Shown one piece after another: positions 1-64,000 of a DNA stretch of 64,000 bases (the stretch's first letter is position 1; every line of letters begins with the position of its first letter). The notes beneath the pieces were generated by a model. That model was given only the letters and a program-made list of their open reading frames with translations. It had not been told where the DNA came from and ran no database searches. The stretch lies in the NCBI RefSeq assembly GCF_001306145.1, contig NZ_LGKO01000002.1, positions 1,178,001 to 1,242,000 of the forward strand. Reading direction: 5' to 3'. The DNA is from Thermanaerothrix daxensis (GTDB lineage: Bacteria; Chloroflexota; Anaerolineae; Anaerolineales; Anaerolineaceae). The position numbers and the translations under genes were made by a program.

Positions 1-2133
1 CACTTCCTGCCGCAATACACGATTAGGGCGGATCGTAAGGCGTTGCTGAGTAGGCAAGGAGCGTTGAAGGTCGTTGGCTACGCTTTGTGGATCATAACCG
101 GGTTTGAGGCGTAGGCCAATAGCGGTAATGGCCGAATCATCCCAATATTTACGGTAAACTGGCAGCCACATCATGACAATTCCACTGTTGGAGGCGTAAT
201 CGTGATAAATGGCTGCAATTGGAAACTCATGGAGGCCTTGAGGGGTTTGAAGTTGAAGAGCATCACCCACCTTGAGATTGGCGCGATTCGCCAGCGGTTC
301 TGAGATAAAAACCCATCCCTCCTGAAAGCGAGAAAAAAGGGTGGCATAAGAGCCTAGCGTGGCCTTAAAGTAGCGCTCATGCCCAATATCGGGGTTGTCA
401 GTGGCTGAAAGCTGGATCGGCCCCCATGCACTATCAATCATGAGGGAACGTAAAACATCAGCCCGAGCGACACCGGGCCAATTGCGGACAAAGGGGAGCA
501 CCTGAGGGTCAATCGGGGTCAAAAGACGGTTGGCTGAGAATCCGGGTGCAGAAATGTAGATGTCGCCTTGTAAGGATTGTTCGAGCCAGGTAATCACTGT
601 TTGACGAAAACTGAAAATCATGATACCCATGCCAATTGATACGGCTACTGCTACCATCAGGGACATAGAAGCCACACCAGTGCGACTCAGGGCGCGCAGA
701 AGGTTACGAGGTGCCATTTTGCCCACATATCCGAGTATATGCCCCAATAACGTTTCACCTAATTGCACCATTTTTTGGAAAATGAAAGCGGAGATCGCGG
801 CCATGCCCAAGATAACCAGAGATAGTCCTAAAAATCCCCCTGCCCAGGTATGGAGCACCCACATGATCAGCAACCCTGTGCCGAGTAGACCTACGCCTGC
901 CAGCGTAATTGTGTTCAGTGAAAGCCGGGTTTTTCTTTCCAGAAATGCCCGACTTATGACATTCCGCGGCGCAGTTCGCGCTGCTTCCAGGGCAGGGGGG
1001 ATCGCCGTAAGCAGGGTGGCGCCTAACCCGACAAAAAAGGCTTTGCTTAGGCTGGCCGGATAAAGGGGTACATCGCGAACAGTGGTTGTAAAATAAAGGT
1101 CATTGATGGTTTGAGAGACAACTGCCACAGTGTACCTGGCCAGGCTTACGCCAATTATCAATCCCAGCAGAGCGCCCACCATTCCCATCAAAGCAGCCTC
1201 GCTAAGTACAATGGCAAAAATTTCTTTCTGAGTTACACCCAGACTCCGCAATAAACCAAAGAGAGGACGGCGCTGTACAACCGAGAAAGTCATGGTGTTG
1301 TAGATCAGGAAAAGCCCCACGATAAGCGCCAAAAGGCTGAGTGCGCTCAGGTTAAGCCGAAAAGCCGCCGTCATATTTTCGATAGCACCCTGACGGGCAG
1401 TTACGGGTGCGATCTGCATCCCTGCAGGGAGGATCTGGCGGAGAGCAGCAATCTGGGCGGTTGCCTGAGTAGTTTCCAGAATCAGGTCAATCCGCTCGAT
1501 TCTTCCGATCTTACCGGTGACCTCTTGCACGGTGGCTAAATCAGCAATCAATATGTTTTCTTGATAAGGTCTGGAAGAGGGAAAACTGCCCACTATCTTC
1601 ATTTCAACAGGACGGCCCTCGATTTCAAGGTGCAGAACATCTCCGATCCTAAAGTTTCTCGAGTCCATCAGGGCTTGTGGAACTAAAAGGGTGTTGGGCT
1701 GCGTGAGCAAGGCGGTGAATTCGTTGAGGGGAACGGAGGTCCCCCAGTAATTGCGAACTTGTGTGTCCACAAGAGGATCAATGCCCATAAGGTTGAAAAC
1801 CGTTCCCCCGGCTTCTTGCACACTTACCAGTGTTGTCAGAATCGGCGCTGCGGTGGGCAACAACCCCTGGCGGCGCAAGTCTACATAAATTTGTTCGTCG
1901 AGATCTTGTCCGGAGATATAGATCTGGTGAGTGGCACTTCCGACCACGGACTCAACGCTCAGTTCGTAGGCATGTAAGGCATTCTGGTTGGCCAGGTCAA
2001 TGGCCACCATAACCCCCACGCCCAGAGCAATCCCCAAAACTACCAGAATGCCCTGCCAGGGATGGCGGACCAGGTAGCGCTGGGGGATTTTGATCAAGAG
2101 TCTACAAAGGGAGATGTGTGGATGCTTGACCAT
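1..2133 (-). CDS. FtsX/MacB-like ABC transporter permease (partial, C-terminus outside window)
   Basis: The open frame runs without a stop from the ATG at 2133 (complement) to base 1, at least 711 residues. It overlaps the end of the ABC ATPase gene by 32 nt, so the two are translationally coupled. The N-terminus is a short cytosolic stretch followed by a strong membrane segment (about residues 28-46, GILVVLGIALGVGVMVAID) and then a large extracellular region, the layout of FtsX-superfamily permeases of the MacB/LolC type. A second group of membrane helices lies near 1150-1380, which suggests the long form in which the FtsX unit is duplicated. Such permeases work with a LolD/MacB-like ATPase on lipoprotein, peptide or cell-wall related tasks; the cargo cannot be read from sequence. 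Confidence 0.85.
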   Translation of the reverse strand, partial: MVKHPHISLCRLLIKIPQRYLVRHPWQGILVVLGIALGVGVMVAIDLANQNALHAYELSVESVVGSATHQIYISGQDLDEQIYVDLRRQGLLPTAAPILTTLVSVQEAGGTVFNLMGIDPLVDTQVRNYWGTSVPLNEFTALLTQPNTLLVPQALMDSRNFRIGDVLHLEIEGRPVEMKIVGSFPSSRPYQENILIADLATVQEVTGKIGRIERIDLILETTQATAQIAALRQILPAGMQIAPVTARQGAIENMTAAFRLNLSALSLLALIVGLFLIYNTMTFSVVQRRPLFGLLRSLGVTQKEIFAIVLSEAALMGMVGALLGLIIGVSLARYTVAVVSQTINDLYFTTTVRDVPLYPASLSKAFFVGLGATLLTAIPPALEAARTAPRNVISRAFLERKTRLSLNTITLAGVGLLGTGLLIMWVLHTWAGGFLGLSLVILGMAAISAFIFQKMVQLGETLLGHILGYVGKMAPRNLLRALSRTGVASMSLMVAVAVSIGMGIMIFSFRQTVITWLEQSLQGDIYISAPGFSANRLLTPIDPQVLPFVRNWPGVARADVLRSLMIDSAWGPIQLSATDNPDIGHERYFKATLGSYATLFSRFQEGWVFISEPLANRANLKVGDALQLQTPQGLHEFPIAAIYHDYASNSGIVMMWLPVYRKYWDDSAITAIGLRLKPGYDPQSVANDLQRSLPTQQRLTIRPNRVLRQEV

Positions 2134-2875
2134 TATTTTTTATCCATTGGAGCCGTCCCTCTTTCAAGGCGAAGACACGGTCGGCTAGTGCGGCGGCATC
2201 CTGGCTATGCGTGACCATGATGAGAGTGCTTTGTTGTTGGCGCAAGAGTTGAGATAGTAGGTCAAGGACAATGCGTGCATTATCCTCATCTAGATTACCT
2301 GTTGGTTCATCGGCAAGCACCAGCAGGGGGCGATGGACCAGGGCGCGAGCGATGGCCACACGCTGTTGCTCCCCACCCGAAAGGTTATCGGGAAAGGAGT
2401 GCTGACACCCTGCGAGGCCAACCGTTTCAAGGAGCATCTTGGCCCACTCCATATCTGCGGTTGAGGTGAGACCGTTCAAAATAAGGGGAAGAATGAGATT
2501 TTCCCACACTGTGAGGGTGGGAATGAGGTTGAAAAATTGAAAAATAAAGCCAATGTGACGTCGCCGGAAGGCTGTGCGTTCTTCTTCGCTCATTTGGGTT
2601 AGAACAAAGTTAGCCACTCGGATTTCCCCTTGATCAGCATGATCCACTCCACTGACCAAATTAAGCAAGGTGGTCTTTCCACTTCCACTTCGCCCCAGGA
2701 TAGCAATAAATTCTCCTCGATGCATTTGAAGATTGACCCTCTGAAGGACGGTACGGGTTGTATTTCCTTCTTGATAGGATTTACTCAGGTTTACGAGGCG
2801 CACAAAATCCTGCTCCTCCGATGGGAAACGAGTGGCTGGGGCGGGAACGCGGATGGTATTTGCAGAGGGCTTCAT
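2102..2875 (-). CDS. ABC transporter ATP-binding protein, MacB/LolD family
   Basis: Cytosolic ATPase of an ABC exporter or mechanotransmission complex. Visible motifs in order are Walker [11 protein letters not shown]-loop ([13 protein letters not shown]), signature [15 protein letters not shown], Walker [15 protein letters not shown] and the switch histidine in VTHS. The Q-loop wording and the [10 protein letters not shown] block are typical of LolD/MacB-type ATPases that pair with FtsX-like permeases, which fits the overlapping downstream gene. I place the start at the ATG at 2875, preceded by an AGGA box 9 nt upstream; an in-frame ATG at 2899 has no visible ribosome-binding site. Length about 257 residues, normal for the family plus a short N-terminal extension. 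Confidence 0.93.
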
Positions 2876-2932
2876 GGCTTGAATCCTACCACTAACCATA
2901 AGAAACCAGGTTGAGGATGTAAAAAGATTGGC

Positions 2933-3865
2933 TCAGAACCAGCGCCGGCGGGTGAAGTAGATTGCGGTAATTGCCACTAAGCCAACGCAAATGGCCAGGA
3001 TAATCTGCCACGCAAATGAGAATTCTTGAAGCGGTAAATCCACATTCATCCCATAAAACCCGGTAATAATGACGGGGACGTTGAGAAGGATGGTCACTGA
3101 GGTGAGAAATTTCATGACTACATTGAGGTTATTGGAGATGATGGAAGCAAAAGCATCCATCATGCTGGTAAGAATGCTACTTGAGATGTTCGCCATTTCA
3201 ATGGCTTGCTGGTTTTCGGTGATCACATCCTCTAGCAGGTCCTCATCGTCGGGATACATGCGAAATAATTGGGCGCGTTGGAGCCGTTCCAGAAGAAGTT
3301 CATTGGATTTCAGGGCGGTGGTGAAGTAAACCAGACTCTTCTGATATTTCAGAAGTTCCATAACTTCGCGATTCTGCATGGAGAGTTGGAGCTGATCTTC
3401 GACGGATTCCACGGTACGGTTGATCTCACGGAGGTAAGCCAGGTAGAGATTGGCCGTGCTGAGGAGGATGCGAAGAACAAAGCGAATGCGCTTGGCAGTT
3501 GAAAGATGGCGAACGCGCCCTAAGGTAAATTCGTTGATGATTTCATTTGGATAGCGGCAAACGGTGACGATAAACTGGTCGGTAAGGATGATGCCCAATG
3601 GAATTGTGATATAGGGCACATCCACCATTTGGCTCTGAAAATAGGGGATACGCAAGAGAATGAGCATTTTGCCATCATCTTCGCGTTCGGTACGAGAACG
3701 TTCATCCAGGTCAAGGGGGTAAGTGAGGAAATCTTGAGGGATTCCCTCACATACCAGCCGCTCGATCTCATCCGAGGTAGGATCTACAACATTGATCCAA
3801 CATCCGCTTACAATTTCCGGAACCGTCTCAAGCACTCCTTCTCGACTGCGGTAGATGGTGATCAT
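2933..3865 (-). CDS. corA: CorA-family magnesium/cobalt transporter
   Basis: Inner-membrane pentameric divalent-cation channel (Mg2+, Co2+ or Ni2+ in the family). The protein has 310 residues: a long cytosolic domain with the extended coiled helix around residues 130-240, then two C-terminal membrane helices. The pore signature YGMN closes the first helix (FYGMNVDLP), and the chain ends with the basic TRRRWF after the second helix, as in CorA. The ATG at 3865 has an AAAGG box just upstream. The gene runs the same way as the ABC genes, but they are separate functional units. Substrate choice within the CorA family is not resolvable from sequence. Confidence 0.93.
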   Translation of the reverse strand: MITIYRSREGVLETVPEIVSGCWINVVDPTSDEIERLVCEGIPQDFLTYPLDLDERSRTEREDDGKMLILLRIPYFQSQMVDVPYITIPLGIILTDQFIVTVCRYPNEIINEFTLGRVRHLSTAKRIRFVLRILLSTANLYLAYLREINRTVESVEDQLQLSMQNREVMELLKYQKSLVYFTTALKSNELLLERLQRAQLFRMYPDDEDLLEDVITENQQAIEMANISSSILTSMMDAFASIISNNLNVVMKFLTSVTILLNVPVIITGFYGMNVDLPLQEFSFAWQIILAICVGLVAITAIYFTRRRWF

Positions 3866-3991
3866 AACCTTTCTCCCTCTTTTGGTCTGTGCAGGTGTTT
3901 GGATTTTACTCTTTCTCTATGTTGGTGCAAGCCCTTAGTTTTACAAGGTGGATGAGCGAAAAGCGCACAGTTGAACTTCCGGGCTCGATGG

Positions 3992-4047
3992 TATAATTGG
4001 CACGCCACCCAATGGTGGCCAATTTTACGGATAGGGTGATCTATCGC
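3992..4047 (+). promoter_or_regulatory. Promoter and two-hairpin leader of the adenosine kinase-ahcY operon
   Basis: A perfect -10 box TATAAT lies at 3992-3997, with TTGAAC upstream at 3971-3976 (15 nt spacing, somewhat short). The short leader then holds two inverted repeats: 3995-4024 (AATTGG ... CCACC / GGTGG ... CCAATT) and a small one just before the start codon (GATAG ... CTATC, about 4031-4047). No clear Shine-Dalgarno is seen directly before the ATG at 4052; the nearest purine run AGGGTGAT sits inside the second hairpin. This could be post-transcriptional control, but I do not recognise a known SAM or SAH riboswitch in it. Confidence 0.4.
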
Positions 4048-4051
4048 TACA

Positions 4052-5038
4052 ATGAAAACCATTTGTACTGGCTCGATCGCGTATGACTATCTGATGACCT
4101 TTCCTGGTCACTTTCGTGAGCACATCGTCCCTGAACGTTTAGAATCCATCAGCCTTTCCTTTTTGGTTGACTCGATGGTACGCCAGCGTGGGGGAGTAGC
4201 CACAAATATTGCATATACTATGGCGCTTTTGGGGGACCGCCCGATTGTATTCGGTACAGTGGGGGAGGATTTTGAGGAATATCGCCAATTTTTGGAAGCG
4301 GTTGGAGTGGATACGCGGTATATCCGAGTTGTACCCGGTGTCTTTACCGCCTCCTTCTTTGCCAATACCGATCTGGATAACAATCAGATTTGCTCATTCT
4401 ACCCTGGCGCTATGACTTTTGCGCGAGATTTCAGCCTTAACGAGCTGAAAGACGATCAGCCTGGATTGGTGATTATTTCTCCCAATGATCCGGTGGCAAT
4501 GGATCGGTATGTTGCCGAGTGCAAGGCATTGGGATGGCGCTATATTTATGACCCGAGTCAGCAAGTGGTGCGTGTCAGTGGAGAAGAACTACGCCGTGGA
4601 GTGGAAGGGGCCTTTGGCCTCTTTGTCAATGAGTATGAATTTGAACTGCTTCAGAAACATACCGGCTTAAGCGCAACTTCCATTTGTGCACGGGTGCCTC
4701 TGGTGGTGGTGACGCTAGGAGCCAAAGGAGCCATTATCTTCACCGCAGGGCAGGAGTTTCACATTCAGGCGGTAAAGCCTAAGCATATTGCCGATCCGAC
4801 GGGAGTTGGAGATGCTTTCCGAGCCGGCTTCGTCCGTGGGTTGCAATTGGGGTTGGACTGGGTGACCTGTGGTCAGATGGGGGCTTTGGCGGCCGCTTAC
4901 TGCCTGGAGCAAAAAGGTCCGCAGAGTCATGTCTTCACTCGCGAGGAATTTGTGCAGCGCTATCGCCAGAATTTTGATGATCATGGAGCGCTGGGCGTTT
5001 TGCTTGAGGATTCCATCAACATGGTTTTGGAGGATTAG
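4052..5038 (+). CDS. PfkB-family carbohydrate/nucleoside kinase, probable adenosine kinase
   Basis: Ribokinase-fold kinase of 328 residues. The N-terminal PfkB region has the substrate-side glycine pair (RGGVATNIAYTMALLG, about residues 46-61). The C-terminal signature DPTGVGDAFRAGF carries the catalytic aspartate and the anion hole. It lies 3 nt upstream of adenosylhomocysteinase, so the pair is almost certainly one operon. AhcY produces adenosine and homocysteine, and removal of adenosine pulls the reversible reaction forward; that context makes adenosine the likeliest substrate. Related PfkB proteins act on sugars, so the substrate is inference. The length fits the family. Confidence 0.85.
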   Translation: MKTICTGSIAYDYLMTFPGHFREHIVPERLESISLSFLVDSMVRQRGGVATNIAYTMALLGDRPIVFGTVGEDFEEYRQFLEAVGVDTRYIRVVPGVFTASFFANTDLDNNQICSFYPGAMTFARDFSLNELKDDQPGLVIISPNDPVAMDRYVAECKALGWRYIYDPSQQVVRVSGEELRRGVEGAFGLFVNEYEFELLQKHTGLSATSICARVPLVVVTLGAKGAIIFTAGQEFHIQAVKPKHIADPTGVGDAFRAGFVRGLQLGLDWVTCGQMGALAAAYCLEQKGPQSHVFTREEFVQRYRQNFDDHGALGVLLEDSINMVLED

Positions 5039-5041
5039 TAA

Positions 5042-6301
<1,260 letters not shown>

Positions 6302-6323
6302 GCGCTTAATGTCAGAAATTGTG

Positions 6324-6360
6324 AACAACTGCACCCGACACTGAGTCAGGTGCAGTTGTT
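6324..6360. terminator. Bidirectional hairpin terminator between ahcY and the NBR1-like lipoprotein gene
   Basis: A perfect 12-bp inverted repeat AACAACTGCACC / GGTGCAGTTGTT with a 13-nt loop lies in the 63-nt gap between the convergent stop codons. It ends in TTGTTTGT on the plus strand. Confidence 0.7.
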
Positions 6361-6364
6361 TGTA

Positions 6365-6940
6365 TCACGGCGTTGGGGTTGGTGAGACGACCTCGATTTC
6401 TATGAAGACCGGATCACCAAAGGGAAAGTCATTCGGATCAAAGGCTTGCCAGGCGCTTCGATAACGCCCCTCCTCCGCGGGAGCCTGAAAAAAGATACGC
6501 AAAACAGCGTGGGCACCACTTCGGGCGGGGAATAGAGCCTGTTCGGGACTGCTGGCTCCCAGGAGTGAACCAGCAATGAGACGTAGCCGGTACCGGTCAT
6601 CCCAATCACAGCTTCCGCTATTGATGACCTCCCAGCGTTTATCTATGGTGGCACCGCTGGGAACAGGGCTTCCATCGGGGATGGTGAGATCACTCACAAA
6701 GGAGAGATTGTTTTGGCACTCATGGGTGGGGGAAGGAACGGGTGCAGGGGTTTCTATGAGGGGAAGCGCAGTTGGAGCCGAAGGCGGAATGAACGGTGTG
6801 GCAAGGTCGTAATTCATAACGGAGCGTTGTGGGGTAAGACTTACACACCCCGCCAACAGCCCGCTTAGCAGTACCATCCCTAAAAAAACGAATCTGGCTA
6901 CCCCCAAAGAGGGTGGCCGATTTTGGCTGGCTTGCACCAT
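6365..6940 (-). CDS. Lipoprotein with NBR1-Ig-like (FW) domain
   Basis: Predicted exported lipoprotein. A signal peptide is followed by a lipobox LLAGC, then a Pro/Thr/Ser-rich spacer. A single C-terminal domain of about 100 residues resembles the NBR1-type Ig-like four-tryptophan domain: WEVINSGSCDWD, a central hydrophobic core and a final WQAFDPNDFPFGDPVFIEIEV. The chain ends in a PTPTP tail. In Chloroflexota these domains are common in secreted proteins and probably bind partners outside the cell. I use the ATG at 6940; the frame can be opened at a TTG at 6979 overlapping recA, but without a ribosome-binding site. It sits directly downstream of recA, probably by read-through and not by function. 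Confidence 0.72.
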   Translation of the reverse strand: MVQASQNRPPSLGVARFVFLGMVLLSGLLAGCVSLTPQRSVMNYDLATPFIPPSAPTALPLIETPAPVPSPTHECQNNLSFVSDLTIPDGSPVPSGATIDKRWEVINSGSCDWDDRYRLRLIAGSLLGASSPEQALFPARSGAHAVLRIFFQAPAEEGRYRSAWQAFDPNDFPFGDPVFIEIEVVSPTPTP

Positions 6941-6965
6941 TTTACCCACAAGAGGCGGGGAGGTT

Positions 6966-8075
6966 TTACAATTCTTCAAGATCGGCTTCTTCTGCTGTGC
7001 CTCCTGCCAGGGAGAGAGGAATTTCGCCGCTCAAAGCGCGCTGGCGAATCGCCAATTCGATTTCGTTACACAGATCATTGTTTTGACGCAGGAACTCTTT
7101 AGCATTCTCGCGCCCCTGACCAATGCGCATGTCACCATAAGAATAGAACGCGCCCCGTTTCTGGATAATGCCATATTCGGTGGCCAAGTCGAGAATGTCA
7201 CCGTATTTAGAGATGCCTTCGTTATACATAATATCAAATTCGGCAGTGCGGAAGGGCGGGGCTACTTTATTCTTGACAACCCGGGCACGGACACGATTAC
7301 CGATCACTTCAGCGCCCACTTTGATTGATTGAATTCGCCGGATATCCAGGCGCACAGAAGCGTAGAATTTCAGGGCCAAGCCCCCAGGGGTGGTCTCGGG
7401 ATTGCCGAACATGACCCCAATTTTCTGGCGCAATTGATTGGTGAAGACCACTGCCGTCTTCGTTTGATTAATCGCCCCAGAGAGCTTGCGCAGGGCCTGA
7501 GACATCAGACGTGCCTGCATGCCCATGGTGGCATCTCCCATATCACCTTCGATTTCAGAACGCGGTACCAGTGCAGCAACCGAGTCAATCACAACCAGGT
7601 CCACTGCGCCTGAGCGAACCAGTGTCTCTGCAATTTCCAGCGCCTGCTCCCCAGTATCGGGCTGGGAAATAAGCAAATCCTCAATGTTAACGCCAACACG
7701 AGCGGCGTAGCTGGGATCGAGTGCGTGTTCCATGTCAATATAGGCCGCGGTTCCACCCATACGCTGTGTTTCTGCTACCAAATGCAAACACAGAGTGGTT
7801 TTACCGGAAGCTTCAGGTCCAAAAATCTCGGTGATGCGCCCTCGAGGAATACCTCCTACTCCCAGTGCAATATCCAGGGAAAGCGAGCCTGTAGGAATAA
7901 CTTCTACCGTTAAGTGTTGGGCTTCGCCCATACGCATAATAGCGCCATCGCCGTAGCGCTTGATAATCTCACTAAGGGCCTTATCCAGAACAGCACGCCT
8001 GGCATCATCCATACCTGAACTATGGTCGGGGTGGCTAGGAAGCGGTTGTGCCGGGGGAACGGGTTTGCGTGGCAT
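6966..8075 (-). CDS. recA: Recombinase RecA
   Basis: DNA strand-exchange ATPase and SOS co-protease. The 369-residue protein shows Walker [10 protein letters not shown], the [16 protein letters not shown] block with its catalytic glutamate, Walker [11 protein letters not shown], loop L1 SEIEGDMGD and loop L2 [22 protein letters not shown]. The tail is acidic (EEADLEEL). The true start is the ATG at 8075, with AGGAG 7 nt upstream; a further ATG at 8105 in the same frame would add ten residues with no ribosome-binding site. The N-terminal extension (residues 1-21) is Pro-rich and not conserved. Transcription probably starts at the promoter with an SOS-type operator at 8145-8162. Confidence 0.97.
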
Positions 8076-8144
8076 AATTAATCTCCTCTCGCTTGCGGAT
8101 GTCATTATTATAAATGGTGCTCTAGATTTCGAAGGATATTTTTT

Positions 8145-8162
8145 ATTATAGCACTTATGTTC
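8145..8162 (-). promoter_or_regulatory. recA promoter -10 box with LexA-like operator
   Basis: On the minus strand a perfect TATAAT (8145-8150) is directly preceded by GAACATAAGTGC (8151-8162). This matches the Gram-positive type SOS box GAAC-N4-GTTC in seven of eight fixed positions and lies where a bound repressor would block RNA polymerase. About 70 nt separate it from the recA start codon. Confidence 0.55.
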
Positions 8163-8264
8163 GATTTGCGGGCAGAAAATCTAGGGCGATTTCCGTTCTC
8201 CAAGAAGTTTTTGTTCAGAAAGTTTCGGAAGCGGAAAGGTTTCCAAAAATCTTGCTCTGAAAGG

Positions 8265-8293
8265 TTGCGATTTTTGGGGTTTGCGACTATAAT
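8265..8293 (+). promoter_or_regulatory. Promoter of the tRNA-Pro gene
   Basis: TTGCGA at 8265-8270 and a perfect TATAAT at 8288-8293 are separated by 17 nt, 13 nt ahead of the tRNA 5' end. Confidence 0.65.
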
Positions 8294-8306
8294 CATACCT
8301 AGTTGA

Positions 8307-8381
8307 CGGGGCGTGGCTCAGCCCGGCTAGAGCGCTGCGTTCGGGTCGCAGAGGTCCCCGGTTCAAATCCGGGCGCCCCGA
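8307..8381 (+). tRNA. tRNA-Pro (anticodon CGG)
   Basis: Complete cloverleaf of 75 nt. The acceptor stem CGGGGCG pairs with CGCCCCG and is followed by discriminator A. The D-stem is GCTC/GAGC and the anticodon stem CTGCG/CGCAG, with loop TTCGGGT giving anticodon CGG. The T-stem is CCCGG/CCGGG with loop TTCAAAT. The 3' CCA is not encoded (sequence continues CAGG), so it must be added by a CCA-adding enzyme. Confidence 0.97.
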
Positions 8382-8408
8382 CAGGTGAGGTTCACAGTAT
8401 TTTATTGA

Positions 8409-8436
8409 GCAGAGGCGATAAGGGCCTTTGCTTTTT
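8409..8436 (+). terminator. Rho-independent terminator after tRNA-Pro
   Basis: Stem GCAGAGGC / GCCTTTGC (8 bp, one G-T pair) is followed directly by TTTTT. It lies between the tRNA and the convergent acetyltransferase gene. Confidence 0.7.
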
Positions 8437-8493
8437 ATATTTCTCTATCTTTCTTATGGGCCAGGAAAGTAACAAGTGTGAAGGGCTCGATCT

Positions 8494-8919
8494 TCAGGAC
8501 ACATTAAATGACATGATGATAAGTTCCGGGCGCGGATACCAGCCTGTGGCTTTCCAGAAGGCAACGGCCTCTTGGTTATCGGCATAAACGAAAAGATGGG
8601 CTTTCTCAACTCGCATCTCTTTTAGCCGTTCCAGGCAACGTTCGACCAGCGCACGGCCAATACCCTGTCGCCGGTACTCGGGATGGACTGCCAGGTGGTA
8701 AAGGTAGGCACGCCGTCCATCGTAACCGCACAATAGGGTGCCGACCAGTTGTTTGTTCAGCTTGGCCACCCAATTTAATCCAGGATTGCGTTCCAGAAAC
8801 TCAGTGATAGCCTCAAGAGAATCTGCCTGGCTTAATCCTATGCCCGGGCTGTCTTTCCATAGCGCCATAGCATCTTCGTAATCTTCAGGAGAAAAGGGGA
8901 GAATTGAGATCATGAGCAT
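8494..8919 (-). CDS. GNAT-family N-acetyltransferase
   Basis: Single-domain acetyl-CoA-dependent acetyltransferase of about 141 residues. Motif A is clear: LYHLAVHPEYRRQGIGRALV binds the CoA pyrophosphate (R/Q-x-x-G-I-G). The C-terminal motif B region is NQEAVAFWKATGWY. The start is uncertain between 8919 and 8913 (AGAGG about 10 nt upstream of the first). An in-frame ATG at 8949 would overlap the upstream phosphatase gene by 11 nt. The gene ends convergent to the tRNA. Its substrate cannot be predicted. Confidence 0.88.
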   Translation of the reverse strand: MLMISILPFSPEDYEDAMALWKDSPGIGLSQADSLEAITEFLERNPGLNWVAKLNKQLVGTLLCGYDGRRAYLYHLAVHPEYRRQGIGRALVERCLERLKEMRVEKAHLFVYADNQEAVAFWKATGWYPRPELIIMSFNVS

Positions 8920-8938
8920 CCTGGCCTCTAAGAGAGAT

Positions 8939-9472
8939 TTATTCTCCAACTCGCCACGAAGTGATCATGGCACACTGTTCATCGGTCTCAGGAGAGGAGC
9001 GCCACCACTTGATGGTCTCTCTGCGTAAATACTGCAAACGTTCCAATGCTTCCGGCCCGGTGATGCCGTGGCGAACCAGATAGCATCCTACTACAGTCCC
9101 GGTGCGCCCAAGCCCAAACCAGCAGTGCACGTACACGCCTTTATTGGCAGCGAGCGAGTCGTCGATAGAATCTAGGATCGCTCGCATGGTTGCGCGCCCG
9201 GGTACTCCGAGCTCAGCAATTGGGAAGCGAATGTGTTCTGCCTCTACGCCTCGCTCGGTTGCCTCCTGGCGAAGCAACTCCTGGTAAGGTTCTAGTTCTC
9301 CATCCCAGGTGAGATCAATGAACACACGTATCCCCAAGTCCAGCAGGGCACGCAAACGCTGCCGGGTATGTTCTGGATTATGACTGCCTGGATACTCACC
9401 AGCCCGAAACCTCCCGGGTACCACCCAGTAGGAATCGGGTAGCCAATTTGATGGGTGGGCCGCATCCGTCAT
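8939..9472 (-). CDS. Dual-specificity/tyrosine phosphatase-like protein
   Basis: Cytosolic cysteine phosphatase of 177 residues. The catalytic P-loop HCWFGLGRTGT fits HC-x5-R-[ST], with the nucleophilic Cys and the phosphate-binding Arg intact. A general-acid aspartate is plausible in the region around residues 53-57 (DLTWDGE). Such short bacterial enzymes dephosphorylate proteins or small phosphates; the substrate is not evident. The stop codon lies just before the acetyltransferase start, so the two genes are probably cotranscribed. Confidence 0.85.
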   Translation of the reverse strand: MTDAAHPSNWLPDSYWVVPGRFRAGEYPGSHNPEHTRQRLRALLDLGIRVFIDLTWDGELEPYQELLRQEATERGVEAEHIRFPIAELGVPGRATMRAILDSIDDSLAANKGVYVHCWFGLGRTGTVVGCYLVRHGITGPEALERLQYLRRETIKWWRSSPETDEQCAMITSWRVGE

Positions 9473-9583
9473 CTATTGTCAAACCTCTCCTGAGATAAGA
9501 GTATAATTTCGTTAGTTTTTTGCTTGCACTCCGGATGTTTGATGATTTTACCTCAATCTGAATTTCCTCGAGGACCTCTCAAG

Positions 9584-12500
9584 ATGATGCACTTAACTCT
9601 AGAACATCCTCCTCATTGGTTAGATCGTCCCCTCTGGAAATCTTTAACCCCGTTGCGTCTGGAAACGCTTTTTGTGCTGGTGATCCTGGGGTTGGCTTTG
9701 TTTACTCGCCTGTATCATTTGGGGGACCGGGTGATGAGCCATGACGAGGTCAACCATGTGGTTCCTTCGTGGGAACTTTACATGGGGCGAGGATATCGGC
9801 ACGATCCAATCACCCATGGACCGTTCCAATTCCACGTGGTTGCTCTTACTTATTTCCTTTTCGGAGATAATGACTTTACCTCACGCATTCCGGCTGCACT
9901 CTTCAGTGTTGCGACAATCGCCGTAGTGCTCTTGGGGTACCGGCGTTATTTGGGAAGAAGCGGTGCGTTGATTGCCGGCGTGCTCTTTCTAATTTCACCC
10001 TATATGCTTTTTTACGGTCGTTATACGCGTAACGAGGCTTTTGTAGCCTTTTGGGGCGTCGTCACACTGCTGGCTGTCTTGAAATATTTGGAACAAGGGG
10101 AGAAACGCTGGCTTTACATCCTGACGGCGGTAACCGCGCTTCAGTTTGCAACCAAAGAAACTGCCTTTATTTACACGGCTCAGTTGCTGCTCTTCCTGGC
10201 AATCCTATTCATGGCACGGAGCGTGCGCTTTCCATGGCCAGATGCCCGTAAGCATCTTTTATTCAACCTTGCTCTAACCGGGGCATTGTTAGTTCTGGTG
10301 CTGGCCGTTGTGCTGTCGGGGTGGAATGCGATTGCTAATCGCGGGGTTGCTGCATCTGCAACCGGTAGTATCAGTCCAATCCAATTGGTCGAGGCTAGCC
10401 TGGCATTGATTGGTTTGGCGCTGGGCTTGATGGCTGCCATCCTCCTGCTGCGTGAAGTGGGGTGGTCCTATTTGCGACAGGAGCGCAGTCTAGATATGTT
10501 GCTTCTTGTCGGCACGTTGATACTACCTCAGTTGACAGCATTTCCGGTTAAGATCATTGGTGTCTTGCTGGGTCAGAACTGGAATCCACTGGACTACTCG
10601 CCTCAGGGGATCTTACGCAGTGGCATTGTGCTGGTAGTGTTGACGCTCATTGCAGCAGGTGTGGGGCTCCTTTGGAAACCCCGCCTCTGGTTGACCAATT
10701 TTGCCCTTTTTTACGGAATTTTTGTGGTGCTCTATACCACGGTTTTTACGAACGGGTTTGGCTTCTTCACCGGCATTGTGGGATCTTTAGGATATTGGTT
10801 GGAGCAACAGGGGGTCAATCGTGGCACGCAACCGTGGTACTACTATGCTCTTTTACAGATTCCAATGTATGAATACCTGGCCGCTTTGGGGACGTTATTA
10901 GCAATTTACCTGGGTTGGCGCTACCGTCGTTTCAGCCAGATCCCGGGGGAATCGCCAATGCCGCGGGCAACCGCTTTACCTGATGGGTGGATGGGGTTTG
11001 CCTCGGAAGAGAGAGTCGCTCAGAACCTGGACCGAGAGGATAACCCAGAGGTGCCAGTAGAGAAAGCAGAAACCTTGCCCGTTCTTGGTTTGCTGGTCTT
11101 TTGGGCGGTAACCAGTTTGGGGGCTTACTCTCTGGCGGGTGAAAAGATGCCCTGGTTAACAGTGCACATTGCCATGCCCTTGTTGTTATGTGCGGGTTGG
11201 GGCCTGGGGGCATTGGTGGATAGAATGCCGTGGGCCGTTATTCGCCAAGGGCGAGCATGGATCGGATTGCTCCTCGTTCCTGTATTCCTCAGCGCGGCAA
11301 TTGGTGCAGTCATGGCCTGGGTGGGCCCTATTGTGCCTTTCAGTGGTTATACTCTTGAAAACCTTCAGGTGACTACCACATTTTTGTTTGCAATTACCGC
11401 GGCGATAATAAGCGCCAGGGCATTGATTTATGTGTTTAAAGGTTGGCGGGGGATGGATGTGCTGAAGTTATTACTCCTCTACTTTTTTGCCTTTCTAGGT
11501 ATCCTTACTTTTCGTACCGCGGCAATAGCGGCTTATATCAACTACGACACCGCCAAGGAGTTTCTGGTATATGCGCATGCAGCCAGTGGCCCCAAGGAGA
11601 TTCTGGCGCAAGTGGAGGAAATTTCACGCCGGACGACACGCGGCCTGGACATTCAAGTGGCCTATGATAATGATGCCTTATATCCTTATTGGTGGTATTT
11701 TCGTGATTACCCGAATAAGCGATATTTTGCTGAAAACCCCACCCGCGATCTACGAGATGTGCCTGTGATCATCGCTGGCAACAGTGCGAATTGGAGCAAG
11801 TTGGATGCCATCACCAAAGGGGAGTTTGTTCAATTTGAGTATATGCGTCTGTGGTGGCCAATGCAGGATTATTACAACTTGACCTGGGATCGGATTTGGG
11901 GGGCTTTGCGTGATCCCAAAATGCGCTCGGCAGTATTTCAGATCTGGTTTAATCGGGATTACACGGCTTATGCGCAATTGACTGGAAATCAAAATTTAAC
12001 TTTGGAGAAATGGGAGCCGAGTGCGAAATTACGCTTTTATGTGCGCAAAGACATTGTAGCCCAGATTTGGAATTACGGCGTTTTGCCTGAACAGGTCCCC
12101 ACAGTGGAAACTGATCCCTACCAGAAAGGGATGGTGCAGTTAACACCCGAGTTGGTGGTAGGCCAGGTGGGCGTGGGAGGGAATCTACCTGGTCAATTTC
12201 AAAATCCACGCGGAGTGGCTGTAGCCCCGGATGGTTCGATTTATGTGGCGGACTCGCGCAATCATCGCATTCAGCACATCTCCGCCTCTGGCAAGGTCCT
12301 CAACGTATGGGGTGGGTTTGCTGATGCTACAACAGGCGAAGCGTCAGGAGGCACATTTAACGAACCCTGGGGAGTGGCGGTAGGTCCAGATGGAAGCGTC
12401 TATGTGGCGGATACCTGGAATCACCGCATTCAGAAGTTCACCGCTGAGGGACAGTTTATCACCATGTGGGGGTACTTCGGCCAGGCCGAACGCCCCGAGG

Positions 12501-13036
12501 CTTTCTGGGGGCCGCGTGGCGTAGCCGTGGATGCACAGGGGCGAGTTTATGTCACGGATACAGGTAATAAACGGGTGGTCATTTTCACTGCCGATGGACA
12601 ATATATCGCTCAGTTCGGTGGGGCAGGAGTGGAAGCCGGCAAATTCGATGAGCCTGTGGGTATCGCCCTGGATGGGGAGGGGAACATTTACGTTGCTGAT
12701 ACCTGGAATCAGCGAGTGCAGGTGTTTCGCCCCGATTTCACCAATAACCTCTTTTTGCCCATCCGGGAATGGGAAATTCACGGTTGGTACGGTCAATCAT
12801 TGGATAATAAGCCCTTTATTGCGATTGCCCCTTCAGAGCATGTTTTCTTGACCGATCCCGAAGGCTACCGTGTGCTAGAGTTTGACCCACAGGGCAATTT
12901 TGTGCGTGGTTGGGGAGACTACAGCACAAGCACGGATGGCTTTGGTTTACCTTCGGGGTTAGCCATTGATGTACAAGAGCGTGTGTGGGTGAGCGATGCA
13001 GGTAACCAAGTGGTGGTGCGCTTTGTGTTACCTTAG
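9584..13036 (+). CDS. TIGR03663-type membrane glycosyltransferase (Agl23-like) with C-terminal NHL beta-propeller
   Basis: Very large membrane protein (about 1150 residues). The N-terminal 650 residues hold about a dozen hydrophobic helices and the GT-C style acidic motif SHDEVNH in the first outer loop, followed by THGPFQFH and YGRYTRNEAF. This matches the TIGR03663/Agl23 family of putative polyprenyl-phosphate-sugar dependent glycosyltransferases. An extracytoplasmic domain follows. The last 270 residues are five or six NHL repeats of the form G-x-F-x-x-P-x-G-V-A-V-x-x-x-G-x-I-Y-V-A-D-x-x-N-x-R-I-Q, expected to form a beta-propeller outside the membrane. A -10 box TATAAT is at 9502-9507. 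I choose the ATG at 9584 (CGAGGA 9 nt upstream); in-frame ATG 9542 and TTG 9524 are possible. Confidence 0.85.
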   Translation: MMHLTLEHPPHWLDRPLWKSLTPLRLETLFVLVILGLALFTRLYHLGDRVMSHDEVNHVVPSWELYMGRGYRHDPITHGPFQFHVVALTYFLFGDNDFTSRIPAALFSVATIAVVLLGYRRYLGRSGALIAGVLFLISPYMLFYGRYTRNEAFVAFWGVVTLLAVLKYLEQGEKRWLYILTAVTALQFATKETAFIYTAQLLLFLAILFMARSVRFPWPDARKHLLFNLALTGALLVLVLAVVLSGWNAIANRGVAASATGSISPIQLVEASLALIGLALGLMAAILLLREVGWSYLRQERSLDMLLLVGTLILPQLTAFPVKIIGVLLGQNWNPLDYSPQGILRSGIVLVVLTLIAAGVGLLWKPRLWLTNFALFYGIFVVLYTTVFTNGFGFFTGIVGSLGYWLEQQGVNRGTQPWYYYALLQIPMYEYLAALGTLLAIYLGWRYRRFSQIPGESPMPRATALPDGWMGFASEERVAQNLDREDNPEVPVEKAETLPVLGLLVFWAVTSLGAYSLAGEKMPWLTVHIAMPLLLCAGWGLGALVDRMPWAVIRQGRAWIGLLLVPVFLSAAIGAVMAWVGPIVPFSGYTLENLQVTTTFLFAITAAIISARALIYVFKGWRGMDVLKLLLLYFFAFLGILTFRTAAIAAYINYDTAKEFLVYAHAASGPKEILAQVEEISRRTTRGLDIQVAYDNDALYPYWWYFRDYPNKRYFAENPTRDLRDVPVIIAGNSANWSKLDAITKGEFVQFEYMRLWWPMQDYYNLTWDRIWGALRDPKMRSAVFQIWFNRDYTAYAQLTGNQNLTLEKWEPSAKLRFYVRKDIVAQIWNYGVLPEQVPTVETDPYQKGMVQLTPELVVGQVGVGGNLPGQFQNPRGVAVAPDGSIYVADSRNHRIQHISASGKVLNVWGGFADATTGEASGGTFNEPWGVAVGPDGSVYVADTWNHRIQKFTAEGQFITMWGYFGQAERPEAFWGPRGVAVDAQGRVYVTDTGNKRVVIFTADGQYIAQFGGAGVEAGKFDEPVGIALDGEGNIYVADTWNQRVQVFRPDFTNNLFLPIREWEIHGWYGQSLDNKPFIAIAPSEHVFLTDPEGYRVLEFDPQGNFVRGWGDYSTSTDGFGLPSGLAIDVQERVWVSDAGNQVVVRFVLP

Positions 13037-13085
13037 CCTGTAATTCCTTTTGCTTGAAGAAATATTCATCCAGCGTTTATCGGCT

Positions 13086-13113
13086 CTTAACAACCCCACA
13101 ATGGGGTGTTAAG
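13086..13113. other. Stem-loop between the glycosyltransferase and surE
   Basis: CTTAACAACCCCA / TGGGGTGTTAAG forms a 12-bp stem with one bulged A and a tiny loop. No T-run follows, so it is either a Rho-dependent or processing signal or part of the surE leader. Confidence 0.4.
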
Positions 13114-13153
13114 CCTTTAAGGGTATGCTTGAAGGCAAAGGAGGAACGTGGCA

Positions 13154-14035
13154 ATGAAAAGCAAGGCAAGAGGCTATCCCCATATTCTAGTGACAAACGA
13201 CGATGGTGTGCTTGCACCGGGGTTGTTAGCCTTAGCACAAGCCATGCGTGCGTTGGGAGAGGTGAGCGTTCTCGCCCCAGAACGTAATTGGTCGGGTGGG
13301 GGGCATGTGAAGACTCTGGATCGCCCTTTGCGAGTACGGGAGTATCGGTTATCTGATGGAAGCCTGGCTTTTGCCAGCGATGGTGCTCCTTCAGATTGTG
13401 TTTCATTGGCTGTGTTGGGATTCTTTAAACGACCTATTGATCTGGTGGTTTCAGGGATCAACCAGGGGGCCAACTTGGGGCACGATGTCACCTATTCGGG
13501 AACGGTCACCGCAGCAATGGAGGCAGTCATTGCCGGAATTCCAGCAGTGGCCTTCTCGCTGGAAGTTAGTGAGAATGATCTAGATGGGGTAGATTATCAA
13601 CCTGCGGCTCGGCTGGCTCAGAAAATCATTGGACAGGTGCTCAAAAATGGGCTGCCGGGGGGCACGTTGCTCAATGTTAATATTCCTGCCCTGCCAGAGA
13701 AAAAGATTCGGGGTTTCCGTATAACCCGCCAGGGCTTGAGAGTGTACCATAATCGTCTGGATGAACGCACTGACCCACGAGGAAGAGCATATTACTGGAT
13801 CAGTGGTGATGTGCCCACGGGTGTTCCCGAAAAGGGAAGCGACGTAGGTGCTTTGGCAGAGGGTTTTGTTTCCATCACCCCGTTACATCTTGATTTGACA
13901 GCCTATCGCGCTATGTCTGACCTCTACACCTGGGAATGGGAGGAAGATGAATTGTCTCTCTCTAGCGATGATGGCTTGGGGATGGGATTTGACGCTCATA
14001 AAGTAATCTGTTCAGCGGATTTTAGAGAAGGGTAG
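13154..14035 (+). CDS. surE: 5'/3'-nucleotidase SurE
   Basis: Metal-dependent nucleoside-monophosphate phosphatase and exopolyphosphatase of stationary-phase survival. The N-terminal signature ILVTNDDG has the two metal-binding aspartates. Downstream are the GTLDRPLR-like block (HVKTLDRPLRV), the DGAPSDCV loop and VSGINQGANLGHDVTYSGTVTAAMEA, all diagnostic. The 293-residue chain is slightly longer than the E. coli protein because of an acidic C-terminal extension. The start is the ATG at 13154, 9 nt after AGGAGG; a GTG at 13148 is too close to that box. Standard housekeeping gene, no odd features. Confidence 0.95.
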   Translation: MKSKARGYPHILVTNDDGVLAPGLLALAQAMRALGEVSVLAPERNWSGGGHVKTLDRPLRVREYRLSDGSLAFASDGAPSDCVSLAVLGFFKRPIDLVVSGINQGANLGHDVTYSGTVTAAMEAVIAGIPAVAFSLEVSENDLDGVDYQPAARLAQKIIGQVLKNGLPGGTLLNVNIPALPEKKIRGFRITRQGLRVYHNRLDERTDPRGRAYYWISGDVPTGVPEKGSDVGALAEGFVSITPLHLDLTAYRAMSDLYTWEWEEDELSLSSDDGLGMGFDAHKVICSADFREG

Positions 14036-14109
14036 CAGGTGAGCAATGATTGTTTTCTAAAGAGGTTCTTTTCAAAAATTCAAGCGTGGTTTTAGTTAAG
14101 ATTCAGACA

Positions 14110-14970
14110 TAAGTTCAGACAGGGGAAACAATGGAGCGAAAAGTGTCTCTGACCGAGGCCACGACCCGGCGGAATTCTTGAGGGGATATCTTGGGGTTCA
14201 CTTTTGGGAACACAAATGCTCCCGAAAACACTTTGGATTTGCGACTGTGTTTGGGGTAAAGATGTGAGCGCAGTTTTTCCCCCACCATCAGGAGGGTGGC
14301 ATAGGCGATCAGCATCCATGCCACCATCTTTTTCATCCATTCTCGTTTTTATGTATCATCTTATCCAAGCCGAGCAAGGTTTTCAAGGCGCGCAACATCT
14401 CCTCGCTTTTCATGCGTTGGAGATAAACCTCCAGCCCTCGCTCAGCAAGTAAGTTGGTCATCACTCACAGGGGTTCACGGAAACCCTATCGCCACCGTTC
14501 GATCACATTGACCCGGACTTTGCCCACTTAGAAGATGTGGTTGAATGGTCGTTTCTCGCCTTTTTGAACCCACAAGAGGAGATCCGTTGCCCCTCCTGGT
14601 CGGAGAAGGTTGCACCGCCTTTCGGTCGAATGAGAAAGTTGACGTGCTCCGTTTCCGTGGTTTGCATCCATGCCAGGTGACTGAATTTACGATCCAGAAC
14701 CAGGGGTTTATGTCCCAGGAACGGCTTCATGACTGCAAACGCCTTGAAGGGGATAACGATTGCGCGAGGTGACTTCAGCGTTGATCGTGGTCGAAAAGCA
14801 ACTCACCCCATAGCAGGGAATGGCTCGCCCCCGATAGGGGGTGGCAAGTAAGCCGAAATCGGGCAGGCGATTCTGGCAGCCCGCTCCTTACGCTTGACCA
14901 AGATTGCGGCTAAAGTGGAAGGCAGTAGGGATGCCGGCGCGCTGGACGCCTCGTCGAAGGGATAGGTGAG
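14110..14970 (-). pseudogene. Degenerate IS4-family transposase remnant
   Basis: No intact gene lies between surE and 15006. On the minus strand, fragments in changing frames read as one IS4-type DDE transposase. From about 14960 down: GIPTAFHFSRN, then LLATPYRGRAIPCYGV, then PFLGHKPLVLDRKFSHL (second Asp) with a following ETEHVNFLIRPKGGATF, then VGKVRVNVIERWR, then YLQRMKSEEMLRALK. The last matches the IS4 signature Y-x2-R-x3-E-x6-K (YREK) exactly. Finally comes MVAWMLIAYATLLMVGEKLR. At least three in-frame stops and three frame changes break it. The N-terminal part is missing and I could not define terminal inverted repeats or target duplication, so the element is old and dead. Confidence 0.8.
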
Positions 14971-15005
14971 TCTTGAACCAATTGATTACATGGAATCGTT
15001 AGGTC

Positions 15006-15383
15006 TCACTTCTTGCGCATGTCCTCGATGAAGAGCTGGCTGATAAACAGGATAACACTTACCACCAGCGAGCCAAGGAAGGCTCCCCAGAAACCGCTTA
15101 CCGTGAATCCAACCCCGAATTGATTGCCAACCCATCCTGCCAGGGCAAATAGGCCCGTATTAATCACGAGGATTCCCAGGCCTAGTGTCAGGATAATGAA
15201 AGGGCAACCCAAGATAACCAGAATCGGACGGATAATCGCATTGATAACTCCAAAGATCAGAGCCAGCCAGATAAAACTCAGCCAGTTATTTGAAGAAGGT
15301 TGGATGTACTGGGGACTTAGTAACGCCACGGCGACGTAAAAAGCCAATGCCGTTACGAATAGGCGAATTAAAAAGCGTTTCAT
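15006..15383 (-). CDS. Phage-holin-4-superfamily (4TM) small membrane protein
   Basis: 125-residue integral membrane protein with four hydrophobic helices and the family block FGVINAIIRPILVILGCPFIILTLGL, followed by a Gly-rich third helix. It matches the widespread bacterial PF04020-like family that is named after holins but is usually a chromosomal protein of unknown role. The ATG at 15383 has GGAGG 8 nt upstream; an earlier in-frame ATG (15398) precedes that box and is unlikely. It stands next to the IS4 remnant with no phage genes nearby, so I do not read it as prophage. Confidence 0.82.
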   Translation of the reverse strand: MKRFLIRLFVTALAFYVAVALLSPQYIQPSSNNWLSFIWLALIFGVINAIIRPILVILGCPFIILTLGLGILVINTGLFALAGWVGNQFGVGFTVSGFWGAFLGSLVVSVILFISQLFIEDMRKK

Positions 15384-15419
15384 TGCTAATTCCTCCAATT
15401 TGGCATATATGCGTACCCA

Positions 15420-16370
15420 TTATAAGGGCATTTCCATCCAAATAAGTGTTTGTTGGGGGCTAAAACCACAGGCTAAGAAGGTCTCGTCATCTTCACCTGC
15501 CGGATAGTTGATGGAAAGAGGGCGTCGTCTCCCGAATTTCTGGCGCATGATCGGGAGCAAGGCCTGCAAGGCCCGAGCGGCCCGATCTGGACATGGGGCA
15601 ATCCAGAGCCAATCGGAGTAGTAGGATGTGGCTTCCCAGGTGCAAAACCCCAATGGCTCCTCGTGTTCTAACGCTGTAAAGTGGATCAGGGGAGTCTCGC
15701 TGAGTAGGTTCCTCAATTGGTTCAATAATCCCGGCCGGAAGCGTCGAAAATCCAGAGGCAGATTCCAGGCCACTTGTTCGGGGTAGGTTCGCTTCAGCCA
15801 AGCGATTTGCAATGCCCATTCGTTGGGGCGTCGGGATCGCACATAGGCGCCGAAATGATCAGGATGTATCTTCTGGGAAGGTTCTGCTATCCAGGTTGTG
15901 CGTCGAGCGCGTTCTTGAAAGCCCAACCCCTCATATAAATGAAGCGCCGCGGGGTTGTCTTCCCTAACTTGAAGCCAGACTGAGGGGTAGTTCCAGGATT
16001 TGAGGAAATGAAGGGCTTTTTCTGTTAATCTCTTGGCAATCCCTCGGCGACGGTAGTCAGGGTGAACAGCCACATTCACAATAAGGGGGCGACGGGAGCC
16101 GGCTCTGGGTAGGATAATGCCCAAATTGCCCACAATTCGACCGTTTTCTTCCCACACAAACCCGCTCATTGGAGGTGGCGTAGCCAGAGTGGAGGAAAAA
16201 CCACTATGGAGTTGAATGCCCCAGGTGCGCATGCGCCTTAGATACTCCCACCCATCTTGATCCATGGTACTCGCAAAGCAGATTTCAATCAGGTCGGCAA
16301 CAGCCAGGATATCCTGAGGTAGATGCAGAGGACGAATATGAGTTTCCTCTTGGGTGAGGATTTTTTCCAT
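15420..16370 (-). CDS. Tandem-GNAT acetyltransferase
   Basis: 316-residue protein with two acetyltransferase-like halves. The first (about residues 10-165) has a full motif A, VNVAVHPDYRRRGIAKRLTEKAL, and motif B NPAALHLYEGLGF. The second (about 185-316) keeps the fold pattern (PLGFCTWEATSYYSDWLWIAPC ... PLSINYPAGEDDETFLACGF) but lacks a clear R-x-x-G-x-G/A pyrophosphate loop, so it is probably non-catalytic or substrate-binding. This duplicated design is seen in mycothiol-synthase-like and related enzymes; no specific substrate can be assigned. No obvious ribosome-binding site precedes the ATG. Confidence 0.82.
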   Translation of the reverse strand: MEKILTQEETHIRPLHLPQDILAVADLIEICFASTMDQDGWEYLRRMRTWGIQLHSGFSSTLATPPPMSGFVWEENGRIVGNLGIILPRAGSRRPLIVNVAVHPDYRRRGIAKRLTEKALHFLKSWNYPSVWLQVREDNPAALHLYEGLGFQERARRTTWIAEPSQKIHPDHFGAYVRSRRPNEWALQIAWLKRTYPEQVAWNLPLDFRRFRPGLLNQLRNLLSETPLIHFTALEHEEPLGFCTWEATSYYSDWLWIAPCPDRAARALQALLPIMRQKFGRRRPLSINYPAGEDDETFLACGFSPQQTLIWMEMPL

Positions 16371-16447
16371 AACAAGGATATTTTACCCCATTCGCTTGAA
16401 CAGGCGTTTTATTCAATCCGGCATATATAAAAATCTTATGCAAGGCT

Positions 16448-16477
16448 TTTACTTTGTTAATCTGAAGGTGCTATAAT
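16448..16477 (+). promoter_or_regulatory. Probable clpC promoter
   Basis: A perfect TATAAT at 16472-16477 is preceded by TTTACT at 16448-16453 (18 nt spacing). It lies about 50 nt upstream of the clpC start. I see no CIRCE or CtsR heptad repeat in the gap from 16371 to 16529. Confidence 0.45.
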
Positions 16478-16529
16478 CCTTGCAGGTTAGAGTATCACTT
16501 TTCGTATCTATTATGAGGATGTTACGCTT

Positions 16530-19019
16530 ATGATGCGATTTGACCGATTTACCGAACGAGCCCAAGAGGCTGCTCAACGCGCGGCTGAGATCATCCAACG
16601 TTATGGTCACAACCAGATTGACACCGAGCATATCCTGCTGGCGCTCATTGAGCAGCCACAAGGTGTGATCCCGCAAATCCTTGAAATTTTGAAGGTGGAT
16701 GCCAGCATGTTGGCTGACCGCCTGGATTACATCTTGCGCACCAGCCCCAAAGCCAGCATTTTTGGCGGAGGAGCGGGGCAGATTTTTATTACACCACGGG
16801 TCAAGCGGATCATTGATCAGGCGAACGAAGAAGCCAACCGCTTGAAGGATGAGTACATCTCCACAGAACACATCTTTCTGGCAATCCTGAGCGAACGCAA
16901 TACGCCTGCCGCTCGTCTGCTTGAAGGTGCGGGCATTACACGGGAGCGGGTGTTAGATGCCATCATGCAGATACGAGGTGGCCAGCGCGTGACCGATCCT
17001 CAGGCCGAAACCCGCTACCGAACACTAGAGAAGTATTCACGGGATCTGACAGCACTGGCGCGTGAGGGTAAGCTGGATCCGGTCATTGGACGCGATCAAG
17101 AAATCTTGCGGGTCATGCAAATCCTCTCGCGCCGGACCAAGAATAATCCGGTTTTGATCGGTGAGGCTGGTGTGGGAAAAACGGCAATCGTAGAAGGACT
17201 TGCCCAGAAAATTGCGGCGAACGACGTGCCAGAAATCCTGATGGGAAAACGGGTCGTTCAATTAGACTTGGGGGCAATGATTGCTGGAAGCCGATTCCGT
17301 GGCGAGTTTGAGGAACGTTTGAAGGCTGCTATTGAAGAGGTCCAGCGTTCCGAAGGTGAGATCATCTTATTTATTGATGAACTGCATACCGTGGTAGGGG
17401 CGGGAGCGGCTCAGGGAGCAATGGACGCTTCCAACATGCTTAAGCCTGCATTGGCACGGGGCGAGTTGCAGTGTATTGGCGCTACAACCCTAGATGAATA
17501 TCACAAGTACATTGAGAAAGATGCAGCTTTGGAACGCCGTTTTGCGCCCGTTTATGTGGATGAGCCTTCGGTAGAGGAAACCATAGAGATGCTGCGCGGT
17601 CTACGTGACCGCTACGAAGCCCACCACAAAGTGCGCTTCTCAGATGAGGCTCTGGTGGCTGCAGCGCGGCTCTCGGCCCAATACGTCACCGAACGCCACT
17701 TACCAGATAAAGCAATTGATCTGATTGATGAGGCGGCCGCGAAACTGCGTGTAGCATTGTATTCGTTACCTCCCGAACTGAAAAAGATGAAATCGGAAAT
17801 TGATCGTCTGCAAGCCGAAGAAGAGCAAGCGGGGCTAGAACGTGATTATGAACGAGCGGCGCGTAAAAAAGCCGAACGCCTGCGCTTGCAAGAACAATTT
17901 GAGAAATTGCGTGACCAGTGGGAGTCTGAACATAAACTGGATGAAGTGGTGGATGTAAATGACATTGCTGAGGTGGTTGCGCAGTGGACGGGAATTCCGG
18001 TCAGCCAAATGATGGAATCGGAAGCTGAACGTCTGGTGCATATGGAAGAGCGGCTAGCTGAACGGGTCATTGGACAGGAGGAGGCGATCCGGGCAATTGC
18101 GGATGCCATCCGCCGAGCGCGAGCGGGTCTCAAAGATCCGCGCCGGCCAATTGGATCATTTATCTTCATTGGTCCATCAGGAGTGGGCAAAACGGAACTG
18201 GCGAAAGCCCTGGCCGAATTCCTTTTTGGAGACGAAGATGCGTTGGTTCGGCTGGATATGAGCGAGTATCGCGAGCAGCATACCGTTTCACGGCTTTTCG
18301 GCGCACCGCCTGGCTATGTGGGGTACGAAGAGGGCGGTCAACTCACCGAAGCCGTACGCCGGCGCCCTTACCGGGTCATCCTCTTTGATGAAATTGAAAA
18401 AGCCCACCCAGAGGTTTGGAATGCGTTGTTGCAAATTCTAGATGAAGGCCGCTTAGCCGATGGGCAGGGCCATGTGGTGGATTTCCGGAACACTGTGCTG
18501 ATTATGACCAGCAACCTGGGCACTGAGTTTGTGCGCCGTGGAGGGACGCTGGGCTTTTTGCCTGATACCCAGAACGATGAGGATCGCCTTAACCAGGAAA
18601 AGATCCAGAAAGCACTCAAGAGCACTTTCCGTCCAGAGTTCCTTAACCGCATCGATGAGATCATCATGTTCTCGCCGCTGACCCAGGAGCACATGTACAG
18701 GATTGTGGATCTGCAAATGAAAGAGGTGCGTCAGCGGTTGTTAGAACATGGGCTGGATGTGGTGCTGACTCCCGCAGCGCGTCGTTGGCTGGCGGAAATC
18801 GGGTATGACCCCAGTTTTGGAGCCCGACCTCTGCGGCGAGCGATTCAGAAGTACATTGAGAGCCCGTTGTCAGTCAGCATTCTTGCGGGGCAGTTTCGGG
18901 TAGGCGATAAAATCATTGTGGACTATCAGGAAGGCGATACCAAACCAACCTTCCGCCGGGCTGAAGAGGTGAGCGAATCCATTTTGCAAGAGCAACCGGC
19001 CGAATCCTCACGCGACTAA
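16530..19019 (+). CDS. clpC: ATP-dependent Clp protease ATP-binding subunit ClpC
   Basis: Hsp100 unfoldase, 829 residues, feeding ClpP. Order of parts: a ClpN double repeat (residues 1-145, [16 protein letters not shown] and HILLAL); AAA1 with Walker A GEAGVGKT and Walker B IILFIDE; a short UVR-containing middle segment with a coiled coil ([25 protein letters not shown] written with charged heptads), which separates ClpC from ClpA; and AAA2 with GPSGVGKT and [11 protein letters not shown]. The pore loop [13 protein letters not shown] and the C-terminal D2-small domain [16 protein letters not shown] follow. The start has two consecutive ATG codons with GAGG about 10 nt upstream. No ClpP gene is in the window. 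Confidence 0.95.
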
Positions 19020-19023
19020 AATC

Positions 19024-19063
19024 AACCGAGGGTGCGAAACACTTCGCACCCTCGGTTTTGTTT
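19024..19063. terminator. Rho-independent terminator between clpC and glnA
   Basis: A 15-bp inverted repeat (AACCGAGGGTGCGAA / TTCGCACCCTCGGTT) with loop ACAC is followed by TTGTTT on the plus strand. The complement ends in TTGATTTT, so it can serve both convergent genes. Confidence 0.9.
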
Positions 19064-19070
19064 CGAAATA

Positions 19071-20411
19071 TCAAGCGGTTTCCAGAAAACGCTCTAACTC
19101 CCAATCGGTGACCTGGATGCGGAATTCTTCCCATTCCGCCAGTTTAGCGCGGCGGTAAGCCTGGTAGAGGATTGGATCAAAGGCGCCCTTGATCACCTCG
19201 TCTTTCTCCAATTCCTGGAGGGCCTCATAAAGTGAGCCGGGCAGTTCTTTAACCCCTACTTCATCGCGTTCTTCAGGAGTGAGTTCATAAACGTTCACAT
19301 TGTTGAGGGGGGCTGGGCAAGGAATTTTGTGATCAATCCCATCCAGGCCTGCCACGAGCATTGCGGTGAAAGCCAGGTAGGGGTTAGCCGAGGGGTCCGG
19401 GAAGCGCAATTCCGCGCGTGTGGCTTTATGCTGTCCAGGGGTGTAGCGAGGGATGCGAATGAGAGCCGAGCGATTGATCTGTGCCCAGCAGATGTAAACC
19501 GGGGCCTCATAACCTGGGACCAGACGCTTGTAAGAGTTAACCGTTGGAGCGACAATGGCTGCCAACGCACGAGCATGGGCTAATTGGCCAGCGATGAAAC
19601 CATAGGCAATTGGAGAGAGATGAAATTCGTCTTGAGAATCAAAAAACAGATTGTTCCCTTGCAAATCAAACAGGGATTGGTGGCAGTGCATCCCCGAGCC
19701 ATTGATTCCAAATACGGGTTTGGGCATGAAGGAGGCAATCAGTCCATGCTGTGCAGCAATTGCCTTCACGGTGTACTTGAGGGTGAGGACATTATCCGCA
19801 GTACGTAGGGCGTCTGCGAAGCGAAAGTCAATTTCATGCTGCCCAACAGCAACCTCGTGGTGGCCCACTTCAACCTCTAACCCCATGCTTTTCAGCGCGG
19901 CCATCAATTCTGTACGCACTCGAACTGCTTCATCGTCTGAAGAAAAATCAAAATAACCCACTACATCATGAGGTACAGGGCGAATCGTCTCGGTTCCATT
20001 GCGGCGAAAGAGGAAAAACTCAGGTTCTGGACCTACGTTGAACACCCATCCTCGCTGTTCGCGGAGTTTGGCCAGGGTACGCTTGAGGGTACCGCGCGGA
20101 TCACCCGGAAAAGGTGTGCCGTCGGGTTGGTAGATATCACAGAAAAGGCGTGCACGCCGCATATCAGGTGGAGACCAGGGCAGAACCGCATAGGTGTCGG
20201 GATCAATATGGAGGTGCATGTCGCTTTCCTGAATGCGGGCAAACCCCTCAACGGAGGACCCATCGAACCAGACGCCGTTTTCAAGTGCGCCTTCCAATTG
20301 GCCCACAGGCATGTCTACGCTTTTTACTGTTCCCACTACATCCACAAACTGGAGGGAAACGAACCGCACATTATCTTCTCTCACTCTGGCAAGAACGTCT
20401 TTAGTATTCAT
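19071..20411 (-). CDS. glnA: Glutamine synthetase, type I
   Basis: ATP-dependent ligation of ammonia to glutamate, cytosolic dodecamer. The 446-residue protein shows the beta-grasp domain with WFDGSSVEGF, then the catalytic domain: GPEPEFFLF, the metal site VGHHEVAVGQHEIDF, the ATP site FGINGSGMHCHQSL, NSYKRLVPGYEAPVYICWA and the RAELRFPDPSANPYLAF block. It lacks the proteobacterial insertion and tyrosine adenylylation site, so it is a GSI-alpha type regulated by feedback, not by AMP transfer. The ATG at 20411 has AGGAGG 9 nt upstream; the frame can be extended to 20501 but that stretch is leader RNA. A long structured leader with a glmS-type ribozyme precedes it (20580-20747), under a strong promoter at 20795-20823. 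Confidence 0.96.
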   Translation of the reverse strand: MNTKDVLARVREDNVRFVSLQFVDVVGTVKSVDMPVGQLEGALENGVWFDGSSVEGFARIQESDMHLHIDPDTYAVLPWSPPDMRRARLFCDIYQPDGTPFPGDPRGTLKRTLAKLREQRGWVFNVGPEPEFFLFRRNGTETIRPVPHDVVGYFDFSSDDEAVRVRTELMAALKSMGLEVEVGHHEVAVGQHEIDFRFADALRTADNVLTLKYTVKAIAAQHGLIASFMPKPVFGINGSGMHCHQSLFDLQGNNLFFDSQDEFHLSPIAYGFIAGQLAHARALAAIVAPTVNSYKRLVPGYEAPVYICWAQINRSALIRIPRYTPGQHKATRAELRFPDPSANPYLAFTAMLVAGLDGIDHKIPCPAPLNNVNVYELTPEERDEVGVKELPGSLYEALQELEKDEVIKGAFDPILYQAYRRAKLAEWEEFRIQVTDWELERFLETA

Positions 20412-20579
20412 AATACACATCCTCCTTGGCTTAAAAAGTTTATGGACATGCCAGGCATGCCCATTTTGGCGATGAAATGGGTGCCCCTTCATAAGGATCA
20501 AGCCGGCAAGGATTTCATCTACGCCGGACTACCACCGGGTGGGCTTTGGCCGGTTGTTGCCAACCGCTTTTGAACCCAA

Positions 20580-20747
20580 ACCCTTGTTTCGAAGGGAGAA
20601 AGAAGCCTGTGGTCGGGCTTCAGAGGCATCCGCTGATCGTTCCGATTTTCCCCTGATTACAACCCCCTCTCAGGGTTAGCACTCTCCTCGCGGAGAGGAA
20701 CCTCCACCTCGTCACCTTTCAGCCTTGGGCTGAAAGGCTCAGCCGCT
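20580..20747 (-). ncRNA. glmS-type (glucosamine-6-phosphate) ribozyme in the glnA leader
   Basis: Read on the minus strand, the leader contains the core of the glmS self-cleaving ribozyme in correct order. The scissile context is ATAGCGGC (cleavage expected between 20747 and 20746). P1 is a 10-bp hairpin CCTTTCAGCC / GGCTGAAAGG (20737-20715). TGACGAGG (20714-20707) runs directly into TGGAGGTT (20706-20699). GCGGATGCCTC (20633-20623) matches the B. subtilis core word, and a P3 hairpin GAAGCC / GGCTTC (20621-20602) and a P4-like hairpin CCCTT / AAGGG (20596-20581) follow. GCUGA near the cleavage site (20743-20739) pairs with UCAGC (20636-20632), where known examples pair GCC with GGC; this looks like compensatory change. 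GAGG also pairs with CCUC. About 50 nt forming two extra hairpins, one capped by a GCGA tetraloop (20697-20682), is inserted in the core. The downstream gene is glnA, not glmS. Confidence 0.78.
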
Positions 20748-20794
20748 ATTTCTCCGGTATTCAATTGGCAGGTGCTTTCTAAAATAATGGCGCA

Positions 20795-20823
20795 ATCTTA
20801 CAGAGATTTTGATAGGTTGTCAA
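20795..20823 (-). promoter_or_regulatory. Promoter of the glnA leader transcript
   Basis: Consensus -35 TTGACA (complement of 20818-20823) and -10 TAAGAT (20795-20800) are separated by exactly 17 nt. Transcription would begin near 20788, giving a leader of about 375 nt before the glnA start codon. The 3' half of that leader (20580-20412) holds further small hairpins: GGTTG/CAACC with a GCAA loop, CCAC/GTGG, and CCCATTT/AAATGGG. Confidence 0.75.
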
Positions 20824-20844
20824 GGGCCATTGAGGGTAATTTTG

Positions 20845-21603
20845 TTAATTTTGAGGAACCTGGCCCCAGGCAAAAAAAGTGGGCACAAAAAGGATGCGTT
20901 TCCCTTGTTCCCAGGCTGTAAAATCGTGTTTCTCCCAGTGTTCAATAGATTCTTGCGGGATCTCTTCTTTCAAGTCTGCTCTTAATAACGACCATTCACT
21001 GGCAAGGTCCTGAGGATCCGGGGGATATCGCCAGTAAGCCCCAAGGATTCCTACGCGCAAATGGACTAATCCTGCTCGACTAAACAGATCGGCCAGTTTA
21101 CGCCCGATGAAGGGATCTCCGCCAGCATTCTGAATGGCCCGGATTTGATGGTTTCCCAAAGGACTGAATTCGGGTGGATAATCTATACGTCCTCCATAAT
21201 CGGGCTCGGCCAGCGCAGCCACAACCCCTCCCGGGCGCGTCACCCGAACACATTCCCTCAGGACCTGTTCCGATTTGACCCATAATAACAAATAATGCGT
21301 ATAGCAAAGATCAAAGGATGCCCCAGCAAAGGGAAGGGCATGTGCATCTCCCTGACAGAGATCAGCACTGGGAATTACTCCCTGAGCGTATTTCAAGAAG
21401 ACCCAACGGATATCCAGGCCAAAATGTGCGTATGCCGACCAAATAGGATCTGAGAGAACAGCCCCAGTGCCACAACCTATTTCAAGGATACGATGAATGG
21501 GGAATGAAGCAATTTCGCTAAGGAGGTATTGGCGAACTTGGGCGCTCCAGCGTGCTTGAATCAGAAACCTTTGATGCCAGAAGGCCTCATCGTTGTTTTG
21601 CAC
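20845..21603 (-). CDS. Class I SAM-dependent methyltransferase (Methyltransf_11 type)
   Basis: 252-residue Rossmann-fold methyltransferase. Motif I is ILEIGCGTGAVLSDP, followed by an acidic end of strand 2 (FGLDI), motif II LPFAGASFDLCYTHYLLLWV and the motif III region RPGGVVAALAEPDYGGR. It starts with a GTG that overlaps the 3' end of the cysteine-less radical SAM gene by 17 nt, so translation is coupled. It is the last gene of the operon 26248-20845. The substrate is unknown; context makes a peptide or the products of the radical SAM enzyme candidates, but this is inference only. Confidence 0.88.
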   Translation of the reverse strand: MQNNDEAFWHQRFLIQARWSAQVRQYLLSEIASFPIHRILEIGCGTGAVLSDPIWSAYAHFGLDIRWVFLKYAQGVIPSADLCQGDAHALPFAGASFDLCYTHYLLLWVKSEQVLRECVRVTRPGGVVAALAEPDYGGRIDYPPEFSPLGNHQIRAIQNAGGDPFIGRKLADLFSRAGLVHLRVGILGAYWRYPPDPQDLASEWSLLRADLKEEIPQESIEHWEKHDFTAWEQGKRILFVPTFFAWGQVPQN

Positions 21604-22759
21604 GTTCCCAGATCACATCCCACGAGTCAGTTAGTAAATTCCCTAAAACTGTTGAGGCTCCTTGGTAAGGGAGCACATCACCATCGGGCTCCACATAAAG
21701 CCAGGCAATCCCCGCTCCCTGGGGAGGTGGTTCCATTCCCTTGCTCAATTCCAGAGCCACTGGGTTGAGGTGTGAATAGGGGACGGGTAGATCCCATACC
21801 AGATGCATGCCCAAACGAGCAACGTGGTCTCGAGCCTTTTGTAGAGCTTCTGAAAGCTGAGTGTGAGTTGCCGAAAGACTGATTCTAGCAACTCCCATTC
21901 GAGATAGGCGTTCGATCAAGTTCAATAGAGTTTCTTGGTTGCCCTGGGTGATCGTCAGATGTACGGTTACGGCCAGGTCGGCGGCCAATGTGTCGCGGAT
22001 GGCTTCCCAAGAAATTTCGTTGAGGGGGTCGAGTACAATCATGACATGATCGAGGCCACTGGCAAGAATGCGATCAAGATATTCCTTTTCAACTAACCGC
22101 AGTCCACTGGTGAGCAGGCCGCTTACCATCCCCAGCGACTCTATATATGCGATCAAATCAATCAGGTCCGGTCGCAGTGTTGGCTCTCCCCCCGTAAAAA
22201 TGATATGAGGGATACCTGCATTCCAGGCCTTCTGCAAACATTTTTGCCATTCTTCAAAAATCAATTCGCGCCGGACACGTTCAACAGGAGCAACACGGCG
22301 GATACTTTCATCTTCAGTACGGTAGGTCAGCGCGCAATCGAGACGCAGTGGAGCGCTGAGAGGCTCTTGAAAGGGTGGGCGGCGCTCTAGGTCCAAAAAG
22401 ATCTCGGGGTCGAGGTCGGGGGTGTTGAGTAGGCTTTCCAAACGCTCCAGGAAGGTGCGATAGTCCGCGAGGGCCTGGTTTTCAGACACTTGGTACCGTT
22501 TAGCGATTTGGCGGGCCACTTCCTCCGCGGGTGTGCCAAGGATCCGGTGATAGGCGAATTCGGTAGCGGTTTGATTTAAATGCAGGACTGTGGAGGCATC
22601 TAGAAGCAGCAAACCTTGTCCATCAGGTTCTATTCGCAAATGTAAACGATGAGGGCGCGGAGAATCGGGAGGTGTTTGCCAGTGAAAAACCCCAGGTGTT
22701 AATGGCTGGATGGGAGGCGGAAATAACCTCTCAATCCATTTGCGGAATCTTTGCTTCAT
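21587..22759 (-). CDS. Cysteine-less radical SAM paralogue (pseudoenzyme) with PqqD-like N-terminal domain
   Basis: 390-residue protein clearly homologous to the upstream active radical SAM gene over nearly the full length. It has the same N-terminal PqqD-like domain (LRIEPDGQGLLLLDASTVLHLN), the same barrel landmark IPHIIFTGGEPTLRPDL and the same SPASM entry VEPDGDVLPYQ. All Fe-S ligands are gone: the CX3CX2C of the neighbour (ALTYRCNNDCAHC) is here ALTYRTEDESIRR, so the three Cys are Thr148, Ser152 and Arg155. The SPASM cysteines are Tyr/Asp/Tyr, and the protein stops before the terminal Cys cluster. Two cysteines remain, neither in a ligand position. It is intact and keeps reading-frame quality, so it is probably a folded partner and not a decaying gene. 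The start at 22759 has GGAGG upstream. Confidence 0.85.
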   Translation of the reverse strand: MKQRFRKWIERLFPPPIQPLTPGVFHWQTPPDSPRPHRLHLRIEPDGQGLLLLDASTVLHLNQTATEFAYHRILGTPAEEVARQIAKRYQVSENQALADYRTFLERLESLLNTPDLDPEIFLDLERRPPFQEPLSAPLRLDCALTYRTEDESIRRVAPVERVRRELIFEEWQKCLQKAWNAGIPHIIFTGGEPTLRPDLIDLIAYIESLGMVSGLLTSGLRLVEKEYLDRILASGLDHVMIVLDPLNEISWEAIRDTLAADLAVTVHLTITQGNQETLLNLIERLSRMGVARISLSATHTQLSEALQKARDHVARLGMHLVWDLPVPYSHLNPVALELSKGMEPPPQGAGIAWLYVEPDGDVLPYQGASTVLGNLLTDSWDVIWERAKQR

Positions 22760-22785
22760 CCTCACCTCCGTGCGTTGATCTTTGG

Positions 22786-24141
22786 CTAGGGCCATGGGTT
22801 GGGGGAAAGGGTACTCATGGCTGGATACGTCAGAGGGCATCCTCCCCCGCATTCCTGGAGTAAAGTACAGTTATGACAGGCATTTGGAACATAACGACGT
22901 TCACGTAGTGCCAGAGCCAAATCGTGATTCCAAATCTTTTCCCAGGGGGCTTCGAGGATATGACCCAGAGGCTGATAGTAGGATTGACAGGGTATCACGC
23001 AACCATCAGGCTCAATGCACATGTTGTACCACGCCGCGGTACATCCTTTGAGCCCTAACCCATTGAGCACTGGGTCAAAGTGGCAATAGCGGGTAGGGGT
23101 GTACCAGATTAAGCGTTGCCCATATTGTGAGGTCTTCTCGCGGGCCATGGTTAGCAAGTCAGCGAGTTGATTTTCAGGGATACCCGTTTTAATTGTGGCA
23201 CCGCCACCAGAATGGATTAGCCCGTTAAGCCCGATGGTAGGCACACCTAGCTCTGCCAGGAAATCCAGAGTTTGAGCAAGATGGGGAGCGTTCAGAGCAA
23301 GAAGGGTAGTGTTGGTCATTACAAAGAGGCGGGTATTGAGGGCATTGCGAATTCCCTGGACTGTTTGCCGCCATGCGCCGGGACGGCTTACCATGCGGTC
23401 GTGGATAGCCGGATCATGGGACTCTAATGTGATTTGCACGTGATCCAATCCAGCTTCACACAAAGATGCCAGATAATCGGGGTTGCTCAACCGTCGGCCA
23501 TTGGTGTTTAACCCGGTAATTTGCCCTAGGTGTTCCGCGTAGGCAATTAACTGAGGCAGATCCTCACGGAGGGTGGGTTCACCCCCGGTAAACACTACAT
23601 GGGGGATTCCCAGTTCCCAAAGGCGGTCTAGGATGGCTTGCCAGGTTAGAGTGTCCAGTTCAGGATATGTTCGGGGCCTGGCGTTATAGCAGTGAGCGCA
23701 ATCGTTGTTGCAACGGTAGGTGAGAGCCAAGTCCATGCGGTAAGGTGCATGGGAACGTGTGGAAAAGGGAGGGAGGGTTTCCAGGTCGAGGTCACAGAGG
23801 GGACAACCGCTCTCTGGTTCAATCAACGCTTTGAAGCGGGGAAGGAAGGTTTGAAAATCCCGTGCTACCTGGGCTACATTTGCCCGGAAGTGGGCTGTAA
23901 TTGTTTTGATAATGGCTTGCTCGGGTTTCTCGGCGAGTATGAAATAGCCCATCAGGGTGGCCATGGGATTTAGATGATAGATGCGGCTGGCATTGACCAG
24001 CAGACTTCCATGCCCCTCTGGGTCAATCCGTAAGTGGATGCGTACCTTACCCTGTGGGGATTCGCGGAGAAAGTGATAGATCCCCGGTGAGGGCAGGGAG
24101 GTGAGATGCTTAGAGGAAAGAAATGTCTTCCAGAGTCCCAT
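22786..24141 (-). CDS. Radical SAM/SPASM protein with PqqD-like N-terminal domain (peptide-maturase type)
   Basis: 451-residue iron-sulfur enzyme. Residues about 30-108 resemble a PqqD/RRE peptide-binding domain (HLRIDPEGHGSLLVNASRIYHLN). The radical SAM barrel carries the 4Fe-4S motif CX3CX2C at Cys144, Cys148 and Cys151 (YRCNNDCAHCYN) and GGEPTL. The C-terminal SPASM region has CIEPDGCVIPC and then C-x2-C-x5-C-x3-C (CHNCTLLQECGGGC) for auxiliary clusters. A further CPLC pair sits between domains. PqqD-radical SAM-SPASM architecture is typical of enzymes that modify ribosomally made peptides or proteins. The gene lies 18 nt after the Cys-Ala-tailed membrane protein, which is the obvious candidate substrate. 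Confidence 0.92.
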   Translation of the reverse strand: MGLWKTFLSSKHLTSLPSPGIYHFLRESPQGKVRIHLRIDPEGHGSLLVNASRIYHLNPMATLMGYFILAEKPEQAIIKTITAHFRANVAQVARDFQTFLPRFKALIEPESGCPLCDLDLETLPPFSTRSHAPYRMDLALTYRCNNDCAHCYNARPRTYPELDTLTWQAILDRLWELGIPHVVFTGGEPTLREDLPQLIAYAEHLGQITGLNTNGRRLSNPDYLASLCEAGLDHVQITLESHDPAIHDRMVSRPGAWRQTVQGIRNALNTRLFVMTNTTLLALNAPHLAQTLDFLAELGVPTIGLNGLIHSGGGATIKTGIPENQLADLLTMAREKTSQYGQRLIWYTPTRYCHFDPVLNGLGLKGCTAAWYNMCIEPDGCVIPCQSYYQPLGHILEAPWEKIWNHDLALALRERRYVPNACHNCTLLQECGGGCPLTYPAMSTLSPNPWP

Positions 24142-24159
24142 GGCGTTTACCGGGTTTAA

Positions 24160-25863
24160 CTAGCGCCCACCGCCTGCGCAAGCGCATGCGCATCCTGCAC
24201 AGGCACAGGCGCATGCACAAGCGCATGAGCCGCCTCCACCGCCTCTTCGTGACATGGAAGAACTGGTGGGGGGTGGGGGTGGGGGATTGGTGCGAGCGGT
24301 AATTTTGCCTGTAAAGTCGGTCAGGTTGCCAATGACACTGGCAGAGAAAGTCTCTACGCCACGCACCATAGAGGCGGCAAAGTCAGAGCCGGGCAATTTG
24401 GGAAGATTGATTGTGGTTTTTGAACTACCACTTGGTGCTGGTGCAGAGGAAACCGTGGGAGCAGGAGCTGCACGGCGGAAATCCGGATCATAGCGTCCCC
24501 ACCAGGTGGGCACGAAGACGGGGCCTGGGGTAAAAACTTCACGGGTTTGATCTTCCCAGCGGCGATCCAGCATGGTCCAGTCCATAACCTCGTCATAGGT
24601 CAGAGCACGTACTTCTGGTGTTTCAGCAGCTTTGACCTGATCCCAGGCTTTGTTTACTATGCTTTCATAATAAGCAATGGTTTCTTTGCGGCTGAAACCG
24701 CGCATTTTTTCGGAAACAGCATTAATGAGATTGACCATCACTTCTTGTAACTTCTTTTGCCGTTCTCCTGCATCCTTGAGACGCATGGCTTCGAGGAACT
24801 CAACTTCGTAAGGCTGTATTCCTTCTGGTAAGGGAGAAGTGATCTCAATCTCCAGAGGTTGTTGGCGGATGACTGTGGCGGCACCTTTCTTGAGGACCGA
24901 GAAGAGGATCATTGTGAGAATTTTGTCTACCGGCTGTTCCATTAGAATCGCGGCTTCCACAGCGGTCAGGCCTCGTTTAATGCCGTGCCCCTCGATGGCA
25001 ATTTTTGGGGGCAGGTACTGGAGGCGTCGTTTCTGGTTGGAACGATAACCCGCATAAGCCGTGGCGATAATGATTCCCATGAATCCCAGGCAGCAAAGAA
25101 AACCGATCAAGTTTTCGCTGATTTGAAAGGAGCGTGGATTGGGGCTTTCAGTGGCCACAATGGCTGCAGCCGGTACCAGGCGGGCTGGGAAACTGGCGCC
25201 AAAGATGTATTGGGTATATGCGTTTGCTTCTGTGGAGCGCCAGGTGTAATAGACCCGGCCCTGGGCATCAAAGTTGGAATAAGGTTCGTCGCTACCCGGC
25301 CAATTACTGCTGGGCTTATGGTAGCGAGGTTCTTCGGTTGTCAACCCTGGGGGAAGGATGATAGTGACTGAATAATCGGTCTTCCCTTTGACAAAAGCCT
25401 TGTCAAACCAAGAAGGGCTAAAAACGATGCTGGCGTAAGGTTCGTTTAGATCAAGCGTTGATTTTCCAATAGCTCCTTCGATTCTATTGATGGTGACATG
25501 AAGGGTGCCTGATTGGCCTGGCGCTATTGCTCGAGCGCCCAAGCCGATGGCAATTCCGGGTTGTACGTAAGGTGAGGGTTCAATATCGTTGAGGGGATAG
25601 CCATCTATATCTGCTTTAATATTTGAGAGGCTGTAGTTTCCATTGGGAAGGCCGATGTCCACGAAGTCAATCGGGCTGGCACTGGGTTGGTTGCGGAATT
25701 CGATCTCGTAATAGAGGGTAATGGTTCCGTCGGGATTGACATAGAGATCAACTTCCTGGCGCGGAACTTCAAACGCATAATTCTGAGCAGCCACGGGTTG
25801 TACAGAAACCAGAAAGGCAATGCTCAGGCATAGTATCAGAAGAAAAATGGGCCATCGTCTCAT
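24160..25863 (-). CDS. DUF2207-like membrane protein with C-terminal Cys-Ala repeat tail
   Basis: 567 residues. A signal peptide (1-26, ending VAAQ) is followed by an extracellular beta-rich domain of about 225 residues, one membrane helix (about 252-273) and a positive-inside stretch YRSNQKRRLQ that places the rest in the cytosol. A cytosolic helical domain with winged-helix-like ends (LTAVEAAILMEQPVDKILTMILF) follows, then a Pro-rich linker. From residue 541 comes a remarkable tail: Gly5-Ser-(Cys-Ala)5-Gly-(Cys-Ala)3-Gly3-Arg, eight cysteines in alternation. Overall it resembles DUF2207/predicted membrane protein families. Codons in the repeat vary (TGC/TGT; GCA/GCC/GCT), so the repeat is kept at protein level. 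It lies 18 nt upstream of the radical SAM enzyme. Confidence 0.82.
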   Translation of the reverse strand: MRRWPIFLLILCLSIAFLVSVQPVAAQNYAFEVPRQEVDLYVNPDGTITLYYEIEFRNQPSASPIDFVDIGLPNGNYSLSNIKADIDGYPLNDIEPSPYVQPGIAIGLGARAIAPGQSGTLHVTINRIEGAIGKSTLDLNEPYASIVFSPSWFDKAFVKGKTDYSVTIILPPGLTTEEPRYHKPSSNWPGSDEPYSNFDAQGRVYYTWRSTEANAYTQYIFGASFPARLVPAAAIVATESPNPRSFQISENLIGFLCCLGFMGIIIATAYAGYRSNQKRRLQYLPPKIAIEGHGIKRGLTAVEAAILMEQPVDKILTMILFSVLKKGAATVIRQQPLEIEITSPLPEGIQPYEVEFLEAMRLKDAGERQKKLQEVMVNLINAVSEKMRGFSRKETIAYYESIVNKAWDQVKAAETPEVRALTYDEVMDWTMLDRRWEDQTREVFTPGPVFVPTWWGRYDPDFRRAAPAPTVSSAPAPSGSSKTTINLPKLPGSDFAASMVRGVETFSASVIGNLTDFTGKITARTNPPPPPPTSSSMSRRGGGGGSCACACACACAGCACACAGGGR

Positions 25864-25885
25864 GGGTTATCCTTACCGGACTGGC

Positions 25886-26248
25886 TTACCACTTCGGTTC
25901 TTCGGTGAGTTGATAACTGGTGCCACAATAGGGGCAAGTTACAACAGGCGCCCCGGCTACCATTTTGATGTTTTCGGCTTTCAGGGCCCCTCCACATGAT
26001 TTGCATTTAAGGGTATCCAGATTGATATTTGCCGGCAAGTCGACCTTGAGAGTGACCTGGGGGGCAATTTCCTGCTTGGGACGCCGAGCCGCCCAGAAAA
26101 TCAGCACCAGTCCCAGAGCAATCGTGATCAGACCGATGGGGATCCACATCAGATCGCCCTGATCGCCCGTGGCACCCCAGACAAACAGAACCCCAAAAAA
26201 GATAAGGATCGCTGCTACGATATAAGCAATTATCTTCCCTGCGCTCAT
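25886..26248 (-). CDS. Small membrane protein with C-terminal zinc ribbon
   Basis: 120 residues from the ATG at 26248, which follows a GGGAGG box; an in-frame ATG at 26326 is upstream of the likely promoter and not used. Two membrane helices (about residues 5-25 and 34-55) form a hairpin. A cytosolic tail contains CKSCGG ... CPYCGTSY, two CX2C knuckles 24 residues apart, a zinc-ribbon pattern. First gene of the operon with the Cys-Ala-tailed protein (22-nt gap). Function unknown; it could organise the complex at the membrane. Confidence 0.78.
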   Translation of the reverse strand: MSAGKIIAYIVAAILIFFGVLFVWGATGDQGDLMWIPIGLITIALGLVLIFWAARRPKQEIAPQVTLKVDLPANINLDTLKCKSCGGALKAENIKMVAGAPVVTCPYCGTSYQLTEEPKW

Positions 26249-26282
26249 TGCTTGCCCTCCCAGGTGGAAAACTTTAAAGTGT

Positions 26283-26311
26283 AGTGTAGCACGCTTCTCT
26301 TGGGTAGACAA
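26283..26311 (-). promoter_or_regulatory. Probable promoter of the radical SAM/Cys-Ala-tail operon
   Basis: TTGTCT (complement of 26306-26311) and TACACT (26283-26288) are spaced by 17 nt, 35 nt upstream of the zinc-ribbon gene start. The gap 26249-26423 also holds the ligA promoter on the other strand (TATAAT at 26396-26401). Confidence 0.5.
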
Positions 26312-26417
26312 TCCGATAAACTTCATATTGCCTCAAGAAATTGTCATATCCATAACTTGGGACGGGATTTTCCAGATAGAGCCGTGGGTGACTGCTATAA
26401 TTGGCAAAAGGAGGTGA

Positions 26418-29692
<3,275 letters not shown>

Positions 29693-29704
29693 TAGTGGGG
29701 AGAG

Positions 29705-29740
29705 TGAAAAAAAGAGCAAGCCAATTGGAAGGCTTGCTCT
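29705..29740 (-). terminator. Rho-independent terminator of tmRNA
   Basis: On the minus strand a perfect 10-bp stem AGAGCAAGCC / GGCTTGCTCT with an 8-nt loop is followed by seven T residues, directly 3' of the tmRNA. It also lies just after the convergent rRNA methyltransferase stop. Confidence 0.9.
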
Positions 29741-29745
29741 GAGTG

Positions 29746-30131
29746 TGGAGATGGCGGGAATCGAACCCGCGTCCGAAAGATTCGACCCTCGAACATCTAC
29801 GAGCGTAGTTGGTCTTTGATTTTCGCGCTACTCCCGACGACCAACAGAACAGGAGCCACGCTAGCTGCTTGGTCTTTCGCACAGCCCGCAGCGTGCTGTG
29901 CGGCAGCCTGGCTTTCTCACGCCCGCTCTACCACCGGCCAGGCAGCGGGGTAGGCGAACGTGGCCTCACACTCGGGAGGCCAGGGCGCTCATCCCTTTTG
30001 GCTTACGCAGCCAGCGGGAGAGCAGCGTAGTTTGTGCGGTTGGCACTTATTTTTTGCGCTGATTTTACGAGGTCGGCGCCTCTCGGCTCGCCGTTCGGGA
30101 TCAGCCTCTTCCGTCGAAGCCGTTCATCCCC
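29746..30131 (-). ncRNA. ssrA: tmRNA (transfer-messenger RNA)
   Basis: 386-nt one-piece tmRNA. The 5' end GGGGATGAACGGCTTCGACGG is the conserved tmRNA start in Chloroflexota-like bacteria; its first seven bases pair with CATCTCC at the 3' end (one G-U). The T-arm GCGGG-TTCGATT-CCCGC is intact. The tag reading frame (complement of 30044-30003) encodes ANRTNYAALPLAA followed by TAA, with the LAA end expected for ClpXP/ClpA-type recognition. The 3' CCA is not encoded. Pseudoknot-like repeats fill 29880-30000. Confidence 0.96.
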
Positions 30132-30142
30132 GTGGCATTTTT

Positions 30143-30171
30143 ATTATATAATACATTGTCAAGTCTGGCAA
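30143..30171 (-). promoter_or_regulatory. tmRNA promoter
   Basis: TTGCCA (complement of 30166-30171) and a perfect TATAAT (30143-30148) are separated by 17 nt, 11 nt upstream of the mature 5' end. Confidence 0.75.
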
Positions 30172-30193
30172 TCTGCAATCGCGGAGGTCATGG

Positions 30194-30964
30194 ATGCGTC
30201 TGGTACGCTTTCTGCATGAGGGGGAAATTCATTATGGTTGGGTGTATGGAGAGTTTATTGGCCCCATTGAAGGAAACCCCTTCTATGAATTTCGACGCCT
30301 GGAAGCCCGTTTGCCTATCTCCTCGGTTAAATTATTGGCCCCTGTTCAACCAACTAAGATTATTTGTGTGGGGCGGAATTATGCCGAACATGCTCATGAG
30401 CATGGAGCGGAGGTACCAGAAATACCATTGCTCTTTCTTAAGCCGCCCTCATCTGTCATCGGTCCAGATGAGGCTATTGTGTTGCCGCCTCAATCTCAAC
30501 AGGTGGAACATGAGGCCGAATTGGCGGTGGTTGTGGGGCGACGGGGCCGATGGATTCGCGCAGAGGAAGCCGAGCAATATGTGTTTGGATACACTATTGG
30601 GAATGACGTAACAGCACGGGATCTGCAACGTCGAGATGGGCAATGGACGCGGGCAAAGGGGTTTGATACCTTCTGCCCTTTAGGCCCGTGGGTGGAGACG
30701 GATTTGGACATCCGGGATTTGCCTATCATCTGTCGGGTAAATGGTGAGGTTCGTCAATTGGGATCCACACGTGAGATGGTCTTTTCAGTAGCCCAACTGA
30801 TTGCCTTTATCTCCTCGATCATGACTCTGGAGCCTGGTGATGTAATTCTCACCGGAACCCCCGCAGGTGTTTCCCCCATTCATCCTGGAGACATTGTCAG
30901 TATAACGATTGAAGGAATTGGTGCACTGACAAATCCGGTTGTGGCCGAAGAACCTGTTTCATAA
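30194..30964 (+). CDS. Fumarylacetoacetate hydrolase (FAH) family protein
   Basis: 256-residue FAH-fold protein. After a short N-terminal domain the catalytic core starts at KIICVGRNYAEHAHEHG and LFLKPPSSV. It has the metal-ligand cluster VEHEAELAVVVG (E-x-E), GYTIGNDVTARDLQRRDGQW with its aspartate ligand, KGFDTFCPLGPW, and ends with TGTPAGVSPIHPGD. Members hydrolyse or decarboxylate beta-diketo acids, or act as oxaloacetate tautomerase/decarboxylase and acylpyruvase. Which of these applies cannot be decided here. Strong GGAGG before the ATG. Confidence 0.9.
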   Translation: MRLVRFLHEGEIHYGWVYGEFIGPIEGNPFYEFRRLEARLPISSVKLLAPVQPTKIICVGRNYAEHAHEHGAEVPEIPLLFLKPPSSVIGPDEAIVLPPQSQQVEHEAELAVVVGRRGRWIRAEEAEQYVFGYTIGNDVTARDLQRRDGQWTRAKGFDTFCPLGPWVETDLDIRDLPIICRVNGEVRQLGSTREMVFSVAQLIAFISSIMTLEPGDVILTGTPAGVSPIHPGDIVSITIEGIGALTNPVVAEEPVS

Positions 30965-31025
30965 AATACCCGAGAGTGTGAGAGTTGACAGGGAGGGTCG
31001 GGTGAATACAATAAACTCTGGCATA

Positions 31026-31068
31026 AAGCAAAAATCGGAGGGCATCTCACTCCATCCGATTTTTGCTT
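31026..31068 (+). terminator. Terminator hairpin between the FAH-family gene and hppA
   Basis: 14-bp perfect inverted repeat AAGCAAAAATCGGA / TCCGATTTTTGCTT with a 15-nt loop. The T-run is inside the stem, so efficiency is uncertain. Confidence 0.6.
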
Positions 31069-31103
31069 AAGACTAAACCCCACAAATCTTCTCGGAGGCT
31101 GGT

Positions 31104-33398
31104 ATGGATATACTGGGTCTTTCCAGGCACGGTTTGACAACACCGTTTGAGCAACTGGGCGTGCTTGGGGTATTGGTTGTCGCCGTCATTAGTTTGCTTT
31201 ATGCTTGGTTCTTGCGTTCCAAAGTGGTTCGGTATGACAAAGGAACGCCTCAAATGCAGGAAGTATGGGAAGCCATTCGTCAGGGGGCAGAGGGCTATCT
31301 CAACCGGCAGTTACGCACCATTTTACCTGCAATTGCCCTGTTAACGATTGCCCTGTTTCTAAGTGTGGCCATCGTGGAGCCAACCCCAGAAGCCCAACGT
31401 GAGTTTGGTCATTTGGGTGAACGTAATGTGGTGCTCATTGTGGCCTTTGGGCGTACTATTGCGTTTATCATGGGGGCTACCTTCTCGCTTTTGGTTGGGC
31501 AATTAGGCATGCGTATGGCGATTCAGGCCAGCGTACGGGCAGCATCAGCGGCTCGGCGCAGTTTTAACGAGGCGCTTACCGTGGCCTATTATGCCGGAAC
31601 GATTACCGGCATGCTCACGGATGGTCTGGGGTTGATGGGAGGCACTCTCATCTTCATCGTTTTTGGGCGTGCTGCGCCAGATGCCTTGCTCGGCTTTGGT
31701 TTCGGTGGGACCTTGTTAGCCCTATTCATGCGCGTTGGGGGTGGAATTTATACCAAGGCTGCCGATGTTGGAGCTGATTTGGTAGGAAAGGTAGAAAAGG
31801 ACATCCCGGAGGATGATCCACGCAACGCTGCGGTTGTGGCAGACCTGGTGGGAGATAACGTGGGTGACTGTGCCGGGATGGCGGCCGATATTTTCGAATC
31901 CTACGAGGTGACCATTGTCTCAGCGCTCATTTTAGGTCTGGCGCTATTTGAAACCACCGGGGAGATTAAGTGGATTGTTTACCCGCTCCTCATTCGGGCT
32001 ATTGGGGTGGTCAGTTCTATCATTGGTACTTTCACGGTGCCCATTTGGGAACGATTCCCACTCAAGTTCCTCCGTGCCCATGATGCGGAAGAGGCCATGT
32101 TCCGCTCATATGAGGTCTCTAGTGTCAATACTATCCTTTTCTCGTTCCTGCTAGCGATCTTCTATGCTCATGACTGGCGCCTGGGGTTGCTGACCACGCT
32201 GGGGGTGGGGTTGGCGGTAGCGTTTAACCCCCTTACCTCTTACTTCACTTCCACAAAACGTGCGCCTGTCCAGGAGATCGTCAAAGCGACCAAGACGGGT
32301 CCTGCAACCACCATTCTTTCAGGGTTAGCAGTAGGCATGGAATCGAGCGTGTGGGCTCTGGTCGTGATCGCAATTTCATTTGTGGGAGCCTTGCTCATTT
32401 ATCAGGCGGATGGGCCTCAGTTTGTTCTTTATGCTGTTTCAATGATCGGTATCGGTATGCTCAGCCACACAGGCAATAATGTGGCGATGGACTCCTATGG
32501 CCCCATCTCGGATAACGCCAACGGTATTGCTGAAATGGCCTGGCATGACTTAACTGATGAGGTCACCCTGAAGGCTCGTCAGATTATGGCGGATCTGGAC
32601 GCAGTGGGGAATACCACCAAGGCGATCACGAAAGGTATTGCCATTGCTTCCGCGGTTATCGCTGCTGTGAGTCTCTTTGCTTCCTATATCACGGATGTTA
32701 ATCGCGTCATGCCAGGGGCTCTGGAAGCCATTCGGGTTTCGGATACCACGGTCTTTATTGGCTTCCTGTTGGGAGGTGCGCTACCTTGGCTCTTCAGCTC
32801 GCTTTCCATCCGTGCTGTTTCACGGGCAGCGAGTCAGATTGTAGAAGAGGTGCGCAATCAGTTTAAGATCCCTGGCATTATGGAGGGAACACGCAAACCC
32901 GATTATGCTCGTGTGGTTTCCATTTCTACACGTTCAGCCCAGAAGGAACTTATCCCGTTGGCGGTTATTGCGATTGCCATGCCGCTACTGGTTGGTTTGA
33001 TTTTGCAAGTGGAATCCCTGGGGGGCTATCTGGCGGGTGTGATCCTCAGTGGGCAGTTGTTGGCGGTATTTATGGCAAACGCCGGCGGGGCTTGGGATAA
33101 TGCAAAGAAGGCTATTGAGGACGAGCCACGTAATCTGGAGCAGAATACCGGTAAGGGATCTGAGCGGCACAAAGCAGGCGTGGTTGGTGATACCGTAGGT
33201 GATCCGCTCAAAGATACGGCCGGCCCCGCTCTCAACCCGATGATTAAGGTGGTTAACCTGGTCAGTCTGCTGGCTGCGCCGCTCATCGTGCGCGCGCGTC
33301 TGGGAGATCCTGTGATCTGGGTGGCGATTGTGGTTCTCTTTGCAGGGATGGTTTGGGCGATCTATCAGAGCAAGCGCCCTGTGCCTGAATTAGAATGA
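31104..33398 (+). CDS. hppA: Membrane-bound H+-translocating pyrophosphatase, K+-independent type
   Basis: Integral membrane ion pump that couples pyrophosphate hydrolysis to proton export. 764 residues, about 16 helices. The catalytic loop GGGIYTKAADVGADLVGKVEKDIPEDDPRN is complete (quoted in pieces: IYTKAADVGADLVGKVEKD, then IPEDDPRN). NVGDCAGMAADIFESYE, DSYGPISDNANGIAEM and the C-terminal DNAKK and GDTVGDPLKDTAGPALN motifs are also present. At the position that decides potassium need, the chain reads GNTTKAITKG: the Lys marks the K+-independent group (K+-dependent enzymes have Ala). The start follows GGAGG. It fits an energy-limited anaerobic or thermophilic lifestyle, but that is inference. 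Confidence 0.95.
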   Translation: MDILGLSRHGLTTPFEQLGVLGVLVVAVISLLYAWFLRSKVVRYDKGTPQMQEVWEAIRQGAEGYLNRQLRTILPAIALLTIALFLSVAIVEPTPEAQREFGHLGERNVVLIVAFGRTIAFIMGATFSLLVGQLGMRMAIQASVRAASAARRSFNEALTVAYYAGTITGMLTDGLGLMGGTLIFIVFGRAAPDALLGFGFGGTLLALFMRVGGGIYTKAADVGADLVGKVEKDIPEDDPRNAAVVADLVGDNVGDCAGMAADIFESYEVTIVSALILGLALFETTGEIKWIVYPLLIRAIGVVSSIIGTFTVPIWERFPLKFLRAHDAEEAMFRSYEVSSVNTILFSFLLAIFYAHDWRLGLLTTLGVGLAVAFNPLTSYFTSTKRAPVQEIVKATKTGPATTILSGLAVGMESSVWALVVIAISFVGALLIYQADGPQFVLYAVSMIGIGMLSHTGNNVAMDSYGPISDNANGIAEMAWHDLTDEVTLKARQIMADLDAVGNTTKAITKGIAIASAVIAAVSLFASYITDVNRVMPGALEAIRVSDTTVFIGFLLGGALPWLFSSLSIRAVSRAASQIVEEVRNQFKIPGIMEGTRKPDYARVVSISTRSAQKELIPLAVIAIAMPLLVGLILQVESLGGYLAGVILSGQLLAVFMANAGGAWDNAKKAIEDEPRNLEQNTGKGSERHKAGVVGDTVGDPLKDTAGPALNPMIKVVNLVSLLAAPLIVRARLGDPVIWVAIVVLFAGMVWAIYQSKRPVPELE

Positions 33399-33417
33399 AG
33401 GGTATTTGATAAGGATT

Positions 33418-33452
33418 ATAAGAACATCCCGGCACTGTCGGGATGTTCTTAT
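33418..33452. terminator. Bidirectional terminator between hppA and the RluA-family gene
   Basis: Perfect 14-bp inverted repeat ATAAGAACATCCCG / CGGGATGTTCTTAT with a 7-nt loop. The right arm covers the stop codon of the convergent pseudouridine synthase gene. Confidence 0.8.
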
Positions 33453-34156
33453 TTGGGCTTGAGACTCTCTAGGAGGGAGACGAAATCGGATGGATACGGG
33501 GCCATCAGGGTGATTTCTTTTTCTGGCAGCCAGGGATGATGAAAGGAAAGTGCAAAGGCATGAAGAGCAATGCGTGGCGTAGCTGGTGAATCGGGTGGTA
33601 AGGGGTATATGGGTCGGTTGGGAGGTAAAGGGTGGGGTTTATAAAGTTCATCGCCCAAGATTTGCAACCCTAAGGTGCTCAGGTGGGCCCGGATTTGGTG
33701 CGTGTAGCCACTTAGGGGTTGGGCTTCGAGTAGCAGGAAGCCCCTATCAAGGGGCTGTAAGATTCGGAAAATTGTACTGGCTGGTTTACCCCGAAGGTCA
33801 TCTACCAGGGTGCGATGACGGCGGTCGGCGTTGACTTTCAAGGGAAGGTTGACCTCGACTTCTTCTTGGGGCAGGTTCCCAAAAGTAATTAAGTGGTAAA
33901 TCTTCTTCACTTGGCGGTGTTCGAATTGAAGGCTGAGTGCTCGATGAGTTTGGGGATTGCGTGCAAAGAGCAAGACCCCACTGGTATCACGATCTAGCCG
34001 ATGGACTACCCATAAGCGGCCATAATGTTCGCTGAGCATGCGACTAAGATATGGCTTTTCCGCGTCATAACCATCCTGAATGGTCAATACGCCAGCAGGC
34101 TTATTAATAGCCAGTAAGTTTTCATCTTCAAAAAGGACATCTGGTAATGGAATCAT
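33449..34156 (-). CDS. RluA-family pseudouridine synthase
   Basis: Isomerises uridine to pseudouridine in rRNA or tRNA. The 235-residue protein has the RluA catalytic motif HRLDRDTSGVLLFA with the essential Asp, an earlier INKPAGVLTIQDG block and the C-terminal GYTHQIRAHLSTLGLQILGDELY. There is no N-terminal S4 domain, as in the short RluA/TruC class. No clear ribosome-binding site precedes the ATG. The RNA target is not predictable. Confidence 0.92.
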   Translation of the reverse strand: MIPLPDVLFEDENLLAINKPAGVLTIQDGYDAEKPYLSRMLSEHYGRLWVVHRLDRDTSGVLLFARNPQTHRALSLQFEHRQVKKIYHLITFGNLPQEEVEVNLPLKVNADRRHRTLVDDLRGKPASTIFRILQPLDRGFLLLEAQPLSGYTHQIRAHLSTLGLQILGDELYKPHPLPPNRPIYPLPPDSPATPRIALHAFALSFHHPWLPEKEITLMAPYPSDFVSLLESLKPK

Positions 34157-34265
34157 AGAAGATAAGGATAAATATCTTTGCTTATCAGGCTAATTGTATC
34201 AAACACCTGAGCACGCCTGATATAAAATTGTTATGTGATTTTCAAGGATTCGAAGGAGGCTAGTC

Positions 34266-34574
34266 ATGCATATTGTTCTGGTTCATGTTCATGTGAAAGA
34301 GGAAGCCCTGGAAGCCTTTAAGGCGGCCACTCTGGAAAACGCTCGTCACAGTATTGAAGAACCGGGGATTGTACGCTTTGACGTATTGCAACAAGTAGAA
34401 GATCCGACCCGGTTCGTCTTGGTGGAAGTTTATCGCCAACCCGAGGATCAAGCCAAGCACCGAGAGACAGTCCATTACCAAAAATGGCGCGACACGGTGG
34501 CCGAAATGATGGCAGAACCGCGTCAGGGCATTCGTTACCTAAACTTGTTCCCCAGCGATGAGGCATGGAAATGA
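34266..34574 (+). CDS. Antibiotic biosynthesis monooxygenase (ABM/LsrG-like) domain protein
   Basis: 102-residue dimeric alpha-beta barrel protein with the ABM pattern: [18 protein letters not shown] at the start, [20 protein letters not shown] in the middle and H[13 protein letters not shown] near the end. It resembles the LsrG/YgiN quinol or small-carbonyl modifying group. A strong AAGGAGG precedes the ATG. The stop overlaps the start of an iron-type alcohol dehydrogenase (ATGA), so the two form an operon and probably act on related small carbonyl compounds (inference). Confidence 0.88.
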
Positions 34575-35728
34575 AGGCTTTTGAATTTGCAACTGCACAG
34601 CGTATCCGTTTTGGCTGGGGAGTTTTAGAGGAGAGTGGTAGTATAGCCAGTACCCTGGGAAGACGGGCGTTTCTGGTGCGAGGTAAGAAACATCCCGATT
34701 TGCCGCGCTTAATGGATCTACTGGATCAAAGTCGGGTAAGCGTTGTGGAATTTGTGGTCACAGAAGAGCCGTCCGTAGATCTGGTGCGACAAGCCGTGGC
34801 GCAGGCACGAGCAGCAGGATGTGATTGTGTCATTGGGTTTGGCGGAGGGAGCGTCCTGGATACTGCCAAGGCAGTTTCGGCACTGTTGACCAACACAGGG
34901 TGTTTAGAAGATTATCTCGAAGTGGTGGGACAGGGACAGGCACTTGAGGTGCTGGCAGCACCTTGCCTGGCCATTCCTACTACGGCTGGCACTGGTTCTG
35001 AGGTAACCCGGAATGCGGTTTTGGGGGTGCCTGAAGCAGGGGTTAAGGTTAGTCTGAGAAGTCATTTGATGCTGCCCACTGTGGCGCTAGTGGATCCTGC
35101 TTTGACCTGTTCCCTGCCGCCTAAAATTACCGCTTATACCGGAATGGATGCGTTAACTCAGGTGCTGGAGCCCTATGTTTCCGTGCGTGCGAATCCGATG
35201 ACAGATTTGTTTTGCCGAGAGGGGTTACAACGTGCAAGTTGGGCATTATTGGCGGCTTTCAAAGATGGGAATGACAAGGACGCGCGAACTGCTATGACCT
35301 GGGTAAGTTTGCTGGGAGGCCTGGCTCTGGCAAACGCAGGGTTGGGAGCAGTGCATGGGTTGGCGGCTCCTATTGGTGGGATGTTCAAGGCTCCCCATGG
35401 GGCGATTTGTGCCCGGTTATTACCATTGGTCACACGTGTCAATTTACAGGCCCTGCGTAATCGCCAGCCTGAAAATCCTATTCTCGAGCGCTATCACGAG
35501 ATTGCGAGATGGTTGACCCGGCGTGAGGAAGCGCAGGCGGAAGATGGAGTGACCTGGTTAGAAGAAATGGTGGACATATTGGACATACCTGGTCTAGGTG
35601 CATATGGGATGACCCATGAACATATCCCCACCATCGTGGAAAGGGGCCTGCGGGCAAGCAGCATGAAGGCGAACCCCATCGCTCTCACGGCTGAGGAATT
35701 GACAATGATCCTCGAAGAAGCCCTCTAG
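34571..35728 (+). CDS. Iron-containing alcohol dehydrogenase
   Basis: NAD(P)- and Fe2+-dependent group III alcohol dehydrogenase, 385 residues. Dinucleotide site [14 protein letters not shown]; substrate/metal region [29 protein letters not shown] with the first metal Asp nearby; [27 protein letters not shown] with the histidine ligands. The start is the ATG at 34571, which shares bases with the stop of the ABM gene and has GAGG 8 nt upstream. The family covers maleylacetate reductase, lactaldehyde and butanol dehydrogenases; substrate not resolvable. Confidence 0.92.
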
Positions 35729-35732
35729 GCAA

Positions 35733-36575
35733 TCAGGGGGCAGTAAAGTAACTCACTCCCAACACCCCGGGACCGGCATGCACCAGAATGGCTGGGGGCA
35801 AATCGCAAATGGGGACATGGGATAGGCCGAGAGCGGTTTTAAATTCTTCAGCCAGCCGTTGGGCTTCTTCGAATGCATCGCCATGCATTATGGAAAGGAA
35901 GGACTGATCGCTGTGTGGGCAGTCACTGTAGACCAACTCTTTCAATCGTTCTACGGCACGGCGTTTTGTGCGCTGAGATTCCACGGGTTCGGTGCGCCCA
36001 TTTTTGAATTGCAGAATGGGCTTAATTTGGAGGAGACTGCCCACCAACATTTGAGCGCCTCCAATTCGACCGCCCTTATGCAAGTACTCAAGGGTATCCA
36101 CGACGAAGTAAACCCGTTCGCGGGTGGCCCACTCTTTTACCCGCCGAATGATGGTATCGGCATCAACACCTGCTTGAGCCCATTGATGGGCTAGGCGCAC
36201 GAGGGTACCGAGGCCGGCGCCTATGGTGCGTGTATCTATAATTCGAATATCGGCGCCGGGAAAGTCTTTTGCGGCTACTTCAGCGCTTCGGTAGGTGCCA
36301 CTGACATCGGCGGAGGGGGCGAGGACGATGAGAGTGTTTCCGGGTTTGGCATATTCCTGGTAGATTGGGTAGTAAAGGGCAGGAGGAGGCGCTGCCGTTT
36401 TAGGGAGAACCGGTGAAGTTTTCAGGCGCTGTAGGAACGTTTTTGAGTCGATCTCGTAATCATCTCGATATGTCTCATCCCCGATCACAATGATTTGAGG
36501 AATGTAAGGGATGCCCAAACGTTTGGCTTCATCGGTGGGAATGGTAGAGGTCGTATCCGCAATTATGATAACCAT
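35733..36575 (-). CDS. DegV family fatty-acid-binding protein
   Basis: 280 residues, two-domain DegV fold. DTTSTIPTDEAKRLGI begins the chain, the fatty-acid head-group region has PPALYYPIYQEYAKPGNTLIVLAPSADVSGTY, and VDTLEYLHKGGRIGGAQMLVGSLLQIKPIL is the family hallmark. DegV/FakB proteins present fatty acids to a FakA-type kinase for phosphorylation; no fakA is nearby. The start codon has AAAGGA 8 nt upstream. Transcribed away from the Fe-ADH, 4 nt past its stop (convergent). Confidence 0.92.
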   Translation of the reverse strand: MVIIIADTTSTIPTDEAKRLGIPYIPQIIVIGDETYRDDYEIDSKTFLQRLKTSPVLPKTAAPPPALYYPIYQEYAKPGNTLIVLAPSADVSGTYRSAEVAAKDFPGADIRIIDTRTIGAGLGTLVRLAHQWAQAGVDADTIIRRVKEWATRERVYFVVDTLEYLHKGGRIGGAQMLVGSLLQIKPILQFKNGRTEPVESQRTKRRAVERLKELVYSDCPHSDQSFLSIMHGDAFEEAQRLAEEFKTALGLSHVPICDLPPAILVHAGPGVLGVSYFTAP

Positions 36576-36611
36576 CGAGATAAGTCCTTTCGGAAAACCA
36601 GGATGTAAAGA

Positions 36612-38093
36612 TTATACCTGAGGATGGGAACGAATAGATCCCCATTCTCCTATGGTGTAGAGAAGAGCAAAGTTGGGTGGCCGACGCAGACCGACCGGAA
36701 AACCGGTGATGACTACTACCTGTTGCCCGGGTTTAATGGTGGTGGCAGAAAGGATGGCTGCCTCCAGGCTGAGGATCATGCCTTCAACGGTAGAAGCGAA
36801 TGGCACCAGGAAAGGAGTCACCCCCCAATACATTCCTAACCGCCGGTAAGTACGTTCCTCTGGTGTAAAAGCGAGAATGGGCACTTCGGGACGAGATTTT
36901 GACATTAATAAGGCGGTTTTTCCGGTTTGAGTGAAAACGGCGATTCCCGCGGCTTTGCGATCGTGGGCAAGTTCGCGTGCAGCGCGCGTAATTGCGAAGG
37001 CATTCTCCTCGCTGGCATCAACAGGGCTGGTAGCATAGTGGCCCCAGGTTTTGGCGTTGGCTTCTGCTTCTCGAATGATGCTGTCCATCATTTTGACGCT
37101 CTCTACCGGGTATTTACCGCTTGCGGTTTCACCCGAAAGCATCACGGCATCGGTGCCGTCAAAAATGGCATTGGCGACATCAGAGGCTTCGGCCCGGGTT
37201 GGACGGGGGTTAGAGATCATAGAATCGAGCATTTGAGTCGCCGTAATAACATATTTAGCATGGCGGTTAGCCATATCAATGATGCGTTTTTGGATAATTG
37301 GCACTGTTGAAGGCGACGTTTCCACTCCTAAGTCGCCTCGGGCTACCATAACCCCATCTGCCATGTGAATGATCTCGTGGAGGTTCTCAATGGCTTGCGG
37401 ACGCTCAAGTTTGGCTATGATGGGAGTGTCGGATTTCTCCGGGGCTAACTCACGAATGGCATTGCGTACTGTCTCTACATCCTCGGCGGTATGTACGAAA
37501 CTAATTGCTACTACGTCTACACCGGCTTGCAGGCCAAATTCCAGATCAGCACGGTCTTTTTCTGTAAAACAGGGGATGCCCAGCGAAACTCCCGGCAGGT
37601 TAACCCCCTTGTGAGGATATAGGATGCCTCCAAGGACGACTTGCGCTTCAATAATCCCATCCTTAACATCAAGCACTTCAAGTTCCAAATGACCATCATC
37701 GAGCAGAATCCGATTGCCCTTTTTCACAGCCCGGGCCAGGTTGGGAACCTCCATGGGAACAAGTGTGCGCTCACCGAATTGATGAGCGGAATCCCGCAAT
37801 TGTTCACTGGGGGCAAGTAAGATTTTTTCCCCAACAGTGAGGGGGATTCCCTCTTTCGGTAAATTGCCCACCCGCATCTTGGGGCCTTGTAAGTCCTGCA
37901 AGATGGTAACAGGTTTGTCTAGTTCTTGAGAAATCTTGCGGATGGTAGCAATGCGAGCAGCGTGTTCTTCGTGGGTGCCATGAGAGAAGTTGAGGCGCGC
38001 TACATCGAGCCCTGCTTCAATCAGACAGCGAAGTGTAGTTTCGTTTTCAGAGGCCGGACCAATTGTGCCAACGATTTTTGCCCTGCGCTCCAT
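36612..38093 (-). CDS. pyk: Pyruvate kinase
   Basis: Last step of glycolysis, phosphoenolpyruvate plus ADP to pyruvate and ATP. 493 residues. Visible are KIVGTIGPAS, RLNFSHGTHEEH, the B-domain, the active-site block IIAKLERPQAIENL and MVARGDLGVE, then TQMLDSMISNPRPTRAEASDVANAIFDGTDAVMLSGETASGKYPVE (quoted in parts: TQMLDSMI, RAEASDVANAI, MLSGETASG). A C-terminal allosteric domain of usual length follows, without the extra PEP-utiliser domain of Bacillus. AGGAGG precedes the ATG. Confidence 0.96.
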   Translation of the reverse strand: MERRAKIVGTIGPASENETTLRCLIEAGLDVARLNFSHGTHEEHAARIATIRKISQELDKPVTILQDLQGPKMRVGNLPKEGIPLTVGEKILLAPSEQLRDSAHQFGERTLVPMEVPNLARAVKKGNRILLDDGHLELEVLDVKDGIIEAQVVLGGILYPHKGVNLPGVSLGIPCFTEKDRADLEFGLQAGVDVVAISFVHTAEDVETVRNAIRELAPEKSDTPIIAKLERPQAIENLHEIIHMADGVMVARGDLGVETSPSTVPIIQKRIIDMANRHAKYVITATQMLDSMISNPRPTRAEASDVANAIFDGTDAVMLSGETASGKYPVESVKMMDSIIREAEANAKTWGHYATSPVDASEENAFAITRAARELAHDRKAAGIAVFTQTGKTALLMSKSRPEVPILAFTPEERTYRRLGMYWGVTPFLVPFASTVEGMILSLEAAILSATTIKPGQQVVVITGFPVGLRRPPNFALLYTIGEWGSIRSHPQV

Positions 38094-38259
38094 AGATCCT
38101 CCTGTGGGTTATTTAAGAATAACACGAATTCTACGAAAGTAGGGTGGAAGGTTGGCAGGATTAGGTGTGATGTTCGGCACTTATTGGGTCATGTTGGGCT
38201 GTATTAATATGATTTCAAGAATTGCTTTACTTATTTCCCACCAAAGGATGAAAACCGCG

Positions 38260-39507
38260 GTGAGTCAATGGGGTTATGTAGATGACAATGGTCGGCTGGT
38301 CCTTCCAGATCACCTGGCCCAAAGGTATGGCTTAAAACCAGGCGCAAGATTTGTGCTTTCGGAGGATCAAAATGCTCTCCGGCTCAACCGTTCTCCGTTC
38401 CAGTTGAGTCGGATATATCTGGAGGTGACAAATCAGTGCAATCTTTCCTGCGCTATGTGCATCCGGCGAACCTGGCATGAACCGGTAGGCTTCATGAGCG
38501 AAGAGGTTTTTCGCCGTCTGGAAGTGGATTTGCAAGATCTAGAGCCCCGGCCCTCGGTGTGCATCAGTGGGCTGGGAGAACCGCTATTCCATCCCAATAT
38601 CGTAGATTGGGTTTGGCGACTGAAGCAGATGGGAGTGAGTGTTGAGATCATTACCAATGGAACCTTGCTTACACGTGAGCGTTCTAAAACGTTAATCGAA
38701 GCAGGTCTGGATCAGTTGTGGCTATCCTTGGATGCGGTGGATCCCGAGCAGTATCGGGCGATCCGACAAGGGGCCATCTTAGAGCAGGTCATTGAGAATC
38801 TCCAAACCTTCAAGGCACTGCGCCCCCCTAGTCATAAACCCAAACCACAGATTGGAATCGTGTTCGTAGCCATGCGGAGTAATTTGCATGAACTTTCCCG
38901 AGTGGTTGAGTTGGGGCGAAAACTGGGGGCTGTGCAATTTATTGTGAGCAATGTTTATCCATATTCAGAAGAGATGGATAAGGAGCGGCTTTACGTTCAT
39001 TCTCCAAAGAGCATTACCTATTTCAAATCACCCTGGTTACCCACTCTGCGTTTTCCCAAAATGGATTTGGAGATCTCTGAGGAGACACATAGAGCCTTGC
39101 ACCTGGCATTTAGTGGTCTTTGGAATCTTGAATTTGGTGGCATAAATTTGAGTCAGACCTGTGATCGCTGTCCATTTGTTGAACGGGGGAGCGTGGTGAT
39201 CGGGTGGGATGGGCAGGTGAGTCCATGCATTGTGCTTTTACGCTCTCATACCACATACTTGCACGGTAAACCCCGACAAGTGCGGGCTTATCAGGTAGGT
39301 TTCTTGGATAGGCAATCCCTTCAGGAGATATGGAGGGCTCAGGATTTTGTGGCGTTTCGGGAGCGAGTTCAGGCGTTTAATTTTTCGCCTTGCACTTTTT
39401 GTGGAGGTTGTGATCTTTCAGAGACTAACGAAGAGGATTGTTTACGTAATACGTTTCCGACCTGTGGGGGGTGTTACTGGGCGCAGGGTCTAATCCAATG
39501 CCCTTAG
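38260..39507 (+). CDS. Radical SAM protein with N-terminal AbrB-like domain and SPASM-type C-terminus
   Basis: The first about 45 residues, GYVDDNGRLVLPDHLAQRYG and LKPGARFVL, match a SpoVT/AbrB swapped-hairpin domain. A radical SAM barrel follows, with CNLSCAMC (CX3CX2C) and GLGEPLFHP in place of GGEP. The C-terminus has many cysteines: CDRCPF, then SPCIVLL, then CTFCGGC and CGGCYW, an auxiliary-cluster pattern. Proteins of this build are found as maturases of tungsten-enzyme cofactors; that is my best family guess, but no tungsten aldehyde oxidoreductase gene is in the window. I choose the GTG at 38260 (AAGGA about 10 nt upstream) over ATG 38248 and the frame opening at 38152. Confidence 0.82.
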   Translation: MSQWGYVDDNGRLVLPDHLAQRYGLKPGARFVLSEDQNALRLNRSPFQLSRIYLEVTNQCNLSCAMCIRRTWHEPVGFMSEEVFRRLEVDLQDLEPRPSVCISGLGEPLFHPNIVDWVWRLKQMGVSVEIITNGTLLTRERSKTLIEAGLDQLWLSLDAVDPEQYRAIRQGAILEQVIENLQTFKALRPPSHKPKPQIGIVFVAMRSNLHELSRVVELGRKLGAVQFIVSNVYPYSEEMDKERLYVHSPKSITYFKSPWLPTLRFPKMDLEISEETHRALHLAFSGLWNLEFGGINLSQTCDRCPFVERGSVVIGWDGQVSPCIVLLRSHTTYLHGKPRQVRAYQVGFLDRQSLQEIWRAQDFVAFRERVQAFNFSPCTFCGGCDLSETNEEDCLRNTFPTCGGCYWAQGLIQCP

Positions 39508-39566
39508 AACGATCTCCCTTTGGAGCGTGATCGCAAGAATTCGGGAGAATTCGTTTCTCCTCATGA

Positions 39567-39588
39567 TATACTTTGAGTGTAAATTTAC
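39567..39588 (+). promoter_or_regulatory. argF promoter -10 box with a palindromic operator candidate
   Basis: TATACT at 39567-39572 is followed at 39579-39588 by the perfect palindrome GTAAATTTAC, at the expected transcription start, 24 nt upstream of the argF ATG. It could bind a repressor such as ArgR, but it does not clearly match a known ARG box. Confidence 0.35.
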
Positions 39589-39611
39589 TTCCTGAGAGGA
39601 CTGGAGTGACT

Positions 39612-40535
39612 ATGAAGCGCGATTTCATTCACGTCTCAGATTATTCCCCTGTTGAATTACAAGCCATGTTGGATCTGGCCATTCAACTCAAGAAAGAGTG
39701 GCAAACTGGTGGTAATCCGCTTTTGCTAAAAGGCAAGGTATTGGGAATGATCTTTCAGAAACCAAGCCTGCGCACCCGGGTGAGTTTTGATATGGCGATG
39801 CGTCATTTAGGAGGGGATGCCCTCTATCTCTCACCCAACGAAATTGGCTTGGGCCAACGTGAGTCCATTGCCGATGTGGCGCGCGTGCTCTCTGGTTATG
39901 TAGATGCCATTATGGCGCGGGTATTTGCCCACGAACATGTTTTAGAACTGGCAAAGTGGGCTAGTGTGCCCGTCATTAATGGGCTGAGTGATTACAACCA
40001 TCCCTGTCAGGCCATGGCCGATGCGCTAACGATCCAGGAAGAATTTGGCAGCCTAAAGGGGCTGAATGTCACGTTTGTTGGCGATGGGAATAACGTAGCG
40101 GTTTCTTTAATGCATATTTGCACGAAATTAGGCGCGAATTTCACAATTGCCTGTCCAGAGGGTTATGACTTGCCTCCGCAAGCCGTTGAATTGGCCCGCT
40201 TTTTTGCTGCCACCAGTGGTAGCCGCTTACGTTTCTTGCGCGATCCCCATGAGGCTGTGCGTGATGCTCATGTGATCTATACAGATACCTGGACCAGCAT
40301 GGGCCAAGAGGCAGAGGCTAAGAAACGTGAGGCAGTTTTTCCACCCTACCAGGTGAATGCCGCATTGGTTTCTGAAGCACGTCCAGATGTGATTGTAATG
40401 CATTGCTTGCCTGCTCATCGCGGGCAGGAACTTACGGACGAGGTTGCGGATGGACCGCATTCACGCATCTTTCCGCAAGCCCATAATCGTTTGCATGCTC
40501 AAAAAGCCATTTTGGTCAAATTATTGGCGAGTTGA
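39612..40535 (+). CDS. argF: Ornithine carbamoyltransferase
   Basis: Forms citrulline from ornithine and carbamoyl phosphate. 307 residues with the carbamoyl-phosphate site [12 protein letters not shown] (in place of S-T-R-T), the [17 protein letters not shown] block, the ornithine loop and the terminal [16 protein letters not shown] that is diagnostic for OTCs. The start is the ATG at 39612 with GGAG upstream; a frame extension to 39573 overlaps the promoter region. It is followed 14 nt later by ornithine aminotransferase, so the pair sits at the ornithine branch point of arginine and proline metabolism. Confidence 0.95.
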
Positions 40536-40549
40536 AAAAGGAAAAGAAT

Positions 40550-41761
40550 ATGATAACCAAGACGCATGAGCTGATCGAGTTAGAAGAGCTCTATGGTGCG
40601 CATAATTATCATCCCCTGGATGTCGTGCTTACCCGGGGAGAGGGGGTCTGGGTCTATGATGTTGAAGGAAAGCGCTATCTTGACTGTTTGAGCGCTTACT
40701 CGGCTCTCAATCAAGGGCATGTTCATCCGCGTATCCTGGAAGCCATGATTGAGCAGGCAAGAAAAATTACTTTGACCTCGCGCGCTTTCCGGAATGACCA
40801 ATTGCCTCTCTTCTACAAGGAAATAACAGACCTCACCGGGTACGAGATGGTGTTGCCCATGAATAGCGGGGCGGAAGCCGTGGAAACTGCCCTTAAAGTG
40901 GCCCGTAAATGGGCCTATCAGGTTAAAGGGGTGCCCCGTTATGATGCCGAAATCATTGTGGCAGAGGGGAATTTTCATGGGCGAACAATTACCGTGATCT
41001 CTTTTTCAACCGAACCTTTGTATAAACACGATTTCGGCCCTTTTACCCCTGGCTTCGTGACCGTCCCCTATGGAGATACTGCGGCAATTGAACGGGCGAT
41101 AACCCCAAACACGGCTGCTGTATTGCTGGAACCCATTCAAGGAGAGGGCGGGGTTAGGATACCACCCGAGGGTTACTTGAAACAAGTCAGTGAAATCTGC
41201 CGTCGCCATAATGTGCTCTTTATTGCTGATGAGATTCAAACCGGATTGGGACGGACGGGTAAGTTGTTTGCTTGTGATCACGAGGGGGTACGCCCAGATA
41301 TCATGATTATCGGAAAAGCCCTTTCGGGTGGCTTCTATCCCGTCTCAGCCGTTCTTGCGAATCGTGAGATCTTAGGGTTGATTCAGCCGGGTGAGCATGG
41401 CTCGACTTTTGGTGGCAACCCTCTAGCAGCGGCGATAGCCCGGGCGGCTTTGCGTGTGATCACTGAAGAAGGGTTAATTGAAAATGCCGCTCAGATGGGA
41501 GAGTACTTCCTGGAGCGTTTGGCTGAGATTCCACCTCGCTATATTCAAGAGGTGCGTGGAAAAGGCCTGTTGATCGGGGTGGAGATGAAACACGAACTGG
41601 GAAACGTGCGCCGGTATTGTGAGGCGTTGCGCCAGCGAGGCATTTTAGTCAAAGAAACGCATGAACACGTGATTCGCTTTGCACCCCCTTTGATTATCAC
41701 ACGGGAGATTATTGACTGGGCAATGCCGCACATCCAGGATGTGCTCACTGCTGATGTTTAG
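40550..41761 (+). CDS. rocD: Ornithine--oxo-acid aminotransferase
   Basis: PLP enzyme converting ornithine and 2-oxoglutarate to glutamate semialdehyde and glutamate. 403 residues. [22 protein letters not shown] and [17 protein letters not shown] are typical of OAT; the PLP phosphate site is [10 protein letters not shown], the ring-binding Asp is in [14 protein letters not shown] and the Schiff-base Lys is in [14 protein letters not shown]. The start at 40550 has AGGAA upstream. Probably cotranscribed with argF; the two enzymes share ornithine. Confidence 0.94.
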
Positions 41762-41783
41762 AGGTGAGACTTGGATGGTTGTT

Positions 41784-41822
41784 TCGCTCCTAGGGGAGGG
41801 ATACCCCTTAGGGGCGATTTTT
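41784..41822 (+). terminator. Rho-independent terminator after rocD
   Basis: Stem TCGCTCCTAGGGG / CCCCTTAGGGGCGA (13 pairs, one bulge, one G-T) is followed by TTTTT. Confidence 0.85.
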
Positions 41823-41873
41823 ATGTAGACCAATAATAATATGTAGACCAATAGTTTAAGGACCAGAGGCTCT

Positions 41874-42800
41874 GTGACAAGGCGTTTTTCTTCTGCTATT
41901 CCTTATCTTGTCCTTTTGTTAGGCATTCTTGCTATCTCGACGGCTTCCATTTTCATTCGCTTTGCTCAGCGTGAAGTGCCTTCGCTGGTTATAGCGGCTT
42001 ACCGCTTGGGGATTGCGACCCTTGTTTTGTTACCGGTGGGCTGGCGGCAGCAGGAACTTGCTCTGCTTTCTGGTCGAGATCGAATGTGGCTTATGGCTGG
42101 GGGGTTTTCCCTGGCCTGTCATTTTGCTGCCTGGATCACTTCGCTTGAATACACCTCGGTGGCCAGTTCCGTGATCCTGGTCACAACCACCCCCTTGTGG
42201 GTGGCACTTCTTTCCCCCTTGATTTTACGCGAGAGGACTCACCGAGAAGTCTGGTTAGGATTGGTGTTGGCTATGGTTGGTGGGATCTGGATCGGACTTC
42301 ACCAGAGTTGCAAAGTGGAGGGCGTGAGACTTATATGCGAGTGGGCGGGTTCAGGTGAGAAGAGTACCACGTGGTTAGGGAATTTACTGGCTCTCTCTGG
42401 GGCGCTTTTTGCCTCCGGTTATATGATTGTAGGACGGCGGGTTCGCCAAAAGTTATCGTTGCTCCCCTATATCACCGTTGTATACGGCATGGCGGCAATC
42501 GTACTTTTGGGGGTGGCACTCGCAACTCATCAGTCGTTATGGCCGTATTCGCCCCGTGCCTTGTTGTATCTGGGCGCTTTGGCGGTTATTCCTCAAATTT
42601 TAGGACACTCGGCGTTTAATTGGGCTCTTCGTTTCTTACCGGCTTCTTTTGTCACCTTAGGACTTTTGGGTGAACCGGTAGGCACAATGATCTTGGCTAC
42701 CTTGTTTCTTATGGAGCCGCCTTCCTGGGGTGAAATTATGGGAGGCGGGGTGATTTTGCTGGGCATTTACCTCGCCTCCCGGGCGAATCCTTCTGATTAG
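41874..42800 (+). CDS. EamA/DMT-family transporter
   Basis: 308-residue inner-membrane protein with ten hydrophobic helices arranged as two EamA repeats; FIRFAQREVPSLVIAAYR and the second-half GEPVGTMILATLFL are typical. These transporters export metabolites such as amino acids; the cargo is unknown. The start is a GTG with AGAGG closely upstream. The stop overlaps the malQ stop by 4 nt on the other strand. Confidence 0.9.
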   Translation: MTRRFSSAIPYLVLLLGILAISTASIFIRFAQREVPSLVIAAYRLGIATLVLLPVGWRQQELALLSGRDRMWLMAGGFSLACHFAAWITSLEYTSVASSVILVTTTPLWVALLSPLILRERTHREVWLGLVLAMVGGIWIGLHQSCKVEGVRLICEWAGSGEKSTTWLGNLLALSGALFASGYMIVGRRVRQKLSLLPYITVVYGMAAIVLLGVALATHQSLWPYSPRALLYLGALAVIPQILGHSAFNWALRFLPASFVTLGLLGEPVGTMILATLFLMEPPSWGEIMGGGVILLGIYLASRANPSD

Positions 42801-44314
42801 GCTTCTTTGGGGGTAGTGGAGATAGCCGGAATGCGGCGGAACAGATAGTTAATCTCGGCTAGGCGTTCAGCCAGGGCAGGGGTCAAATCACTGGCTCTCA
42901 TACGCCAAGTCCAATTCCCATAAGGTCGGCCGGGATAGTTCATGCGCGCCTCATTGCCCAGCCCGAGTACATCTTGCATGGGTGCCAGGGCCATTATGGC
43001 CACCGAACCCCAAATGGCTCGAATCATATACCAAGCGATGTCTTGCTCAGTGCATGCCAAGTACCGGCGAGCAAAGTCCCGGGACTTTTCGTCCACGCGC
43101 TCATACCACCCGCGTGCAGTGTCATTATCATGGGTGCCGGTATAAGCCACGCAGTTCCTTTCATAATTGTGTGGCAGGAAGGGGTCCTCTGGGCCACCCT
43201 CGAACCCGAATTGCAGGATCTTCATTCCGGGGAAGCCAAAGTGCTCCCGCATGGCTACCACATCTGGTGTGATCACCCCTAGATCTTCGGCGATAAACGG
43301 CAGCTCTCCCAGGGCATTTTGAACCGCCTCGAAGAAGGAGATGCCGGGTCCGGGAACCCACTTTCCTTTTTCTGCGGTTGGATTGCCCGCAGGTACTTCC
43401 CAGTAGGCGGCAAACCCGCGAAAATGATCGAGCCGGATGATATCTACTATTTTTAAGGCCGCGCGAATGCGTTCAATCCACCAGGCATAGTTCTGACTGG
43501 CGTGGTAATCCCAGCGGTAAAGCGGGTTGCCCCATAACTGCCCTGTGGGTGAGAAGTAGTCGGGGGGCACACCGGCTACCACCGTTGGATTGCCTGATGA
43601 GTCAAGGTAAAAAAGATCTGGGTTAGCCCAAACATCACTACTGTCATACGCGACAAATATGGGAATGTCGCCCACAATGCGAATTCCCTTGCTGTGAGCG
43701 TAGGTGCGTAACCCTTCCCATTGGCGGAAGAACAGGAATTGGGAAAATTGATGCCGTTCGAGGCGTTCGTGTTCCTGCTGTTTGAATTTTTCCAGTGCCT
43801 GAGGTTGACGCTGGCGCAGTGATGATTCCCACTGATTCCAGGGGGCTCCTCCATGGGCTTCCTTGAGCGCCATGAAGAGCGAAAAATCCTCCAACCAGAA
43901 GGCCTGGGCTTGTTTGAAGGCTTCAAAGTCCTCGACCCATGGACCTGGATTGTGCTTGAAGTAATGAAACGCACGCTCAAGCAGGTAGAGCTTCCATGGA
44001 ATAACCTCCCCATAGGGCACAGAACCTTCTGGGAAAGCGGGACGTTTATCCAGGTCTTCCTTTTGGAGCAATCCTTCTTCGTAGAGCAAGAGAGGGCTGA
44101 CGAGATAGGGGTTTCCGGCAAATGCAGAAAAGCACTGGTATGGGGAATCCCCATAACCAGTTGGGCCCAGGGGAAGCACTTGCCAGAGAGTACATTGTGC
44201 CTCGGTTAGGAAGTCAATCCATTGATAAGCCTCAGGCCCGAGATCACCGATGCCATCTGGACCGGGCAGGCTGGTGGGGTGCAAAATAATGCCAGATGTG
44301 CGTGGAAATTTCAT
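42797..44314 (-). CDS. malQ: 4-alpha-glucanotransferase (amylomaltase)
   Basis: GH77 enzyme that transfers alpha-1,4-glucan segments. 505 residues, with SGIILHPTSLPGPDGIGDLG at the N-terminus and GTGYGDSPYQCFSAFAGNPYL-like substrate region (here PTGYGDSPYQ). The catalytic nucleophile region is IIRLDHFRGFAAYWEVPAG, the general acid is in FIAEDLGVITPDV and the third carboxylate lies in YTGTHDNDTARGW. Downstream of glycogen synthase with a 27-nt gap, so the two belong to one glycogen/maltodextrin unit. GGAGG precedes the ATG. Confidence 0.96.
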   Translation of the reverse strand: MKFPRTSGIILHPTSLPGPDGIGDLGPEAYQWIDFLTEAQCTLWQVLPLGPTGYGDSPYQCFSAFAGNPYLVSPLLLYEEGLLQKEDLDKRPAFPEGSVPYGEVIPWKLYLLERAFHYFKHNPGPWVEDFEAFKQAQAFWLEDFSLFMALKEAHGGAPWNQWESSLRQRQPQALEKFKQQEHERLERHQFSQFLFFRQWEGLRTYAHSKGIRIVGDIPIFVAYDSSDVWANPDLFYLDSSGNPTVVAGVPPDYFSPTGQLWGNPLYRWDYHASQNYAWWIERIRAALKIVDIIRLDHFRGFAAYWEVPAGNPTAEKGKWVPGPGISFFEAVQNALGELPFIAEDLGVITPDVVAMREHFGFPGMKILQFGFEGGPEDPFLPHNYERNCVAYTGTHDNDTARGWYERVDEKSRDFARRYLACTEQDIAWYMIRAIWGSVAIMALAPMQDVLGLGNEARMNYPGRPYGNWTWRMRASDLTPALAERLAEINYLFRRIPAISTTPKEA

Positions 44315-44341
44315 GCAATGTCCTCCGTCGAATAGGTTTTA

Positions 44342-45808
44342 TTATGCGTGAAGCAGTTTTTGATAAAGTTCAAGGTAAATCTGGGCCGATCGCTTCCACG
44401 AGAAATCCTTCTGCATGGCTCGCTTTTGGATCTCTTGCCAAAGGGTGAAATTGCGAAAACAATTCAAGGCTTCATGGAGTTTTTGCGCGAAAGCATCGGA
44501 GGTGGGTTCGTTAAAAAGAAAGCCAGTGGAGTGCTGGAAGGTAGGGTCATCTTCGATTGTATCCTTCAATCCTCCCGTGGCGCGGGCCACAGGAATGCAC
44601 CCGTAGCGCATCGCAATCATTTGGGCAAGCCCGCAAGGTTCATATCGTGAGGGCATTAATAAGATATCTCCACCGGCGTAAAGGCGTCGAGCCAGCGTCA
44701 CATCAAGCCGCTGAATGAAACGAACCCGATCAGGGTGTGCCTGTGCAAACTCCTGACACTTGCTTTCCAGGACTGGGTCGCCGCGACCGAGGATGATCAG
44801 GCTCCAGGGTTGTTCAAGCATCTTTGATAAGCCGTCCAGGGCAATATCTATGCCTTTTTGACGATCCAGACGACTGATAATGATCAAAAGTGGAACCTGT
44901 AAATCGGTTTCCATTTGCATTTCGTGTAGCAATTCTTGTTTGTTGATCTGGCGCTGAGGCAAGGTTTGCCAATTGTATGGACTTGCTAACGTGGGATCGT
45001 GAGCAGGATCCCATTCGTGCTCATCCAGGCCGTTCAAAATACCGCTGAGATGTTCCCTGCGCCCTTGCAGGAATGTTTCCAGTCCACAACCAAATTCGGG
45101 GGTCAGAATTTCCTCCGCATAGGTTGGGGAAACCGCATTGATGTGGTCAGCAGCCCATAGCCCCATGGGTAGGGGCAGGGTCTGAGCCCATTCGGGTAGG
45201 GCCGTCAGGTGAGCAGGAGGGATTTGATAACGTTCTATGGCATTGCGGGCTTCTTGCCCCATAAAAGGCAGGTTATGGATTGTGAGCAGTGTACGGACGC
45301 ATTGGAGGGCTGGACGTTCGATTTGGCGCATACGTAGCATATACACAGCCAGCGCGGTGTGCCAGTCGTTGGCATGAAGGATCATTCTTCCCCAGGTAGT
45401 CGCCAATTGCTCGGTCAGGGCAAGGGCAGCCAGGGAGAAGAAGACAAATTTATCCCCATCTGCCTCAGTGCCGGAGTAAGCGGGTGAGTCGGGGGAAATG
45501 GGAGGACCACTAATCAGGTAAATTGGAAGACCCTGATGCTCGGCCTGATAGATCGAAGCCGGAAGAGCCTCACCCGTGTCTGTTTGAATTTTTATCTCGG
45601 TGACCAGTTGGTATGAGTCCAATCGCTCTGCGATACCTGCATGCATGGGGAGTACCAGGCGGGCATCGCATGGGGGTGAATCAAGGCGGCGTAAGGCACG
45701 GGGTAAAGAGCCGGCCACATCAGCCAGACCGCCCACCTTGATTAGGGGAGAGGCTTCTGCAGCCAGAAAAAGCACATGGAGTGGGGGTGAGGAAGGCGCG
45801 GCTTCCAT
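44342..45808 (-). CDS. glgA: Glycogen synthase (GT5)
   Basis: Adds glucose from ADP- (or UDP-) glucose to glycogen. 488 residues; the N-terminal KVGGLADVAGSLPRAL is the nucleotide-sugar motif. The LHANDWHTAL block, ISRLDRQKGIDI and the C-terminal PSRYEPCGLAQMIAMRYGCIPV are all standard GlgA. AAAGGAGG precedes the ATG. Part of a minus-strand operon with the amidohydrolase fusion upstream and malQ downstream. Confidence 0.95.
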   Translation of the reverse strand: MEAAPSSPPLHVLFLAAEASPLIKVGGLADVAGSLPRALRRLDSPPCDARLVLPMHAGIAERLDSYQLVTEIKIQTDTGEALPASIYQAEHQGLPIYLISGPPISPDSPAYSGTEADGDKFVFFSLAALALTEQLATTWGRMILHANDWHTALAVYMLRMRQIERPALQCVRTLLTIHNLPFMGQEARNAIERYQIPPAHLTALPEWAQTLPLPMGLWAADHINAVSPTYAEEILTPEFGCGLETFLQGRREHLSGILNGLDEHEWDPAHDPTLASPYNWQTLPQRQINKQELLHEMQMETDLQVPLLIIISRLDRQKGIDIALDGLSKMLEQPWSLIILGRGDPVLESKCQEFAQAHPDRVRFIQRLDVTLARRLYAGGDILLMPSRYEPCGLAQMIAMRYGCIPVARATGGLKDTIEDDPTFQHSTGFLFNEPTSDAFAQKLHEALNCFRNFTLWQEIQKRAMQKDFSWKRSAQIYLELYQKLLHA

Positions 45809-45819
45809 AGTTGCCTCCT

Positions 45820-47820
45820 TTACGATTGATGCGAGGGGTTGCTCTCCAAAATCATTTCAATGTAATCTTGAGAGATGGTATTTTCGGGGGAGGCCCCCAA
45901 TAATTGGATTAAATCCACCATGCGCTGGGATTTCTGCTCCGCGTCCTTGCGGCTCCAGGTGCGGCTTTTTACTTCCAGAAAGTTGCCCAGGGGTGGATGA
46001 GTTACACTATCTACATTGATAAAGAACTCTGTTCCTTGAAAGCGCACCAGGTAACGATATCGTTCTTTTTCAATCTCGATAATTTGCTGGGGTTTGAAGT
46101 ATTCTCGGTAAAAGCGAAGGCTATGGGTAGCCGTAGCCAGATAGCGGCTACGGGAGAGTAAAACCTGTTTGGGAAATTGTCCCTCACGGCTGGGGCCAAT
46201 CAGAGTTAGGCGCGTACGTACGCGAGAAACCCGTCCATCCTCTTCGACAAAGTGATCCTCTCGGAAACGCAAACGGCTGTTTTCAGGAGGATCAAATAGG
46301 AAGTAAGTATCATATTCCTGATAATGACGACGACGAAGAATTTCAATTGCTGGATGGCTCTCAATGGTCTGGCGAATCGCTGTTGGATCTTCAACCATAA
46401 CCTTGGCTTGGACTTCAAAGGATTCTTCTTCTGCAGTCTCCTCACCCAACGCGAGCAGTTTAGAGAGCAGAGATTGTTCGCGCTGGATTAAGAAAACATC
46501 AATGCGCCGGGCATAGTCGAGGCTGGCACGAATGAGATCGGCTTCATTGAGGCGCAGAAGCTCGCGGTCGCGCATTAGCCAGCGTCCGTTAACCATGACA
46601 TCGGTTACATCCGTTGATTTGGCTGCATAGATAAGTTGGGCATAGATGCTTTGGGAGTCGCGGCGGAAGCGAGGTGAATTATGCAGCGCACGTAGGTCCA
46701 CCAGAATTAGGTCGGCGCGTTTACCGGGCTCAAGTGAGCCGACAAGGTGGCCGAGATGAAGGGCTTTGGCGCCAAGGCGGGTCGCCATGGCAAGAGTCTG
46801 GCGCGCAGGTAGAGCAGTTGGATCACCACTGGCCCCTTTGGCCAGGAAGGAAGCCAGACGCATTTCCTCAAACATGTCCAAATCGTTATTCGATGCAGGA
46901 CCATCCGTGCCAATACCAACATTGACCCCTAATTCCAGCATGCGTTTTACCGGCGCAATGCCAGAGGCCAACTTCAAATTGGAGGAGGGGTTGTGAGCAA
47001 CCCCTGTATTGTGGTGAACCAGGGTGCGAATTTCACCCTCATCAATATGGACGCAGTGAGCGGCGATAACTTTTGCCTGGAGCACATTTTGCTTCTTGAT
47101 GTAGGGTACCACTGGCATTCCTTGTTCAAGGCGCATGGTCTCCACTTCTTGTTGCGTTTCAGAGACGTGGATGTGGAGGGGAACGTCAAATTCCATGGCC
47201 AATTCAGCGGCGGCTTGCAGCATTTCTGCTGTGCAGGTGTAGGGGGCGTGCGGACCAACAGCGGGGGTGATCAAAGGATGGCCTTTCCAGCGCTGGATGA
47301 ACTCACGAGTGTACGCGAGGGCCTCTTCAAACGACTGGGCATCGGGGGTAGGAAATTTAAGCACCGTTTCTGCACAAACTGCACGCATCCCGATTTCAGC
47401 GGTGGTTCGTGCGACCTCGTCTTCGAAGTAATACATGTCGGCAAAAGTAGTTACGCCGCTTCGGATCATTTCCGCACAGGCGATTTGTGTGCCGAGGTGA
47501 ACAAAGTCGGGGGAGACAAATTCTCGCTCTACTGGCATCATATAACCCAGGAGCCAGACATCCAGCCGCAGGTCATCTGCCAGGCCGCGGAGCAGAGTCA
47601 TGGGGACATGGGTGTGGGCGTTGATTAACCCAGGCATAAGTACTTTGCCCTGACAATCTATGACCTGGAGAGAAGTGTATTGAGTTAAAATCTCGTTCTC
47701 GGGCCCCACGGCCAGAATGGTGTCTCCCCGAATAGCAAGCGCACCGGGTTCATACGCGTGAAACATATCATCCATGGTAAGTACGATGGCGTTTCTTAAA
47801 ATCAAGTCAGCAGTTTGCAT
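45820..47820 (-). CDS. SAH/MTA deaminase-like amidohydrolase fused to a CYTH-like domain
   Basis: 666 residues in two parts. Residues 1 to about 440 form a complete ATZ/TRZ-type amidohydrolase close to MtaD (5'-methylthioadenosine/S-adenosylhomocysteine deaminase): NAHTHVPMTLLRGLADDL, the His ligand in LHIHVSETQ, AAHCVHIDE and GIGTDGPASNNDLD with the metal Asp. Residues about 465-660 look like a CYTH domain (class IV adenylate cyclase/thiamine-triphosphatase fold): FEVQAKV for the E-x-E-x-K strand (second Glu is Gln), EYDTYFLFDP, SRLRFRED, RTRLTLIGPSREG and GNFLEVKSRT. A short helical linker joins them. No frameshift or stop separates the two, so the fusion is real in this sequence. AGGAG lies 11 nt before the ATG. 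Confidence 0.82.
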   Translation of the reverse strand: MQTADLILRNAIVLTMDDMFHAYEPGALAIRGDTILAVGPENEILTQYTSLQVIDCQGKVLMPGLINAHTHVPMTLLRGLADDLRLDVWLLGYMMPVEREFVSPDFVHLGTQIACAEMIRSGVTTFADMYYFEDEVARTTAEIGMRAVCAETVLKFPTPDAQSFEEALAYTREFIQRWKGHPLITPAVGPHAPYTCTAEMLQAAAELAMEFDVPLHIHVSETQQEVETMRLEQGMPVVPYIKKQNVLQAKVIAAHCVHIDEGEIRTLVHHNTGVAHNPSSNLKLASGIAPVKRMLELGVNVGIGTDGPASNNDLDMFEEMRLASFLAKGASGDPTALPARQTLAMATRLGAKALHLGHLVGSLEPGKRADLILVDLRALHNSPRFRRDSQSIYAQLIYAAKSTDVTDVMVNGRWLMRDRELLRLNEADLIRASLDYARRIDVFLIQREQSLLSKLLALGEETAEEESFEVQAKVMVEDPTAIRQTIESHPAIEILRRRHYQEYDTYFLFDPPENSRLRFREDHFVEEDGRVSRVRTRLTLIGPSREGQFPKQVLLSRSRYLATATHSLRFYREYFKPQQIIEIEKERYRYLVRFQGTEFFINVDSVTHPPLGNFLEVKSRTWSRKDAEQKSQRMVDLIQLLGASPENTISQDYIEMILESNPSHQS

Positions 47821-47845
47821 AAGCGCTAAAACTCCTAAGGCAGAT

Positions 47846-49009
47846 TCAATCTTGAGGAAGATACTTAATCAGATTGCGGCGTAAGAAATCCAAAGCGATA
47901 TTGGTGGCCCAAATTCGTCGGTTCAATGGGGGCCCACCGAAATAATGTTTTTCTGATTTTTGCGTTTCTTGAATTCTGAGGTGTAAATCAAGCTCAGCCT
48001 TTTCAAGATTACTTTGCAGGCTTGCAATCAAGTAAACATCAGCCAGTTTTTCAAACAACGTGCTTTCTTGTTCCAGGGATGGCTTTTCTTCTGGGCAGGG
48101 CTCTGGATTGATCTGAGCCTCAAATTCATCAAAAACAGATTCAATGGTCTTTGCAAGTGTACCATCCAAACCGCATTCAAGAATGTTTACGGACCATCTC
48201 AGCGTGCGCAGGAGTTTTGCCACCACGCCAGCCAGGGTGTCCTCATCTTCCCCATAGAGGGCTTGACCCAACAAGGGGCGAATTTTGCTAGCGAGGGCTT
48301 CTAGCATCTGGTTGGCTTCGTCCTCCGAGGTGGCCTTGGCGGTGATGCGGATATCCACCATGCCGGGATGGGCTGATAACCCCACGGTTGGATTGCTAAA
48401 GCGTTCGTAATCTGCCAACCATTCGTCTATTTTCGATTCGGGAATGCCAGCCGTTCGTAAAATCCGCGTCTTGATGATCTCTCGCAAGCCAAAGCGTTGA
48501 CGCAAGTAGGGAATGACAGTTTTTTCCATCAGGAATTCGAGTTCGCGGGGGACGCCAGGGAGGCTGATCACAACATGGTCGCCAGTGTCAAAATAAAACG
48601 CTGGTGCCGTACCCACCGGATTTTCAATGGGGACCGCTCCTTTGGGGATATAAGCCTGGCGGCGCGCGTTTTCTCCCGGTGTACGGTTAGCGCGTTGATA
48701 GCGTTCGGTGATTTGCTGCCAGAGTTCTGGTCGAAATTCTAACGGTACGCCAAAAGCCAAGGCAATGGCTTCGCGGGTAGGGTCATCAACCGTAGGACCC
48801 AATCCGCCACTGGTGATGATGACATCGGCACGCTGAAGCGCTTCTTGGACGGCCTGGGCAATTCGGACCGCGTTATCGCCCACAAAGCTGGCCCGGTACA
48901 TATCTATTCCCAAATTACGAAAGGCACGTGCAATGAATCGAATATTGGTATCTTGGATCTCCCCAAGAAGCAACTCTGTTCCAATCGCAATGACTTCACC
49001 TGTGGTCAT
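47846..49009 (-). CDS. CinA-like molybdopterin-binding domain protein with degenerate C-terminal domain
   Basis: 387 residues. The N-terminal two thirds are a CinA/MoaB-fold domain: EVIAIGTELLLGEIQDTN, TSGGLGPTVDDPTREAIA and the PGVPRELEFLME loop. This part acts on ADP-ribose or NMN-type compounds in CinA. The C-terminal third sits where the NMN deamidase domain should be and begins like it (VVAKLLRTLRWSVNILECG), but the catalytic AESCTGG block reads LECGLDGTL and the rest is not recognisable. Deamidase activity is therefore probably lost. First clear gene of the downstream glgA operon; 14 nt from the lipoprotein gene. Confidence 0.82.
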   Translation of the reverse strand: MTTGEVIAIGTELLLGEIQDTNIRFIARAFRNLGIDMYRASFVGDNAVRIAQAVQEALQRADVIITSGGLGPTVDDPTREAIALAFGVPLEFRPELWQQITERYQRANRTPGENARRQAYIPKGAVPIENPVGTAPAFYFDTGDHVVISLPGVPRELEFLMEKTVIPYLRQRFGLREIIKTRILRTAGIPESKIDEWLADYERFSNPTVGLSAHPGMVDIRITAKATSEDEANQMLEALASKIRPLLGQALYGEDEDTLAGVVAKLLRTLRWSVNILECGLDGTLAKTIESVFDEFEAQINPEPCPEEKPSLEQESTLFEKLADVYLIASLQSNLEKAELDLHLRIQETQKSEKHYFGGPPLNRRIWATNIALDFLRRNLIKYLPQD

Positions 49010-49023
49010 GGTGATGGTTTACC

Positions 49024-49560
49024 TCATTTCAATTCTTGATCTCCGATTATAACCGCCCTCCAAAGGCTGCGAGGTAGGATAAGATCCTCTCCCTTGGGAA
49101 TGATGAGTGAGTCTAGGTGGGCAATCCCTTTGACAAGTCTTGTCGGATCTGTGACGAGGAAATAATTGTAGTTCATCCACGTTTTTAATAAAGCCTCTTC
49201 CTGAGCCGTGCTTTGGCACTGAATCACTAGAATGGCTACGAGGGTTGGTTGAGCAGAAAGTTCTACCAAGGCAGTTTCCATTAGTTCATAAGTGCTGTAA
49301 GTGTCCCATATGCTCAACGCAAGGGGATGTCCTTTGATCTTTTTATCTCCGATTAACTGGTTTAGATTTTCAAGGGTAGTTCGAGCCTCAGGGCAAGACC
49401 GATCACCACTGAGGGGGGCGATCACGCCAATCTGAATGGGTTCATCTGAATGGATCACAATACATCCCGCGGGGTCAAGGCAAAGGTGGGATGATTGTGT
49501 GCACCCTATAAGGGCAAGGTGGATCACTATTACCAGGATGCCATGCTGGAGTCGCCTCAT
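49024..49560 (-). CDS. Short lipoprotein resembling the N-terminal lobe of a type I periplasmic binding protein
   Basis: About 178 residues from the ATG at 49560. A signal peptide ends in the lipobox ALIGC. The segment IQIGVIAPLSGDRSCPEA, then a helix (TTLENLNQLIGDKK), LALSIWDTYSTYELMETALVEL and VAILVIQCQSTA follow the strand-helix order of a Peripla_BP_6 lobe. At this size only one of two lobes is present, so it is either truncated or a minimal derivative. No transport genes are adjacent. Function unknown. Confidence 0.6.
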   Translation of the reverse strand: MRRLQHGILVIVIHLALIGCTQSSHLCLDPAGCIVIHSDEPIQIGVIAPLSGDRSCPEARTTLENLNQLIGDKKIKGHPLALSIWDTYSTYELMETALVELSAQPTLVAILVIQCQSTAQEEALLKTWMNYNYFLVTDPTRLVKGIAHLDSLIIPKGEDLILPRSLWRAVIIGDQELK

Positions 49561-49750
49561 CTCAGTTCGTGAATATATGCTGAGTTTAGCATAGGACAAA
49601 AGATTCTCCAAATCGAAAGTCATGATCCCATTTCTAAAGTATATAGAGAATGAATGAGGTGTTCATAGCCTCCTAAGCCGGATTGCCCTGTTGATAGGGT
49701 GACTTTGATAATGTAGTTAAGGTGGGGTAAAATCGAAATGGACAAATACT

Positions 49751-50116
49751 ATGAAAAACTACAACCATTCATTGGGATCTTGGGGTGAGCGACTGGCTGC
49801 AGCATATCTGGCTGAGCGTGGTTTTGAAATTTTAGAGCGAAACTTTTACACTCCTTATGGAGAATTGGATCTGGTGATACGGCGAGCCAATGAAATGGTC
49901 TTTGTGGAAGTGAAAACTCGTTCTTCGGAAATGTTTGGATGGCCTGAATTAGCCCTTACTCCGAAAAAACGTGCACATCTCTTGAATGCGGCTCTGTATT
50001 ATTTAGAGCAACATCCAGAGTTTGAAGGGGATTGGCGTATTGACGTCATTGCCATCCGCCGGGTTATCGGGAAGAAATCACCAGAATTATTATGGATTGA
50101 AAATGTCCTGGCGTGA
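49751..50116 (+). CDS. UPF0102/YraN family nuclease-like protein
   Basis: 121 residues with the YraN pattern: GSWGERLAAAYLAERGFEIL, the nuclease-like core GELDLVIRRANEMVFVEVKTRS (E-x-D ... E-V-K) and a C-terminal RIDVIAI. The fold is an endonuclease-like restriction core; cellular role unsettled, possibly DNA processing. The stop codon lies inside the start of miaA, so the two are coupled. Confidence 0.9.
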   Translation: MKNYNHSLGSWGERLAAAYLAERGFEILERNFYTPYGELDLVIRRANEMVFVEVKTRSSEMFGWPELALTPKKRAHLLNAALYYLEQHPEFEGDWRIDVIAIRRVIGKKSPELLWIENVLA

Positions 50117-51098
50117 GGTTCCTTATCCAGTGGTGGTTATTATCGGTCCAACCGCCGTAGGGAAGACTGAGATAGCCATCCAGGTGGCTCAACATCTGGG
50201 GGCTGAAATTGTTTCTGCGGATTCACGGCTTTTTTACCGTGGCATGGATATTGGCACGGCCAAGCCCTCAATGGAAGAACGCCAACGTGTACCTCATCAC
50301 TTGATTGACTTGGCAGAACCCGATGAGGTGTGGAGCCTGGCGCTTTACCAGCAGGAAGCAGCGCGTATCATTGCCGATATTCACCAGCGAGGGAAATTGC
50401 CGCTTCTGGTTGGTGGTACTGGGCAATACATTCGGGCGATGATCGAGGGATGGGAGATTCCTCCCCAAGCGCCGGACACCCAATTGCGGAACGCGCTGGA
50501 GCAATGGGCGCAGGAAATTGGCGCCGAGACTCTGCACGGGAAATTGCGCGTGTTAGATCCTGCTGCTGCACAACTCATAGACCCGCGCAATGTTCGGCGA
50601 ACTATTCGGGCATTGGAGGTGATTTTCAGAACGGGTAGGCGATTTTCTGAGCAGCGGCAGCGCAAGCAGGTACCCTACTCATTTCTTATCATTGGTCTAA
50701 GGCGCCCACGGTCAGACCTTTACAGACGAATTGATCAACGGATTGAACAGATGCTGGCTCGGGGGTTGATAGATGAAGTACGGATGTTGCTGGCGAAGGG
50801 ATATTCGCCGGATTTACCCCCCTTGACGGCCATTGGATACCACGAAATTATTCAATACTTGAAAGGTGAGATCTCGCTGGATGAGGCTGTGGTTTTGATG
50901 AAACGCCGCACCCGAAATTTTGTGCGTCGTCAGGCAGCATGGTTCCGCGAGGATGATCCTCGTATTCATTGGCTTGAGGTAAATGAGCAGACAGTCGGAC
51001 GCATCCTGGATCTAATAATGGACAAACGAGCCTGGTTAATCCTTCGTGAGGGGCATGAAACAGAGCCTCAGGTCCAAGGTTTGAAAAATCAGGAGTAG
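50103..51098 (+). CDS. miaA: tRNA dimethylallyltransferase
   Basis: Adds a dimethylallyl group to A37 of tRNAs reading UNN codons. 331 residues from the ATG at 50103, overlapping yraN by 14 nt. P-loop GPTAVGKTEIA, ISADSR-like EIVSADSRLFYRGMDIGTAKP, HHLIDLAEPDEVWSLALY, VGGTGQYIRAMIEGW and the C-terminal TRNFVRRQAAWFRED are all present. Normal length. Confidence 0.95.
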   Translation: MSWREVPYPVVVIIGPTAVGKTEIAIQVAQHLGAEIVSADSRLFYRGMDIGTAKPSMEERQRVPHHLIDLAEPDEVWSLALYQQEAARIIADIHQRGKLPLLVGGTGQYIRAMIEGWEIPPQAPDTQLRNALEQWAQEIGAETLHGKLRVLDPAAAQLIDPRNVRRTIRALEVIFRTGRRFSEQRQRKQVPYSFLIIGLRRPRSDLYRRIDQRIEQMLARGLIDEVRMLLAKGYSPDLPPLTAIGYHEIIQYLKGEISLDEAVVLMKRRTRNFVRRQAAWFREDDPRIHWLEVNEQTVGRILDLIMDKRAWLILREGHETEPQVQGLKNQE

Positions 51099-51103
51099 GG
51101 ATG

Positions 51104-52786
51104 ATGGAAAGACCCTGGCTGAAGCGCTATGATTCAGGAGTTCCATTCACAATTATCTACCCCCAGGTTGCACTACCCTGGTTTCTGAAGCAGGCAGCTG
51201 AGCGCTACCCTTTTCGAGCCTGCACCATCTATCGTGATCGGGTACTTTCGTATGCTCAAGTAGATACTATGAGCACGCACCTGGCACGGTGGTTGCGGAA
51301 GTTAGAACTCCAAAAAGGGGAGCGAGTTGGACTGGCTTTACCCAACTCTGCTCAGTTTGTGATAGCCTTTTACGCTGTTCTAAAGGCGGGTGGAGTCGTA
51401 GTTGCGTTGAATCCAGCCTATAAAGAACGTGAATTGGCCTATCAGATCACTGATGCAGGGATCCGGACTGTTATAGGATTGCGCACTTTGAGGGGGATGT
51501 TTGCATCCCTTACCGAATACACTCCTTTAGAACGCTGGATATTAACTGACGATGATGACCTAAACGATCTCCAGGCCTGGTCAGAGCCTTCTGAGAAGAA
51601 CGGTGGTCAGGTGGAAACCAGCCGTGAAATTGCATGGTCTGAATTGCTGCGTAGAGGTTTTGACAGATTACCACCTTTACCTGTGCTGGATCCTACCGAT
51701 GTTGCTGTTTTTCAGTACAGTGGAGGGACGACCGGTATTCCAAAGGCGGCGATCGGATTACACCGGAACTTAGTGGCCAATACTCTCCAATTTCGCCATT
51801 GGTTGGTGGGAATGCAAGATGGCAATGAAGTGGTTTTGGCTGCTATTCCTCTTTTCCACGTTTATGGGATGGTCATTGCCATGAGCGTGGGAGTGGCGTT
51901 GGGAGCCAGTATCGTGCTCATCCCCGATGCCAGAGACACTGATCAGGTGGTTCACCATATTCAGGCGTACCGGGCCACGCTTTTCCCAGGTGTCCCTTCG
52001 CTATATCAGGCCATTAACCGCCATCCCAGCGTTTTGGCGGGAGCAGTTGATCTCTCCTCTGTCAAAGCGTGCATATCCGGCTCAGCTCCTTTGTTACGTG
52101 AAACCAAGGAAGAGTTTGAACGATTAACAGGCGGGAAAGTGATGGAGGGATATGGCCTTTCTGAAGCGCCAACCGCGACCCATTGTAATCCTATGTTGGG
52201 CGAGAATCGGATTGGTTCGATTGGTTTACCCCTCCCTGATGTAGATTGTTGCATCGTGGATTTGGAGGATGGCGTAACCCCCTGCGATATAGGCAAACCT
52301 GGAGAACTGATCATTCGTGGCCCTCAGGTGATGGCAGGCTATCATCAGCGTCCTGAAGAAACCGCACAGGCGCTACGATCGGGATGGCTCTACACAGGGG
52401 ACATTGCCTATATGGATGCAGATGGTTACTTCTACCTCGTGGATCGTAAAAAAGATTTGATCAAAGTGGGGGGCTTTCAGGTCTGGCCGAGGGAGGTTGA
52501 GGAGATCCTCGCTGCCTATCCGGGGGTAAAGGAAGTTGCAGTGGCCGGCGTACCTCACCCTCAGAAAGGAGAGATTGTGAAGGCCTGGGTCGTTCCTGAA
52601 TCTGGGGCTGGGTTGGAGGTTGAGGATTTAAAGCGTTGGTGTTTGGGGCATCTGGTGCGTTATAAGGTGCCTGAGGTCATTGAATTTGTGCCGGCGCTAC
52701 CCCGCACCAGTGTGGGAAAGGTTTTGCGGCGTGAATTGGTGCGTATGGAAATTGAGCGCACCCGAAAAGATGAAAAGGCCGGCTAA
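51104..52786 (+). CDS. Long-chain acyl-CoA synthetase-type AMP-binding ligase
   Basis: Activates a carboxylic acid to acyl-AMP and then acyl-CoA. 560 residues with A3 QYSGGTTGIPKAAIG, A5 GYGLSEAPTATH, A7/A8 LYTGDIAYMDADGYFYLVDRKKDLIKVGG (in parts: YTGDIAYMDADG, DRKKDLIKVGG) and the catalytic Lys in PRTSVGKVLRREL. Overall most like fatty-acyl-CoA ligases. It starts 5 nt after miaA with AGGAG upstream of the second of two ATG codons. Confidence 0.92.
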   Translation: MERPWLKRYDSGVPFTIIYPQVALPWFLKQAAERYPFRACTIYRDRVLSYAQVDTMSTHLARWLRKLELQKGERVGLALPNSAQFVIAFYAVLKAGGVVVALNPAYKERELAYQITDAGIRTVIGLRTLRGMFASLTEYTPLERWILTDDDDLNDLQAWSEPSEKNGGQVETSREIAWSELLRRGFDRLPPLPVLDPTDVAVFQYSGGTTGIPKAAIGLHRNLVANTLQFRHWLVGMQDGNEVVLAAIPLFHVYGMVIAMSVGVALGASIVLIPDARDTDQVVHHIQAYRATLFPGVPSLYQAINRHPSVLAGAVDLSSVKACISGSAPLLRETKEEFERLTGGKVMEGYGLSEAPTATHCNPMLGENRIGSIGLPLPDVDCCIVDLEDGVTPCDIGKPGELIIRGPQVMAGYHQRPEETAQALRSGWLYTGDIAYMDADGYFYLVDRKKDLIKVGGFQVWPREVEEILAAYPGVKEVAVAGVPHPQKGEIVKAWVVPESGAGLEVEDLKRWCLGHLVRYKVPEVIEFVPALPRTSVGKVLRRELVRMEIERTRKDEKAG

Positions 52787-52797
52787 ATGCCGGCCTT
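52775..52797. terminator. Hairpin spanning the stop codon of the acyl-CoA ligase gene
   Basis: Perfect 9-bp stem AAGGCCGGC / GCCGGCCTT with loop TAAAT that contains the TAA stop. It lies at the convergent junction with the ADP-forming ligase gene; no long T-run follows. Confidence 0.5.
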
Positions 52798-52824
52798 GTA
52801 CATGTTTGAGCCAGACCCGATTGA

Positions 52825-54945
52825 TCACTTTAAGGGTTTCTTCTTCAGGATAATGCGTGCATCTACAACTTTAACCCCTTTACCTACCTCATAGACCAGC
52901 ACAGGATTGGCATCCGATTCGCTGATCTCGTCAGCAAGGTCAAGGACCATGGTTGCATAGCGGCAAATTGTATCTGCCAGTGCCTGACGATCCCGAGGCC
53001 CTTCGCCACGAACTCCGGCCAGAACGGGAGCGCCGCGAATCTCATCCAGCATTCGCTGGGCCTGCGCTGCCGATACAGGGGCCACTCGGAAGGTCACGTC
53101 TTTGAGAACTTCGACAAAAATGCCACCTAGCCCGAACATCACCGTAGGACCAAAGGTAGGGTCATTAACGGAGCCCAGAATGACCTCGGTGCCCCACGGG
53201 GCCATTTCTTGCACTGCAATGCCGTGGATACGGGCATCCGGTTTGTAAGATTTGGCATTGTTGAGGATGGTACGATAGGCTTCGCGAACTCCCGCATCAT
53301 CCTTTATGTTGACCTTAACACCACCCGCATCCGATTTGTGGATGATATCGGGAGAGACGATCTTCATAACCACCGGAAAGCCGATTTCGTGAGCCAGACG
53401 GACTGCTTCCTGCTCGCTGGTTGCTAGGCGTGTTTCGGCAACCGGGAGATTATAAGCCGCGAAGACTTCTTTTGCCTCGATCTCAGTGAGTACATCACGC
53501 CCTTCTGCGCGGGCATGAGCGATAATACGGCAGGCTCGCTCGATATCGTTCGAGTCACACGTGGTAAAGTTTTCGCTCAGCGTTTCTTTATTGCGAGCGA
53601 ATTCACGCAAGGCGGCCAAAGCATTGACAGCTACATCTGGAGCGGCATAAGCCGGAATGCCATGTTCAACCAGCCAGCGCATTGCTTCTTCAGAACGCTC
53701 GCCACCCACAAAGGATACTGCTACGGGTTTATTGGTGACGCCACTTTCGTCAACGGCTCGCTTAATGCTCTCGGCAATCTCCTGGGGATTGGTCATTGCC
53801 GTTTCACAATATAAAACTGCCAGACCGTCTACCCAGGTGTGAGGAAGTGCATGGCGAATGGCGTCAAAATACCAATCTGAGTTTGCCATTCCGGTTAGAT
53901 CCACCGGATTCTTGGGGGAACCAAATTCTGGCATGTATTGGCGCAATTCATTTTGCAAATCGGCAGGAGCAAACTGAAGTGGTAAACCATATTTTTCGGC
54001 TGCATCGGTTGCTAATACACCCACACCACCACCATTTGTAATGATCAGCAGATGGTCACCGCGCATGGGGGGCTGCAGCGAGAGAGCTAGGGTGCGATCA
54101 AAAAGGTTATTCAAATCACTAGCCTGAACTACGCCGGCCTGCTGGAAAGCAGCCCCATAAACTTTCGCGGCACCTGCCAAGGAGCCTGTGTGTGAGGCCG
54201 CAGCCGCTGCTCCATGGGCAGAAACCCCGGCTTTGAGGGCAATGATGGGTTTTTGTGCATTACGTGCGGCTTCGATAAAACGACGGCCTTCCTTAAAGCC
54301 CTCGATGTATAGAGAGATACAGGAGGTATTTTCGTCCTGATCCAACCAGGTAATCAGGTCAGCGAAGTCAACATCTGACATGTTGCCAATGGAGACGAGT
54401 TTATCAAAGCCCACACGCCGAATGAAGGTTGCCGCATCAATGGCAATCAGGAGTGCACCACTCTGAGAGACCAGCGAGGCTTTGCCAGGGAGAGGGAGGA
54501 AGGGAGCAAACGAGCCGTTGAAACGATCTGCGTTGCTGAGTACTCCTACGATATTAGGGCCGAGCACGCGCATCCCATAGCGATGAGCGGTTGCCACAAG
54601 AGCCTCCTCAAGGTCTTTCTGGCCCACCTCACTGAAGCCCGAGGTGATGACGATTAAGCCCTTAACACCTTTCCGACCACATTCTTCAACGGCAGAGAGC
54701 ACTGCTTTGGCAGGGATGGTTATGATAGCGGCATCTACGGTATCGGGTATGGCGGAGACATTGGGGTAGACCTTGAGGCCAAGCAATTCTGTGGCATTAG
54801 GGTTAACGGGGTAAATGCGACCCGAGTATCCTCCTTCTATGAGATTTTTCACCACGGTGTAGCCAATCTTTCCGGGCTGGGTCGAAGCACCAATAACAGC
54901 CACACTGCGTGGACGCAGTAAGTTATCCAAGATGCTATAATTCAT
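52825..54945 (-). CDS. Acyl/acetate-CoA ligase (ADP-forming), fused alpha-beta
   Basis: 706-residue NDP-forming acyl-CoA synthetase: substrate-level ATP formation from acyl-CoA, or the reverse. The N-terminal CoA-binding domain (LRPRSVAVIGASTQPGKIG) is followed by the succinyl-CoA-ligase-like region with the phospho-His segment AAAASHTGSLAGA, and from about residue 480 by an ATP-grasp domain (FPVVMKIVSPDIIHKSDAGGVKVNI). In fermenting anaerobes this enzyme harvests ATP from acyl-CoA; which acid is used is unknown. GGGAG precedes the ATG. The next 93 nt upstream (54946-55038) contain no gene. Confidence 0.93.
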   Translation of the reverse strand: MNYSILDNLLRPRSVAVIGASTQPGKIGYTVVKNLIEGGYSGRIYPVNPNATELLGLKVYPNVSAIPDTVDAAIITIPAKAVLSAVEECGRKGVKGLIVITSGFSEVGQKDLEEALVATAHRYGMRVLGPNIVGVLSNADRFNGSFAPFLPLPGKASLVSQSGALLIAIDAATFIRRVGFDKLVSIGNMSDVDFADLITWLDQDENTSCISLYIEGFKEGRRFIEAARNAQKPIIALKAGVSAHGAAAAASHTGSLAGAAKVYGAAFQQAGVVQASDLNNLFDRTLALSLQPPMRGDHLLIITNGGGVGVLATDAAEKYGLPLQFAPADLQNELRQYMPEFGSPKNPVDLTGMANSDWYFDAIRHALPHTWVDGLAVLYCETAMTNPQEIAESIKRAVDESGVTNKPVAVSFVGGERSEEAMRWLVEHGIPAYAAPDVAVNALAALREFARNKETLSENFTTCDSNDIERACRIIAHARAEGRDVLTEIEAKEVFAAYNLPVAETRLATSEQEAVRLAHEIGFPVVMKIVSPDIIHKSDAGGVKVNIKDDAGVREAYRTILNNAKSYKPDARIHGIAVQEMAPWGTEVILGSVNDPTFGPTVMFGLGGIFVEVLKDVTFRVAPVSAAQAQRMLDEIRGAPVLAGVRGEGPRDRQALADTICRYATMVLDLADEISESDANPVLVYEVGKGVKVVDARIILKKKPLK

Positions 54946-55038
54946 GGCACTCTCCCATTTCTAGTATTGCGAAAATTTTAATGCATTTGGTCTGAACAAA
55001 TGTACCGTTTTCTTGGGTCATTAATCACAAAATCCTCG

Positions 55039-56022
55039 CTATTGTGAATACACCTCGGGATTTACGCAGTAAGGTAGCGGTCGGTTTTCAAGACCAGCCA
55101 AAACGTTTTCTACCGCCATTATCGCCATGCGGTGCCGCGTTTCGCGACTGGCACTGGCAATATGGGGAGTGAGGATCACATTATCCATTTGCAGCAGAGG
55201 ATGATCAAAAGGAATGGGTTCTGTCTCAAAGACATCCAGGGCAGCAGCAGCAATAATCTTGTTTTGTAGTGCCCAAACTAAGGCTTCTGGATCCACAACG
55301 GCGCCTCGGGCTGTATTGACCAAAATGGCAGTGGGCTTCATCACGGCTAATCTTTCTCGATTCACCAGGTGATAAGCCTCGGGTGTGTAGTTCAAATGCA
55401 GGCTGAGGATATCTGAATGACGGAAGATTTCCTCAAGATCCATGTAAGATGCGCTTAAGGCCTGCTCGGACTCGGGTTTACGATGCCGACTATAGTAGAT
55501 AATGCGCATGTTGAAGCATTTTGCTCGTCTGGCTACAGCTTGCCCGATTCGACCAAAGCCGATAATCCCAAGGGTGGCACCGTAAACGTCTAACCCAGTT
55601 AAAACCTCTGGTCCCCAGGGCTTCCAGATTCCCCGGTGAACCTGGCGATCGGCCTCTACGACCCGACGCGCTGCTGCTAGAATAAGTGCCCATGCAAAGT
55701 CCGCTGTGGTCTCGGTTAATACCCCAGGCGTGTGCCCAATAGGTATTCGCCGTTGTGTGGCGGCTGAAACGTCAATGTTATCAAACCCGACTGCCATCTG
55801 GCTGATAACCTTGAGGGAAGGCGAGGCGGCCTGAATCACCTCGGAATCAATGGGGTCGGTGAGCATTGTGAGGATTCCATCTGCGCGGGAGATTTTTTCC
55901 AGTAACACGGCTTTGGGCGGAGGATCTTCGTAAGGCCATATCTCTACATCGGCTTTCTCGCGCAGGCGTTCAACAGCGTCGGTTGCAATCTGTCGAGTGA
56001 TAAAGATAAAAGGCTTGTGCAT
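55039..56022 (-). CDS. D-isomer-specific 2-hydroxyacid dehydrogenase (glyoxylate/hydroxypyruvate reductase type)
   Basis: NAD(P)-dependent enzyme of 327 residues. Rossmann loop LGIIGFGRIGQAVARRA; catalytic Arg in VNTARGAVVDPEAL, Glu in the FETEPIPFDHPLL region and His in LTPHIASASRETR. Best matched to GyaR-type glyoxylate/hydroxypyruvate reductases, though D-glycerate or related acids are also possible. It lies 12 nt downstream of htpG with AGGAG before its ATG, so the two may be cotranscribed. Confidence 0.92.
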   Translation of the reverse strand: MHKPFIFITRQIATDAVERLREKADVEIWPYEDPPPKAVLLEKISRADGILTMLTDPIDSEVIQAASPSLKVISQMAVGFDNIDVSAATQRRIPIGHTPGVLTETTADFAWALILAAARRVVEADRQVHRGIWKPWGPEVLTGLDVYGATLGIIGFGRIGQAVARRAKCFNMRIIYYSRHRKPESEQALSASYMDLEEIFRHSDILSLHLNYTPEAYHLVNRERLAVMKPTAILVNTARGAVVDPEALVWALQNKIIAAAALDVFETEPIPFDHPLLQMDNVILTPHIASASRETRHRMAIMAVENVLAGLENRPLPYCVNPEVYSQ

Positions 56023-56034
56023 TGAAAATTACTC

Positions 56035-57921
56035 CTACGTGGTTTTGGCTTGTAAGGCGTGCAAAAGGATTTCTTCCGTGCGCTTGACCATATCACCGGG
56101 GTTGGCATGAAGTCCTTCGAGTAACAGGGCGTTCTCATAGATTTGCTCAATCCCCAGACGCAGAAGGGGATCGTTATCGGGCAAATTGTACAGGCTACGA
56201 ATTAGTGGGTGGTGAGGATTGATTTCCAGCACTAATTTGGGAAGCGAGTAATCAGACTGAAGTAAGCGGTAGACACGCTGTATCTCTTGAGAAGGACTGC
56301 CCTGCTGTAAGGCGAGACGGGCGGGAGATTCGCTCAGGCGTTGGGTTATACGTACATCGGCAACTTTTTCGCCAAGGACGGATTTGAAACGATTAATTAG
56401 CCGAGTTTGTTCCTCCACGGAGAGTAGTGACTCACTCAGGTCTTGCCCTTCTGAAGGGGATTCGGGAGGTGGAAGCTCCTCTGAGGCTGCATTGACCAGT
56501 TCAATGTTTTGATATTTCTTGAGGCGAAGCATCATAAAAGGATCCAGCGGATCGGTCATCAAAAGCACGTCATAGCGATGACGGCGGAAAATCTCGAGAT
56601 GCGGGCTGTTCAGAGCGCTGCCTAACGAGTCGCTAAGTAGGTAGTAAATCTTATCTTGACGAGCCGGCATAGTGAGGAGGTAATCTTCGAGGGAGAGCCA
56701 TTGGTCAGGCTTGAAAAGGGTGGGAAAACGCAACAAAGGAGCGAGCAATTCCCCGTATTCTTCATCGGTGGCAATTCCTTCCCGGATGAAACGTCCAAAG
56801 CGTTGCCAGAAGGTGGTATACTCGTCGGGTTTTTCCTTTGCCCAATTTTTCAGGGCTTCGATAAGTCGGTTGGTGATTACCCGTTTTAACTGGGCCAAAA
56901 CTCGTGAGGCTTGTACAGACTCTCGGGAGACATTTAGAGGAAGATCTTCGGAATCTACAACCCCATCTATAAAACGGAAAAAGGACGGGAGCAAATCACG
57001 ATTGTATTCTTGAATGAGGACCTTGCGCGCATATAATTTCAGACCTTCCTCGTTGCGTGCGCTGAGGGGACCGCGTTCGGGTGAAGCCGGAATAAAGAGG
57101 AGGGCAAAAACTTGCACTGGAGCATCTATGACCAAATGCAGATGAAAGAGGGGAGGCTGGAAATCGAGAGTTAGTTGTTTGTAAAAAGCCTCATAGTCCT
57201 CATCTTTGACTTGTTGGGGAGGTTGGCGCCAGAGAGCACTTTGCCGATTAACCGGTTGCTTATCCTGGCCCAGATAGATCGGGTAGGGGATATATTCCGA
57301 ATGTTTTTTGATGATTTGGCGTAAGCGTGTCTCCTGAGTGTATTCACTGGCGTCTTCTTTGAGATATAGAATTACCTCGGTGCCGCGGTTGACTTTTTCA
57401 CAGGGTCCAATATTGAAAGTTTCACGACCTGTTGAAATCCACCGGGCTGGGCTAGCTTGAGGTTTATAAGAGCGAGAGATGACTTCAATTCGCTCTGCTA
57501 CCATAAAAGCCGAATAGAAACCCACCCCAAATTGCCCTATGATGTCATTAGGGTTAGCGTTATTCTCTTTGAGCGCCTGAATGAAAGCACGTGCTCCTGA
57601 ATGGGCGATTGTCCCCAGGTTTTCGATCATTTCGTCTGCCGTCATGCCGATGCCCGTATCAATGATCCGCAAGGCACGCTTATCTGGCTCGGGGACGATG
57701 GTAATTGCCAGTTCTGCGTCCGGATCTAGAACATCCCGCTCAGTCAGAAGAATAAAATGCATGCGTGTAAGCGCATCGGACGCATTTGAGATCAATTCGC
57801 GGAGGAAGACATCGCGCTCAGTGTAAAGGGAATGGATCAAAATATCGAGCAGTTGCTGGGTCTCAGCTTTGAAGTTTAGTGTCTGAAATTCATGAGCAGG
57901 GTCAAATGCTGATTCGACCAT
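56035..57921 (-). CDS. htpG: Molecular chaperone HtpG (Hsp90)
   Basis: Cytosolic ATP-dependent chaperone, 628 residues. The GHKL ATPase domain has LRELISNASDAL (catalytic Glu and Mg Asn), IIDTGIGM, GTIAHSGARAF and GQFGVGFYSAFMVAE. The middle and C-terminal dimerisation domains are present at usual bacterial length (no charged linker). GGAGGTG precedes the ATG. No unusual features. Confidence 0.96.
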   Translation of the reverse strand: MVESAFDPAHEFQTLNFKAETQQLLDILIHSLYTERDVFLRELISNASDALTRMHFILLTERDVLDPDAELAITIVPEPDKRALRIIDTGIGMTADEMIENLGTIAHSGARAFIQALKENNANPNDIIGQFGVGFYSAFMVAERIEVISRSYKPQASPARWISTGRETFNIGPCEKVNRGTEVILYLKEDASEYTQETRLRQIIKKHSEYIPYPIYLGQDKQPVNRQSALWRQPPQQVKDEDYEAFYKQLTLDFQPPLFHLHLVIDAPVQVFALLFIPASPERGPLSARNEEGLKLYARKVLIQEYNRDLLPSFFRFIDGVVDSEDLPLNVSRESVQASRVLAQLKRVITNRLIEALKNWAKEKPDEYTTFWQRFGRFIREGIATDEEYGELLAPLLRFPTLFKPDQWLSLEDYLLTMPARQDKIYYLLSDSLGSALNSPHLEIFRRHRYDVLLMTDPLDPFMMLRLKKYQNIELVNAASEELPPPESPSEGQDLSESLLSVEEQTRLINRFKSVLGEKVADVRITQRLSESPARLALQQGSPSQEIQRVYRLLQSDYSLPKLVLEINPHHPLIRSLYNLPDNDPLLRLGIEQIYENALLLEGLHANPGDMVKRTEEILLHALQAKTT

Positions 57922-58006
57922 TGTTGCACCTCCGAATAGTGATGACTCGGTGTGAACAACGGTTTAATCTGCCATAAATTTCCACATTTACTCGCAACAC
58001 ATGGCG

Positions 58007-59041
58007 TTAGCCAGTTTGGCTAGCCAGGGCATAACGTTGGCGAACTGCAGGGATAAGGTACTCTGAGAAGGCGCGTTCAAGATCATAATCAGGTTGCCAA
58101 CCCCAATCCTGGCGGGCTGCCGAATCATCTACATCCTCAGGCCAGGAATCCACAATTTTCTGCCGGTGGGGGTGAGGCTCAAAGGTGATTTCTGCGTCAG
58201 GGAACGCTCTCTTAACAATTTGATAAAACTCTTCCGCGCTGATGCTGAAACTGGTGACATTGTAAACCAGTTGACTAAGAGCGTTACGAGGAGCCGACTC
58301 TAACATTAACAAGGCTTTAATTGCATCGGGCATTGTCATAAAGGGCAGGCGTGTGTCGGGTCTTACAAAGCATTTATACGGCAGACCTTGTGCGGCACGA
58401 TGTAACATTTCAGGGCCATAATCGCTGGTTCCGCCCGTGGGGACTGTGACAGCGCTGATCAGGCCGGGGAATCGAATGCTGCGAAAATCCACACTACTTT
58501 GTCCAAAATCTGCAGCCAGTTGCCGATAAAAGCGCGCATAATAACGCCCTAGATGCTCGCAGTACAGTTTATTGCATCCGTACATGGTGGTGGGCTCGAG
58601 CCAGTTATACTCCTTCACCCTACCTGCACAGCGTTTGGTCTCCAAGTCAGGTAGGCCGTACACAGCAATGGAACTGGGATAGAGAAACTTTACCGGCTTG
58701 CCCTGCCATTGAGATTGCTCAACAGCCAATCGCAACAGATTGAGTGTGCCTTCAACATTGACACGATGAGCAGCTTCAGGATTATATTCGGCTTTTGTGG
58801 AAAGAATGGATGCCAGATGGTAGATGGTGCGGATCTCGAATTCTGCCACCAGGCGTCCCAGGAGCATTGTGTCAAGGATATCTCCCTGAATGGCGCGAAG
58901 GCAGTAGGGCTTTAGATGTTCGTCCAGTGGTTGGACGTCCAGAGCAATGATGTCATAAGAACCTTGCTGGCCAAGGTGTTGGATCAAACCATGTCCCATT
59001 TCACCATTTGCTCCGGTGATCAACACCACTTCTTTGCGCAT
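58007..59041 (-). CDS. NAD-dependent epimerase/dehydratase family protein (extended SDR)
   Basis: 344 residues from the ATG at 59041 (AGGAG 10 nt upstream). Rossmann loop LITGANGEMGHGL; catalytic SSIAVYG and YGCNKLYCEHLGRYY (Y-x3-K). The first third and the DYGPEMLHRAAQ region resemble SDR-type L-threonine 3-dehydrogenases and UDP-sugar epimerases. Which substrate is used is unclear; threonine dehydrogenase-like is my first guess. Confidence 0.85.
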   Translation of the reverse strand: MRKEVVLITGANGEMGHGLIQHLGQQGSYDIIALDVQPLDEHLKPYCLRAIQGDILDTMLLGRLVAEFEIRTIYHLASILSTKAEYNPEAAHRVNVEGTLNLLRLAVEQSQWQGKPVKFLYPSSIAVYGLPDLETKRCAGRVKEYNWLEPTTMYGCNKLYCEHLGRYYARFYRQLAADFGQSSVDFRSIRFPGLISAVTVPTGGTSDYGPEMLHRAAQGLPYKCFVRPDTRLPFMTMPDAIKALLMLESAPRNALSQLVYNVTSFSISAEEFYQIVKRAFPDAEITFEPHPHRQKIVDSWPEDVDDSAARQDWGWQPDYDLERAFSEYLIPAVRQRYALASQTG

Positions 59042-59177
59042 AGAAGGTTTTCTCCTGTTGGGGTTTTGATTAGACAATTATCAAGTGCCGTAGCATTACT
59101 ATTGTAGTCGTATTTGTTACTTGCGTCATTCGTCAGATTTCTTGACTTTAATTGATGATTGACACATTTTCAACAAG

Positions 59178-59210
59178 AAACCAGTTGTCAGATACTCCGA
59201 CAACTGGTTT
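59178..59210. terminator. Terminator hairpin upstream of the SDR gene and downstream of secF
   Basis: Perfect 12-bp stem AAACCAGTTGTC / GACAACTGGTTT with a 9-nt loop in the 59042-59235 gap; on the minus strand it follows secF and is trailed by TTGTTG. Confidence 0.7.
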
Positions 59211-59235
59211 CGACAACGACTAAGCCTCACTCTGC

Positions 59236-60171
59236 TCAGGCAGTAGCCTGACGCCTAAACCAAGTTTTCCACTCCTGATTTTCCCAAACGACAAGGATGG
59301 GAGCGGCAACGAATATGGAGGAGTAAGTACCGCTAAACAGACCCACCAGCAAAATGACTGCGAATTCTCGCAGTGTTACGCCGCCAAACAGTGCCAGGGC
59401 AAGCAACATGAACTCCACTGTCATCAATTGGGTATTGATGGAGCGTTGAAGGGTCTGGACGATGGAATGATTGGCTAGTTTCTCAAAGGGCAATTTCCGA
59501 TAGATGGTGCTGTTTTCGCGAATGCGGTCAAATACCACAATTTTGTCCTGGGTGGAGAAACCCACAACGGTCAGCAGGGCGGTTAGAAAGAGAGAATCCA
59601 TTTGCCAGCCAAAAAAGATGCTGCCAATACCGACCAGGCTGAACACCACCAAGATGTCGTGGATCATGGCGATGATGGCGCATACCCCGTAGCGAAATGC
59701 ATGAGGGATACCACGGAATGCATAAGTGATGTACAAGACTACTGCCAACGCAGCCACTGCCACAGCAAGAGCGGCCCGTTCTGTAACCTGTTGCGCAATC
59801 ACTGGTCCGACGCTATCGAAGCGATTTACGACAATATCGGGTGCATTAAAGCGCTCCCGCATGGTTTCAACAATTTTGATTTTGGTCTCGTCATCAATAA
59901 AGGGAGAGCGGATAACCAGCAAGTCGCGTTGACCGTTCGCGCTGATGGCGGTTTGTACCTGAACTTCTTTGAAGCCCAACTCGGTGTATAGGTTGACCAC
60001 CGATTCGGTATTGGGAAGGTTTCCGCTTGGGAAGCGTAATTCCAGAATTGAACCGCCTTTGAAATCAATAGCCAGAGGAAGACCGTTGATTGCCAAAATC
60101 AGCAGTCCTGGGACTATGACCAGGAGTGAGATGGCGAAGAAGATGTAGCGTTTTCCTAGGATGTCTAACAT
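59236..60171 (-). CDS. secF: Protein translocase subunit SecF
   Basis: Accessory Sec subunit with SecD, uses the proton gradient to complete export. 311 residues, six helices, with the family block DFKGGSILELRF in the first periplasmic region and the transmembrane FSTQDKIVVFDRIREN (conserved Asp-Arg). AGGAG precedes the ATG. 12 nt after secD. Confidence 0.96.
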   Translation of the reverse strand: MLDILGKRYIFFAISLLVIVPGLLILAINGLPLAIDFKGGSILELRFPSGNLPNTESVVNLYTELGFKEVQVQTAISANGQRDLLVIRSPFIDDETKIKIVETMRERFNAPDIVVNRFDSVGPVIAQQVTERAALAVAVAALAVVLYITYAFRGIPHAFRYGVCAIIAMIHDILVVFSLVGIGSIFFGWQMDSLFLTALLTVVGFSTQDKIVVFDRIRENSTIYRKLPFEKLANHSIVQTLQRSINTQLMTVEFMLLALALFGGVTLREFAVILLVGLFSGTYSSIFVAAPILVVWENQEWKTWFRRQATA

Positions 60172-60183
60172 GGGTGCTCCTTC

Positions 60184-61596
60184 TTAGAGACCGAACCATC
60201 CGGGTTTTTTGTCTGCGTCTTTGAAGAGATCAAACACAGCTGTTTCGAGAAATGCACGGGTGACGACCAGGGCTGTGAAGAGGCTGACCATTACACCTAA
60301 TGCCAGGGTTAGGGCGAAACCCTTGACAAAACTAGCCCCAAACGTGGACCCAAACCAGAATAGAATGGCACTAGTGATGAGGGCAGATATGTTGGAATCG
60401 CGGATAGAAGACCACGCACGTTTCCAACCCAGGTCAAGAGCTTGGCGTAAGTTGCGGCCGTTACGGAGTTCTTCTTTGAGGCGCTCAAAGATAAGAATAT
60501 TGGCATCAAGAGCGCTCCCGGTGCTAAGCAGGAAACCGGCGATACCGGGTAGGGTGAGGGTCACGGGAATGGTTTTGAAGATTGCAAATGTGATTGCAGC
60601 GTAGGTAAGGAGAGCCATATTGGCAACCACGCCGGGCAACCGGTAGTAAATTCCCATGAAAAGCATAACAATGATGAAGCCAATTACACCTGCTAGCAGG
60701 CTTTTTTGCAGGGAGTCCTGTCCCAGGGTTGGTCCGACAACACGAATCTGCTCGATATTGAGGGGAATAGGCAGCGCACCGTAGCGGAGTTGTACGGCTA
60801 AGGCATTGGCACTTTCGCTGGTGAAATTACCCTCAATTTGTGCACGTCCCTCGGTAATAGGTTCCCGGATCACTGGGGAGGAAATTACACGTTTGTCCAG
60901 GACAATGCCCAGGTATTTGCCGACGTTCTGAGTTGTCCATTCTTTGAAAATACGAGCTCCTTCGTCGGTAAATTCAATGTCCACCACATAGCGTCCAAGG
61001 GTATCGCGGCTGACTCCTACCGATTTCAGATCGCGACCCGTGAGCACGGTATGGTAGCGGATTGGTGCAGGGGTTGGTGAGGCTTCTGGGGTTGCCTCTG
61101 GTGTAGATGTTTCTGTAGAAGTTGCGGTTGGGGTGCTCTCAGGATTAGGGCTTTCAGGAGTGGAACTCTCGGTTATGCCGAAATCGGTCTCAATGACGGT
61201 GCCTTCTGGAAAAGGGGTGTCTCCAAAATCCACAAATTCTAACTGTCCCACCTGGCGGATCTTGTTGATAACATCTTCCGCGTTTGTGGCACCTGGAAAC
61301 TCACCCACAATAATACGCTCACCAGCAGTCTGAAAAACCACTTCGCTTACCCCCAAAGCGTTACTGCGGTTTTCCAGGATGATCGCTGCATCTTGGAGGT
61401 TCTGCTGGGTCACTGAAACCTCGGGAGGAACACTCAAAATGACCTGCATGCCACCGCGGAGGTCAAGCCCCAAGACGGTTTCAAAGCGTTTTTCGAAATT
61501 GCCAATTTTTATGCCGGGGTTTTGGGGAAGATCAATCCAGATTGCGGCGATGAGGAGAATAGCGATGAGGATTAGATTGACATGACGTTGTTCCAT
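60184..61596 (-). CDS. secD: Protein translocase subunit SecD
   Basis: 470 residues from the ATG at 61596 (GGAGG 9 nt upstream; two earlier in-frame starts precede that box). LGLDLRGGMQVIL marks the first periplasmic domain; LSTGSALDANILIFERLKEELR is the conserved transmembrane motif. A 40-residue low-complexity segment rich in Ser, Thr, Pro and Glu interrupts the P1 domain before RYHTVLTGRDL; it is not in E. coli SecD and is probably an unstructured extracytoplasmic linker. Confidence 0.96.
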   Translation of the reverse strand: MEQRHVNLILIAILLIAAIWIDLPQNPGIKIGNFEKRFETVLGLDLRGGMQVILSVPPEVSVTQQNLQDAAIILENRSNALGVSEVVFQTAGERIIVGEFPGATNAEDVINKIRQVGQLEFVDFGDTPFPEGTVIETDFGITESSTPESPNPESTPTATSTETSTPEATPEASPTPAPIRYHTVLTGRDLKSVGVSRDTLGRYVVDIEFTDEGARIFKEWTTQNVGKYLGIVLDKRVISSPVIREPITEGRAQIEGNFTSESANALAVQLRYGALPIPLNIEQIRVVGPTLGQDSLQKSLLAGVIGFIIVMLFMGIYYRLPGVVANMALLTYAAITFAIFKTIPVTLTLPGIAGFLLSTGSALDANILIFERLKEELRNGRNLRQALDLGWKRAWSSIRDSNISALITSAILFWFGSTFGASFVKGFALTLALGVMVSLFTALVVTRAFLETAVFDLFKDADKKPGWFGL

Positions 61597-61763
61597 GCGC
61601 ATTGGCCTCCGATTTACGACAATTGCCAGCACGGGTGCTGGTGCACGCACGGATTATACTCCGGTTGGATTGGAAGGGGTAGGTGTGGGGTGAGCAGGGT
61701 ATGGGTGGGTATTACAATTGCCTCTGGTCAGAAGAAAAAATTGCGCATACAATTCAACCGCCT

Positions 61764-62708
61764 ATGATGGAACCGGGCTTACCTAGAAAGACTTCCACAA
61801 AATATTTTTCACCCTGGCGGTTGTTGGGAACGTTGTTGGGTCTGGGGCTAACCCTTTATCTGTTGTATTCCTACGGTGTGGATGAATTCTTTCAAACCCT
61901 TCGAGCAGTTCCTTGGGGCGTTTTGGGGCTGGCTTTAGGACTTACTCTACTTTCGCGGTTTATGGTGACTCTTCGGTGGTTGGCTCTTCTTCGCTCTGCG
62001 GGTGTTGGGATGGATTTGAAACGGGCATTGCGGCTTGTTTTCATGGGTTTATTTGCTTCTAATTTTTTACCCACTACCGTGGGGGGAGATGCAGTACGGT
62101 TAGTAGGTGTGCTCCAGCATGAGATGAGTGCCAGTACGGGGGTGGCTTCTTTGGTCATGGACCGAGTTATTGGTTCGATTGGAATGGCCACACTATTACC
62201 TTGGGGCATCCCAATGATATGGACTGGGATGGGGCATTTATTCTCATGGCAATGGATGGGGGTCGGGGTGGTTACTTATCTCTCGCAGATATTGCGGCGC
62301 GGTTTCCAATTCTTAAGGGGGGTCTTAGAGACCGTTAGAATCTGGTTGAGGCATCCTCAAGGGATTGCTATGGCTCTTTTAGCAACCTATGGTCATATGG
62401 GGTGCACTTTTTTGGCAGCGTGGATGCTTCTAAGTAGCATGGGACAGTCAATTTCATTGCTTGAGGTAGGCGCCTTGTGGAGCCTGGCCTATTTTATAAC
62501 GTTAATCCCTATCTCTATTAACGGCTTGGGTTTACAGGAGCTTTCAATCACCTACTTGTACACTCATTTTGGGGGGGTGGAACCCCAAGCGGGTCTGGTT
62601 TTGGCAACTTTAATGCGGTTGCTATATATGGTGGCCAGTCTGCCGGGGGCTTTTTTCCTGCCGGAATTAACAGAGGGGTTCAAGCCCCGAAAGGGTGAGA
62701 GGGATTAA
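61764..62708 (+). CDS. UPF0104/lysylphosphatidylglycerol-synthase-type membrane protein
   Basis: About 314 residues, with eight or more hydrophobic helices and the family landmarks LLSRFMVTLRWLALLRSAG, the FMGLFASNFLPTTVGGDAVRLV block and ISINGLGLQELSI. It belongs to the flippase-like UPF0104/MprF N-terminal family, whose members may move lipid-linked substrates. The start is uncertain (two ATG at 61764 and 61767, no clear ribosome-binding site; the frame opens at 61683). Divergent from secD; its stop overlaps the HD-GYP stop by 4 nt. Confidence 0.85.
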   Translation: MMEPGLPRKTSTKYFSPWRLLGTLLGLGLTLYLLYSYGVDEFFQTLRAVPWGVLGLALGLTLLSRFMVTLRWLALLRSAGVGMDLKRALRLVFMGLFASNFLPTTVGGDAVRLVGVLQHEMSASTGVASLVMDRVIGSIGMATLLPWGIPMIWTGMGHLFSWQWMGVGVVTYLSQILRRGFQFLRGVLETVRIWLRHPQGIAMALLATYGHMGCTFLAAWMLLSSMGQSISLLEVGALWSLAYFITLIPISINGLGLQELSITYLYTHFGGVEPQAGLVLATLMRLLYMVASLPGAFFLPELTEGFKPRKGERD

Positions 62709-64000
62709 ATATCCTCCTCTTCCAGACTATCAAGCAACTGCAGGAAATGTTCAACTACCTGAGGGTCAAAGTGGCTACCCGATTCTTCTCGCAAGTAAGC
62801 GCGCACCTTTTCCTCCGGCCAGGCAGCCCGGTAAGGGCGGTCATGGCGTAGAGCATCCCAAACATCCACAATCGCGAAAATGCGTGCAGAAAGAGGAATC
62901 TCTTCGCCTTTAAGACCAAAGGGATATCCCGTTCCGTCCCAACGCTCATGGTGGTAGGTGGGGATGGCAAGAGCGGGGCGCAGAAAAGCGATTGATTCGA
63001 GCATCTGGCGAGCAAACAGGGGATGTAAGCGCATAATTGCCGCTTCTTCTTCGCTAAGCGAACCCGTCTTGCGAAGAATGTGATCAGGGATTGCCATTTT
63101 TCCAATGTCATGGAGAATGGCACCTCGGCGGATATGCACCAAATCTTCCCCTGAAATTCCCATGGCCTGGGCGAGACGCACCGTCATCTCCGTAACTCGT
63201 CGGGTATGATTCTCGGTGCTTGAATCGCGCATTTCAAGGGCTAGAGACCAACCCAAAATCGTTTCGTCGTAGGCTTGAACGAGTTCTGCGTTTGTTCGTT
63301 TTAAGTCTTCAATTAAGCGGGCATTATCAATTGCAATTGCGGTGGTAGACACTAGTGACTCGAGGAACTCTTTCTGCTCGCTGCTGAGGGATAAGGGTTT
63401 ACGGTGGAATAATTCAAGAACTCCATGCAGGCGGCTGCGAGAAATGAGCGGAAGCCCATAATAGGCAACAAAACCTTCCTCCTCAAGAGGGATTGAATGA
63501 TGAATGGGAGTTTCACTATTTCGTAGATCAGGAATGAAGAGCGGAGTACCCCTCTTAGCAACCATTCCTGGCAAGGAATATTCCAACTGAAGGGGTGTGG
63601 TGCGAATGTTGAGCCCACGAAAGCCGTAACCCCCACCATAGCTCAGCCGACCGCTTTGTTCATGATATAACCAGATATCAACAGCGTCCAGATTGAGTCG
63701 GTGAATGACCTGGTCTAATAAGATATTCAGGGTAAAGCGCAGATCGAGGTTAGCATTGATGGCGGTTTCAATGGTGCGGAGAGCGCTCATCTGGTTAAGG
63801 CGCTTTTCTGTCTGTTCAGCCAGAATGACCCGCCTGAGCGTTACAGCGGTGATATCTGCTATGGCATTGACTAAACGAACCTCATTGAGGGAAAACGAAC
63901 GACTCCGTGCAACTGCGAGTGCTCCAAGTGTTTGTTCATGATCAATTAGAGGAATTGCAAGGAGGGATTGAACCGTTTGAGGAAGTGCCAGATCGGGGTC
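62705..64000 (-). CDS. GAF-GAF-HD-GYP protein, c-di-GMP phosphodiesterase-like (partial, N-terminus outside window)
   Basis: The frame is open from the window edge to the stop at 62705, at least 431 residues. The C-terminal half of one GAF domain (LLAIPLIDHEQTLGALAVAR ... LVNAIADITAVTL) is followed by a coiled linker, a second GAF domain (LNLDAVDIWLYHEQSG to VSTTAIAIDNARLIEDL) and an HD-GYP domain: the first His-Asp pair in LHDIGKMAIPDHIL, then HHERWDGTGYP with the GYP element, then SARIFAIVDVWDAL. HD-GYP domains hydrolyse c-di-GMP; the GAF pair probably senses a small ligand. The ATG inside the frame at 63790 is not the start. Confidence 0.92.
   Translation of the reverse strand, partial: DPDLALPQTVQSLLAIPLIDHEQTLGALAVARSRSFSLNEVRLVNAIADITAVTLRRVILAEQTEKRLNQMSALRTIETAINANLDLRFTLNILLDQVIHRLNLDAVDIWLYHEQSGRLSYGGGYGFRGLNIRTTPLQLEYSLPGMVAKRGTPLFIPDLRNSETPIHHSIPLEEEGFVAYYGLPLISRSRLHGVLELFHRKPLSLSSEQKEFLESLVSTTAIAIDNARLIEDLKRTNAELVQAYDETILGWSLALEMRDSSTENHTRRVTEMTVRLAQAMGISGEDLVHIRRGAILHDIGKMAIPDHILRKTGSLSEEEAAIMRLHPLFARQMLESIAFLRPALAIPTYHHERWDGTGYPFGLKGEEIPLSARIFAIVDVWDALRHDRPYRAAWPEEKVRAYLREESGSHFDPQVVEHFLQLLDSLEEEDI

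Follow-up and report, generated by a model that had tools for sequence, protein, structure and literature searches.

The leader of glnA in Thermanaerothrix daxensis is, judged by its conserved core and predicted fold, a member of the glmS ribozyme family in which the P2.2 bulge has moved and for which the Rfam score is met only by relatives; its cleavage is inferred. The glmS ribozyme is a textbook case of one RNA for one gene and is known almost only from the gene for glucosamine-6-phosphate synthase. The copy described here is not in a glmS mRNA but before glnA; a place in a glmS mRNA is a customary and not a structural feature of the family. A conserved variant of the ribozyme, with a probable terminator, before glnA and sometimes before glutamate synthase (GOGAT) genes suggests that many Anaerolineae adjust nitrogen assimilation by means of an amino sugar. 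New here are a GGAAGGG box pairing with J3/4 in most copies and, 5' of the start codon in many, a terminator-like hairpin. The features are listed below in coordinates of the window, the whole stretch of 64,000 nucleotides that was analysed.

19024 to 19057, both strands: terminator-like hairpin 3' of glnA
19071 to 20411, minus: glnA, type I glutamine synthetase, 446 aa, start codon at 20411
20442 to 20464, minus: terminator-like hairpin, followed by AAACUUUUUA, directly 5' of the glnA start
20485 to 20490, minus: box GAAGGG, partner of J3/4 (GGAAGGG in most relatives)
20503 to 20527, minus: small hairpin CCGGC/GCCGG, flanked by P3.1 and the box (by eye)
20521 to 20760, minus: glmS-family ribozyme, glnA subtype, whole match to the subtype model R1 (200.7 bits, model positions 1-227)
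20591 to 20596, minus: J3/4 strand CCCUUC of a long-range helix, named P5 here
20602 to 20621, minus: P3 hairpin; its loop CCAC (20612-20609) and GUGG (20535-20532) form the pseudoknot P3.1
20651 to 20675, minus: inserted hairpin P2c, CCCUGA/UCAGGG
20682 to 20697, minus: inserted hairpin P2b with a GCGA tetraloop; two-sided changes in 6/6 pairs
20709 to 20711, minus: P2.1 5' strand C28 G29 A30, pairing with U43 C44 G45 at 20645-20643
20715 to 20737, minus: P1 hairpin, 10 bp (20737-20728 with 20724-20715)
20740 to 20745, minus: P2.2 5' strand C2 G3 [G4 bulge] C5 U6 G7, pairing with 20635-20631 (C52 A53 G54 C55 G56)
20746 to 20747, minus: predicted cleavage site A(-1)/G1, from the RF00234 alignment and canonical numbering
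20795 to 20823, minus: putative sigma-70 promoter (TTGACA, 17 nt, TAAGAT), consensus match only, 10/12 letters

From the putative promoter, a consensus match only, the predicted cleavage site would lie about 40 nt into the transcript; the region held three promoter-like sites, against 1.3 in shuffles. A conserved box resembling CAAYTGAATA (window 20767-20758, minus strand) was seen by eye about 10 nt 5' of the cleavage site in many glnA leaders. Elsewhere in the window a tmRNA gene was found (29743-30131, minus strand, 189.5 bits).

Family membership of the glnA leader

The core words were present on the minus strand in the order that had been claimed for them: AGCGGC (20747-20742), the P1 hairpin (20737-20715), UGACGAGG joined to UGGAGGUU, GCGGAUGCCUC and the P3 hairpin (20621-20602). 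The AG cleavage dinucleotide and the words C2 G3, G7, A27-G32, A42-C44, C52 and G54-G57 are all there; the part of them that belonged to our search pattern is biased in the set of 94 copies described below and is invariant or nearly so in the alignment A1. The downstream gene was correctly named as glutamine synthetase, and is a true type I glnA by TIGR00653 (548.5 bits, cut-off 429).

At the gathering score the window gave no match to RF00234. With permissive filters the model aligned to 20758-20527 (minus strand) over all of its 167 positions and scored 29.2 bits (gathering score 37), with an E-value of 4.8e-5 for 521 nt. The covariance-model hit on which the original prediction had been staked was thus obtained in part: the window copy remains below 37 bits, and 8 of the 28 glnA leaders of relatives exceed the cut-off, the best at 53.1 bits. 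The Rfam threshold thus hides the window copy. A covariance model of the subtype (R1) was built from A1, which comprised 26 sequences (25 glnA leaders and one orphan, the window's own copy among them). The window match is not due to chance, given the linkage to glnA in 28 of 82 loci, eight of these over the cut-off, and the 200.7 bits scored with the relatives' model.

Conservation was assessed in 94 aligned copies (A2), from which five incomplete loci, six duplicates and other known copies (e.g. L071, L088, the f12 loci of the class-wide search and all of L273-L311) were left out. Outside the search pattern, A42 U43 C44 and C52 A53 G54 C55 G56 G57 were identical in all 94. G45 (84/94), A58 (92/94) and U59 (85/94) were not invariant, position 26 varied, and AAAATCG was present in 91 of the 94 copies. 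A-1 was found in 92/94 and G1 in 94/94, partly selected by the search pattern; G1-G7 and A27-G32 were nearly invariant, but had been selected by the pattern in 69 of the 94. In A1, whose 26 copies were found with RF00234 and not with the pattern, G1, C2, G3 and A27-G32 were invariant and A-1 nearly so.

In the paired regions of A2, 94.7% of cells pair, two-sided changes occur in 38 of 52 pairs, and the covariation score was 0.484, against 0.187 in shuffled and at most 0.121 in slid controls. P3.1, which is absent from the model, had two-sided changes in 5/6 pairs, and P4, which is in the model used to align the rows, in 12/12. The pairs of the double pseudoknot P2.1 and P2.2 were possible in 96-100% of cells; being nearly invariant within the subtype, they are not tested by covariation. 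Profile, conserved core and covariation together place the leader in the family.

In the original prediction a GCC/GGC pairing of known examples had given way to GCUGA/UCAGC by what looked like compensatory change. The pairs are indeed kept, but the region is better read as a P2.2 in which the bulge has shifted: C2-G56, G3-C55, [G4 bulged], C5-G54, U6-A53 and G7-C52, with A53 in place of G53. By the numbering of PMC7125110, the P2.1 strands 28-30 and 43-45 make up the active site and contribute to the cofactor pocket, and the glmS consensus has a P2.2 bulge at position 6 that is at least 97% conserved. The glnA type departs from this and bulges position 4. According to the same paper, the P2.2 bulge matters, and bulges moved inward to the middle of P2.2 are inferred to cleave better than a mismatched P2.2 (PMC7125110). 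The position-4 bulge agrees with these rescue data and was counted as variation within P2.2, not as a reason for exclusion from the family.

Gene linkage, distribution and phylogeny

RF00234 matched two places in the genome of T. daxensis, one before glnA and one before glmS (L002); glmS thus has the copy of its own that had been considered for it. Across 61 genomes of the same order, this one included, 54 had a match with an E-value no higher than 1, but only 17 had one over the cut-off, which accordingly hides most copies in the order. All but one of the 83 matches were classified (G042:C8:281-323, which adjoins the match of L020, was left out). The 82 loci preceded glnA in 28 cases, glmS in 49 and neither in five, and the conservation in relatives that had been demanded of the glnA-leader element was thereby met. 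Among the five, L081 and L082 were taken as chance matches (RF00234 only 15.0 and 13.7 bits, no core, no R1 match), L067 and L080 are orphans, and L071 heads glutamate synthase genes. With R1 the 28 glnA leaders scored 161-235 bits, the two orphans 205 and 144, the glmS-linked copies 58-114 and L071 101.7. Beyond what had been predicted, the subtype is spread over the Anaerolineales, also heads glutamate synthase operons, and carries an attached box and terminator-like hairpin.

The linkage was also approached from the gene side. A search of these 61 genomes with the window GlnA gave 79 matches, which were compared with the R1 matches. Of the 42 close GlnA genes (at least 430 bits, a threshold chosen after the list was seen), 30 had a ribozyme of the subtype on their own strand no more than 3 kb upstream, within 400 nt in 29 and through an operon in one (G047). 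No ribozyme was found upstream of the 37 distant glutamine synthetase paralogues in these genomes. The comparison took up 35 of 89 R1 places; of the other 54, those seen to share a contig with a glutamine synthetase gene were at least 38 kb away from it. Of the 12 close GlnA genes without a ribozyme, two stand at contig ends (G009, G034), one belongs to a probable split operon (G060, where EamA-glnA and ribozyme-ada stand on separate contigs, the latter at a contig end), and nine seem to be truly without.

A scan of named genomes with the subtype pattern returned at least 119 stretches, and 113 of those listed were R1 matches (74 + 39). The remaining six were rejected as chance matches to the pattern (L213, L226, L254, L257 and L267 without an R1 match, L210 with 21 bits), and all five records of another bacterial group are among them. 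The first recognised gene behind the 113 listed copies was glnA itself in 71 (43 + 28), ada with glnA further on in 18 (12 + 6), ada with no glnA in view in five (4 + 1), EamA in two (with glnA behind it in one, L214) and glutamate synthase in eight (5 + 3; about 1 kb away in L195). The ada/EamA operons are thus headed by 25 copies, with glnA in view in 19. Nothing was recognised behind nine (8 + 1): six stretches end no more than 127 nt behind the ribozyme, two are orphans, and one is L304. glmS was found behind none of the 113 matches listed. Copies without a nitrogen gene are the orphans L221 and L269, L348 with its MOSC-like gene, and L304, which has no recognised gene within 922 nt. The subtype precedes glnA in the named strains Bellilinea caldifistulae GOMI-1, Levilinea saccharolytica KIBI-1, Longilinea arvoryzae KOME-1 and Ornatilinea apprima P3M-1.

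Several operons depart from the simple arrangement. In the longer stretches of family f12 the order ribozyme, Ada-like gene, EamA transporter, glnA was found in 11/11 loci (reading frames by eye; G047 by alignment), and in L173 the Ada-like and EamA genes were confirmed by Pfam. The pair that stands between ribozyme and glnA in L173-L183, an Ada-like gene (AraC helix-turn-helix and O6-methylguanine methyltransferase) and the transporter, looks as if inserted behind the leader. In L284 (downstream of 4291, minus strand) a single ribozyme is followed by glnA and glutamate synthase in the same direction. The operon of L190 (G057) was identified by Pfam as that of a glutamate synthase (Glu_synthase, 1.1e-89; GXGXG; GATase domains), and its ribozyme has extra hairpins inserted between the core words AUCG and AUCAGCGG. 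L186 (ribozyme, FAD oxidase and a GlnA-like gene about 5 kb on) was rejected as a glnA operon, the distance being too great. The orphan glnA-type ribozymes L067/L221 (Longilinea arvoryzae) and L080/L269 have no recognised gene behind them on the same strand, and lack the J3/4 motif and the box. In G043 a third ribozyme of the genome (L348:2419-2646, minus strand), with box and, by eye, a terminator-like hairpin, stands before a small gene that by eye resembles one for a MOSC-domain protein; the whole module of ribozyme, box and hairpin seems to have been copied there.

A tree was calculated from 86 ribozymes chosen by the analyst; its bootstrap had not settled. One clade of 34 (support 99/98) united 22 glnA, 6 ada-operon and 6 GOGAT copies, with no glmS copy. 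The GOGAT copies are not grouped but scattered within the clade (5 changes), which leaves room for more than one change of target. L170, which stands before glnA in another order, has ordinary core words and falls within a supported group (98/94) whose other members are glmS copies, which points to a second, separate recruitment to glnA.

Class-wide, R1 matched 235 of 396 genomes, and 90 of the best matches listed, picked by score, were classified; phylum-wide, at a stricter threshold, it matched 121 of 400. R1 matched 77 genomes outside the class; in the 25 of these that were classified, the ribozyme precedes glmS in 24 and a DegT aminotransferase in one. A DegT-type aminotransferase stands behind the ribozymes L107, L115, L130 and L312, and in L185 is followed by a probable GFO/IDH-type oxidoreductase (by eye); these copies perhaps place an amino-sugar pathway under the control of glucosamine-6-phosphate (GlcN6P). 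In L123, L109 and L110 a gene resembling those for GTP-binding proteins (by eye) lies between ribozyme and glmS.

The box, the J3/4 helix and the terminator-like hairpin

Counts of the downstream elements used 42 of the 43 direct glnA leaders in the first part of the named-genome set; L249, in which glnA is 545 nt away, was left out, and the 28 direct leaders of the second part lie outside these counts. The GGAAGGG box was exact in 27/42 glnA leaders and in 0/49 glmS leaders. Terminator-like hairpins were found in 25/42 and 6/49, respectively; strictly behind the ribozyme there were 23 in the 42 glnA leaders, against a mean of 1.55 and a maximum of 4 in 20 rounds of shuffling. The window hairpin (20464-20442) is G+C-rich, is followed by a U-tract, and lies between putative promoter and gene, directly 5' of the Shine-Dalgarno sequence; this region had five terminator-like sites, against 2.4 when shuffled. 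The hairpin stem varies among copies and an apical GCCC recurs (by eye). Terminator-like hairpins were likewise present in the glutamate synthase leaders L195 and L220. Some ribozyme-bearing glnA leaders have neither box nor terminator, so the putative attenuator is not universal. Box and terminator were also considered as a general feature of glnA leaders, an idea rejected on nine ribozyme-less glnA-like genes (L349-L353 and L355-L358; in four, identity to the window GlnA is just 50-55%), none of which shows core words or a terminator-like hairpin.

Within the ribozyme, the J3/4 sequence CCCUUCC is complementary to the box. In a first test the longest box-J3/4 helix came to 6.71 in the 94 copies, against 6.02 when partners were re-dealt, and in 47 less redundant copies to 6.85 against 6.46 (2 of 1000 re-deals as high). 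In a second test the box was placed by consensus alone. Of 93 rows, one other having been dropped for an N, 72 had a box that agreed in at least 6 of its 8 letters and 71 of these had J3/4 letters; in the 71, 95.8% of cells were paired, against 94.2% when re-dealt (sd 0.26; 0/2000 as high). For 55 less redundant copies the values were 96.4% and 94.7% (0/2000). Conservation of both strands keeps the signal small. Compensating changes were found in L012, L015 and L264, and the window has one of its own (G-U). When words were matched more loosely, 70 of the 94 copies had both partners, 18 neither and 6 one alone. Helix and hairpin are thus established by comparison; box and hairpin are probably a transcription attenuator, an activity inferred from sequence. 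Two possible partners present themselves for the box, J3/4 and the hairpin's GCCC loop. As the J3/4-box helix crosses P3.1 it may exclude that pseudoknot, and coupling of the two parts through it, inferred only, is possible on these two grounds.

Proposed mechanism and comparison with known systems

GlmS converts glutamine and fructose-6-phosphate into GlcN6P, which is the cofactor of the glmS ribozyme; cleavage leads to decay of the mRNA, in Bacillus via RNase J1. Since GlmS consumes glutamine to make GlcN6P, the level of the latter should rise when glutamine is plentiful. The best explanation of our results is a lineage of the glmS ribozyme dedicated to the glutamine synthetase-glutamate synthase (GS-GOGAT) pathway, in which GlcN6P triggers cleavage and lowers glnA mRNA, with the attenuator as a second gate; we give it a probability of about three in four. 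GlcN6P, the inferred ligand, would bind a preformed pocket, and with it as cofactor the RNA would cleave at A(-1)/G1. The downstream mRNA, with its 5'-OH, would then be degraded, and less glutamine synthetase, in some relatives less glutamate synthase, would be made. The attenuator would act as an additional gate before the message is complete. The genome has an RNase J gene (567.9 bits, cut-off 400); this says little for the inferred decay, as the profile matches 13 of 14 control genomes, nine of them over the cut-off. Inhibition of glutamine synthetase by GlcN6P is in print for the enterobacterial enzyme, of which GlcN6P is a feedback inhibitor (PMC6316151).

A more ambitious form of this explanation would make an ancient lineage of the glmS ribozyme a nitrogen-status sensor, with GlcN6P as a proxy for glutamine acting on GS-GOGAT. 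Ribozyme and attenuator would be one device, the J3/4-box helix would couple folding or ligand binding to termination, and one metabolite would set both read-through and decay. We regard this form as tentative and would not expect all of it to hold.

Two other explanations keep the RNA functional. The GS-GOGAT lineage might have kept the fold and changed its ligand, sensing and cleaving with another small amine or nitrogen-status metabolite. This would suit its separate clade, its own position of the P2.2 bulge, the variable position 26 and the association with genes other than glmS; we consider it unlikely, although not to be disregarded, in view of pocket positions that lie outside the search pattern and read as the glmS consensus in nearly all copies, and of L170, which precedes glnA and yet falls among glmS copies with ordinary core words. 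Quite unlikely is an RNA whose cleavage in the cell has been lost or needs no ligand, and whose role is that of a folded aptamer or scaffold, setting the downstream terminator by way of the J3/4-box helix. Box and terminator-like hairpin do go with the subtype, are missing from most glmS leaders, and such a hairpin is missing from the nine ribozyme-less glnA-like genes. A scaffold would need only pocket and fold, however, and the bases of the cleavage site and the catalytic strands are conserved all the same (A-1 92/94, G1 94/94, and likewise in A1); several leaders, moreover, have the ribozyme without box and terminator. Chance similarity or a functionless relic, for which the window score below the Rfam cut-off and the orphans L221 and L269 without J3/4 motif and box could be cited, is already contradicted by the conserved linkage, the covariation and the core over 94 sequences, and can hardly be entertained.

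Should the dedicated GS-GOGAT lineage be real, GlcN6P would be a signal for nitrogen assimilation, and a ribozyme with a metabolite cofactor would have a second physiological role. The subtype would supply natural variants for structure-function work, namely a shifted P2.2 bulge, an added helix and an attached attenuator, and the named strains that carry it before glnA make the idea testable now. A literature search returned no report of a glmS ribozyme before glnA, with the key 2011 survey by McCown outside its reach, and no paper on a glmS riboswitch in Anaerolineae. The accessible parts of PMC3766115 and PMC2258182, and of papers on E. coli strain engineering, RNA sensors and Plasmodium, report no pairing of a glmS ribozyme with glnA.

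Cyanobacterial glutamine riboswitches (glnA RNA; PMC6316151) offer a likeness in kind, RNA control of the supply of glutamine synthetase. They differ in sensing glutamine and, in the part of PMC6316151 that is accessible, are not described as cleaving; their Rfam family is absent from the Rfam matches of the window. The glmS-leader ribozymes of the same Anaerolineales genomes, among them L002, by eye have the same fold with inserted hairpins. Many of them differ in reading GCGCAUGG, so that by eye position 5 of P2.2 is the one bulged, and as a group they differ from the 28 glnA leaders in R1 score (58-114 against 161-235 bits) and in lacking GGAAGGG (0/49). With the glmS ribozyme at large (RF00234) the window subtype shares the double-pseudoknot core of P2, P2.1, P2.2 and the P3/P3.1 pseudoknot, the P4 periphery, the AGCG cleavage site and the words GACGAGG, AUCG and GCGGAUGCC. 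Structural variants with extra stems in the core have reportedly been described from Deinococcus-Thermus by McCown and colleagues in 2011, and all but two of the 463 ribozymes in their survey are said to lie in glmS mRNAs. The window subtype departs from RF00234 in targeting glnA or GOGAT, in its P2.2 bulge at position 4, in two hairpins inserted between P2 and P2.1 (likewise seen by eye in many of the order's glmS copies), and in the extra J3/4-box helix and downstream terminator-like hairpin.
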